64,000 bases of DNA, from NCBI GenBank assembly GCA_019054805.1, contig JAHQIY010000001.1, positions 4,788,501-4,852,500 on the forward strand, given 5' to 3'. Below the pieces are notes generated by a model, which saw nothing but the letters and a program-made list of their open reading frames with translations, made no database searches and was not told where the DNA came from. Both the position numbers and the translations under genes were made by a program. The number at the start of each line of letters is the position of its first letter. Position 1 is the stretch's first letter. The DNA is from Brachionus manjavacas. Lineage: Eukaryota > Rotifera > Eurotatoria > Ploima > Brachionidae. Positions 1-64,000 of the stretch are shown here, in pieces.

Positions 1-359
1 TAATTTTATATTTAGTTTTATTTTGGTTAACTATACATATGTTGATTCATTAATAAGATTTTTGCAATATTTTTTAATGGTGAAATTATTATTAAAAAAG
101 ATTTGGCAAGTTTTTTTTCTATTTAACTTTTTTGAAATTTTGATATTACGTTGTTTCATTAAAACTCAATACTTAAGCATGTTAAAATTTGAAATATAAT
201 TACGCAATTATTTTTAGAAATGTAAAATAGAAAAAAAATTGCCATTTGGTCTTAACAGAAAATTTTTCTTAATAAAAAATACTAAAAGCCGAATGGTTAA
301 CAATAGTTAGTTAAAATTATAATCTTTTAAAATCAATAAAAAATTCATATTAGTATATT

Positions 360-660
360 TGATGATCCTCTTCCAACTTCACATCCCGCATGCTACCTTT
401 TCTTTGGCGGCAATTGCTACTTGTTTATACGTGGTTTCATCTATTTAATCTCTCTTTCAAGTGATCTTTTGTGTTGTCCAGAATAAAGCGACTTTAAAGA
501 TTCTGTCTGTTGGTATTCTTAAAATATATCCAAGCTATTTAAGACCTCCAAATATTAATTTAGGATGCAGTTCTGGCCTCCACTATTCTATTTCGAATGT
601 CTTCCTAAGAACCTCCATTTTTGCTGATTATGTAATTTTTAGTGATGAATAATTCAAATT
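360..660 (-). mobile_element. Degenerate LINE C-terminal relic
   Basis: Read on the minus strand, this stretch gives LGYILRIPTDRIFKVALFW, interrupted by stops on both sides. It resembles the 'W-LGHVLRMP-DRI-K-AL-W' tail that follows the reverse transcriptase in several non-LTR retrotransposon families. No RT core is visible nearby, so this is a short 3' fragment. The base composition is less AT-rich than its flanks. Family assignment within LINEs is not possible from this piece. Confidence 0.5.
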
Positions 661-2307
661 TTTCGAAAAAAAATTTCAATGATTTACTCATTAATTTTAA
701 GGAGTTCTTATTTTTAGATATTTTACGGGTTTTAATGATCGACATTTAGCGGTAATTTGTTTTTTTTTTAATCTTTACATTTTATTTTACTATAAAATCA
801 AATTTCTTGCTAAAAAAATTAGAATAGACAAAAATTAATTTTAATAACTAAATAATATAATTAATTTAACAATAATTAAAATAATTTATTGTCTAAAATT
901 ACTAATGAATTCAAAATTTAAATTTTTTTTTAAAATTCATTTTTCTAAACTACGGCTTATTAATTGAAATATTCTTGTCAGATAGAAATTTTATTTTATG
1001 TCGTGAAAAGATTATTTTTTTTTTAATTTTTATTATTATTATTTTATTCGTCTGGCAGTTGGTTCCAATTGCTTGCTGTCCTGTTGGAGAAAAAATTTTG
1101 ATTTATTTAATTGATGCTATTTTATTTTCTGGTTTCTTGCTGAGTTTACAAGGCCATCATGACTGAGGATCACTACTTTAAATATTGTAAATTTTTTTAA
1201 TTAATTTAATTTTTAGTATTTCTTTATATGCTTGTTTATATTAAACTCATGAATAATTTGTGCTTAATTTTAAAATGATCAAAATGATGATAATAGATTA
1301 CATTTTTTTAATAATGACTAAAATTAATATTTAGCACCTGAAATTGTTCTGAATCTAGATCAAAGATAAAGACTGTAGGCAATCTTATTCACTTTATTCA
1401 CATGGATTATCTTTGATTTAAACTAACACACGTATCATGTTTCGATATCGATTTTTCCTCTTTATCAAATAGCTCTTTGCAATCATATTATTTTTATCTA
1501 ATCAGTTTCAAAATTTATTAATTTTTTTTCTATTAATTTTCAAAAAAGAATTATATTGGCATGAAAAATTCTGCATTGAAATTAGAGAGAAACAAAAATG
1601 TTTTAATCCTAATTTTTTTCATCTATCTATCGAACGCATGAGCTAATCAAGGGAAATACGCATTAGGTGCTGAAAACTCAGCCCATAAATTAATTTTTTA
1701 GCTCATGACTATTTTTAAATTATTAATAAAGGCATGAGATTAATTGTTGTCAGTAAAAGCAAAGTTTTACAAGTCACTTAAACAAAATAACAATTTTTTA
1801 TGATTTTTTTTTCTAAATTTTTATCTGGACAGTTGTTTATCCTATTCCAAATTTTTTCCAGTTCAATAAAAAATTGTCAATCGACATTTAAAAAATTTTC
1901 CCTCTTTTTTTTAAGTCTCAATAAAATGTCTTTAAACTCTTTATCTATCTACTGAGTAATTTACAAAGTCATGAATTTATTCTAACCATGAGACATTTAG
2001 ATTTAAATAAGACCATAATTTGATAATACTCTACTTTGTTATACAATATAAGTACATAGCGATGACTATTGTTTGAAATGGTGATTTTTAAGATTATTAG
2101 AAAAATAATTAAAAAATTATTTTTATTATTTAGTCATAAACTCATCTATTCAACTTTTTCGAGGCAGAATTCATTGAGGAAAATTTAAAAGAACAAAAGC
2201 AATCGAAATAAAAAAAACTAGGAACAATTAGAAGGCTACAAAATTTAAGTTAGAAATTAAAAATGAATGGAGAAAGAAAGGAATTAAAAAAAATTTTATA
2301 ATTTATT
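661..2307. other. AT-rich non-coding stretch
   Basis: No gene can be supported here. Around 975-1166 on the plus strand there is an open frame preceded by an acceptor-like ...CTTGTCAG, which would encode two hydrophobic segments. It has no ATG start and no partner exon, so I leave it as an unproven exon candidate. Confidence 0.3.
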
Positions 2308-2480
2308 TACAGTGGTTCTAATAAAATCGTAACGCAAAAAAATCCGCGTCCAAATGATGGACGTCCCGTCTTTTTTGCAGCCTAGACGTGTGACCCTTCG
2401 GTTCTAGCCGGATTTTCATAAAATCATTTAGTCGAGTTAAACCAGACCACTCTTGGATTAAAATATCCATGTGACAAAAT
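2308..2480 (+). repeat. Possible Tc1/mariner-type element end
   Basis: The sequence opens with TACAGTGGTTCTAATAAAAT, which resembles the TACAGTGG termini of Tc1/mariner elements. It continues into an unusually GC-rich 100 bases. A matching inverted terminus was not found nearby, so this may be a single surviving end. Confidence 0.3.
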
Positions 2481-4119
2481 CCATGTAAATTTTTTAAAAA
2501 TTTTATATCAAAAGATATAAAAAAGTCAAGTTGCTCAATTTATAAGACTTGTCACTAAAAATAAAGATACTAGTCGAACGGGTAGAAAATTTCTTTATTT
2601 TTAGTCACTGGAAATTTTCTATTGAATTTAAAATGTAAACAATTTACATCAAAATTTTCAAAGGCAGAACAATTCAAAAAAGGTTATGATTACCTTATGA
2701 TTAGACTTTTTAAAGTTTGGAAAAGTTTGAAAAGTTTTAAGCTAAATCTTAATTCAGAATTTTTTCTTTTAAATATTGGGTTAAATTTAAAAAAAAACTC
2801 ACAAAGCTTTGGTAAAGGAATAATGTAAGCTTTCTGTGCAAATTTTGATATATTTTTAGAATTTTTTGTAAAAATCTAGTTGACTTAAACATTATATTTA
2901 AACTTTGTCAATTTTTATAATTTGAATATTATTTTCCTAAAAAAAATGACTAAGATAATACGAATTAAGCATGTTAAAGAGAATATTTATGAATAAGCAT
3001 TAAGTGTATTTAAAAGATTTTATCAGTCAGATCCTATAAATGAATCTGTCATTTCAATCAATTTAATGTTAAAATATTTAATGTTATTGAATAGGTAAAA
3101 AATAAAAATTACTAATTCAAAATTTTTAAATAAATCTTCTCCATGAATACATTTTCCTGTTATATTAAATCTGAATATTTTTAAATAACTTAATTTTCCG
3201 GTCCATCTAAGTAAACCTGGCAATTTTGATGGCCATTCTTTTTTCTTTTAATTAATGAGCTTTTTAATTTATTTTTGTTTTTTTTGATCATAACATTAAT
3301 TGACAGAGTATTATAAATTAGGTGATTAATCTTAACATGGCATGTTACCAAAAGATTGGTTGCTAACACATATTTAGAATATAAATATCTATTTTTCATT
3401 ATTTAAACAATAGTCCCATTCTTTAAATTACAAAAAAAATTTTAAAGGTATAAAAGATTAAACCATAGCAGAAAGCTTAAAAATTCGATCAAAAATCAAA
3501 CAGATCGTATTGTGTTGGGCAAATTTTTTAAAGTAAAGCTGATGCATCAAATTTAGTACACTGTCTTAATTTCCGTGTCTTCTGAAATTTTTAAAAACTT
3601 CAAAAAATGAATGAATATTATGGTTAAAGAAAATTTTAAAATTGCCTAAAAGATCTTAACGTGGACATAAATTTTAGATTTTTTGCAAAGATTTTTTTCA
3701 AGCTTCAAATTTTCAACCCCTAAATAAGGAATCAATTTTTTAAATCAAAATAATTATAAAATTAATTTTATTCTTAACTTTTAAGCCATCACCAAAATCT
3801 AGAATTTCGATTTTGTTTACAGTTACTTTAATTTTAGTATTTAATTTTACCCTATATTCTTAATTAATTTAATTTTGCATTTTACCGCAAAATTGAAATG
3901 CATCAAAATTTTCAAAACCAGATTTGGACCCGCGTTTCATCTATCCTATGTTAAAACTGTTAAAAAATTCTTTCCTTTTAAAGCGTTAACTAAGAGTTAG
4001 TTTTTGAGTTAACTGCGGCGTTCCTAAAAATCAAATTTAGAAATTTTGAAATCAAAAATGTACATTTATATTGTTTGATTCAAATTCTTGTTTTCAATTC
4101 AAATAATTTTAAAAAAATT
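2481..4119. other. AT-rich non-coding stretch
   Basis: I see no supported gene or repeat. Short open frames here are rich in Lys, Asn, Phe and Leu, as expected by chance in AT-rich DNA. Confidence 0.4.
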
Positions 4120-4191
4120 TTCCCACACCGGGAATTGAACCCGGGCCGCCTGCGTGAAAGGCAGGAATCCTAACCACTAGACCATATGGGA
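4120..4191 (-). tRNA. tRNA-Glu (anticodon UUC), copy 1
   Basis: On the minus strand a 72-nt cloverleaf folds with a 7-bp acceptor stem (TCCCATA with TGTGGGA, one G-U pair) and discriminator A. The anticodon stem CCTGC/GCAGG encloses loop CTTTCAC, giving anticodon TTC. The T-arm is CCGGG-TTCAATT-CCCGG, and the A-box-like TGGTCTAGTGG is present. No intron is seen. A run of seven T follows the 3' end on the transcribed strand, a normal Pol III terminator. The sequence is identical to the copies at 4989-5060 and 8264-8335. Confidence 0.96.
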
Positions 4192-4988
4192 TTCGGTATT
4201 TATTTATAAAAAAAAAACAACAAATAATTTAACCAGCTGTAAAAATAGGAGCTCTAGCTGTTACATCCTAGCATTTGGTAATCTAAGCCCATAATGGCAA
4301 GTATGATACTGTTAGCTCTATTTGTAGCCATTTGAAATGTAACTTCTCTTTACCATGGAAAGTTTTGTATTTTGTGAAAATAAAGCTGAAACAAAACCAT
4401 AGAAAATTAAAATAACTACTTATTCTTTTCTATGGATTTTTGTCAGCTTTATTTTCAAATAATAAAATTTTAAAAACATTCAAAAACAAGGAAATATGAT
4501 TTTATTTTATTTTCTCCCCAATTAATTCCAAAAAGAGGAATCTTTATATGGCGAGTATAATATTTAAATGGTCAGTCTCTTTAAATTTATTTGTGAATAA
4601 TATAACTTTGAAAACTGATAATAAATTATTGACTTTTTATTTAGAATATTTATCACTTGAATACAAGACTTTGAAAAAAAAATCAAGACTAATATTATTC
4701 ATTATTATTTTACTTTAATTTATATCGCTTTACGTTGTTCTTTTTTTCTATTATTAGTTGCAACTTTAACTATATAAATACTTAAAGCCATCCAACTATC
4801 ACAAGATATTTTTATTTCTTTCTATTTATCTTAAATCAAATCTATTTATCATTTGGCTGAAAGGAAGGGCTAAACTCCGTTCCAATTTTCCTGGGGATTT
4901 TCAATAATAATATCGCTTCACATTAGTCCATGGATTTATTTCGAAAAAAAAGCTAAATTTAAAAATTTTTTATAGTCAAAAAAAAATT
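4192..4988. other. Spacer between tRNA-Glu copies
   Basis: AT-rich spacer without a supported gene. An imperfect inverted pair (GGATTTTTGTCAGCTTTATTTTC near 4434 against GAAAATAAAGCTGAAACAAAACC near 4375) lies inside it. The text near 4920 (CATTAGTCCAT) also occurs upstream of tRNA copy 3, hinting at a shared duplicated flank. Confidence 0.4.
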
Positions 4989-5060
4989 TTCCCACACCGG
5001 GAATTGAACCCGGGCCGCCTGCGTGAAAGGCAGGAATCCTAACCACTAGACCATATGGGA
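4989..5060 (-). tRNA. tRNA-Glu (anticodon UUC), copy 2
   Basis: Identical in all 72 positions to copy 1, with the same anticodon TTC and discriminator A. On the transcribed strand it is followed by AAAATTTTTTTTTG, a Pol III terminator. Its 5' flank (TCTGGTTTAATAGAAACAAA on the plus strand) closely matches that of copy 3 but not copy 1, so copies 2 and 3 were probably duplicated together with flanking DNA. Confidence 0.96.
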
Positions 5061-5138
5061 TCTGGTTTAATAGAAACAAATAATCTTTAAATGAATAAAA
5101 ATAAAAGAAATAAAATTCATCATTCTTTTTCAAATTTT

Positions 5139-5925
5139 ATGACCAGTTGGTCACAAAATTTGTGACCAAGTTAGTCGGTACCGGTTTGGTGACCACTCTG
5201 GCCATAAAAGTTTAAGACCAGGTTTTTTGTGACCAAGAAAAAAAATGTGTGACCAGAATTTTATTTTGTAATTATTAAAATCTTAATAAACATTTGAATT
5301 CTTTAATTAACATTTTAATATTGCAATTATAATTTTAGGTGTTTTTTTGAACAATGAAAAAAATGAACTCTAATAGACAGATTTCTTAGTTGTACAGCTA
5401 TTAGATACGCCAAGTTAGGAGTTTATTTTCATGCTTCTAGTTTCTATTTCTAAGATTTAGAACCATCTTATTATCTTTTATTTTACAGTTTAAATTCGAA
5501 CATTCTTGAATTGGTAAAGCTAGTCCAAAGTCTCGAAGTTTAATTAAAAATTAAATTGTTCATCATTTTCTAAATTTTGAATGCTAATTTTGGCTTATCA
5601 AAAGTGAATTAGATTTTCAAAATAAAAATAGTATGAAAAAGTTTTTCAATGTATTTATATGCAAGTATTTAATTTAAAATGAAATAATTAATTGTACAAA
5701 AATCTACTTGAAATTAATTTCAAAATTGATTAATATTTTATTTACAATATTTTAGAAATCAAAATAAAATTTATTCAGTGTGACCATAATTTTTTTGTGA
5801 CCACTAATTTTTTTAGTGACCAAAAAACTGGTTACAAAAAACCTGGTCATAAACTTTAATGACCAGATTGGTCACCAAACCGGTACCGACTAACTTGGCC
5901 ACAAATTTTGTGACCAACTGGTCAT
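5139..5925. mobile_element. Non-autonomous TIR element (MITE)
   Basis: The left arm begins ATGACCAGTTGGTCAC at 5139. Its inverted copy ends GTGACCAACTGGTCAT at 5925. The arms run about 130-150 bp each and share the landmark GTTAGTCGGTACCGGTTTGG. Each arm contains several further TGTGACCA-type repeats. The core of roughly 500 bp is AT-rich and encodes nothing recognisable. I could not identify a clear target-site duplication, so the superfamily is open. The element sits just upstream of tRNA copy 2. Confidence 0.85.
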
Positions 5926-8263
5926 GAAAGAGGTAAGACTCCTAAAGCGATATAAGTTTGCCTTCAGGTAATGGGAAAAGTGATATATAGAGTTTCATGT
6001 ACCAAATGAGTTCATTTTTATTACATAGAATCATGTCAAAAATCATTTACAAAATGCATATTAATTTATTCAAGTTAAGAACAAAAAAATTTTCAAGAAT
6101 TTTGCTGAATATCTCATCTAATTATAAACTAAAATAAAATCAATTATATAAAGATTACTAACTGGATTTTTTTATTCATGTGGCAATTTTTTTGATTTTC
6201 TAAAAATACGAGTAACTTTTACAATTAATAATAGTAAAATTATCAAAAAAATCGAATAAGCAAACAAAAATATTCACTAATTTAAAAATTAAAGATAAAG
6301 GAACTTAATCAATTTCTACAATAAACCATTAGAATTTAGATATATATTAAAAAGAATAAAATATTATAATTTTTTAAAAACAAATTCAATCAATTTATTT
6401 ATTAAACTGGCTCTGAACAAAAAGTTAAAATTTTAATGAATTTTTATTTTAAAATTTACGATAAAAATTAAAATAAGATATTAAACATTAAAGCTATAGA
6501 TTTAAAGGTTTTAAAATAATTTCCTCTTTTAATTTCCATGTCCTTTTTAAAAATTTTTTATAAGAAAGATAGCTCAATATTAATGAACTTTAATAAATGA
6601 TTAGAAAAATTGCTTGATTTCTTTTCTCAATAAATCAGAATGAACAAAGTGATGAAATGAGAAAGTTTGTTACATTACGTATTAGGTTTTTTGAAAAATT
6701 AATTAAACTTAAGTCTAAACATCATCACGATTCAAAGGGAAATTGCTTTAGGCACCTAGAGTTTTAACTCGAGTTATGTAGAGAATAAAATTAATTTATA
6801 TAAAGAAAGCAGATAAACTCTTTTTTTTAATATCAATGTTAATGAACATATATAATCCAATTCAAAAGCATTCGTCTCGATCGAAAAATTTTCATACACC
6901 CATTGAATTATGAAAAATAATTTTAGCAATTTTTACAGTATTTTCATTAAGCAGGAAGCTAAATATGATATTTTGCAGGAAGTAATTTTCCTCATTGTGG
7001 AGAACAAGTGCCGATGAATTTTGAACAATAAAAATTGAAAATTTAGCTCGAGTACACTCAAAATTTAAATTAAAAAATTTAAAATTTACTACAAAGTTAA
7101 ATTAAAATTTTTTCTAATATCTCTCTTTTTTTAGATCAATATTTTGATTTATAATTTACTGTTATTAACGTGTTATTACAAGCTTTAAACAACCGAAAAC
7201 TTCACCAGAACTTGTAATTTAATCACTGAACAAATTAAATCCAAATTCTGCACCCTTGATAACTTTAGAATTTTTATTTAAATCTTAAATTGTTTTATTT
7301 AGATGGTAAAATGTCTTTTTTGACCAAAAAAAATGCCAAATGGAACAAGCTATTCTGCAATGTCAAGCAATTTTTTAATGAAATTGATTAAACTAAGCCA
7401 AACACAAGTAGATAACATTTCCGGTTCAAACGAGCACTATGAGTCTATCAAAACAAATAACCAAATTCTAGTTCGAATTTTAAATTTAATCGAAAAAGAA
7501 AATAAATGTTTAGACAAAAAAACCACTCGTTTTCCTCTTCTTTTGCCAAGTAAAAAAATTAATTAAATATTCTAATCAAATAGATGAAGTTAATTGCTTG
7601 ATAATTATCATTCCATGCACTCTAATTTTAAAATTAAGAAAACCATTTTTTTCTTCATTCTGATTATTTAATTAATTAAAAAATAATTCAGCTTGAATTT
7701 ATCTTGACTTTTGTCATTAGCAATATTTAGAGGATGATATATATTTTTTTTAATCCTACCCAAGCACTTAATATTAAATCAAAAATAAATCTGCACGTTT
7801 GCGGAACTGCAAATAGGATGAGGTTCAAATAAAGAAAAAATTTATAATCAATAACTTTGTCATCAATTTTAAATATTTTTATCAAAATGAGTTGGTATCG
7901 TAAATTTGTAACAATTTTTCAGTGCATTAAAATCAGATATGACGTGATCAATAAATGGATTTTTTTCAAATCAAATACGCATTTTTGAAGCCACTAATTC
8001 ATTTCTGAAACGTAAATTGTTAAAAAAAAATGTAGCCTTCAGCTTAATAATTATTGTGATAAATCAAATTCGAAAACCTGACTAGATGATTAACTGAGCA
8101 AAGAAATTATTTTTCCTTTCATATTTGGGTTCTGAATTCAATTTTAGAAATTTAAGATAAATTTTAATCATAATTATTTTAAATCGATTTCCTTTGGATT
8201 TTCGCATTAGTCCATAAAACTATTGATTTTCAAGAAAATTAATTTTTTCAGAAAAAAAAAATT
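5926..8263. other. AT-rich non-coding stretch
   Basis: Apart from the small candidate frame at 7333-7566, nothing here can be supported as a gene, RNA or repeat. Confidence 0.4.
7333..7566 (+). CDS. Small hypothetical ORF, 77 aa
   Basis: An ATG-initiated frame of 77 codons whose base composition is richer in G and C than its flanks and whose residue content is mixed, unlike the Lys/Asn/Phe runs of chance frames here. It starts MPNGTSYSAMSS and ends SKKIN. No signal peptide, membrane segment, cysteine pattern or known domain is visible. It follows an acceptor-like TTTTATTTAG 30 nt upstream, so it could instead be part of an exon. I do not recognise a family, and it may not be a gene at all. 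Confidence 0.25.
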   Translation: MPNGTSYSAMSSNFLMKLIKLSQTQVDNISGSNEHYESIKTNNQILVRILNLIEKENKCLDKKTTRFPLLLPSKKIN

Positions 8264-8335
8264 TTCCCACACCGGGAATTGAACCCGGGCCGCCTGCGTG
8301 AAAGGCAGGAATCCTAACCACTAGACCATATGGGA
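8264..8335 (-). tRNA. tRNA-Glu (anticodon UUC), copy 3
   Basis: Third identical 72-nt tRNA-Glu gene with anticodon TTC. The transcribed-strand 3' flank is again a T-rich run (AAAATTTTTTTTTC) suited to Pol III termination. The 5' flank (CTGGTTTAATAGAATCAAGT on the plus strand) matches that of copy 2 over more than 20 bases, supporting local duplication. Confidence 0.96.
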
Positions 8336-11033
8336 CCTGGTTTAATAGAATCAAGTAATCTACTTATTAAAGATAATAGGGATTATTCTCACTAAAAATA
8401 ATGTAAGTCTGGTTTGGAACTCGAGAAAAAAATTAAAGTAAACTACTAATTATTTATTCTAACAAAGAAGAGTTGTAATTTTTCTATTTTCGAAATAGAA
8501 TTTTCTAATTAATATAAAAGTAATTTTAATATTTTTGCACTCGTTTGGACTCGAATTTGTTACTTCATCAAAAATACCATGTACAAAAAGAGTAAGCAGA
8601 AGTTTTAAATTTTGAACCCTAAAAATTGATTTCCAAACTTCTTAATGTTGATTGAAAGGAGTCACGTTAAGGAAACTGTAGCTTGCAATAAAAAAGGTTA
8701 GAGAACCAACTTGATCTAATTTACATTAGACCTATGATTAGACATTTTTAAATTACATAATTGACAAAATTTAAAGTTGCTGTTAAAAGAATTCATATCG
8801 AATTAAAAAAAAAATCTCTCAAAAATCAATCATATCTTCAAAAGCTATTAAATAATTTTTATAAGAAAATTTCCAATCTATTTGAAAATATGAATTTTTT
8901 TCTGTTTAATTAATTATTAGAGGAAGCAAATTTTTTTTTGTCAAATTGTAATTTAGTTGTTATCAAATCCCTGTGAGATCATTCTTTTTTACAAGCCTTA
9001 CTAAGAACCAAAATAAAATAATAATATTTTATGAAGGTAAAACAAATAAAGGAAAAATTTATCACCAAATTGATTTTATCGACTTGATTCAATTTTTATG
9101 AATTGATCTAAATTTTTTCTTATTATCATATTTATTTTTCTTTTTTTCTTAAATCAGAATATTTGAAGACAATGTTTTTAAGAACCTAGATATTTTTGTC
9201 ATTAAATTATTCTTGTTTGTCAGCAGTTTTAAACGACACAGTAAACTTATCAAAGGTGTATATTAAAATTTGTAATTTTTTAGAAAAAATCTAATGATTT
9301 CTAAAACCTTTCAATTTTTAGTGATATACTCGAATTAAGCAATCTAATCTAAAAAAAATTGAATTTACCAATTTTTTTAAATATTAGCCCTTCACTTAAA
9401 CTCAAGACCTAATGCAATTAAATTTTAATTTCCTCAACAAACTTCATTTTCAAACGCAGCACTTAAAGTTGTGTTTTAAGTGAGGTATTTTTTTTCAAAA
9501 AAAATTTTTTCCACAGTCAACACTTATTTAGAATTTTTGAGTTAACTTATTGAGAGATTTTAGCAAAAGAAGGAACGTTACGTGGTGCGTGGTTTAAAAT
9601 TTAAAGTGGAGGTCCTCTTTCATATGGTTATACGGTATTAAAATTTTTTACTAAAATTTTACTTACAAAATTTTTTTAAAATATTTAAATACGGAAATTT
9701 AATTTTAGGTTTCTAAAATATTATTTAATTCACTATCTTGTTTAACTATTGAAGAAAATGGTTTTATCTTAAGGTTCAACTCCTTTATCAATTCATTTTT
9801 TGCACTAAGTTTTAGATTATGTATCATTTGGCACTGTACAAAGAATACATTTATTACATTTGAAATATATTTGAACCGTACAAACCTTACAAAATAAAAT
9901 TAGAATTAAAATTAATTTTTTTTCTGAAAAAAATTGACCTAAATGTGGCCACCACAATAACTGCATTTAACCCTAAAGATTAATCTTAATTATAATTAAA
10001 TTGTTTGATTTTTAAGTGAATCTTTAACGTTATTGTTTTTGCATTTATGTCAAAGACTTTGAAATGAATTTAAAAAAACATTATCAAGCCAGATCTAACG
10101 ATTTGACTTAAAAAAAATTTTAAAAGTCAAAATACTGACTTGACTGTGAAAAGACTTAATTTGACTTTTTTTTCTGACTTTTGCTCAAGTCTGGTAGAGC
10201 TATAGACAATGAGCTAATTATCTTTTAAATATTCTTTTGTGCCCTATGGTGTACTTTTGCTATGAATCCTTTTTAGCTTTGAATTAAAAGTGTACTTTTG
10301 TAAGCAAGCTTTTGCATTGTTTCCAGCTAATAAAATAAATATAAAAAGTTCCTCTCTTTTTTTAATTAACCTGATTCTCTAAACCAGGACTCCGTTTTTT
10401 TATGTAACATGTTTAAACCAAAAACGACAAAGTTCAAGACCTTGTAAAGGTAAAGGACCCAAAAGAACACTTTTTATGCTTTTTTAAGGAATTAAGTATT
10501 CAAAAATTAAAAATAAGTTCTTTGTCAATCCATGGTCTGGTATGGTGTCACGTGGGCTATTCATTTTATCTAGATCTTTCGCTAGATTTTGGTATAGTTT
10601 TTAATCTAAATGAAAATAATTAAAATCTTACTTCAAATGTACATTTTTAATTTTATTATTTTATTATTATTTAACAAATTTTTTAAATCTAATAATTCAA
10701 ATTTAAAAAAAGGTTTAATGGAATTTTTGATAAATGGATACTTCCTCACTGAATTTTCATCTTGAATCATTGATTTTGTTTTTTTTTTATTTAAAAATTC
10801 AGAATAACATACGCCTTTGTTGTACTTACAATTACAATTATTACCTTTTCATCGAATTTTCTCTTTTAGCGGAAAACATTGTTCCATAAATGGAAAAACA
10901 TTTGGCTTTATTCTAAATAATTGCTCGCAGATGCTTTAATCTTAATGTGCCATTTATTAAGGTTAAATTTTACCAAGACATAATTATCTAAATTAGCATC
11001 AGATTCAAAATGTAATCTGCCTAATTTTTTTAA
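8336..11033. other. AT-rich intergenic region
   Basis: No gene is supported. At about 10,065-10,185 there are several GACTT/AAGTC words and a terminus-like GCTCAAGTCTG. These recall the AAGTC-rich ends of the hAT-like MITEs at 38.9 and 49.7 kb and may be a decayed relative, but no second end or target duplication was found. Confidence 0.35.
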
Positions 11034-11150
11034 AATTATCAATTATTTTTTTCATTCAAATGCTTCAAAATTTACCATTTTACTTATAAAAGTTATTTTT
11101 CTAATAATCATTCTTTTCCTAAAGCACTTGATGTGACAAGACGACAAGGC

Positions 11151-12122
11151 ATGATACCTGTTGGTGAATTGCTACTTATCCTGGTCGTACTAAGCCTATG
11201 GTTGCTATCTATTTTGCTTTGTCTGAGTAAATACCAAAAATTGCGCACCATCCCACCCATGCTGCCTCCGTACAGCAGTGAACCTATGCACATAGAAGAT
11301 GTCAAAATAGTCAAAGACGAGCAGGACACAATAATTTACCGCAAAAAGCCCACATACTCCCGCTATTCGGCCGTAAAAAAAAACCCTATTGAAGCAAAAA
11401 TCGGCTCTCATCATATTCAATCAAATGGTAGCTTAAAGGCAAGCTTTAAGTCGCGGATTCGCTCGAATTCGGAGCCGCGACTTACTGCTTGTCTCCGATC
11501 GGACACAGTCTGCAAGCCATACTGGTCCTATTCCAGAGATTACTACAATCGCTTCAGGCTAAAACAGCTGCTTCCCCAGCACGCACTCTCGCTCTCCTAC
11601 AATCCGACTCAGACCGATATTGTTAGAGCGAAATTTTTTGACCGGTCATCTAACCGGGTTGTTTACCAATTTTCTAAAAATACGCACAAACGCGTTTCAG
11701 ACCGACGGACTTTGTACGCCAAGTCAAAGTTCCGTAAGCCTTTGAGCGAAATAAAAAATTCGGACAGAACTTGGTCAATGCAGTCCAAAGATGAGATGAG
11801 CATGAAGGGTTCGAATGACTCGAATGAGGCTGTTTTGAAAATTTCCAGACAATTCAAAAAATTAAGCCGAAAGATGGCATTATCCGAAAATCCAAAATCG
11901 AGTGATTTGCTCGATCCAAACTGGATTCCGCCACAAGTACGCGAGAGTTTACTCAATTTACACTACAACCTACACAAAAAACCGACTCTACTTCAAACTA
12001 GTCGCATCAGCAAGTCTGATTCCAATCTCAAATCGAAAAATGTGCTCCCTATGGACGAGTTATCGAAAAAAATTTTCAGCCTACAAAATACAAACGATAA
12101 AAAACATTCGTGTTTATTGTAA
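11151..12122 (+). CDS. Unrecognised single-pass membrane protein
   Basis: A long, clearly coding exon, much richer in G and C than its flanks. From the first ATG at 11151 it encodes 323 residues. Residues about 6-27 form one strong hydrophobic segment (GELLLILVVLSLWLLSILLC), suiting a signal anchor. The rest is a basic, Ser/Arg-rich and probably disordered tail with several RSNSEP- and KSDSNL-type serine patches. The frame stays open upstream to 11034 and a good acceptor (TTCTTTTCCTAAAG, ending 11124) precedes it, so an upstream coding exon with the true start is possible. The C-terminus HSCLL is not a CaaX box, because Cys is third from the end. A poly(A) signal follows at 12339. I recognise no family; a small N-terminal anchor with a long cytosolic basic tail suggests a scaffold or adaptor, but this is speculation. 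Confidence 0.75.
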   Translation: MIPVGELLLILVVLSLWLLSILLCLSKYQKLRTIPPMLPPYSSEPMHIEDVKIVKDEQDTIIYRKKPTYSRYSAVKKNPIEAKIGSHHIQSNGSLKASFKSRIRSNSEPRLTACLRSDTVCKPYWSYSRDYYNRFRLKQLLPQHALSLSYNPTQTDIVRAKFFDRSSNRVVYQFSKNTHKRVSDRRTLYAKSKFRKPLSEIKNSDRTWSMQSKDEMSMKGSNDSNEAVLKISRQFKKLSRKMALSENPKSSDLLDPNWIPPQVRESLLNLHYNLHKKPTLLQTSRISKSDSNLKSKNVLPMDELSKKIFSLQNTNDKKHSCLL

Positions 12123-12338
12123 AATTAAATAAGAGATACTTTTTAGTTTGCTTGTACGTGGTAGAAAGAGTTTTCAATTTAATCGAGTTTTATTTATTAA
12201 ATTTTTATTTAGAATATTTTTTTGTTGAAAAATAGCTATCTGTTTGTTAAAGTTAACCTTTAAGTTGTTTTTATTTTTGTTGAAATATCAAAGAATTTTT
12301 TTAAATAAGAAATTTAATTAAGTTTTTTTTGTAAAAAA

Positions 12339-12344
12339 AATAAA
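12339..12344 (+). other. Poly(A) signal AATAAA
   Basis: Canonical hexamer about 220 nt after the stop codon of the membrane-protein gene at 11151-12122. Most likely the 3' end signal of that transcript. Confidence 0.5.
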
Positions 12345-12436
12345 GAATTTATTTTAACGTGTAACCTAGAAAAATATACTAATTAACTAAAAAAAAGGCT
12401 TATGCTCTTTTAAAATAAAATATGACATTTTTTTAG

Positions 12437-12690
12437 ATTTACAGTACTGATTCGTCACGTGGAATTAACGTAAAATAAGGTAATTTACGAAATTTTTCGA
12501 TATTTTACGTAAATTTTCGTAAATTTACCATATTTTACTTTGGCCAAAAAATGGCCGAATTTATGTAAATTTTGGTAAATTTTCACTCAAAATAAAAATT
12601 TCAGAGTTTCTATTGCTTTTTTTGTAAAAAAGAAAATATACGTAAATTTTGAATTTTTTTTTGTAAAAAATGGTAAATTAATTTTGTTTG
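12437..12690. repeat. TTTACG-rich repeat, Tc1/mariner-like end
   Basis: Begins near TACAGTACTGATTCGTCACG and continues with many TTTACG/CGTAAA words. The same style of sequence occurs at 25,606-25,745, 27,360-27,585 and 34,885-35,015, near TACAGTGG-like or CACTGTA-like termini. It may be the decayed 3' side of the Tc1 element whose transposase fragment follows, or a related MITE. Confidence 0.4.
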
Positions 12691-12776
12691 ACCAATCTCT
12701 ATTTTTTTATCACGATTTTTATTACCTTTATTATTATTAATTTATTCTTATTATCTTATTTGAAAAAAAAAACCTT

Positions 12777-12975
12777 TTATAAATGATTAATGTATGCTTG
12801 GCATTTAGCTGGAGTAAGTTTTCTTTGAAACTCTAAAATTGCTTCCTCATCATTTTGAATATTTCTCAACTGCTTCCTCATCATTTTGAATATTTCTCTT
12901 TCTCACGAATTCTTTCAATTCATTCCAAATCATTTCGATAGGATTCAAATCTGGTAACTTTGGAGGAGATTTTAC
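12777..12975 (-). pseudogene. Tc1-like transposase C-terminal fragment
   Basis: Minus-strand reading gives the conserved Tc1/mariner DD34E block: SPPKLPDLNPIEMIWNELK. This includes the PDLNPIE motif carrying the third catalytic acidic residue (E). The C-terminus LTPAKCQAYINHL and a stop at 12777-12779 follow. A perfect 31-bp tandem duplication (12841-12871 and 12872-12902) breaks the frame between RNIQNDEEA and ILEFQRKLTP; without it the reading frame would continue. Upstream of 12975 the frame is lost in an inverted duplication of the same segment, so the N-terminal DNA-binding region and the first two D residues are missing. Clearly non-functional. Confidence 0.85.
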
Positions 12976-13109
12976 CTATTTAAATTTAATAAATTAATGT
13001 TGAATAATAATGACATAAACTGGGTTTGATAAAAAAAATTCTAAACTGTCTAATTTATTAAATTTAAATAGGTAAAATCTCCTCCAAAGTCGCCAGATTT
13101 GAATCCTAT
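12938..13109. repeat. Inverted duplication of Tc1 fragment (hairpin)
   Basis: Two 59-bp arms (12938-12996 and 13051-13109) are inverted copies with about two mismatches, separated by 54 bp. The right arm again encodes SPPKSPDLNPI, now on the plus strand, before diverging at the position of the catalytic Glu (NPIA). The arms share a tail outside the coding motif (TATTTAAATTTAATAAATTA), so a stretch of the element was duplicated in opposite orientation. Confidence 0.9.
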
Positions 13110-13118
13110 TGCCCTATC

Positions 13119-13946
13119 TCCATTTAGGTGATTTCTTTAATGACCTCCAAGTTACTTAATTTAATTACTCCATTAATAAATAGATAATTCGAAGTTGTTG
13201 ATCATCGTGCCCTCCTTTGTCCCTGAGGTATCCAGAGGTGATGATGTCGGTCTCATACATCGACGCTTTGTTATTTCTTTTTTCAGTTTGTCAAAATTAT
13301 ATTTAGAATAAAATTTTTTCTCATATTTTTAATTTTTTCAGTTTCGATATTGATTCAAAAATAAATTAGATAAAAAGGAAAACAAGATTGTGGAAATTTA
13401 TCTTACCTCGGGTTTTTCCATTCTCATTTCTCTTCTCTATTATCTTATTAAATAAAAGCCGAATGTTCCAAAAATAATTCACAAATTCTTTGCTTACCAA
13501 AAACATAAAAACCTAATTTTTAAGGTTTTTTTTTATACTTTTTTAGGTGTTTAGAATATTTTTAAAAATAGATAAAATTATGAATTTTATAAAAATTTAA
13601 TTTTTATATAAATTTTATTATATTTTTTTTTAAATTGAATTTTAGGACACGCATTATGCCAACCAAGAAATTTCTTTATTGTATTAGGAGACTCCTGTTT
13701 GTACCGTCCCGGTATCTAGGGAAAAAAAAATTGGACTTTTATTTATCTCCCAACTTCCCACAATGCATATAATTAATTACTCAGTTAAAAAAGATTTGCT
13801 CCACTCTTTCTTTATTTTCTTTAGTAGTAATTTTCAAGTGATTTTTACTGGAATAATAGTCTGCAAGCAAATTCCTTCCATCTATCTTGATTGTGGACAT
13901 CTTAGAAACTCTAACATTTATCTCTAAAAAAGCTGCAAAACGATTT
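13119..13946. other. Non-coding, repeat-derived stretch
   Basis: Two short, relatively GC-rich islands (13,195-13,270 and 13,640-13,735) sit in AT-rich sequence. They look like repeat fragments but I cannot assign them. No gene is supported. Confidence 0.3.
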
Positions 13947-14440
13947 CTCAGGTTAGACCTCATTTAGAGTTTGCCATAAGTTCATTTCTTGAAAAAGACA
14001 TTTCTAGAATCAAGAAGAACCAAAGAAGAACCACAAAAATAATCCCTTCACTTCGAAAATATGACTACTCCAAAAGACTGGAGATGGTAAACTTAACTGT
14101 TTTAATCCAACTTTTTAAAACTATTGACGGATATGAAACTTTCGATTTTGAAAATGGTATAAATTGTTCTCGAAATCAGTCATAACAAATTAAGAAGACA
14201 TAACAAATGTATTTTTAGAGAAGACGTGAAAAATTGTATGCAACGATATCATTTCTTAACAAATCGAGAAATTATTGTTATGAGTCTACATCAGTAAATC
14301 GTCAATTCAGAATCCATTTATAACTTCAAAATTAACCTGGACAAATGGCTCAAAAAAAAGTTAAATTTACTGCCATAGCTTCGAAGAAGCTTAACTCGAC
14401 AGACTCGCAGTATTTTTTTACTACTACTACTAATGTTGAA
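13947..14440 (+). mobile_element. LINE 3' end (post-RT region), degenerate
   Basis: The plus strand gives RPHLEFAISSFLEKDISRI then NQRRTTKIIPSLRKYDYSKR and, after frameshifts, RRHNKCIFREDVKNCMQRY. It ends LNSTDSQYFFTTTTNVE-stop. This order (RP-LE, QRR-TK, L-Y--RL, then RRHN and NR-I) is the standard C-terminal region of jockey/CR1-type non-LTR retrotransposons. Several stops and at least two frameshifts make it inactive. A simple-sequence ATTTATTT tract follows at 14,570. Confidence 0.8.
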
Positions 14441-15002
14441 TAATTGAATAGCAAACAAACCTTTCTTTAAAAAAATTCTACTAATTCTACTTTATATAAC
14501 TGTAAAATTGAATAAAATAAAAAGTTGCCTATTAGTTTTGCCATATGTTTCATCAAATTCATTAAATAAATATATTTATTTATTTTTTGGAATATAATAA
14601 AAAAGGTCCAGTCGGTTAGGTGAAAATGTGTTCACATATTAGGTGAACATTACGTTCACATAAAATTTTAATTGTTCAAATAGTTTTGTTTTGATCACAT
14701 AATTGACTCTTACATACATTCTCTTACAAGCCTAATACACTCATAAATGATGTTGAAAAATTGAATTTTTAAAATTTGAAACTAAAAAGTGATGTCATTT
14801 AAACCAAATCTAAACATGAAAAAAGTATATGAACTTAAAAGCAAATATACTTTTTTCAAAAATATTACAAAAATACAAGAACTTAAAAGTTTTTAGAGTC
14901 AACAGACATTATTTACAGAATGATGAAATTATAAGGAACTGAAAGGGGTTTATTAAAGATACTGTTAGATCAAATTAAATTAAAATTGAAATTTTAATGT
15001 GG

Positions 15003-15370
15003 TAAAAACTTGGCGACCGGTCACGAAGGCATCGTAGCGGTTCTTGAATTGATTGACTGAGTCTGAGTCTGTGACTTCGGTGGGCAGAGCGTTCCACTCA
15101 TTGACAACCCTGTTAGTAAAGAAATTGGCCCTCTGCATACATTTGGTTGTGGCCTGACCAGATAGTCTCCTCGTTGTGCCTCTGATTCCTTTGGCCGGCG
15201 CGGACTAGGAGAGTGAGCTGCTATGGATCTGTGGGTTCGCTCAATTAACTTTGTTGATGTTGTTTAACAGTTTAAACTGTTTGATCATATCGCCTCGTGC
15301 ACGGCGCTCGTGAAGGGATGTCAGGTTGAGAATGGCAAGGCCGTCCTCATAAGTCCAGTTCCTAATTCTC
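15003..15370 (-). mobile_element. GC-rich LINE C-terminal fragment
   Basis: Much richer in G and C than the surroundings. Minus-strand frames give RIRNWTYEDGLAILNLTSLH and ERRARGDMIKQFKLL, then after one frameshift RGTTRRLSGQATTKCMQRA and NFFTNRVVNEWNALPTEV. This is the classic tail of jockey/CR1/I-type LINEs (ERR-RGD, NRV-N-WN-LP). Its codon use differs strongly from the AT-rich LINEs in this window, so it belongs to another family or arrived more recently. Confidence 0.85.
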
Positions 15371-15429
15371 CGAACTAGTATGATATTTATTTTTAAAAAA
15401 ATTCGAAGCTAATATTATCTATATGAAAT

Positions 15430-15620
15430 ATAGTCTATTCAAAAAATTATTATTTATTTGTTTTATCTGTGCCGAGCTAAAGCTCCTTCAGATTAAAAAA
15501 TAACAAAAAAAAAATAAAAATTAAAATTAAGACAAAATAAAATAAAAATGTAAAGAAAAATTAAAATAAGTTAAAATGTAATAAAAAGACAATTAAAAGT
15601 TGAAAAAGTGCAAGAGGTGA
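15430..15620 (-). repeat. LINE 3' terminus (LINE-A family)
   Basis: On the minus strand TCTGAAGGAGCTTTAGCTCG is followed by GCACAGATAAAACAAATAAA. The same terminal motif, preceded by the same T-rich tract, ends the RT-bearing LINE at 43.55-45.7 kb and recurs at 35.53 kb on the plus strand. This identifies a detached 3' end of that family with its simple-sequence tail. Confidence 0.75.
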
Positions 15621-16040
15621 CATGTGAAAAGTATTTAAGTATTGAAAAAAGTTAAGTTTATTTATTTTTATATCAATGGGTCATATTAACAATTAATTAA
15701 CAATTAAATATCAATTAACACCTCTATCGCCCTCAAAATATTTACCATATAGTTAGCATTTTTTGAGGTTAACTTTAGCACAAATAAATTTATTTATTTC
15801 GTCATTTGTTGACTCATAATATATACTTTTTTAATGTTTAGATTTGGTTTAAATGACATCACTTTTAATGCTTTTATTTAAAGTAGTTTCAAATTTTAAA
15901 AATTCAATTTTTCAACATCATTTATGAGTGTATTAGGCTTGTAAGAGAATGTATGTAAGAGTCAATTATGTGATCAAAACAAAACTATTTGAACAATTTA
16001 AATTTTATGTGAACGTAGTGTTCACCTAACGGACTTGACC

Positions 16041-16687
16041 CAAAAAAAAATTTATATGAATTCGGTTTTGTGAAATTCAGTACAAAATGATAAAAAGAAC
16101 AGAAAAAAAATGTAAAAAAATTGAATAATTTTTTTTCTTAAGGTCTAAATTTAGTTCTGTAAATGTTACATAGTGAAACATCTAAAGTTGCATCAAATAT
16201 CAAGGTAGGTATTTTTATTTCGTTCGCCTTAATTTTTTCAAAGCTTTTTAGATAATTCAAGCGGTTTAACTTTTGTCCTTTTTTAGCTTTTTTAAGTTTT
16301 TGAGGCATTTTTCATTCAATATTGTTGTTAATTTATTTTGATTTTTTTTAACTTTTAGCTTTTTACACCTTATTATATCTAGTTCATAGAGAAATGAAAT
16401 AAGTTCAAAAAAAGGTAAAAAGAAATTAATAGAAAAATTGACTGTTTTTATTGGGAAAAGTTCACTCGAAAAAAAGTGGAGCTTTAAAATAAATTAATTT
16501 AATATTTCTTAAAAAAAAATATCATTAAATATTTAATCAGTATTGATTGATTGATAAGATTAAAATAAAAATATTTTTCGGTTTTTTTTAAAAGCTTAAT
16601 CATTACAAAATCAATTTTTTTTTCAAAATTAAAAAATTGCTTAACTTTGATGATTTTTTTTCAACCCTAAATAAAAAAAAACAATTA
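16041..16687. other. AT-rich non-coding stretch
   Basis: No gene or clear repeat. Homopolymer runs and chance frames only. Confidence 0.35.
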
Positions 16688-17000
16688 TTACCCAGTCACA
16701 AAGAAAACGATGATTAATCGATGAAAATTAATAGATGAAACACAAATGAGTTAGGAACCATTTCATCTAGATTCACCGATGAAAATAAGTATATTTCATC
16801 GGAAATAATCGATGAGAATTTTTTCTAATACATCATAATTTATTTAATTATTAAATGATAATTTTTTAATTTTTAAGTTAATAATAAGCAAAAATTTAAT
16901 AAGTTTTTTTTTCAACTTTTTTTTTAACTGAAAATTAATTTTGACGCTTGATTAAGGCGAACATTAATTCACATTTTTCTCAATAGAAAGACTTTAATTT
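16688..17000. repeat. CCCAGTCA-terminal repeat, left copy
   Basis: Starts TACCCAGTCACAAAGAAAAC, contains several ATCGATGA words, and runs to TTTCTCAATAGAAAGACTTT. It is a direct repeat of 17916-18195 plus 18530-18560, at high identity. The second copy shows that the unit is the end of a TIR element (see 17916-19278), so this is a truncated second insertion of the same family. Confidence 0.8.
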
Positions 17001-17114
17001 CTTGAAAACGTTTATTTTAACCTAAGTTACCTTAAAATAAATAGAAAAACAATTAACGTAAGTTACGTGTACGTTTACAAATTTTTTTATTCTATTTTAA
17101 CGCTAAAGAGAAAA

Positions 17115-17575
17115 AAAAAATATCCTGAGTTAACCGACGGTTACTTGGATGTTTTAAAAAATCTTCTTTTGACACTTGATGAGCGTTTTCAACTTATTTA
17201 GTTTCTGGATTGATTCGTTCATGCTGTAAGTTGCATTTGACGACTTGGTATTTATTTTTGTACGTAATTGACCATTAACCATGTACCATTAACCACGTAA
17301 TTGACTCGAATTTCAGCTAAACATCCGAATGGGGCAACATATGACTGTTTAGGTCGTTGGCCGGTGCTTTTTGTAGTCACTTCTTCAAGCTTTCTGAAAT
17401 GTATACACTTGAAATGTACATATTTGAAGTTTTCTTCGTCGACACCTTTTTTAGAGCTATCAAATATTTTCCAATTTGAAAATAATTTTTTAGCATAATC
17501 ATTGTGTACTTGTAAAAAGTCGTCTAAGTTATCGAAAATTTGGTCACGATTTATTGGGAGGTTCATTTTTAGCAA
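17115..17575 (-). pseudogene. FAR1-like domain of a MULE/ZSWIM transposase
   Basis: Minus-strand frame of 107 codons (17252-17575) followed in the same region by more homologous sequence beyond stops. Key signature: FKYVHFKCIHFRKLEEV, then KSTGQRPKQSYVAPFGCLAE and IRVNYV. This fits the N-terminal zinc-binding FAR1/FLYWCH-type DNA-binding domain of Mutator-like transposases and their ZSWIM relatives (C-H..., STG-RP-QS, GC-AEI-V). Further down, LKHPSNRRLTQD matches the usual 'P-NRRL' boundary. A short duplication (ACCATTAACCATGT/ACCATTAACCACGT) sits at the break. No catalytic DDE core is present, so this is a fragment lodged between two copies of the CCCAGTCA repeat. Confidence 0.7.
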
Positions 17576-17798
17576 TATTATTTCGAATGATAGAATATGA
17601 TAAGCTACTCAATGATATTTAAATAATTTGATAAGATAATTATCCTTTCAAGTTTGATTATTAGATTTGGTTTCATTTTCTTATAAAGTGATTCGTCTTT
17701 AATCGATAATTGATTGATATGCTTAATTATTTTAAAATTGACACTTACGTGAAAATAAAAGAAAAAATTGTAAACGTAATAAGAAAAAAAAAATTTAT

Positions 17799-17915
17799 TT
17801 TAATGCTTTTATTTAAAGTAGTTTCAAATTTTAAAAACTCAATCTTTCAACTTCATTAATGAGTGTATTAGGCCTGTAAAAGAATTTATGTAAGAGTCAA
17901 TAATGTGATCAAAAC
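17799..17915. repeat. Partial arm of the 14605-16040 TIR element
   Basis: TTTTAATGCTTTTATTTAAA through GTGATCAAAACAAA closely matches the right arm at about 15,866-15,985. It is cut off precisely where the CCCAGTCA element begins, so the CCCAGTCA element inserted into it later. Confidence 0.8.
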
Positions 17916-19278
17916 AAACCCAGTCACAAAGAAAACGATGACTAATCGATGAAAATTGATAGATGAATCATTAATGAGTTAGGAACCATTTCATCTAGAT
18001 TCATCGATGAAAATATGTATAATTCATCGAAAATAATCGATGAGAATTTTTTCTAATACATCATAATTTATTTAATTATTAAATGATAATTTTTTAATTT
18101 TTAAGTTAATAATAAGCAAAAATTTAATAAGTTTTTTTTTCAACTGATTTTTAACTAAAAATTAATTTTGACGCTTGATTAAGGCGAAAATTAATTAATT
18201 ATTATTATTATTATTATTTATTGATTTAAGCCTCATAGGCAAAATAAAAAAAAGAAGAAAAGAAAAAGTCAAGTTCTTCAAATTCTACAAAATTTGGAAA
18301 TAAAAATAATCAATTCACAAAAATTTGAAATAATTATATATAATTTAAATTATCCAAAAAAATAAAAATTTTAATCTACTTTTAGTAAGTCGTTTAAAAT
18401 TTTAAACAAGTAAAAAAAAAATTTTGACCATTTTCGAACGCTTTTTCGGTTTTATACATGACCAGATTGACCGAGTCAACCAACCCGCGATTTTTTTCTG
18501 CAAATATGTGCTCAATTATCTAAATAGATTATCATTTTTCTCAATAGAAAGACTGTAATTTCTTATTCAATAAGTTTCTTATTAATTTTAAAATTACTTA
18601 ATAGCCCTTTAACTAGACAAAAAGTAGCTTGAGTAAATTTGAAATCAAAGAACATTTTAAACAATCCAATTATATAAATAACGTCTTTTATTAAGAGCTG
18701 ATACACTGATAAATAGTTGAACATGAATTATCACTTAATATCGCCTTATAGAATTATTGGATGTATCAGCTTCATCTTTTTCGGCTATTTGACTAAGGCA
18801 TTCTTCTAAACTTGCTGGTTTTATTATTTTCGTTATTTTTTTCTCATTATTTCGGTAATTTACGAATTTTTAGGCAATATCTAAATAAATAAAAATTCAA
18901 ATTATATTAATGGCTATTTAAGAATAAAATTAATAAGAAATTTTTCATCGAATCTTTTTAAAGAAATCCTGAAATTGTTTACAAATAAAATTTGATGTCA
19001 ACTAGCTAAGTTTGCTTCGTTTAATTTCTATTTGAAAATCCATGAACATTTTCTTGGCTTTAATCCCAATAATATAATCACAATTAATGAGATGTTTCAA
19101 GAATGAAGCAACGATGAAAATGCTAAGTTTTTCATGATTGGGTCATTTTTTATGTTCTGAAGAGAGAAAGATGAAAATTTCGTGGTTTTAATCCAGAAAC
19201 ATTTTTCATGCATAAAAAAATGAGATGTTTCATAGATGAAACATTCATGAAGCGATTGATTTTAGCTTGACTGGGTAG
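17916..19278. mobile_element. CCCAGTCA TIR element, complete copy
   Basis: Left end CCCAGTCACAAAG at 17916. The right end at 19278 reads TGACTGGGTA, its inverted form. Both subterminal regions carry ATCGATGA/GATGAAAC words. The copy is interrupted by a LINE tail at about 18195-18530: the repeat resumes with TTTCTCAATAGAAAGACTGT afterwards. No transposase is encoded. The superfamily is unassigned. Confidence 0.75.
18195..18530 (-). mobile_element. LINE 3' tail with (AAT)n (LINE-C)
   Basis: In minus orientation it ends TTTTGCCTATGAGGCTTAAA, then TCAATAA and an AAT microsatellite, the usual end of RTE/CR1-type LINEs. It sits as a clean insertion inside the CCCAGTCA element. A related but diverged tail lies at 25,890-26,060 (shared TTTTTAGYAAGTCRTTTAAA). 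Confidence 0.65.
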
Positions 19279-19626
19279 AATAGACACTGTGATAGTAAAC
19301 TTTCTCAAGTTTTATATAAACTCTAATTAAGATAGCTTATAGTAATTGAAGATAAAGCCAAACTAATTGATAAATAATTGGTTTTACTCCGTTTTGAAAT
19401 TTTTAAAATTTTTTTCTCTTCAAATCAAATCTTTTGATTGACTATAGAAAAAACTTTTGAATTTTTTTTTTTAGATTTTTATAAATTTAAAAAAATTCAA
19501 AATTTTTATTTATAAGTTTTGAATAAAAATCTAAAATTTTAAAACAGTTACCCACATTTATTTATCTTGAGGATAAATTTATATATAAGAACAAAAAAAA
19601 ATGTTTAAGTGAATAATTGATTGAAC

Positions 19627-19632
19627 TTTATT
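19627..19632 (-). other. Poly(A) signal AATAAA
   Basis: Canonical hexamer about 20 nt beyond the stop codon of the DNAJB12/14-like gene on the minus strand. The 3' UTR would be very short, as is usual in compact genomes. Confidence 0.6.
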
Positions 19633-19651
19633 AATAGCTTAAATAAACAGT

Positions 19652-22600
19652 TTAGCCAGCTCCGAAAATATTTCTAATACGATCACACGACGGCATTTCA
19701 AGCTCGGTAGCCTTTTTCATAAGCCTTTCATCACCATAATTCCTAGCACGCCAAGTTGCAGTCTCCTTGTAAATTTTTTCTCTGTGACAATTCTGCTTTA
19801 GTTCCATGTGCAGCTCTTCCTCAATTTGCCGCTCTAGCCTAGCTAATTCATGAGCGGTCTCGACTCTAAAATCACTCTTAACATAATATGGTACCTTGTG
19901 GTCATTTGTTTGTCTTCTATGGGCGAACTTTCCCGTCCTTTGCAGACTGTAGACTGGCTCGCCAATCATTAAATTACTTAATAATGACAAAAAAACGATG
20001 ATTAAAATTGGTAAAAGCTGAAATAGAACGGCATAATTGTTGCTCGGAGAATTAAAATTATTTTGTGAATAAGTCTGAGCTCGGTGAGCCTGATGGCGTC
20101 GGTTGTTCATTCCAGCACCGAAAAAAAGATTGAAAAGCTCATCAGCAGAAAAATCATCATCGTTCCAATAGTATGTATTGTATTGTGTACGACTACTGTA
20201 CCGATTTCTTGCTGAGCTGTTCGATCGAACCGAGTCTTCGAAGGACTCCGGTCCCAGTTCATCATACTGTTTCCTTTTTTGTGCATCACTTAAAACTGCA
20301 AACGCTTTTCCAATAGCTTTAAAAATAAATTAAATTTTTTTTTCGAAATTTTTGTATTATTTGAGTTAAGTCTCCAAAAAATTTAGAAGGAGTTTAAAGT
20401 AAATAGAGAGTTTTTTCCACGACAAAAAATTCTTAAAAAACTAGTGAATTTTTATTAAATTTTTTAATTTTAGCAAAATTCCTCCCAAAAATAATGCACA
20501 AAATTCAAATTGAAAAATTTAATAAAAATACCAAATTAAGAAGGATAAAACCTTTTTTAAAAAGAATATTGAAATATTAAAATATTATAAAAATATAATA
20601 TTAAATAGAATGTTTTTTAAATTTTTATTGTCATTTTAATTAGTGTTGGATGCGGTCAGACCAAACCGGTCCATTTGGCGAACGGTTTTATGCGGTCATT
20701 TGGCCGGTCAGCTAGGCGGTCTAAATGTTGGACCGCCAAAATAAACGGTCTAAAAATACGAACGGCCAAAAATACGGGTGGTCAAAAATACGGGTGGTCA
20801 AAAATACGGCCAAATTTTTGGCGGTTAGCTACTTAAATTGAAATTTTCGAAATAATGTAATTAATTTTTAAAAAAATAAATAATTAAATTGATAAAAAAA
20901 ATAAAAAAAAAATTCTTTATTTATTTTAAAAAGTTTTTTAAAATTTTTTTTTTTTTTTCAAAATTTTACAAAAAATTTCATATCCTGCCAAATTTAATAA
21001 CCGGCCAAAAAGTTGGCCGGTTATTTGGCCACCCGTATATTTTTGACCGTTTATTTTGGCGGTCCAACATTTAGACCGCCCGCTTAAAGTTTATCCGGCT
21101 AATGCGGACACGGTCACGGTTTCTGAAAATTTTGGCCGGTTAAGTGTCCGCTTGTACGGATCCCAACACTAATTTTATTTAATTTTGTTGAAATTCAGCA
21201 GTATTTTTTTTTCTTTCTACAAAAAATATGACTTTTTGAAGATAAAAAAAAATTTAGATATCTTGAAACGAAAAATATTCAAAACTCATTGAAAATTTTT
21301 TTTTTTTTTAAAGTTATTTTTAAAATTCATGTTAAGTAAATTTTTAAAAAAATTGTGTAATTCGGACTTAATTTCCCATTATTTTTTAATAATAAGTTAG
21401 GCGAACTTAAATTTAAAAAAGGATCAAAGGGTTACAGAAAAAGCTTAAAAGCCTTGTAAAAAAATTTCTTTCAATTTTTAATTAAAAAAACCCACAGTTT
21501 ATTTGATAAAAATCTGGTTTTATCTAATTTTTATTGTATTAGGGGCACAATTCAACTAGATTTTAAAATATGGAAAATAAATTAAAATTGTTTCCCCAAA
21601 AAGTTTGAAAATGATAATGTTGATACCAAATATGGGATATTTAAAATTCTCTCATATTTGGTATCAAAAAATTTAAATAAATGTCTATTCGAACAATCAA
21701 ATAATTCAAATAAATATTTAAATTTTTTTAAAGAAAATTTTAGTTCGAAAATTTTTTCCATGAAAAATTAATTATGATGGTTAATTTTTCAATTTTCCAA
21801 TTTGTATTCTGATTATTTAAAGATAATAAATAAATGAATAGAAATTAAAAAATTTATAAGAATGAAAAGATTAAAAGTATTCTTAATATGTCAAAAAAAA
21901 TATCTAACTTTACCTTAAAAAATACCATATTAATTCGAGGCTCTCCTCAAATTATTTGTTAATTTTTATATAATAATTGTATTTTTCTTTAAAAAAAAAA
22001 CACTTCTAAAACTAATTTTTTTTTTAATTTGAACAAAATTTCATATTTATCGAAAATTTAACAAAAGCTTGTTATTATTCAATCATAAAAAAAGAGATGA
22101 TATAAAAAATCCAAATATAAAAATCACCTTTGAAAGCTTCAGTGGCACCGGGCGCTTTATTTTTATCCGGATGAAATTGAAGAGCTAATTTTCTGTATGC
22201 TTTTTTCAGGTCGGCTTCACTTGACGTCTTAGGAACACCGAGAATTTCGTAGAAATCTCGACAATTTTTGATTCTTAAAACAAAAATTTGGCAAAAATTC
22301 TAAAAAAAATTTTCAATTTTTACTTTTTAACTGCATCAATTTGTTCTGAAGAGTATTCATTTTGAGCGTGATTTTTGCTACTCGCTTTATCCGACATGTT
22401 CGGCACGTCTTTAGATCTGCCGAAATCTTTCCGTGAGCCTTGTGGATCGAGGTTTTTCTTGTATTCCTCTAATAGTTCTTAATAAACATATTTTAATTTA
22501 TGAATAGAAATCTGGCTTTTTTTTGGATAATTACTTTTAGCGTATTCGGATGGATATAGCTTTATTGATTTTTCGCAGAATCGCATTGCTTTAGCAAAAT

Positions 22601-22667
22601 CTCCTTCTGATGCAGCACTCTGGGCTCGGGCAATGCATGCCTCTGAATCAGTTTTGTTTGCTTCCAT
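19652..22667 (-). CDS. DNAJB14: DnaJ homologue, DNAJB12/DNAJB14 type
   Basis: Type II J-domain co-chaperone anchored in the ER membrane, expected to recruit cytosolic Hsp70 for quality control of membrane proteins. Four exons on the minus strand: 22535-22667, 22324-22477, 22128-22273, 19652-20316. All introns are GT-AG and frames join exactly, giving 365 aa. The start is the ATG at 22667 ([15 protein letters not shown]), matching the family N-terminus; the frame continues upstream without a better ATG. The J domain spans about residues 100-165 with DFYEILGV and the HPD motif at 130-132 ([17 protein letters not shown]). A Phe/Gly stretch ([10 protein letters not shown]) follows. One membrane segment lies at about 240-262, then the DUF1977-like C-terminal domain. 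Family members are about 375-410 aa, so it is full length. Intron 3 (1.8 kb) contains a hAT-like MITE. Choice between DNAJB12 and DNAJB14 is not possible; invertebrates usually have one co-orthologue. Confidence 0.93.
20641..21171. mobile_element. hAT-like MITE in DNAJB intron 3
   Basis: Ends are TAGTGTTGGATGCGG at 20641 and its inverted form CC-CAACACTA ending 21171, typical of hAT termini (YARNGTTGG). The flanking octamers are ATTTTAAT (20633-20640) and ATTTTATT (21172-21179), a 7/8-matching 8-bp target duplication. Subterminal regions are full of GGCGGTC, GGCCGGT and AAACGGTC words in both orientations. No coding capacity. A sister with similar ends lies at 59574-60140. Confidence 0.85.
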
Positions 22668-22968
22668 TTCAATTGCTACACGGATTAACAACTTATCATA
22701 TTCAACAAGACTAAAAACTAAAAAGTCTAATTATTATTATAAATAAAAATTATTTAAATGAATAAGTTTTAGTTTAAAAAAATTTATTATAATTAAATGT
22801 ATATAAAAAAAAAGCTGACGAGTCATAATTTGCATTAAAGGCAAAACAAGAGTTTCGCGTAAAAGTTAACAAAATATTTGTTCCATTAAAAATCTTTGTC
22901 CTTGATAAAACCAGGTCTCTAAAAAAAGTAAGCTTAATTGGCTCAATAATCTGGGATACACATTTTGT

Positions 22969-22975
22969 TATAAAT
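22969..22975 (+). promoter_or_regulatory. TATA-box-like element
   Basis: TATAAAT lies 34 nt before the ATG of the small secreted-peptide gene at 23009. This suits a transcript with a very short 5' leader. In such AT-rich DNA the match alone is weak evidence. Confidence 0.35.
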
Positions 22976-23008
22976 TAAGGCTTTTTTGTTAGAATAAAAT
23001 TTTAAAAA

Positions 23009-23266
23009 ATGAATTTTTTAGTCTGGGTATATTTGATCAGCTTTGTTTTGGTGAATGGTCAAGTCATGGAGAATAAACTGATAAGTGCTTCTGTTACAAC
23101 TCGTAAAATCAAGGAAATAGATCTTAAAATGGCTCTGAAACATGCCGAGTATTATGGATACGACTACGACTATGGATATTATCGAAATAGTTATCGGTGC
23201 GATCCGCAAGATTATGATTGTAATAATTATGGTTATGACTTTGGGGGTTATCATAGAAGAAAATGA
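23009..23266 (+). CDS. Small secreted Tyr/Gly/Asp-rich peptide
   Basis: A single-exon frame of 85 codons. It begins with a textbook signal peptide (MNFLVWVYLISFVLVNGQ, cleavage likely after Gly17 or Gln18). A short charged segment follows, and then a tyrosine-rich tail (YYGYDYDYGYYRNSYRC) with repeated YGYD/DYD units, two cysteines (RCDPQDYDC) and a basic end (HRRK). TATA-like and poly(A)-like (AATAAA, 23272) signals bracket it closely. Such YG-rich small secreted proteins are known from invertebrate cuticle, mucus and antimicrobial families, but I cannot assign one. The basic C-terminus and aromatic repeats are also compatible with an antimicrobial or structural role. No relative is seen elsewhere in the window. 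Confidence 0.65.
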   Translation: MNFLVWVYLISFVLVNGQVMENKLISASVTTRKIKEIDLKMALKHAEYYGYDYDYGYYRNSYRCDPQDYDCNNYGYDFGGYHRRK

Positions 23267-23279
23267 TTAAAAATAAAAT

Positions 23280-24440
23280 TTGAATTTTTTTGATTACCAT
23301 GTTTTATTATCGAAAAAAAATTAATTTTTATTAAAATTTTCGCTTGACATTATGTGAAAATGTTCTGATTAAAAAAAAATTAAATTTTTGTTAAAGAATC
23401 ATAGTTTAGTTTTTACTAATAAATTATAAGAATAAGCCAGAATAGCGCATCAAAAAATCTCTAAGTTAATTATAATATGATGTCTATCATATAAAAAGAC
23501 AAAATGGTATATATTGATTTTGTTTACAAAAATATTTCAAGTACTAGTTTTTTTAATTCGATTACCGTGAACCTTTGTCTACTATTCTAAAAAATGAGGC
23601 CTATCCCAAATTAATTTTTTTTCAATTTACAAAAATCTAAACAATGTTAACAATTTTTTGATTTTATTTTAAAAATAAACTTAAATTTTCCATTTAATCT
23701 TTAATTAATAAACTCGCCTTTTTTCTAGCGATAAATTGAATTTAATATGCTAAAAGTTATCTTTTGTTAATGAATAAAGAGAAAAATGTTTTTAAATAAT
23801 GATTCAAAAATTAGAAAAAAAACTCAATGATTAGAATAAAGCTGATTTTTAATTTTTGCCTAAAAAAGCTGAGCACTGGATATTTTTATTGGAAGATAAG
23901 CTAAATTTAGATTCATTTTCAAAAATAAAATTAGAAAATTTGCGGTCAAGTAAAAAATTACGGTTTAAAAAAATTCTTGATGCAATGAAAAAAAAACTAT
24001 GATCATTTCTGGAAATAGACTTTTTTAACTTTGCAGAAATTGCGAAACAAATTTTTGAATTCAAAAATCATTTTTTAATACAAATAATGTAAGTTTTTTT
24101 AATTAAAATAATCAATTAAAATATATAAATCAACTTTTTCCATTTGAAATTTTACTGAAAATATTAAATATTTAGCAATTATCTATATTTTTCGAATTAT
24201 CAAAAATTATTTTTACTTTAATTATAAACTTCAAAGGGATCTATATACCTTTTTTGAACGTAAAATTTGAAGATTTAAATGCTAAACAATAAATTAAAAT
24301 AAAATTTATGCTTCTAATTGAGAGTCATTTTCAGATTCTAAGACAATTACTAATTTTTTCTAATATTTACCAAATCTTTTTTTAATATTAAATTAATTTA
24401 ATTTCAGATTTTTTAATAAATTTAAAATTTAAATCGGTAG
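23280..24440. other. Intergenic AT-rich stretch
   Basis: Separates the secreted-peptide gene (plus) from the 3' end of VPS41 (minus); the two genes converge. Nothing else is supported. Confidence 0.4.
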
Positions 24441-24445
24441 AAAAC

Positions 24446-24451
24446 TTTATT
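24446..24451 (-). other. Poly(A) signal AATAAA
   Basis: Hexamer about 45 nt past the VPS41 stop codon on the minus strand, a plausible 3' end signal for that transcript. Confidence 0.45.
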
Positions 24452-24494
24452 TTATAATTTAGAATAAATAATCATTAAAAAAAATCTCTAAAAA

Positions 24495-27400
24495 TTATTC
24501 AGCATTAAATAAAGACAAAACTGAACTTTTGTTCTGACTACAAACTGAGCACTTGTCACTATCCTGGATACAATCTTCATGAAAAGAATGTCTACACTCA
24601 AAAATTTTAAGACCTCTGGCCATATTCGCGTTGAATGCAATCAATGATTCATCACAAGCCGGACACTTTTGGTCATCGTCCACACTTACACCCTGCTTGA
24701 CCACTTTGATCTGCTTTTCGAGTAGATTAAAGCAATCTCTAGTCATTATGCTCTTGGATCCTTCTAACAACGATATTTGCACCCTGTAATCAGACAAAAT
24801 TTTGACCAACGCATCTCTCAAGCCTCTTATAGTAACTCCATTGGGAATTCGATTAATCAAATCGACAGGATCAACATGAGTACCAATATTGTTCAATAGG
24901 CCTATGATATAATCCGGTTTATTTACCGAATATTGGATCAAATCTTCCCATAAATCTTTGTCATTGTGTCGTTTACAAAACTCTATAGCTTGATTAACAT
25001 CTTTTATAGCATGAAGTACTATTTGTAGGCCTTTTTTTATTTGACCAGTACGTTCTAGTATGTACACTATTTCGGGTCCCAGATCCCGCTCTTGCAATTC
25101 TTTCTGTGCCTGGGTCAGTGATATATATTGACTTGACTGCAAAAACTTGAGAAGTTTGTCTCGCTGAAACTCAGCATACAAAACAACTTGAATTGTGTGA
25201 AAATCGCGTGAAATATTCGGATCTTTTTCGAATATAGCATCCAAATACTAATATAAATTAATAATAATAATAATAATATTAATATAAATACTAATAATAA
25301 TGTATTTTTATTAAAATTAATTAATTAAAAATCATTTTAATTTATTTAATTTTCGAAATTGAATTTGAATTAAAAAATGTTTAATTTAAGTAGAATTCAA
25401 TTCAAATATTTGATTATCGCGTCAACCTCGCTTTGTGTTCATATCATCATCAATAAATGTGGCCATTGAGAGAATTTTTTGATCTGACTAAATTTTATTT
25501 AAATTAATTCAAAAATATTACAATTTAATCATATTTTGTGATCTATGAAAATTAATTTAGTTTACTCAAGAAAACGTTTTCTAAAACTTTTTAATTCAAT
25601 TTAATACAGTGGTCGAAGTGAAACTTTATAATGGGTAAGATTACATTATTTTAAAAATTACACTTTATTACTTTTTTTTTACACCGTTTTACGTAAAATT
25701 ACACAATTTAATGTAATAATATGTAATTTTCTGTCATTTTTTTTTAAATTAATGAATTGGTTAATTTCCTTTATTTTTTAGATAATTTTAAAAATGATAA
25801 AACACCTTATGCAATTAAAAATGATTCGAAAAGTGAAACAATAAATCTTTTGTATTAATAAATAAAAAATTAAAAAGCAATTTTTTTTTATACTCTTATT
25901 TTAGCCTCAAAGACAAGTTTACAAATTTAATTAATAGAATATATATTTATCCTAAAGCTAATCACAAAATTTCTCTAAAAAATAAAAAAAAAATTATCTA
26001 GAAAAGTTTATTTTTAGCAAGTCATTTAAAATAGTAAAATAATAATATTTTTTTGTTACATATAATATTAAATTGTTACTACTTATATATAATTTAATGA
26101 AAAATTAATTGGTTTTTAATTCACTTCAAAGTCTGAAATAAATAAAAATAATTTAAATCCTTTTTTTATTGTATTTAATTTCTATGATTAAAAAAATATT
26201 AATTTAAAATTACTTTAAATTTATTTTAAGTAATTTTATATCGAAATTAAAATTTTATATCTAAATCTCTTTCTTAATTTTTGAAAAATTATTTTTATTT
26301 TTATTTGAATTGAAAAAGTATAATTTTGAATTCAAATTCAATTAATATTAAAACTGTTATTATAATAAAAGGCTTTAAAACATACGTAGTGTAGGTATAG
26401 TTTATTTTTGTTGAGTTTTTCAGCAACTCGTTTAACCGGTAGTTTTTCAACATTGTCGACTAAAATTTGAATCGATCTCTTAAAGTTTAATTAATAATTA
26501 TCTTGTTTTAGATTTAGATTGATTTTAATTTTTACTTGCTTATTCAGAGATATCAGCTCAATTAGATTTTTATAAGCACACTCGAAAAGTTCGTGCTTTA
26601 GAAGAAAATCAAAAACAGCCTGATCCTGTAAGTTTATGTATATTTCGAAAGCTTTATCAAACATTTTTTGGTACTCATACCTTAAAATTTAATTATTATA
26701 TTTTATTAAAAATAAGCAGTTGAATTATTCTTTAAGGAATTGAAAGCTTTGATTTAAGCTGTGATAAAATATTGGCCAAGTTACATGAATTAAAAATAGA
26801 TGTGGAAAAAGTTTTTTGACAAAAATTTAGAATTTTCAAATCGAGTTTAAAAGAATAATTACATTAAAGCCAGGCATTCATCCAAAATTTTATTTTTGCT
26901 CTTGTTACAGGCAGTAGCGATAGCTTGGGTGACACAGTCCAATCCATATATATCACAAGGCCACTTTCTAATCAAATACTTAAAAATCTCATAATCTCCA
27001 GATCTCAAAAACTCATTCAACACCTTTTCGTAGATCTCCGGCGACAGAACCGGATTAGATGAAGGAATTTTCTCAAATATATCCTAAAAAAAAATTTAAA
27101 TAATTCTTGCGGTTGAGTATTGTTTGATAAAAAAATTCAAAAAGCGTGGCCTCATTTAAAAAATTTAATTTTAAAATCAGTGATTTTGTGAATGGATTTT
27201 TTAATCTAAAATTGTTTTTTTTATAGTTTTAAGTATATTTAAAAAAAGATAGCAGCTAGATTTTAAAATATTTAAGTATCTAAAAAAAAATTATGTTAAA
27301 TTAAAAAATGGTGTCACCAAATCACTGATTTTAAAATTAAATCTTAAATCAGTGATTATGTCCTTTATTGTTGAATTTTTACCATTTTCTACAAAAATTT

Positions 27401-29615
27401 ACCAAAATTTACATCAATTTTGATCATAAAAATCAATCAAATTTAAATTTTTTGAAGTATTAAAAAATTCAAAAAAAAAATTCATGGAAATCTATTCTTT
27501 TTGTTCACTAAATTTTACAATAATTACCGGAAATTTACGATAATTTAAGTAAAATATGGTGAATTCATCGTATCGTAGCAGTACTTTAAATAACTACCTA
27601 ATTACAGTCTAATGCCAACTTTTTAAGAATTCTTTCGAATACTAAAATCAATTGTTAACTTTAAGTTCTTGTATCTTAAATAAATATTTTATATTTTGAT
27701 AAATTTTTATGTGTCAATTATTATTAATCACATTAATACAATTTTGGCCTATTCATTACATAAAATTATTTTACAAACCTCCAGTTTGCACTCTTTGGCA
27801 AAAATCAAAATTTTTTCTTCCCAATTTTTCTCAGACAAAGTCACTTTACTGCACCATTCAGCCGCTTCTTTGTACTCTTTAGCAGATATTAAATAATCGA
27901 TATAGTTCAGGCCGACTACTTGGTAAGTAAAAACCTTTGGCGATTCAGGCGCATTTTTGATGTCTTCCAAAGCTTGTTCAAAGTTAAGTCTTTCCATAAG
28001 CCACTTGATGTGGTCGTCGAAAGATCTGGGCGTCGCTTTAATCAAATCCTTAGGGCTTAGAATAAAGTATGAGCCCTCGTTTAAAATATAATCTAAACGA
28101 TACTCAAAAGGCCGATTCTTTTCGTACTCTTTAATTGTAATCGCATCAAAGGATATTTCAATAAAAGAGTCCGGACTGGCCTGAGCCACTCTAATGTGAG
28201 GTCTGCTGTCCTCTGATTTTTCATAGCACAGAAGCAAAAATTGATTCTGGTCTTTGAATGGTGCCAGACCAACTATATAAAAATCAGTTTTAACCAAACT
28301 GGTTATTTCTATATGAGAAATAAGACCAGAGTTTCTTGATCTTATTATTTTGCATATTTTGAATCTATCGGCCCATCCGATAATCAGCGAGTCTTTATCT
28401 TGCCACAGTAGTGAACAACGATAAAGCTCGTCTCTTAAAGTAGACTCATGATCTTTGGCAATAAAGCTAATTATCTTGTTTTCAGCTAGACTGTAAATTT
28501 TAACTCCTTTTTCATTTGACCAAGCTATGAGATCATTGCACCATTTTATGTTTCGTATAATACCTTCGCCTTGATGCAGAATACTTGTTTTTCTGCGGCC
28601 CATGAACCCTCTTTCGACCAAGACAAGTTTTGTGTCACCAGTAACAAAGCTGAGTGTTTGATTGAAATTTGGCGCCAATTCGATACTTTTTATTGGCCGA
28701 TTGAATTCAATGATTTGATCATGTTCCGATTCAAAAAGACCAAAAACTGCCACCTTGCCATCGTCACTGCATGATGCCACATACTCTTCCTTGATATCAA
28801 TCGTCAAATCATTTACTGTTAGCTCGTGCTTTATTAGAAATCAAGAAAACTAATCAAGGTGTAATGGCTAGAGTTGTATAAAAGTCATGACTTTACTTTT
28901 GAAAAAAAAATTAAAAAATTTTACATGACATTTTTAATAGAATTTTAGGCTAAACCATTAAAAACTATTAAAATTTAATTTTCTCTATTTATTAAATAGA
29001 AAACTTTATTTAATTTATTAAATAAAGTTTTATTAAATAAATATCTATGTAAAATTCAGTTCATATGAATTGAAGTCATTAATTAAATCAAATTAATATT
29101 CTTAAATTTTATTACTTAAAAAAAATTTTATTTCATTTTTATTTATCTATAGATAACTTTTATTCCAAACTAAAAACAAAAAGTGGGTTTTTGTAACTGC
29201 TCGGTTAGACTCGTGTAGTCAAAACTCTCAAACTATATTCTTAAAGAATAAAAAAATGATTTGAAATAAAAAAATTTTCATAAGTCTATACATGACTATG
29301 TTTATTAACCTGTGACTTTTATACAACTTCTTTTTATTCTTACCGGCTCTTTGGTCAAAACTTTGTTACCATCATGGTCCAAGACATGTACACGACCCCA
29401 ATGTGTTCCAACAATTAAAAACTTTTAAAAAAAAATGAATTTTGTTTTATAACAAATTTAAGTTTTACCTTACGATCGGCTTTGATGCAGCTCACCGAAT
29501 CGCTTTCAATTATACCTAAAACATCGTTTTTTATGCGCGAGTAAGCAAGAACTGGCTCGGCTTCGGCATAATCACTTTCCTCTTCTTCTTCTATCTTCTC
29601 GACATATTCTGCCAT
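24495..29615 (-). CDS. VPS41: VPS41, HOPS complex subunit
   Basis: Subunit of the HOPS tethering complex that drives fusion of late endosomes, AP-3 vesicles and autophagosomes with the lysosome. Seven exons on the minus strand: 29469-29615, 29344-29421, 27779-28828, 26863-27083, 26536-26680, 26386-26478, 24495-25247. All junctions are GT-AG and all phases match, giving 828 aa (human about 854). Layout: acidic N-terminus (MAEYVEKIEEEEESD), WD40-like propeller to about residue 370 (SCSDDGKVAVFGL, GEGIIRNIKWCNDLIAWSNE), an alpha-solenoid/clathrin-repeat region, the very conserved DLIQYSVNKPDYIIGLLNNI, and a C-terminal RING-H2. Zinc ligands are visible: C773-C776, C796-H798, H801-C804, C811-C814. 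Three introns exceed 500 nt and hold repeat relics, while others are 47-57 nt. It lies head-to-tail downstream of KAT2 on the same strand. Confidence 0.97.
25606..25745. repeat. TACAGTGG terminus with TTTACG words
   Basis: TACAGTGGTCGAAGTGAAAC opens an AT-rich segment with ACGTAAAATTACAC-type words, like the repeats at 12.4 and 34.9 kb. It lies in the last VPS41 intron (25248-26385). Only one end is visible. Confidence 0.4.
25890..26060 (-). repeat. Diverged LINE-C tail in VPS41 intron
   Basis: Shares AGCCTCAWAGRCAA-like and TTTTTAGCAAGTCATTTAAA text with the LINE tail at 18195-18530. Old and short. It lies in the last VPS41 intron. Confidence 0.4.
27150..27590. repeat. Hairpin and TTTACG repeat in VPS41 intron
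   Basis: AATTTAATTTTAAAATCAGTGATTTTG near 27163 reappears inverted as AAATCACTGATTTTAAAATT near 27318. A TTTACC/TTTACG-rich segment ending near GTAGCAGTAC follows. It resembles the TTTACG family seen at 12.4 and 34.9 kb. The whole block lies inside the 27084-27778 intron. Confidence 0.45.
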
Positions 29616-31130
29616 TTTAGTCTAACAGAATATAAGATATTTTTTAATTAATTATTTCTCAACAATTAAATAACAAAATTTAAATTAAAAACGAGATCTT
29701 TGAAATAAATTTCAAAAGTTTATAAAATTATGATTAGAGCTCAATGAAATATTCAAGAAATAATGTGTTTTAATAAAAATAAATTTTTCGAGGTATCAAA
29801 ATATTTTTTTGAACCCAAATTTATATAAATTTTTTTAACTGATCACGGCATATATCTAAAAAAAAAGTATTTGAATATTTTTGCTTTTTTGCTGAATTTA
29901 AATTAAATTTTTTTAATAAATCTGATTATTATTTGTATAAAAATCTCAGAAAATTTTTTTCATAATTGGTGGAATGAACTAAAGGTATTTATGGTTAACA
30001 AAAAAGTTAATTAGAATCAAAATAAGCCGTTTGAGAATTTCATTAGACTTGAGAAAAAGCTAGAAATATTTTCACTCATCTACAAAAACTAAAATCATTT
30101 TAGAAAAAATTCAATTGAAACTTATAATTAATAATTAATGAAAATTGTAATTGAACGAGATGATGGATGATCAAATGTAATGCAATATAATGAAAAGTCG
30201 AGCAATATTGACAATGAGCATGTTTTTATAGCTAAATATTCCTATGTGTCCTTTTGCCTACTTTACTTATAATGAATAAAATATTGTTCTTTTGTGTCAT
30301 TTTGTGTCCTTTAATTAGTTTCCAATTATCTAATTATTCAATTAATTAAATTTTTAAAATTTTCAACATTTTTAATTTTTATTATTTTCATTATATTTAA
30401 TTAATTTTATTAAATGAAACAAAAAATTTTTTTCCAAATTTTACATAAAGTATAAATAAATTTTAAATAATATTCTAAAATTTCGCTCAATAATAATGTG
30501 AAACCGGACCCCTTTTTTTGATGACAAATTTTGTTAGATTAAATCTAATTGCAAAATAAACCCTAGATTGATAAAACATAAAACGTCGTGAGACGTTTTA
30601 AAAATTTAAGCTTAAGTAAAAAATTTTAAAATATATTTTTTAAATATTTTAAAAAGGGAAAATTTCATTAAATAACAATTAATAAATTTTTTTGAGCTTT
30701 TAATATTTTTTTACCCTTTTTACGTAAATATATATAATTTTCTTTTGATTTTTAAAATTATTAATTTTTAAATCCTTTTATAAAGTTTATAAAATTTCGA
30801 GGCATGGGAACTATCTTGATGTTAAACCTTAAGACTTTTATTAATTTATTTTTGATACTGATTTTTTTAAAAGAAAGTATCAAAAAGCTGCAAACCAAAT
30901 TATGATGATCCTCAAAAAGATACTCACATTTGAAAGGTTTTCTCATAAAATATTGAAAAAATAGCATAAGAATTAATAGAATTACTATTATGTTTGGTTT
31001 TTTTTAATTTTTAAGATGCATTCCGGGATATTACGCCCATAGTTTTAAGAGAAAATATTTTTTTTTCCATTTTATATTAACAAATAATTTTTAAAGAATA
31101 AGAAATTTTTTTTTTTTACATGACACATTA
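29616..31130. other. VPS41 upstream / KAT2 downstream region
   Basis: Contains the VPS41 5' flank and the KAT2 3' UTR; both genes are on the minus strand. I see no further gene. No distinctive promoter motif can be separated from the AT-rich background. Confidence 0.4.
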
Positions 31131-38340
<7,210 letters not shown>

Positions 38341-38344
38341 CAAG

Positions 38345-38765
38345 TTATATTTTAAATATACGTAGGAAAGGAAGAAGAAACTCTTAAAAAACTCGCTGTC
38401 AAAATTCAAGAAAAAATTTGACGCTGAAGAGATTGTAACAAAACCACAATCTAAAAGAGGAAGAGGTAAAGTTTATGAGCATTATTGTGACTTAGATTCA
38501 TTCGGAGAAATTAGTGAAAAAAGCAAAAATCGAAAAAAAGCTCATAACCAATGGGTTTATTGTGGACTCAATAGTACTCAAAATGGCGACAAATATTGGT
38601 ATGATTGTTCAAATAAATTCATTAGAATCTACACATGCCCATATTAAAAAAAAAACGATGAAACGTAAACTTCTTGGTTTGCTTCATTTTTTGGACGTCT
38701 GTTAACAAAATATTGCCAGAGAATGGTCAGTGTGGCGTTCATCAACTTTAGAGTTAGTTGATGAA
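38345..38765 (+). pseudogene. AT-hook plus FLYWCH/BED-like finger relic
   Basis: Plus-strand frame: FDAEEIVTKPQSKRGRGKVY carries an AT-hook-like KRGRGK. HNQWVYCGLNSTQNGDKYWY and DCSNKFIRIYTCPY follow, matching the pattern W-C, short loop, YY-C, then CP of transposase-associated zinc fingers of the FLYWCH/BED type. A stop interrupts after TCPY, and the following text (ending near 38,765) is out of frame. Probably the N-terminus of a decayed Mutator-type transposase. It flanks KAT2 on its 5' side, as the AT-hook fragment does within the intron. Confidence 0.5.
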
Positions 38766-38928
38766 AACACTTAAGATACAAAGACAGTAACAATTAAATA
38801 AAGGCTTTATTTAATTGTTAAAACAATTAAATGCAAAACTAAGGCAACTCATCAACAACATTTAAAAATATCAAATTCATTGACATAATTAATTGAATGA
38901 ATTTTTTAAAGTAATAATTGAAAAATTT

Positions 38929-39583
38929 CAGAGTTGTTTTTAAGTCACAAGTCTTAAGTCAAGTCAAGTCAATGACTTGACTTAGATTTTTTTTTTTTTT
39001 TAAGTCAAGTCAATGACTTAAAAAAATTTTTTTTTTTTTTTAAGTCAAGTCAATGACTTAAAAAAATTTTTTTTTTTTTTTCTTAAGTCAAGTCAATGAC
39101 TTAAAAATTTTTAAGTTTAAAAAATCATTAAAAAAAAAGCGGCAAGTCAAAGTTACGGTCAACATTGTGGCGGGCGGTCATTTAGCCGTTCAGCTTGGCG
39201 GCCAGAATTTGGGACTGCGGCGCTGAAAAAAATATGCAAAAATATAATAAAAAATTAAAAAGTTAATAAAATTAAATATGTTTATTAATTAAAAAAAACA
39301 ATAATTTTTTTAAAAAAAAAAAAAACCAACGGCCAACAATCATCCACTACCAATAATACTCAATTTTAATGAAATAAATAATTAAAAGTATTTCTAATCT
39401 AACTCATGACTTGACTTAAAAAAAGAAAAAAAAAAATTTAAGTCATGACTTTGACTTAAAAAAAAAAAAAAAAAATTTTAAGTCATGACTTTGACTTAAA
39501 AAAAAAAAAATTTAAGTCAAGTCATGACTTTGACTTAAATTTTTGTGACTTAGACTTAAAACTGTGACTTAAAAACAAGTCTG
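38929..39583. mobile_element. hAT-like MITE, copy 1 (AAGTC family)
   Basis: Ends are CAGAGTTGTTTTTAAGTCAC (38929) and, inverted, GTGACTTAAAAACAAGTCTG (to 39583). The element is flanked by identical octamers AAAAATTT (38921-38928 and 39584-39591), an exact 8-bp target duplication as made by hAT transposases. Subterminal arrays consist of palindromic AAGTCAAGTCAATGACTT units spaced by A/T runs. A GC-richer core contains GCGGGCGGTCATTTAGCCGT and GACTGCGGCGCTG. No ORF. Copy 2, in opposite orientation, is at 49730-50553. Confidence 0.92.
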
Positions 39584-39599
39584 AAAAATTTTCAAAAAT

Positions 39600-42500
39600 T
39601 TTTTTTTTTTCAAAAAATGGACTCTTTTTGAGCGATTATAAAAATTTTTAAAAAATTATAAAATTAAAACTTTAATTATAAAAATTTAAACTAAATAAAT
39701 AAAAAAAGTAAAACCATCATTTTGTTCAGAATTCTGTCTAGTTTCAGAATTTGTTTAAAGTATATAGGTTAAGGGGTTTGTAAAAAAGAAGATCCCGAAA
39801 AATTTGAAAAATGTCAAAATTTTTCCGAAAAAATTTTAAATTTTTTTATTTTTCAAGATAACCAGCTCAGAATATAGAGCATTTAATTCTCTATCAGAAA
39901 ATGTGTCGATCGAGTAAATTCGATTGATTAAATTCTGAGATATAATAGCTTAAATAAGATATACTTTATATAAGGCTGTAAAGATTCAGACCCCCCTAGC
40001 CAAAAAAAAAATTTTTAACCCCCCTAAAATTTTGGCTAAACCTAGGTTTTCATTTACGTAGAATCCAAAAATGATGAGATCTGGAGATAGTGTGGAAGTT
40101 TTGCATCGCGCGAACTTTAAACTAAATAATTAAAAAAGAAAAAAGATGTTGTAAATAAAAAAGCTCTTAAATCTTTTTGACATTTTTGTTTTTATAAAAA
40201 TTCACGTGAAATGTTAATATATATTTATTGTAAAGGAAATTAGTTTATTAGGTTCCATAATTAGAAAAAATCTTAATTTTACATAACTTGCGTGTAGTTT
40301 TTCGATCAAAAGTAATAGGAAACTGTTTTCTATCAAAAGAATTATCTATCTTGCAACCTCTGTGAAGGTCCAATTTTTTCAAGATCTTCATTCTCCCTTA
40401 TTTTGATTATTGATCTTCTCTTTTTTTGTTAGTTTTCAAAGGAAGAAATTTTAAAATTAGCTAAGAGTTATTTTTTATCTTAAAACTCTTAAACTTAAAA
40501 TTACAATCGAAAAACTTTAATAAAATAAACTTTTTTTAGTAAGATATGGTCTTTTTTCTTTCCAGCATTTAAAAAAAAAACTAAACAAAAATGATTTAAG
40601 AAATTGAAATATTATTAAAGAATCACAATTAACTTGAATGACTTGTTGTTAAATTTGTTTAAAAAAACTATGGTTTCAAAAAAATTATTTAATTTAAAAA
40701 TTAATTTTTTTTATGTAATTAATATTTCATAAAGAATTTATATAAATGTTTATATAAGAGTTAATCAGTCTTTTTAGACATGGGCACTAGCATGCTGATT
40801 GATCTTGAAATAAAAAAACTAATATTTTATCAAAATCATTCACGTAATATTTTTAGGTATTTATCCTTTTTTGCTTACTTAAATTTTGAAATAGAAAAAT
40901 TAATTTTTGTGACTTATAAATTTCAATAACTTTTTTTATTTGCTTTTTCATCATTCTGAATAAGTAGTTTTCTTTTTTATGCGTGAATCAGATTTCCAAT
41001 CTATTTTGTTCTCTTTTTATTAGTTTTTTTATCATTTTCCTTTCTAATTTAGCATGTTTATTGTTCAAACAATTGTAACAAATGGTTTATTAAGATAACG
41101 TGTCTAAGAACTAATCTCTTGGGTACACTGCTAGTCAACAATATTCTACCAAGAGTTTTGTCAACTTTTCCGTTTAATCTACATTTTCATGCAAAATTTT
41201 CAATTTAATCTGAACTTTTTTTATGAAAGCAAATATTAAAGTTAACATGGCTACTTTGTGTGAATTTAATTACAGAATTCCTTTCTTAAATTTTTAATTT
41301 ATATGGCTTCTTGTGATAAAATTAGCGATTACATATCAAAAAATATATTCAGGTGAATTTTAAAATTTCAAGTCCCTAAAGTTTAGTCAAAAGTTTTTTC
41401 TTTTAGAATTTAGTCTTTTTTCATAACAATGGGATTAATTCTAAATAGTTGAAAAGAATTTCTGTATCTCGTAGTCTAAATTAATTTTAAAAAATAAAAA
41501 AAATATAAAATTTCTATAATTCTAAAACAAAATATATTAAAAATCGTTTTAATCTTATTTCATTTCAGACTTTAGTAATTTAATAACTATACTTCCAATT
41601 ATTTAGGCTTTAAATGATCTATTGTTGTATTTTGCTTTCTGATGAGATTTGTTTAAGTAAAAAACAACCATCATCAAAGATCTAATTGCATAAATCTTTT
41701 GACTAAATTATTTCAAAAAGAACATGTTTTATTCTATCTCTAAGGATTTTGTTGTTAAAATTTTTAATATTGAAATTTTTGATTTAAAGAAATGAAAAAA
41801 TTCAGAAGAAAAAACTATTTAATTAATTTTAATTTTTTAAATCTTTAATTAAAACAAATCAAAATTCATTTTAAGGTGAACATTTTTTTTTAATTTCTTA
41901 CATTTAAATGATTATACAATGAATTTATTTATTCATAAAAAAAAATATTTACTTTTATTTACTTTTTTTATTTTATTTTATTTTATTTTTTTTTTTTTTA
42001 CATCACCCTCGCGGTGTTTACTGATTAAATTACTATTGCTATTATTTATTCATAAAATTAATTAATGTCATTAAATAAACTATTTAGTTTTTTTATTATT
42101 TTTAATTTAATTTCATAATATACTTTTTATTTTAAAACAAATTTTTTTTTGAAATATTGAATGTGTCAGATTTTAAGTTAAGAATTTCTATTTCATTTCC
42201 TTGATTTGTTTCAAAGTGCCAAATGCATGCGTTAGAAAATTACTCAAAATTTTATTCAGTATGAACTCGACAGATTTTATTTTTAAATAAAATATTAATA
42301 TAAGCCATAAAGTTTTAAATAATTTCTAAGAGAATAAGAAAGGTGAGCTAGCGCAAATATATAAAAACTGGAATTTATATTTTGTGATTACTTTTAAATT
42401 TAAAAATCAAAGCGTCAATTTAAATTAACCTTTTATGCAAAAAAAAAATTAATATCAACTTTATGACTATCAAATTTATACTAATAAATCATTATTTTTA

Positions 42501-43550
42501 ATGATATTTAAATTTTATGTATAAATAACGAATCGAAGGAGTATCCTGTACCGAAATAAAAATTTTGGGCTATTAGGCAAGATGCTGGCATAACTAATAG
42601 AAACTGTTTTAGTTATGCTTCGTCTTTCCCCAATAACTCCAATCATCTACTACAACATTCTCTTGAATTTGGAATTAATCACATTGTATTTTGTAACATT
42701 TTATTTGAATTAATTAATAGATAATTAAATAAATGGTAAAAAAAATACATTTTTTCAATCATTTTTGTCTGTTTTTATAAATCTACTGTCATTAGAAAAT
42801 ACTTCTGCATCGATCCTCTATTTAGCTTTCAAAATTTATATAATATGGTAAAACAGTCTAAATGTTTACCCATGTAAAATTCTCGTAGGCGATCTCTTAG
42901 AGATATTAAATGAAAAAAATATAAAAAATCTTTAAAAGATCCTTAAGAGAAATTTCATTGAAAAAATTTGTCAGGGTGTATTTCTTTGTCTCGTAATGTT
43001 ATTTTTATTATCGAGAGGTAATCTTAAGATCTCCTAAAGAAAAAAAATGTTTTAGAATGAGGTTATTTAGGTATATCATTAATAAGATGAATCATTAATA
43101 AAAAAAAATATGATACTATATCTAATTAAATGTAATTTTTTATTCATTATTTATTTGTTTTTCTATTGCGTATTTTTTATTAAAGTGAGTTAAGTATTTC
43201 ACTCTTTTTCTCACTAAGGAGTAAATTTTAAATTTTATTTTAAAAAGAATAAAAAAAGACAAGAATAAATAATATAAGTAAAAATAAAAAGTGTTTGTAA
43301 AAAATTTGTTTTTCTGTACTGAAAAGTGATTTTTGTATTATATTCATAGTGGCCTTGAATGTTAAATTAAACTAATTTATTTAGGTAGTATTCCAAATTT
43401 ATTTCATTGAATTTTCTAATCGGAAAATTACAAAAGAAGGGATGGGTTAAAAACAACTTCATTCAACATTAAAAATGTGCTTTTGTTATGGTTGTTTTTT
43501 AAATTCTCTTTTCTTTTTTAATTTTCCGAAATTTTATTTTTTTATTTTTA
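39600..43550. other. Gene desert, AT-rich
   Basis: Nearly 4 kb with no supportable gene or RNA. A TTTTA microsatellite with a short GC patch (CATCACCCTCGCGGTGTTTA) lies at 41,950-42,025 and may be a LINE tail remnant. Confidence 0.4.
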
Positions 43551-43552
43551 TT

Positions 43553-45690
43553 TATTTGTATATCTGTATCGAGCTAAGGCTCCTTCAGATTAAAAAAAAA
43601 AAATCAAAACAAAATAAAGTTTAAATAAGATAAAATATATAAAAAAAAAAGAAAAAGAAAATAAAATAAGTTAAAATAAAAGAAAATTAAAATTAGATAT
43701 ATTGCTTTAGAGAATAACAGGATACATATTTTTAAATGTCTGTTTTTTCAGGGAAAAAAGAAGAAATAGTAAGGTAGCAATTACACAATGGAGTTGGGTA
43801 TTCAATATATCTTGCTTCGAAACCTTCTTTGTATTCCTCCACAAGTCTGACAACCAATGGAATAGAATGACTCAGTCCTGCTCTAACATATCTCTCACTC
43901 AACTCAAAAAGTCGATTTGGGACTGTTAGTAGTTTAAGTTTATTATGCCTCATGCCTCATGATGCCTCATGATGCATTATGTTGGAGGGAGTATCATATT
44001 TTACTTTCAAGATGGATCTAACTGAATTTTTTTTTAATGTTGGTTTCTGTGAGTGAATTTAAACAAGAAAAATAATAATCGAGAATTGATCCTATTAAGG
44101 ATTTGTATAGATTCCCCTTTGTTTTGGGTTTAAAGCCCCATTTTTTACTCGATAGATATTTAATAATATTTAGTTTTGAGTTACACCGCTCTTTTATCTC
44201 ATCCACCATTAAACTAAATGTAAGTTTTGAGTCTAATGTAATTCCTAAGAACTTAACTTTTTCTTTTAGATTTAAACTGTTTTCATATAATTTTAGGTCA
44301 AGATTAGTTTTTTTTATAGAGTTTTTTTCAAAGATCGTGTAGCATGACTTTTTAACAGACATTTTCATTTTCCATTTGAAAATCCATTTTTCAATTTCTT
44401 TTAAGTACTTATTAATTAAACTCTCGAGAATTCTTTTCTTTTTAAAAATTAAAAAGGTAGCTAAGTCATCTGCAAAAAGAAGAGAGTATTGGCTATTGGT
44501 CTTATTTCTTTTAGGTATGTCATTAATGAAAATGCTTAAAAGAAGCGGACTAATTACTGATCCTAGTGGAACCACTGCTTTAATTAAGTATTGGTCACTC
44601 AAATGTCCGTTTACTTTTACTATAAAAGATCTGGAATCGAGAAATGATCTGATCCAGTAAATAAGATAAGGAGGAAAATTAGTTTTAATTAGCTTATAAA
44701 TTAGTCCATCATGACAAACTCTATCAAAGGCTTTAGAAATGTCAAAATATAAACAGCAGACTTTTTTCTTTCTATTAAAAGATTCTACTACTTTTTGTAT
44801 AAGAAAATAAAGATTATCCGCTGTGCGCCTATGTTTTCTAAATCCTGATTGCTCATTTATAAGTAGGTTATTTCTTTCAAGAAAATGGTATATTCTACTA
44901 TAAATAATACGTTCAAGTAACTTACCGAGGCAACTTGTCATACTAATAGGACGATAGTCAGAAGGTTCAAGTGGGAGGAGATTTCTTTGGGATCATAGTT
45001 ATACAAGCAATTTTCCAGGTTTTAGGGACATTACCTTGTCCCAAACTCATGTTAAAAAGATGACTCAATTCAACTTAAGACTTATAAAGGAGATTTTTTA
45101 ACATTAAGTTTTGGATGCCATCTATACCTGATCCTGACACTTCTTTTAACTTTTTTAAAGAGGATGTAATTTCTGAAACAGTAATTGGTTCAATCAGATT
45201 ATTTCGTAGATTATTTTTTTTAGGAAACCTGAGATTGTATCTGCTATTTCAGTATCACTCTCAGATATATCTAAATCTAAATTAGGACTAAAAGTCTTTT
45301 TTGAAATCTTTCCGAAGATTTCTCCTTTATCTTTATCTGTATTGAACCATTTTCAATCTTTAATTAACATGGGAATTTGGCTCGAACATTTCTTTGATCT
45401 AAATTTATTTATTTTTCTCCAAAATGGTCTGCTCGATAATGGGTTTCTTCCCATTTTATTATTAAACTCTTGCCAGTTTTGGTTCCAAAAATCCTTTAAG
45501 TTTGAACGTAACTCAGATGTTAGCTTATTAAATGTCATTTTTAGAGAAGGAATGTTGTTTTGCTGAAAAAGTCTTCGAACTTTCCTACGTTCCTTAATTA
45601 TTAATACAATGTTCTTCGGTAGACTCGATTTAAAAAATTTCTGAGATTGAAAAGGAATACTTTTTTGAGCCGCATTCATGATTTTCAATG
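43553..45690 (-). mobile_element. LINE-A non-LTR retrotransposon, 5' truncated
   Basis: Minus-strand element. From 5' to 3': pre-RT linker (45353-45688, KSIPFQSQKFFKSSLPKN, RPFWRKINKFRSKK), a gap with frameshifts, the reverse transcriptase (44018-44941), and a C-terminal tail (43732-43953). RT landmarks in order: GKLLERIIYSRIYHFLE, QSGFRKHRRTADNL, CCLYFDISKAFDRVCHDGL (first catalytic Asp), VVPLGSVISPLLLSIFINDI and the active-site FADD. The tail has RLFELSERYVRAGLSHSIP. The 3' end is TCTGAAGGAGCCTTAGCTCG followed by an (AAATA)n tail near 43,560. The endonuclease domain is missing and stops occur between blocks, so it is dead on arrival or decayed. Jockey/CR1-like by motif order. Family copies: 33.6, 61.6 and 62.8 kb. 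Confidence 0.9.
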
Positions 45691-47050
45691 AAATTAGTTC
45701 TTATAATACAGGGACATTGTAGATGGCTGTTAAAAGAATATTTTGAAAATCAAAATTCAGATTACTTTATTGGTAATTTGTTATCTTTAGAAATGAAATA
45801 AATTGAAAAAATTTAATATTTTAAACTTTAATAGGAGGCTAACTATGTCAAATTAAAAAAATTCTTACAACTATTAAATTTCCAAGCGAATTTTCCAGAA
45901 AATTTAAACAATATGATTCTAAACTTCAGTACAAATCATTAGAATTAAAACAATTTTTATTTTTCGTTTCTGTTCCTGTTTGAATGAAATTTTTGCCAGT
46001 TCCATATTGGAACTTACTTATATTATTCGTTTTTTCAAAGAGAATTTTCTATTAACCGATTGATAACCGAGATATGCTTGAAGTTGCTTAAAAAGATGAT
46101 TGAAAGTTATCACGATTCAATAGGCAAATATTTTGGTACTAGTTAATTTAATTACACTATTCACGCACATCTTCATTTATATGATCAAGCTATTATGCAT
46201 GGTCCACTTCAATGTCATAGTGCTTTTTTTTTGAGGTAATTTTAGGTAAAAAATTTTTTAAAAACTCAAAAGTTTTAAGGGTTCGCTTGGAAAATAAAAA
46301 AACTTATGATGGGAACTGATGGTTTTAAATAACCTTTATGCATTGATAGTAAAACTTGATATATAAAATAGTTTTCAAGATTTTGATAATTTATTTTCTA
46401 AAGATTTTTCTGCACTAGTTAGTATTGAATCTTTTACACATTTTTTCAAAATCTTTGAGCAAAAATTAAAGCATAGAAAAATAAGATGCGATGCGATTAT
46501 GTGTAAATGTATAATAATAGAAAAATTTATTACCAAAGTCTCGACTAATAAGCAATTTAGTGTTATTATTAAATTATACAATTATTCAAATAATTAAATT
46601 TCTTCATACAACTTTCTTCAACTTTTTCAATTTTTACAAATATAAAAACCCTTTTAATTATTTCAATTATTCAACTATTACAGTTATTCAACTTTCTTCA
46701 ACTTTCTTCAACTTTCATTAGATTTCATTATTTAGTCATAAATTCTGGAATAAAATTTATTATATTAAAGCAATTAAAAGCTTAGATTTATTAATTATTT
46801 AGTATTTCTTTCTTTAAATGTAACGAGTCTATCAGAAAAATATTAAAAATGACTTATTTAAAAATTTTAAAAAAATGATGTATGCAAAGATTGCATATCT
46901 TTTAAATTCAACCATCATAATCAGATCAGAATCTTTTAATAAAAATCGTTTAATTGAAGCGAAAAAGTGTTAAATTAACGTTTTTATGCCATTAAGTTGT
47001 GATCTTCTGTAAAGTGAGAATTTCAAGAATGACTTAAAAAATTTTTACTT
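45691..47050. other. AT-rich non-coding stretch
   Basis: No gene is supported. Imperfect tandem CAACTTTCTTCAACTTTCTT units occur near 46,600-46,735. Confidence 0.35.
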
Positions 47051-47054
47051 GTTA

Positions 47055-49085
47055 AAACATTTTTATTCTAAAATAAGTTTTTTTTTTAAGTTTAATTCAT
47101 TTAATTTTTCAAAAAGACAAACAAAATAGAAAATAAAATGATTTTTTGTGAAATGCTTGCAACAATGCTTATGCCTTGATACTAATCTAAAAGTCTGTTT
47201 CAAATTATGATTTTCATGAAATTTTTTCCTTGTATGATTCCTCAAATGAAATAAATATATTAAAAATATCAGTTGATTTGTTCTTTGATCGTCTTTATGA
47301 TGTTTGGCCCGATGCTCATGCAGCTGACAAGACTTTTCATAAATTACATACTTGAGATCTTGATCTTGTTTTTTTACTTTTAAAACTTCTTCCCAAATTT
47401 ATGTTATCTCAGAGAATTAAATAAATAAACCGCGAGGTGTAAGTCCAGTCAACAATCCGCCAGTTTTTTTTTGTTGAAATAAAGGCCATCTTCTAAATTG
47501 CATCCATCTGATATTATATTATTAATTTTTTTTAAATACAAATCTAGAGCTTTAGGCCATTTGGCTACCTCAAATTCAGGCAACCACCTTAGAAAAGGTT
47601 TACTATCCGATTTCACTTGATATTCTCGGAATTCATCATTATCTCTGTGATTTACAATTTAGGAAAAATCAACTTCAATAATAATATTAGTTTAAGCGTG
47701 TCAATTTTCACTAGTAAATAATTTTTGACTTACGCACAAATCTGTTCTTGCTCGACAATATTAAATACCCAATTAAGTGTTTTTTAAATGATTTTCAAGT
47801 CTTAAACAAGTCTTTTTACAATAAAAATAAGAAAAGGATTGTTTTTGAAATTGCAATATAACTTGATTGCGTATTTTATATTGTTGAGCAAGAATGAGCA
47901 AAAAGAAATTTGAGCAGAATTTTAACTTTGCCAAATTAAATTACTTGGATATAAAAATAGTTCGTCCTTGTCATCAACTCTAAAATTCCTATGTTCAAAA
48001 CAAAAATAGCTATCAGGTATAGGTTTCTCTTCTCAATAAACTTCTTTTTAAACTTTGGCTAAACAATGCAGTCTAATACATTTCTGATGTCTATCAAAAA
48101 CAACTAACAATTTTTTTTATAGACGTTTAATAAAATTCCTTTTTTTTAAATACCTGAAGATTTACAGTAGTTTATGTCACTTTCACAAGATTTTAAATGA
48201 TTTTTAATCCATTTATTCGAAAAAAATATTTTGATTTAGTTCTTTAAATATTAATTCTGTCGATTTGAAATCAAAAAAATTTATTTTTTAAGTCAAAGTT
48301 CCTAGATAATTTCTTGATTTTATGACTAAACCAAATCTCGCTCAAACGCTTTCGATTAAGCGCTTTGAGATTTTTTAATTGAAATTCTTCATTATATGCA
48401 TTTGTAAATCCTATTTTAAATTAATTTTTCATTTTTTATACTAAAGTGAAAAAACGGCTTACAGCATACAGCGCCCCTTTTAATAAATAAGTCTTAAAAA
48501 TAAACTAAAAAATATCTATTAGTATTAAATTTAGTAAATAGTTAAATTTTGAATTATAAATTGTATGCCTCTTTTTCTCTAATAGTTAAGTAAAAGTATT
48601 TAAGAATTGCATTATAAAAAAAAATACCTTCAAAACTAACTGCATTTATTGTAACATTTATTCCAAAATTTTCGATTAAAGCTCTTCAAATGCTGTTTGA
48701 TGACTAAGACAAATGAACTCTAAAGTGTCATCTATTTCCTCTGGATAAAAATAAGTTTTATCTTTTTTTGAATATCTGGCTTATAGAATCATAAACTAAA
48801 CTCCCATTTTTGGTGTATGTTATTTTTTCTTTTTTATTTTCTTTAAAAAGTTATTTTTACAGCTTAAACAAAATTCGATTGGCGGGGTAACAAATCTTTT
48901 ACGATTAGACAACATTTTTTGTAATGAATTAAATATCAACTTAGCTTTTGAGAAATCAGTTTTTGACAAAAACATGAATTTTTCAACTAATGCATCAATA
49001 TGTTCTAATGTCAAAGAATGTTTGAATTGACTTTTAAAGATTTCGACCAGAAGCTTTTTTTCATAACGTAAATCAAGTTGTTAGC
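47055..49085 (-). pseudogene. Cysteine-cluster (KDZ-like) transposase relic with chromodomain-like segment
   Basis: Fragments in correct order on the minus strand, in changing frames. 49085-48820: LEHIDALVEKFMFLSK then FVTPPIEFCLSCKNNFLKK (C-x2-C start of a cysteine cluster). 48800-48600: ITYTKNGSLVYDSI, IDDTLEFICLSHQTAFEEL, INAVSFEGI. 48400-48250: NAYNEEFQLKNLKALNRKRL then SEIWFSHKI. 48120-47950: LLVVFDRHQKCIRLHCLAK, where families with this layout have 'ID-H-K--R--C', then YFCFEHRN. 47690-47560: FREYQVKSDSKPFLRWLPEF and KWPKALDLYLKKI, chromodomain-like (EY-VKW ... WLPE). 47470: KKTGGLLTGLTPRG. 47350-47065: KYVIYEKSCQLHEHRAKHH and LFHLRNHTRKKFHENHN, where intact relatives read 'YD-AC-L' and 'D-FH--NH---C'. 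Both acidic catalytic positions are replaced. The family name is tentative: I know these motif blocks from multicopy animal transposases linked to the KDZ group, but could not search. Confidence 0.55.
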
Positions 49086-49729
49086 TCAAATTGCAAAGCT
49101 AAACAGTTCAAACATTTCATTAAACGGATATAAAATTCCATTTTTAATTTTCAACAATTTTTTCTAAAATATATATTCTAAAAAGAAAACAAACGTCTTT
49201 TTAACTAAAATAAATAAAATGTTCTTTACTAGTTTTATTTTTTACAAATCAAAGAAAAAATTTGTTTATTTTTTTGGTCGATGTTGGTCAAACTGTGTTG
49301 AATATGTTGAACGCTTTAACTGATTCTCATCCGAGGCTATGCCCTCCAAGTCATCATCTGAATCGTTTGATTTAAAGCAGTTAAATTTTTCAAGATATTG
49401 GTTAATAGATATTTCATAAAATATAAGTGAATTTATGAATTCTACCTTTTCTACTTCATTTAGCTTATTAAAATCTTTTTTGATAAAAACTTTACTTGGT
49501 TTGGCACCCTTTTTTTTATCTGCAATTTAAAATACTTAGCATCGTTTTTACCTATCTTTTTTTCTTCAAGCTTTAAACAAACCTTTTCAAAATCATCAGA
49601 TTTTCCAATTTTTTTCAAAGCAAATTTTGTCAAGCTAACCAATGTACCTTCAATCAAAATGATATTTTTTTCTAACTTATCCCCGCTTTTTAGTTTATAA
49701 ATAGGAGTTCTATGATTATCAGCATTAAC

Positions 49730-50553
49730 CAGACTTGTTTTTAAGTCACAGTTTTAAGTCTAAGTCACAAAAATTTAAGTCAAAGTTATGACTTGACTTA
49801 AATTTTTTTTTTTTTTTAAGTCAAAGTCATGACTTAAAATTTTTTTTTTTCTTTTTTTAAGTCAAAGTCATGACTTAAAATTTTTTTTTTTTTTTTAAGT
49901 CAAGTCATGAGTTAGATTAGAAATACTTTTAATTATTTATTTCATTAAAATTGAGTATTATTGGTAGTGGATGATTGTTGGCCGTTGGTTTTTTTTTTTA
50001 ATAAAATTATGGTTTTTTTTTAATTAATAAACATATTTAATTTTCTTAACTTTTTAATTTTTTATGATATTTTGGCATCTTTTTTTCAGCGCCGCAGTCC
50101 CAAATTCTGGCCGCCAAGCTGAACGGCTAAATGACCGCCCGCCACAATGTTGACCGTAACTTTGACTTGCCGCTTTTTTTAACGATCTTTTAAACTTAAA
50201 AATTTTTAAGTCATTGACTTGACTTAAGAAAAAAAAATTTTAAGTCATTGACTTGACTTAAAAAGAAAAAAAAATAATTTTAAGTCATTGACTTGACTTA
50301 AAAAAAAAAAAATTTAAAGTCAAGTCATTGACTTGACTTAAAAAAAAAAAAAAATTTTTTTAAGTCATTGACTTGACTTAAAAAAAATTTTTTAAGTCAT
50401 TGACTTGACTTAAAAAAATTTTTAAGTCATTGACTTGACTTAAAAAAAAAAAAAAATTTTTTTAAGTCATTGACTTGACTTAAAAAAAAAAAAAATCTAA
50501 GTCAAGTCATTGACTTGACTTGACTTAAGACTTGTGACTTAAAAACAACTCTG
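49730..50553. mobile_element. hAT-like MITE, copy 2 (AAGTC family)
   Basis: Same termini as copy 1 in opposite orientation: CAGACTTGTTTTTAAGTCAC at 49730 and the inverse of CAGAGTTGTTTTTAAGTCAC ending at 50553. Flanked by identical octamers GCATTAAC (49722-49729 and 50554-50561), an exact target duplication. The core (GACTGCGGCGCTG inverse, ATGACCGCCCGCCACAATGT) matches copy 1. The right arm contains about eight AAGTCATTGACTTGACTT units against about four in copy 1, which explains the greater length. The insertion splits the coding frame of the DUF3987-like gene between ...RVNA and NADNHRTP. Confidence 0.95.
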
Positions 50554-51639
50554 GCATTAACTCTATTAAATTGTAGGTCTGTATTAGCTGCCATATTCAT
50601 TTTTTGATTAATGAAATATTCATTAATTTTTGATGCAACTAAAACTGTTCCATCACTGATTTCGCTACTTAACTCTTGTGATTTTATATATTCACAGAAT
50701 GAACGAAAATTAAACTCATCAAAACTTTCAGAATCATGTAGTTGAAAGAAAGTTTCAACAATTTTCAAAACTTCTTCTAAAATATGCATTATTCCCGATA
50801 AACGAAGAAGATGACCACAAGATTCACCATAAATTCCCCTAAAAAAATTAATATAAGAATTTAAAACCATTCTAACACAAAAAAAAACTCTTGAGAAATA
50901 AATAAATATTAAATTAACAAATAAAGTAATTAAATTATCGCATTTTTTTTTATCCAAATGATCAAATTTAGTTTATTAAATAAAAATTTTGTTCTGTTCT
51001 TTTGTGATGAGAGTTTTCTCTTTAGTTTAGTTAACTAGAAATTAGTAGACTAAATTCAAATTAAAATTTTTCATACAAAAAAATTGTAAAAAAATTAAAA
51101 TACCCAAAATAAAATTTAAAATTTAATATTTGTTGGAATTTTAAAGAAAATTTAAATGTCAAATAAAAAACATGAGAAAAAGTATTGGTTCGGTATTAAG
51201 AAATATTTCTATACTAAGAGATAATTTTGAAACAATCAATTTTTAATAAAGAGGAGGAGGAGAATAATTTAGAGGAGCAATCATTTTTTTTATTAAAGAA
51301 ATTCACTTGTTTAGAGCTTAAATTATTTTTGCCGCTTAAAGGAATAGCGACAAGCTTGCCGCTTTTATTCAAAATCTTTACTCACAAAATTTTATGATGT
51401 TAGTTTTATCTTTTGTAAACAGATCTTAAAAAATAATTTTTTAATATAAATATAAATATCCAATATAACTAGTTTATCATTTCATTTTTGAACAGAAGCT
51501 AATTTTATATTTTCAATATATATAACTTTAACATAAATATTTCCCTGCTTGCCCTCCTTCTCGGGATTGAACTAATACTAGTTGACTTATTTTTAGTTAA
51601 CTTATTTTAGTTGTCTAAAATAAAGTCGCCTTAACTAAA

Positions 51640-52050
51640 TTAGTTTAGTTATTTATTTATTTATTGAATTGAATTAACCTCCTTTAAGGAGAAGTAAAAA
51701 AAAAATATACAAAGATTTTTTGTGTTTTTTTAAAAATGAAAAATTATTGCCTAAAAATAAAATTACAAAAAATAAAAAAGGAACATTAGTTCGAAAATAG
51801 AAAAAGGCATGAAAGTTAGAAAGCAAGATAATTTGGACCAAAATTCATGAATTTCTTTTATTTTGAATTAGCTCGTTTAGGAGAGTTCTGAAATGATTTA
51901 ATTTTAAATTGCATAGACATAACCAAATTGAATCGGATATACCATCATTAGAAATCAGATTAATCTTAAGATTTTCTTTAAGTTGGTTTGTATTTACTGT
52001 AATTTTTGAGGTTTCAATTTTAAAGTACTTGGAAATAAGAACCAAGTCAG
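51640..52050 (-). mobile_element. LINE remnant with (AAAT)n tail
   Basis: In minus orientation 52045-51845 encodes LKINLISNDGISDSIWLCL, similar to the endonuclease part of LINEs ('I---SIW--L'). It ends CTCCTTAAAGGAGGTTAATT, then AATAAATAAATAAATAA. It sits between two pieces of the DUF3987-like gene and was probably inserted there. The domain call is weak; the tail is typical of LINE insertion. Confidence 0.5.
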
Positions 52051-53726
52051 AGGAAAAATATTTAATCCAAACAGTTGTCTAATTAAGTTGTTTTGTAATT
52101 TATTTTATTGAATCCTAAATGACCCATTAAATCTTTTTATTTCAACTTTTTTTTTAAAAAGTAAAAAACGCTGAAAAAATAAATTGTCTTCCTGATATTT
52201 TAAATTTATAGATCCAAAAAGTGGAAAAAATTTTTTTAAAATCAATTTTTTCATGCAGATAAATATGTAAAATTAATAGGTTTTTTTAAAAATACGTACC
52301 CGATAAAAGTCTCACTAAGTTCAAACTACACATCTTGTTATAAAGATGAATCTATTCATCCAATAACTTAAAAGCTGCTTCAGTGAATTTAAATTGACAA
52401 GGTTTTTGAAAAAATAGTTTAATAGCGACAAGCAGATTTAATATATTAATTTTATTTTCATTGTGAGTTTGCTGTGAAAACTTCAATCTCACAGGTTCTG
52501 GGAAGCATACTAAAAACCTTGAAATAAATCCATCATCTTTACTGCTTTTTTCCTCTTCAACTAATTCGACGATCTTGTCAGGATGACTAGCGGAAAAAAT
52601 CGAAATTTTTAGTTCATTAAATTCATATCCAAAACTTTTGGAGCTGACTGACAAGTCAGCCTCTCCAAAATACAACGTCTAGAAAATTGAACGGTCAAAG
52701 CCTTCTTTTCCAGCTTTATACATACCAAAACTACCAAGAAGCGTTGAAAACTCATCTCAATATTGCATAAGTTCAAAGCAGCATGAAAGTTCTTTAAACA
52801 AAGACTCAATAGTAAAACCTTTTTAATATTTATAGATAAATATTTTTTTTATTCAGAAATTTTATAAATTTTACTGTTATTTTGACTTGGAAGAGAAGAA
52901 AATTTGTTGTTCGTTGAGTCTGAAGAAATTCCAAAATAACCTAAATCGATTAATATTTTTGTCATTTCTGAAAACGACTTTTTGAAAAGCTGTATGTAAA
53001 AACTTTTTTTTGCGCTAACAGGTCCAACAAGTATTGAATAAATAGTCAAAGGCTGGCACCAAGCTTTTACCATAATACTAGACTTGCACGTAAGAATTGA
53101 AAACGTGCTTATTAGTCCTAAAAAAAGGCCTAACCATGACAAGCTCTTGTGTATCCTTAAAATTAAACAAACCAAAATCATTAAATTTTAAATATTAATC
53201 AATTTTTAAATTTCTGTTTTTGATTAAACTTTAAATAAAATACTATTTAATCTTCTATTTTTAAGACATTTTTTTGTATATTTCAAATTTCCTATTATCA
53301 TTTTTTGATAATTTTATTCTTTTTATGTGAACTCTTCATTAATTCAAGTTTTTATTACTTCAATTATTCAATTATTCTATTATTAAACTTTTAAAAATTT
53401 ATAATTAACTCATTCTTCCAAATCTTATTAAAAGTTGAACTGTTCAACCTATTTTATTTATTAATAGCTGTATCCTTTTCCAAATTCAGGCATCTTTTTT
53501 CATCCTTGAAATATACAAATAAAAAAAATAAAGTGAAAACGTATATGGTTAATTCAATACGTTAAGTCAATATATGGTTAATTTTAAAATTAGATTTCTT
53601 TAAATTACAAATTTTATTGTTTTAAAATTTTATGTTAATAAACTGAGTAATTTTGACTGTCTCAAAATCAAAAAATGCTCTAAATCATAATTCGCTATAT
53701 GTTTTATCTTTTTCATTATTTTTATT

Positions 53727-54590
53727 TCAAAAAACAAGACGGAGACAAATATAGATATTATTGTAAATAAATAACGGTTGTCGGGCAGCACTTTATCTGG
53801 AAGTAAACGATGGGAGAACAGGTAGATGATTTGTTTCAGAAGATGATCACACGAACACATAGAAGTAGAGAATAAACAAAAAATTGACGACAATTTAATC
53901 AATCGAATAAAATACTTAGAAAGTTTGGGACAAAAGACTGAGCGTATTATTCATGAGTTAATCAAGCAAGGAATCAATGCGTCAAAAAAAAAAGTAACTG
54001 CTCAGCCAACTTTGAACGACGTTTTGACATGATGTGAAAAATATCAAGAGATTCCGGAAATTGAAAACGAAGTATTTGTAGGTTTATTCAAATTAGAGTC
54101 ATTCCCAGAACAAAAATTCAGAGTATTTTTGACAACAAAAAATTTTAATAAAAAGCGCTTTAGAGGCATCGTATACACTGTCTGATGCGAATAACAAGCT
54201 CACTTATGGTGGTTTTCCTGCTCTTACAGGTAGAACAACTGACAAAGACAAGACATTTCATCCATATGGTTTGGCTTAATGTAGTAACCAAAAAGGAGTC
54301 TATTTTGCCTTTTTTTTCAAAGCAGTAAAAGCTACGGGTCTAAAAATTTATGGAGTTACTATTTCACCAACAACTCAGTAGCTGACAGCGCAGACGTTAA
54401 AACAAAGGGATTTAAAGAAGTTTTTACAATGAGTAAAAGAGTCAACTGCTGGGCACAGGTTAAAAGGAACATAGACAAGCGTTTATTTTCAAAATAACTC
54501 AAGGCAGCAATAACTAAAGACATTCAATTGATTCAAGATTTATTCGACCCAAATTTATTTGAAACAAGTGTTGAAAATAAATAAAATCAA
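53727..54590 (+). pseudogene. MULE/ZSWIM-type transposase relic
   Basis: Plus strand, several frames. GCRAALYLEVNDGRTGR (end of a FAR1-type domain), NLINRIKYLESLGQKTERII then HELIKQGINAS, LNDVLT and EIPEIENEVFVGLFKLESFP with QKFRVFLTTK. After frameshifts come LTYGGFPALTGRTTDKDKTF and HPYGLA. In Mutator-like animal transposases this last block reads 'D-TYKL---GFPVLIVGTTD---FHP-GLA'. Then VADSADVKTKGFKEVFTM and SKRVNCWAQVKRNIDKRLFS (the 'D-A--I---F-----M-CW-H--+N' block with the second Asp at ADSAD). More than five stops or frameshifts. Distinct from the FLYWCH-type MULE at 56 kb. Confidence 0.75.
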
Positions 54591-55795
54591 AAAAAGTCGA
54601 AGAAATAGATGATTTTGTAAACTATTTTCTTAATATGTGCTCAATATTTCTTTAAATTGTTCTTATTCTAACAAATCAGTTCTTATTTTATTAAATTTGT
54701 GGTATATTTTACAATTTTTGTGGTAGAAAAATTTTCATCGTCATAATTAAGTACAGTGGTATTATAGAAAATATATTAAATTTATATAAATTAAAACTAT
54801 TTGCAGGAAGTGAAGCTAAATGTCATTCAAAACAAAAATAATGGAACTTGGGGAATATTTATAATCAACCAGTGAGTCTGAAATTTTAAATGAATCTTTT
54901 AATGTGAATAATATGCAAAAAGTAATTTATTAAATTTAATTTCTAAAAGTTTAATTACACAATTTTCAACAAATATTTAATTTTTTCCAAAACCTAAATA
55001 ATTTTTCTTTTATTCAAATTATTAAATTTATTTATAGAATAAAAGAAGCTTAAATGAAAATCTGACTATTCTAGAGAAATTTATCGACGAAGAAAATATT
55101 GAAAATGAAAAACCATTTACCTCTGAAGGGGAATGCACTGAAGTATTCATTTAATTTATTTGAAATAAAATTTTATTTTTAATTTTTGAAAACTAAAAAG
55201 GAAGTTGAATTATTTCAAAATAATACATTTCAAAATAAACGGGATTAAATCAATTCTAGTTGAGATGCTAGAAGCTAAATACCAAAAGAAAAACAAAAAA
55301 TCAAGTTTCGCCCACAGAAGTGGTAATTTAAAAAAATTGTTAACAATAAAACAAATTTTATTAATTTCAAATTGTGTTTTGTAATAAAATCAAAATAAAC
55401 TTGAATTATTATATGATAGATTAGTGTATTTTTTTTTAATTCAAAAACGATTTTAATTATACTGTAATTTTGAAATTTTTTTATTTGAATATTGTTGGGG
55501 TTAAAATTAAAACTAAAAAATTTTAAAAAATATTTATGCTATTTAGATGTGGAATGGCAAAAATATGCTTGACATTGCTGCTTCTTCATGGAATAAATAT
55601 ATCGCTTTCTTAATAGAAATTCTTTTTTCTGAAGAAGAAAGAACATATAGCATAATAATTTTACCTGGCCAAAATACCAAATCAAAAAGAGATCCTCTTG
55701 AGTAGGAAGGAGTTGAAATTTTGAAAAGTAAGCCCTTATTTAAAAAAGATAACAGATTTTTCATGTTCTTTTTATTTAGATTGTGCAAAAACTTG
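54591..55795. other. Non-coding or unassigned stretch
   Basis: No recognisable domain. Short frames near 54,800, 55,040-55,140 and 55,540-55,720 have mixed residue content and could be decayed C-terminal transposase sequence, but I cannot support that. Confidence 0.3.
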
Positions 55796-55850
55796 AGCTT
55801 TTCCGTTCCAATTTTGGCGGGTGGATATTGGCCCGTTAATTTTTTTGCCC
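55796..55850. repeat. Fragment of hAT-like MITE (59.6 kb family)
   Basis: GTTCCAATTTTGGCGGGTGG and GATATTGGCCCGTT match GTCCCAATTTTGGCGGGCAG and its continuation at 59,627. A short piece, adjoining the broken end of the Ty3/gypsy RT. Confidence 0.55.
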
Positions 55851-56049
55851 GTGTGCAGTCGCTTGTAACGATACAGCACTTAATGCGTTGTGAAGGTCGT
55901 GTAGTTCCGACTCTTTGTTGAGCGCCTTGGAGTCACACGTGAGCCGAATCTCCAACGTGTACTCCGTAAGCTTGTACCTCCAGTTGGCGTGTACCGTCTT
56001 GTCCCTAGGCACCAAAACTTGGTTTGAGACACATGAGGTAGGGCCTCTG
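55851..56049 (-). mobile_element. Ty3/gypsy reverse transcriptase start (fragment)
   Basis: GC-rich. Minus strand reads RGPTSCVSNQVLVPRDKTV and later LEIRLTCDSKALNKE, the first blocks of gypsy RT ('PT-WVS--V-VPK', 'R-C-D-R-LN'). It is the continuation of the pol sequence that stops at 57,968; the MULE at 56050-57957 separates them. It ends abruptly at a MITE fragment. Confidence 0.75.
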
Positions 56050-57957
56050 TATCAAAATAGCCAAGATTAACCGAGCAAAATCATTATAGCTCGTTTAAAT
56101 TAGCAAAATTTAAAACAACATATATCAGTATATTACGATTAAAATATTCGACTGATTAAAATAGCAATATTCAAAATAGCGCGCTTTTTTATTCAAATTA
56201 GCATAATTTAAAAAAACCATAATCATTAAAGCATGTACTAATATAAAAATTAATTTGATACATTCTTTTTTAAATGGCTTCTTCAAGCACTAGTGAATTA
56301 AATTTAAACATGGAAAGTTTGACTCTTAGCCCAAGTCCTAAAAGAGGTGTAATCACTCTATCTCAAAAAAATAGACCACATTTGTATTTCGATGGCCATT
56401 ATTACCGCTTGGCATCAAAAAATATCAAAGGAAAAAGTACCTGGCGCTGTGTGATAGTAAAATGTCATGGATCTTTCTATACATATACAGAAACTGTGGG
56501 TGAGAAATTTGAAGTTTGGCTCTTAAATGAAAATCACTTGGAAAATCCTGATCCAATAAAGATCACCAACTTAGAACATCGCAGAAAATTGAAAGAAAAG
56601 GCAGCAGTGACTGATGAAGCTCCACGAAAAATCATCTCTCAGTTTGAAAAGGAACTAGGTGATGATGAAGAAGTGATTGCAATGTCTTCGTCTTATGATG
56701 CATTAAGACAAATGATTAACCGGGTCAAAGGAAAAAATTCACCAAATTATCCAAAAGAACCAATTGATTTAAAATCAGTAGAATTTCCTGAATTTTTGAC
56801 AAAAATAAAGGAAGAAAATTTTCTATTGTATGATTCAGGACCTGAAGATTTATCAAGATTTGTTATATTTTCCACAACTGAAAATTTAAAATCATAAGAA
56901 AATAATTGTGATTTGACTTTTGACATTGCCCCAAAGCCATTCTTTCAAGTTTATTCAATTCATTGTCTAATTGATGGACAATGTTTACCAATGGTCTATT
57001 GTCTTCTACCAAACAAAAAACAAACAATCTATGAAAAAGTTTTGTCAAAAATTAATGAATTTTTGAAACGTCCAATTCTGAGTGTTAGCTCTGACTTCGA
57101 AATTGCATTTATTAATGATGCAAAAAAAGTTTTTGAGGATGTTCAATTTTAAGGATGCTATTTTCACTTTAAGGAAAATTTATTCAGAAAAATTCAGAAT
57201 TTAGGTCTTGTTGAAAAATATAAAAACGATGAAATCATTCGCCAGGAATTAAAAATTCCACAAGGATTAGCTTATTTGCCCAAGAAAGATGTTATCCCAG
57301 TGTTTGATATATTGAAAAATAGAATTAAAAAAATTAATGACCCAAAACTAGAACTTTTTTATGAATATTTTGAATGTACCTACATTGGTGAGCTGACAAA
57401 GACTCGAGGTCGATACGCTAAAGTCATTAGAAAGAAGCCACTATTTTGTATTGATTTTTGGAATGTAAGTGATAGAATTTCCAATTGCATTCCGAAAACA
57501 AATAACTTTGTGGAATCCTGGCATAATGCTTTCTCATCAATGCTAGTGTGTCATCCATTAGTTTATGCTTTAGTAGACGCATTCAAAAAGGAACAAATTT
57601 TATTTTACAATAGACTGCTAAAGATAAAAACTGGCTTGCTCCCGAAACGTAAGCCATCTTATCTAATTTTAGATGAAAGAATTCAGACAATGCTTAAGTC
57701 TTATTCATTTTGTAATTCAGAAATATTCCTAACTAATTTGTGCTTAATTTTGAAATATTGATTTGGTTCACAATAATCAATATCAATATTTAAATTGACT
57801 GTTTGTGCTATTTTGAATTTGCTAATTTTGTTTTATGCTAATTTGATTCCTTTTGATTTAAACATATAAATAAATAGTTTTCTTTATTATCTTTTTTTGA
57901 ATATGCTAATTTGATATTTTTATTTTTAATTGCTGCTATTTTAATTGGTTCCCGGGG
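56050..57957 (+). mobile_element. FLYWCH-MULE element inserted in gypsy relic
   Basis: The whole insertion, bounded by AGGGCCTCTG (56040-56049) and AGGTCCTCTG (57958-57967), a 9/10-matching target duplication of the size typical for Mutator-like elements. Weak inverted ends are present near the borders (TATCAAAATAGC on the left; AATTAAAATAGC inverted on the right, 11 bp in from the edge). The repeated word GCTAATTTG/ TTAGCAAAATTT occurs subterminally on both sides. It carries one transposase gene (56274-57761). Confidence 0.75.
56274..57761 (+). pseudogene. FLYWCH-type MULE transposase, two nonsense codons
   Basis: One continuous reading frame of 496 codons from ATG to TGA, broken only by TAA at codon 208 (56895) and TAA at codon 293 (57150), with no frameshift. 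Residues about 26-93 form a FLYWCH zinc finger (SQKNRPHLYFDGHYYRLA, STWRCVIVKCHGSFYTYTE, final ENHLENP). The transposase region follows: SSYDALRQMINRVKG, EENFLLYDSG, VIFSTTENL. The three acidic positions fit: Asp at codon 217 (LTFD-AP), Asp at 274 (SSDFEIAF), Glu at 414 (NNFVESWHNAF). The family's CYFHFKENLFRKIQ block lies just after the second stop, and AYLPKKDVIPVF and YFECTYIGEL follow. Intact frame with only two point lesions means a young insertion. Confidence 0.9.
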
Positions 57958-57967
57958 AGGTCCTCTG

Positions 57968-58990
57968 CTGCGGTCTACGGGCTCGAGAATGCCCTCCTCG
58001 ACCTGCTTGTCCAGCTCTCTTCCTAATGCCTCGCGCAGGTGGAACGCAACCGGTTGTTGCGGCTGTCTCACGGGGGGACGTTCGGGTCGACATCCAGCTT
58101 GACGCTGATGTTCTTCGCGCAGCCCAGATTTCCACTGAAAAGTTAAGGGAATCTGGCTACGAGCCATTCCCAGATCGACACAAGTGCGCTTGCTGAGCAG
58201 GTTCTCAGCCTCGCCCTTAACAACGACGAATGTGGCTCTTGACCACGTCCCACTGAACGACATAGCCGCTTCGAACTTACCCAGGAATGGGATCGGCAGT
58301 CACGACTTGTACCCAAAATACTGCGTTGTGAACGGTGTAAAGGGTGTCGCTTGTTCCAGCCTCTTGTTGGCGTACTGGCTGATCGTGTTGATCGCGCTGC
58401 CCATGTCGATGACAAACTCGGTTTTGCCAGCGCGAAGATCGACCCCTACTCGGTCTGCCTCGCCGCTCGCGTCTTCGTCCAGGCTCATTAGCGTTTACTT
58501 GCTAGCATTCTTGTATCGGAGGAATTCGGCACACTCGTACTCCAACGGTGACTGCGAAACTTGCGCACTCACACAAAACTTGAGCGGTGAGTTCGCGAAG
58601 GCGCATGACATACTGGTCCACCGTCTCGTCCTGGCGCTTTGTCGCTCGACGGAACACACACTGTTCTTTCACTAAACCACTTTGTCCGAAAATAATTAGA
58701 CATGAGCTTGTAGCACTCGGGAAGCGTGTCCTTGTCGGGTATGTCCTGCTTGGTGTCGGTCGGGGTCGGATCCGGCTTCATCTTGCCCTTCGGTTTCTCG
58801 AGCGTGTGGAAAATTTTCCTCGCCTATTCACCCATCTGGAGCTTGAAGAGGACTTTACCCTTGCCGTCGTTAATCTCGTTAGCTTTCAAATAGAGCTTGA
58901 AGCCCTCCAGCCACACCTCCCAGCGCGGTCCTAGCGTGCCTTCTTTGCCCGCCGTGTTCTTGAAGGTATCAAGTTAACCGTATGTTGCTG
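57968..58990 (-). mobile_element. Ty3/gypsy gag-protease-RT linker relic
   Basis: Strikingly GC-rich for this genome. On the minus strand, gag starts near 58,990 (MSATYG, then a stop) and includes EGTLGPRWEVWLEGF, KGKVLFKLQMGE and LPECYKLMSNYF, typical of Ty3/gypsy gag. Then, across frameshifts, VCSVERQSARTRR and YECAEFLRYKNAS. The protease follows: VGVDLRAGKTEFVIDMGSAI, where the catalytic D-T/S-G triad reads DMG, then LPIPFLGKFEA, TFVVVKGEAENLLSKRTCVD. The pol linker has PVAFHLREALGRELDKQVEE then GILEPVD. The RT itself continues at 55851-56049. Multiple lesions; inactive. Confidence 0.85.
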
Positions 58991-59159
58991 ACATTTTCCT
59001 CGTCGCCAGATGAAATGAAGTGAACAATTTTTTAATTAAATTTTAAGTATTTTTTTTCTTTTTTTTTATTTAATAAAAAGCATATTTTATTAAAATTAAT
59101 AATTTTTTTCAAGATCAAATTAAATGTACACAAAATTATACAATAATGGATGATAGGTT

Positions 59160-59570
59160 CGTCTTTTTTTTAGTATTGAAATGAAGCGAACAATTGTTTA
59201 ATAAAGTTTATTATTAATCTTAAAAGAAAAACCGGGCCGGTTGTCGTCGTAGACTGGACACCGGGCGGAAATACATATCACATTATGTATATAAAATACA
59301 TATTAAAAAAATACTTAAGAAAATCTAGCAATATGCATTAATTGCTACCCGCATAATGCGCAAGCAACATTATCATGTCGCAAGCGTAATAAGCGATACA
59401 ACATATAACATGTGGCTCGCCTATTCATTAAGACGAGCACATGTCAGTCTGCAGGGAACGAGTGTATGCACGGTCTCGCCTGCGCTCAACATGCACATCG
59501 TATACTGATTCAGACGAGTGCATGCAACTGCACAGCGAACCGAGTACATACACAGTGATGTCCTCATCAC
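59160..59570 (-). repeat. Probable gypsy LTR/leader
   Basis: GC-richer segment upstream of gag on the minus strand, running from TGTGTATGTACTCGG near 59,552 to a CCGGTGTCCAGTC-containing end near 59,230. A leader with CATCTGGCGACGAGGAAA precedes the gag ATG at about 58,995. Position and orientation suit a 5' LTR. No second LTR is present, so borders are uncertain. A GAAATGAAGYGAACAATT direct repeat (59,010 and 59,177) shows a later 167-bp interruption. Confidence 0.45.
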
Positions 59571-59573
59571 AGC

Positions 59574-60140
59574 TACTTTTTGGCACGTTTAGCACCCGTT
59601 TAATTTTAAACGGGCGGTCTAAGAAGCCGTCCCAATTTTGGCGGGCAGGCATTTGCCTGTTTAATAAAGTTCAAATTTAAATAAAAAATTTTTTTAAATA
59701 TTATTCTAAAAACCTTTAATCTTGTGACTTTGACTTTAACCAGGCCGCTAAAGAACTACCTGGAACGGCAAAAATTGAAATTTTAAATTTGACTAACAAT
59801 GAAAAATAATAATCAAGTCCGTTTTTTAAAAATATTAAAAAAAAATTTTATTTAAATTTGAACTTTATTAAACAGGCAAATGCCTGCCCGCCAAAATTGG
59901 GACGGTTTCTTTGACCACCCGTTTAAATTTCAACGGTTGCTAAACGGGCCAAAAAACAGCCCTTCAAAATAAACGGGTTAAGGTCCGTCCGCGAAAATTT
60001 AGACGGTTTCTTAGACCGCCCGTTTAAATTTAAACGGTTATTAAACGGGTCAAAAAGGAACCCGCCAAAATAAACGGGCCAACGACCGCGAGTAACCGCC
60101 CGTCTATTGGACCGGTTAGCTCTGTCCGCATCCAACGCTA
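59574..60140. mobile_element. hAT-like palindromic MITE, one end lost
   Basis: Right end ...GCATCCAACGCTA (60140) is the inverse of TAGCGTTGGATGCGG, close to the terminus of the MITE at 20641. About 115-bp inner arms are inverted copies (59574-59690 and roughly 59,835-59,955), sharing GTCCCAATTTTGGCGGGCAG and AAACGGGCGGTC. The outer left end is missing, apparently truncated against the LTR-like sequence. Many CCCGTTTAA/TTAAACGGG words. No ORF. Confidence 0.75.
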
Positions 60141-61590
60141 ATTAAAATTGCATTAATGAAAAAGTTAAAATTAATTTGTATTTTTAAATTCGTAAAAATT
60201 ATGTGACTCAAATACTAAAAGATTGTGAATTATAAACATTTTTTTATTTTAAAATTTTATTTAAAAACTGAATAAAATGATAAAATATGCATACAAATTC
60301 ATTTGGTTTTATTTATAATAATAATTAAAAAAAATTTATTCGAGAATATACAGTTAAAAATGAAGAGATATCTAAGAGAAAAACGTAACAATTATCTCCT
60401 TAGAATCTTAGAAGAATATTTTCACGATTTCTGTTTTTTCTCGTTATATTTCTAAATGAGATCTCTTGAGAGTCTCTTTTTTTTTTCTTATAGGTTTAAT
60501 GTGAATTCTGTGTTTGAATCTCTTCTGTTTGAATTTTTTTTTACAAGCCTTATGTTCTTAGGAATTTGAATATGCATAAAATAAAATCTTTAATTTTTCT
60601 TGAGCCCTTTTTTTTTAAGTTAAAGTTATTTTTCGGCCAATTCGGTGAATATCGGTCAAATTAGTAATTTGGTTTGTCCACTTTTTCCTTTTTCATGTTA
60701 GATGCTAGCTTTAACCTAATTAGATCATTGAATTCCCCATATCTTTATTATTTATTTATTAATTTAAAAAATAATTTAGGGACTGACCCGAGGGCACGTT
60801 TGAATGGTGCAAGACCTTCGTTCGAGCCCGCATTAAATAGAAAAATTGATATAAATTTAGATGATAGAATAAAATTGGATAAAAATAAAAACATGAAAAA
60901 AGTGATTAAATTAGTTTAAAAGCGAATTCACATTAAAAAAAAAATCGAATAAAAAGTGTAAATTTTTATTAATATAAAAAATTTTTAAGAAATTTTAGTT
61001 GTGCTTAGACTTGTCTAGCTAAAGTCATTATCAATTTTTTTATTCAAAATTATTAATGAAGACATTAAGCACTGGGACTTAAAAAAAAACCAAAGGTTGG
61101 AAATTTTTTTTAAATTGAGTAAAAACATAAAGATTGGATAATAAAATGGAATTGTTTGGAAGAATGAAAACAAGAATAATTATTTCGCAAAATATGCTAC
61201 AAAACTTCAAATTATTTTGTTTGAATTCAATTGAATCTACAAAAAATTTTTTGAGAAAAATAATCAAACAAAAACGATTAAGAAAAAGTTTATTTCGTAC
61301 TTCATTTATTAGGACAAGCCCAGTATCTCCTCGTCATTTTACTTCTAAATTTTTTGCATGATTTTGTATCTTTTTTAGTAATTTCGTTATATTCCGCTCC
61401 GATTCTAGTAATTGAACTGAACTTGAACTTTGCGTTTCAGCTGGTTGAAAAAGGAGAACTTTAAATGTTTTTTTGGGTTTTCCATTTTTTCGATTTGAAT
61501 TGAAAAGGGATATCCATGTCCACAGAGTCAAAATTAAAATTTTTCTTTCCTTTCTCGGTTGAAATTTGGTGGTAAAATTTAAAGTTTTTA
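60141..61590. other. Unassigned stretch
   Basis: Mostly AT-rich. A tRNA-3'-like word (GTTCGAGCCC) lies at 60,820 without a cloverleaf. Frames at 61,134-61,361 (plus) and 61,334-61,531 (minus) have somewhat mixed residues but no recognisable domain. Confidence 0.3.
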
Positions 61591-61599
61591 TTTCAAGTA

Positions 61600-62780
61600 A
61601 ATTGGATCCGAAACCTTCTTTAATCTACCATCAGTCTATCAAACAATGGAATAGAATGACTCGGTCCTGTCCTAACATATCTCTGACTCAACTCAAAAAG
61701 TCGATTTGAGACTGTCAGTAACTTAAGTTTATTAAAAGCCTCGTGATGTAAAATTTTAGAGGTAGTGTCGTATTTTAGATTTAGAATAGACCGAACTGCT
61801 GAATTTTGGATTACCCGTAGTCGTAGATTCTTAAGTTTAGATCAGAGTTTTACTTGTTAAATTTCGAAAAGACCATCGAACCACACTTTTTAGCTGAATC
61901 TACATACAAAACTACATACTTCCACTTACAAAGCCGCTGTTCTAGTTCATCTAAGTACATATTGATATTATTTTGTAAAGAACCCTGTTTCTTATAAATA
62001 AATAAAATTGACTTGCTCATCAGAATAAAGGAGCGAATATTCATTTGTTTTATTTCTTTTATTATTAATAAATATACTGAATAATAATGGACTAATAACT
62101 GAGCCTTGTGGCACACATCAGGTTATTGAAAATTCATCAGTAATATGACCGTTTACTTTTATTTTGAAATTCCTTGAGTCAAGAAAATATTTTATTCAGT
62201 GAATGAGTGGGAGGTTCATTTGTGTAAGCTTAATATTTTTCCTTTATGCCAGAACCCGTCAAAAGCCACCCAATCGTCAAAAATATTGTGTCGATTTTTT
62301 TCTTTCTATTAAAAGATCTAAAAATTTTTTGGATGAAAAAAAAGATTGTCTACAATTCCTCTGTTTTTCCTAAGACCCAACAATTCTTGAATCAGTAAAG
62401 ACTTATGCTCTAAAAAACTATAAAATCAAAGATAGAATATACGTTCAAGCACCTTTCCAAGTCAGCTTAATGGTCCTTAATTTGATGGATCTTATCAAAC
62501 TTAATGGTCCTTAATTTGATGGTTTTTATAATTAAGATGATTTTTTAGGTATCATAGTTATATTTGAAGAATCTAAACTCTCGGTATCGTGCCATGTTCA
62601 GGACTTAGATTAAAAAGATAAATTAGTACTTTAAAGAGTTTTAAGGTAAATTGTTAAAATTAAATAAAAAATTTGGTCCTGATGCTGCATCATCCCTTAG
62701 TTTTAAAGGGTTCAAATTCAATTCATTCATGGTAATTGGTTAGTAAAGAGAGAGTTGTTTATTTACTTCAAAAAAAATTA
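61600..62780 (-). mobile_element. LINE-A relative, degenerate
   Basis: Minus strand. Tail block matching the 43.8 kb copy (text for LSQRYVRTGPSHSIP near 61,660). Upstream, QGSVISPLLFSIFIN and a decayed active site at 62,050-62,120, then LEQRLCKWKYVVLYVDSAKK (61,850-61,950), the post-active-site helix of LINE RTs. Many stops. Similar enough to LINE-A to be the same or a sister family. Confidence 0.75.
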
Positions 62781-62829
62781 AGTTAGAATCAGTTATTTCA
62801 TGGCTGAAGCTTCAGAATAAAATAAAAAA

Positions 62830-63240
62830 TAATAAGGTAGCAGTGGAGTCTAGAATTCGATATAGCTTTTTTCAAAACGCGCTTACTATTCTTCCACCAG
62901 TCTGACAACTAATGGAAAAGAATGACTTAATCCTGCCATAGCGTGTCTCTGACTCGACTCAAAAAATCGATTTTAGAGTGTTAGTAATTTAAAGATATTG
63001 AAAGGCTCATGGTGCATAAAATTGAAGGGGTCATATTTTAGCTTCAAAATAGATCGAACTGCTGAATTTTGAATAACTTGTAATTTTTTGGTGTTAGTTT
63101 CTGAGAATGAATTTAAACTCTAAAATTACTCTAAAATTGATCTTGCTGAAAAATTATTTAAGTTTCCTATTTTATTTTGATTAAGACCCCATTTTTTACT
63201 TGACAATATCTTAATAACATTTAGCCGACATTTCGGAAAC
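62830..63240 (-). mobile_element. Second LINE-A tail fragment
   Basis: Another copy of the tail block (text for SQRHAMAGLSHSFP near 62,930 and of the GCTGAATTTTGRATWAC region near 63,060), in the same orientation as, and just upstream of, the copy at 61.6 kb. Thus two tails lie head-to-tail, either by nested insertion or tandem duplication. Confidence 0.7.
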
Positions 63241-63269
63241 AGATTTTTTAAAGCCAACAAAAAAATTCA

Positions 63270-64000
63270 CTCACTACTTTTTTTAAAATAAATGAAATAA
63301 ACTTTACCTATTAACGCATTTAATTTTTATTTTAATTTTTTTTGGTCGTGTTTTTATTAAAAAATTGAATGCTGTTATAGGTCAAGTTCAGGCTTTACCA
63401 TGCATGTAATACCTAATCCTGCCTTAAACACGAAATTTTAAAATTGTTTTTTTATTTTTTTTTAACATGGTCCTCTACGGAGTAACCGTGTCGGGTCTTT
63501 ATATCGTTCTCGAAGTAGATACTGCGTCTATAAGCCCGAGTTTACCGTAATTAATTCCTTTATATACGATATCGAGATACTTAAACCTGATTGTACGTCG
63601 TGTGTTTTCAAATTGAAATAAAATGAGTTTTGGTATTTTGTTTCTTTTTAAGAAATATCTTCTTCTTCTAAAGAAATAGCAAGTTCGCTATATTTAATTT
63701 AATTTTTTTAAATATTTTTCTGAGTTAAATGTTCTTTTGATTACATTTGTAGCAAGCTTGGTTCTTAAAGGAATTTTGAAATGTTGCGTCCATACTTTGA
63801 CAGTTCAAAAAGTCAGTGTAAGTTCTACACTAACGGTCAAAAGATCTGAATAATTTTATTATTATTTAAATTAATTTAAAATTTTTTGTCATTCTTAAAT
63901 CAGCATAATTTAGATTAATAATTAATTTGTACTACAAATAAATATAATATTAATTTATCAAATCAATATATACTTTTAATAATGCCTTGCAAATAAAATT
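63270..64000. other. Unassigned window end
   Basis: A less AT-rich segment at 63,370-63,600 (with CTACGGAGTAACCGTGTCGG and GATACTGCGTCTATAAGCCC) may be a repeat or LTR fragment; no frame stays open in it. The rest is AT-rich. Confidence 0.3.

Follow-up and report, generated by a model that had tools for sequence, protein, structure and literature searches.

A decayed KDZ-group DNA transposon that very probably carried a DUF3987 ATPase gene upstream of its transposase gene

The minus-strand stretch from about position 53040 to 47066 of the window, i.e. the whole 64,000-nt stretch of DNA analysed here (C1:4788501-4852500; 26.7% G+C), is very probably an ancient and no longer functional copy of a KDZ-group DNA transposon, a cut-and-paste element with two genes. 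Its first gene would have encoded a DUF3987 P-loop ATPase, a predicted helicase, and its second a transposase of the KDZ type, which would have had clusters of cysteines and a DDE-type core; this second gene would comprise several exons, as in relatives. Both genes are recognisable by their homology, order and decay, and in young relatives inverted ends and 8-bp duplications enclose the two. The genome searched for relatives was the 114 Mb assembly of 61 contigs.

An earlier note on this DNA had described a KDZ-type transposase relic at 47055..49085. All of the blocks that it quoted were present on the minus strand in the order claimed, from CLSCK to FHLRNH, and the feature was found to exceed that interval, as a second decayed gene is located at about 53040-50769 (-). 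The pieces of the transposase relic are listed below; CLSCK and TAFEEL were placed by eye, from pattern and position relative to L009 (the type of a recent family in this genome) and L080 (a further relic) only.

48823..49080, minus strand: N-terminal piece with CLSCK (48870-48856), the start of the Cys-cluster region; position by eye and pattern against the CxC5 exon of L009 and against L080
48676..48770, minus strand: block TYFYPEEID...TAFEEL of the Cys-cluster region (TAFEEL at 48696-48679); pattern common with ETYFYPAHI...QETCF of L080, by eye
48274..48420, minus strand: block FTNAYNEEFQLKNLKALNRKRLSEIWF; 62% over 37 aa to L057 (E 9e-12)
48402-48343, minus strand: block NAYNEEFQLKNLKALNRKRL
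47991..48193, minus strand: second Cys block KSCESDINYCKSSG, with FDRHQK (48098-48081) and IPDSYFCFEH
47452..47658, minus strand: segment claimed to be a chromodomain, conserved stretch IVNHRDNDEFREYQVKSDSKPFLRWLPEFEVAKWPKALDLYLKKINN; 56% over 45 aa to L043 (E 9e-12)
Inside 47658-47572, minus strand: EYQVKSDSKPFLRWLPEF, the block quoted for the claimed chromodomain
47420..47518, minus strand: block TGGLLTGLTPRG, with TGGLLT from 47464; 63% over 19 aa to L057 (E 4e-5)
47066..47398, minus strand: relic of the KDZ catalytic core, with YEKSCQLH, FLIYLFHLRNH and KHCCKHFTKNHFIF; E(Q) region missing
47341-47318, minus strand: YEKSCQLH
Within 47266-47234, minus strand: FHLRNH

The frame changes and intervening stops among these pieces are indicative of a relic. 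FDRHQK was observed by eye to line up with the aspartate of IDGNYK in L009. The acidic residues of YDKS, LID(L/R)FH and the E(Q) stretch, which we take to be catalytic, are altered in the window, where YEKS replaces YDKS, LIYLFH replaces LID(L/R)FH and the E(Q) stretch is absent; all of these blocks are unaltered in L009, as are the last two in L002 and L058. With its stops, frameshifts and changed acidic residues, the window copy is dead.

Stop-to-stop pieces of the window were shown to match relics elsewhere in the same genome with E-values down to 5e-29, which places the blocks beyond chance. Several window blocks, with their order kept, were identified in L057 (C4:1005k), L002 (C1:3029k) and L058 (C3:272k), while further colinear relics are represented by L080 (C8:198k) and L043 (C8:1080k), the latter interrupted by an insertion that reads like the reverse-transcriptase tail of a LINE. 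The catalytic-core piece exhibited 62.5% over 72 aa to L057 (E 5e-29) and 60% over 55 aa to L002 (E 3e-22), and the region of the second Cys block gave colinear matches to L057 (E 7e-4, 0.001 and 0.04). Judged by sequence, the window blocks are one decayed, predicted KDZ-type transposase.

The assignment to the KDZ type made in the earlier note is supported through a chain that leads from these relics via L058 to the L009-type protein. The window core matched L058 (about C3:271k-272k) at 48% over 50 aa and 66% over 35 aa, and L058 in turn matched the L009-type protein (E 9.9e-6). A Pfam KDZ search of the genome returned two hits, the only one above the cut-off being the L009-type protein (34 bits on PF18758; cut-off 26.6), with which a genome search yielded at least 59 matches. 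The exon upstream of the L009-type KDZ exon contains CxC5 (PF18718, 40-42 bits), a domain that scored above its cut-off in L009, L010 and 10 genome loci; at one CxC5 hit, L079, the KDZ core was absent by eye in the translations listed. The window core piece itself reached 12.3 bits on PF18758 (E 0.14), under the cut-off of 26.6, and direct comparison of the window with the L009-type exon gave E 7e-4 (25%, 122 columns) without composition correction. The Pfam scan, which covered the window pieces apart from three with internal stops, returned zero matches for the N-terminal piece at 48823..49080. A scan of viral contigs for relatives found nothing.

Further features were observed around the relic and elsewhere. 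The interval separating the relic genes contains open pieces of 86 aa and 97 aa (49269-49753, minus strand); neither matched Pfam, and they may represent a 5' part of the transposase. Dense AAGTCA/TGACTT palindromes at 49740-50530 surround a repeated piece coding for SYGQHCGGRSFSRSAWRPEFGTAALKK, a similar piece being located at 39121-39255; the array and this piece may together form a small repetitive element that was inserted between the relic genes. A few kb past the 3' end of the relic, a reverse transcriptase fragment is located at 44021-44992 (-) (PF00078, 129 bits). On the same contig, C1:8021955-8058425 (partly within L045 and L046) contains four KDZ fragments spaced 11-12 kb apart, which suggests a tandem array whose repeat unit includes a KDZ relic. 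The window also encodes animal-type proteins according to Pfam, namely VPS41 (pieces at 24498-28840, minus strand) and a PCAF_N protein (acetyltransferase-bromodomain and PCAF_N pieces at 31134-37932, minus strand, which look like a GCN5/PCAF gene), as well as three closely spaced tRNA-Glu (TTC) genes of equal score (4120-4191, 4989-5060 and 8264-8335, minus strand).

The segment at 47452..47658, which had been claimed to be an embedded chromodomain, directly precedes the TGG block, with one frameshift between them. Counterparts were recognised by eye in L057 (IINHPDKIIRCEYPVKS) and L080 (YRFKCDSEPRLRLVP), and the homologous position is also occupied in L009; the segment is a conserved part of this KDZ transposase family and not of a neighbouring gene. 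It is probably an ordinary, lineage-specific part of the KDZ domain, whose likeness to chromo and Tudor domains would reflect shared strand-strand-helix patterning only. Consistent with this, the PF18758 alignment of L009 begins at residue 83, within the segment (profile position 28), and L009-type segments resemble both chromo and Tudor profiles, and not SH3. In hhalign comparisons with a profile of 20 chromodomains taken from the same genome, eight L009-type segments scored 16.1 (reached by 0/200 shuffles; 1/200 and 2/200 when trimmed); these segments were chosen by homologous position, their chromo look having been noticed before testing. The Tudor profile gave 14.5 for the same segments (2/200 shuffles) and 11.6 for the window segment (48/200), while the L080 piece scored 19.0 against Tudor (0/200) versus 8.4 against chromo (32/200). 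The SH3 profile was not above shuffles for the window segment, the L009-type segments or the L080 piece. Against an ordinary KDZ-domain part, residues 76-125 of L009 contribute only about 3 bits to its KDZ score, so that the KDZ profile hardly recognises the segment.

The second gene was located by comparison with the young L009-type element, which produced two matches upstream of the transposase relic on the same strand, namely DEFSTLLGSFGMYKAGKEGFDRSIF at 52756-52682 and a piece at 52678-52355 (blastp of both helicase-like pieces to the young element, E 2e-5 and 4e-5). When all 1831 stop-to-stop window pieces from both strands were compared with the two gene regions of that element at E<=1e-3, the matches comprised these helicase pieces (52355-52756) and the KDZ piece at 47066-47398, the latter found only when composition correction was off; other matches to the young element at this threshold were of terminal-repeat type (10213-10284). 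The pieces of this gene are the following:

52972..53040, minus strand: Walker A-like stretch YSILVGPVSAKKSFY..., in which the GK of the relative is changed
52361..52816, minus strand: core of DUF3987 (PF13148) with DEFSTLLGSFGMYKAGKEGFDRSIF and KSSKDDGFISRFLVCFPEP; 33.5 bits (cut-off 27), read through 2 stops
50505..50972, minus strand: probable helicase-like C-terminal part YGESCGHLLRLSGIMHILEEV; weak match to L047:7336-7935:- (E 0.002 for the pair)

In a PF13148 search of the genome the window locus (C1:4840861-4841316, minus strand) was the third-best hit; the 52355-52678 piece alone scored 23.2 bits, under the cut-off of 27. The Walker A-like stretch matched YSCLVANPSTGKST of the young KDZ element weakly (42% over 26 aa, E 0.037). 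The C-terminal window piece had no Pfam match, and its counterpart L047:7336-7935:- gave a sub-cut-off DUF3987 score (18.4 bits, E 0.0014). No primase family was present among the Pfam matches of the pieces scanned. DUF3987 is described as a predicted helicase of mobile elements in the excerpt of PMC5862659 available. By these profile and pairwise matches, the second window gene is a decayed gene for a DUF3987 P-loop ATPase, a predicted helicase.

To relate the two genes across the genome, 15 DUF3987 rows at E<=0.1 were merged to 12 loci, and KDZ rows at E<=1e-3 from two genome searches were merged by eye to 51 places. The co-location count covers these places alone and sets aside KDZ loci known only from additional searches, as well as weaker rows such as C2:4078172 (E 0.002), whose DUF3987 neighbour, ~1 kb away, shares its strand but stands in the opposite order. 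Seven of the 12 DUF3987 loci were located within 10 kb of a listed KDZ place, and in all seven the DUF3987 hit lies upstream of KDZ on the same strand, at a spacing of 3.4-6.5 kb; conversely, a DUF3987 partner was recorded for seven at most of the 51 KDZ places. Five of the paired loci belong to the recent L009-type family, with KDZ exons 90-100% identical, the others being C1:4083k (55-63% identical to that family) and the window, so that the pairs represent about three independent lineages. At a further KDZ relic, L052, an upstream piece resembles the end of the helicase gene (28% over 47 aa, E 7e-7 for the pair).

The ends of the element were examined in two L009-type copies on C3, which are 99.4% identical over 9.67 kb. 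Both start with GAGCAATAGACAATGAACTT and end with AAGTTCATTGTCAATCCATG, exhibit inverted ends with a common 12-bp end GACAATGAACTT, and are flanked by 8-bp target duplications identified by eye (TGAAAAAA and GGAATTGG); the DUF3987 and KDZ hits both fall inside these ~9.6 kb copies. A third copy has the same right end, the end that this comparison covered. For the window copy, an inverted-repeat scan of 46300-51000 revealed no convincing ends among the 25 of 213 pairs listed, most of which derive from the separate AAGTCA/TGACTT array. An exact-word scan of both relic flanks gave one 12-base inverted match, at chance level in A+T-rich DNA, and no target duplication was found in the regions scanned. 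Elsewhere in the window, 10213-10526 contains a decayed end of a young L009-type KDZ element, with terminal-type repeats on the plus strand and an end-like GACAAAGAACTT on the minus strand near 10515, possibly a non-autonomous element or a solo end.

The DUF3987 and KDZ genes might alternatively be separate mobile genes that merely lie close together. In line with this, five of the 12 DUF3987 loci, including the two best-scoring, have no KDZ hit within 10 kb, and at the best hit, L104, an ATPase relic is accompanied by a reverse-transcriptase piece, the KDZ core being absent from the open pieces listed over 6 kb. However, separate genes would hardly be expected to keep the same strand and order, at 3.4-6.5 kb, in every pair, or to lie together within the ends of copies with 8-bp duplications, and this explanation is considered unlikely. 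With DUF3987 upstream in all seven pairs, the window among them, and with both genes inside the young copies, this appears to be a lineage of KDZ transposons with two genes.

Along the lines of the earlier note, the segment might instead be a genuine chromodomain within a KDZ transposase, directing insertion to chromatin with methyl marks; this reading is very unlikely. The segment did show some resemblance to chromodomains: by hhalign it scored 18.3 against the 20-chromodomain profile (P 0.0023) in the expected register, a score reached by 1/200 and 0/200 shuffles in two runs, and it ranked first among 344 window pieces of 45-110 aa, to which the score of the L009-type profile given above may be added. 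However, six of the 20 true chromodomains, each left out in turn, scored 42-79, and the Tudor profile performed comparably for two of the three query sets. The L009 segment was outside the top 8 of 48 single-sequence 60-aa windows against the chromo profile, the match between the window segment and the L009-type profile was weak (hhalign, P 0.27), and structure prediction from the single sequence returned a low-confidence model (pLDDT 57) of helices only, with zero strands. What we take to be the position of the chromodomain cage tryptophan is occupied by S in the window and Y in L009.

Searches with PF00385 itself were negative. At E<=10, a setting at which HMMER filters drop most matches above about 0.1, no hit was obtained in the window segment, the L009 protein, the L010 piece or nine alignment members, and the claim of an embedded chromodomain is thus left without a PF00385 match either in the window segment or in the eight homologous L009-type segments. 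The genome contains 79 Chromo hits, all of them outside the listed KDZ places; the closest approach is at C3:443681, where 2.2 kb separate the hit from a KDZ fragment of the opposite strand. A search of PDB sequences with the segment gave four matches at E 0.54 or worse (STH1, hypothetical secreted protein), and a profile of segment relatives gave none at E<=10. Tudor_2 (E 0.13) and CTK3 (E 0.013), each in one of nine segments scanned, were taken as noise. By profile comparison, the resemblance to chromodomains appears weak and non-specific, and the segment passed no test of membership; with no PF00385 match, the proposed histone-reading role in guiding insertion is unsupported, which corrects a tempting claim of chromatin-targeted transposition.

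That the blocks arose by chance or belong to several neighbouring genes, the latter named in the earlier note as what would refute it, is extremely unlikely, for while stops and frame switches are many and the CxC5 exon of L009 matched the window at noise level only (best E 0.23, outside the relic), several of the blocks recur colinearly elsewhere in the genome, in L057, L043 and L080.

In a two-gene KDZ transposon of this kind, the transposase would bind the element ends through its Cys clusters and then cut and paste the element, a mode assumed from the family, and the ATPase may assist by target choice, unwinding of the ends or a gain in copy number. The chromo-like segment is a conserved insert that follows the block of the first catalytic aspartate and precedes the TGG block. 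Among bacterial systems, TnsC, IstB and MuB are ATPases that work with transposases. By analogy with these, KDZ elements here might combine a DUF3987 ATPase captured from mobile elements of prokaryotes, which aids the transposase with targets or unwinding, with a small, rapidly diverging insert in the transposase, a distant relative of the chromo/Tudor class that contacts chromatin; this fuller scheme is speculative and rather doubtful. If a two-gene architecture is true, the stable pairing of an ATPase gene with a cut-and-paste superfamily of eukaryotes would parallel the ATPase-assisted transposons of bacteria, and a gene may be missing from annotations of KDZ elements in animals.

The relic is ordinary in itself, while a two-gene KDZ architecture was not found described in the literature searched. 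No paper with both KDZ and DUF3987 was retrieved by that search, outside which the founding KDZ description lies, and the matches listed reported neither a KDZ-chromodomain nor a KDZ-DUF3987 combination, although such absence is not proof. Extra genes in KDZ elements are already known generally (PMC12477816, in excerpt), and fungal KDZ elements carry TET/JBP genes according to the excerpt of PMC12730594, where 'helicase' occurs once, about Helitron; the word is absent from the text available of PMC12810828. An Ectocarpus paper that mentions both KDZ and chromodomains assigns, in the excerpts, the chromodomains to Gypsy elements, and it separately reports extra genes in giant DNA transposons.

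Compared with the chromodomain (PF00385), as it occurs for example in chromodomain Gypsy retrotransposons, the segment has a weak, register-consistent pattern (I-NHR...EY-VK...W-PE), but falls under every membership threshold, and Tudor resembles some of its members equally or better. Like the DUF3987 helicases of prokaryotic mobile elements, the upstream gene has a P-loop ATPase core above the family cut-off, and the DUF3987 locus L104 matches the DNA helicase PHROG 2373 (E 2.5e-5); unlike its bacterial and archaeal counterparts, it is located in an animal-like genome, beside a KDZ transposase. With known KDZ (Kyakuja-Dileera-Zisupton; PF18758) elements, the element described here, as seen in its young L009-type copies, shares the transposase core, Cys clusters, 8-bp target duplications and a multi-exon gene. 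As far as the excerpts of the respective papers report, such duplications are of 8 bp in Zisupton (PMC12730594) and Cryptococcus KDZ1 and of 4-8 bp in KDZ2 and KDZ3 (PMC12810828), and the gene of Pristionchus Zisupton is multi-exon (PMC9297572). The element differs from these known KDZ elements in the presence of a DUF3987 ATPase gene upstream of the transposase.
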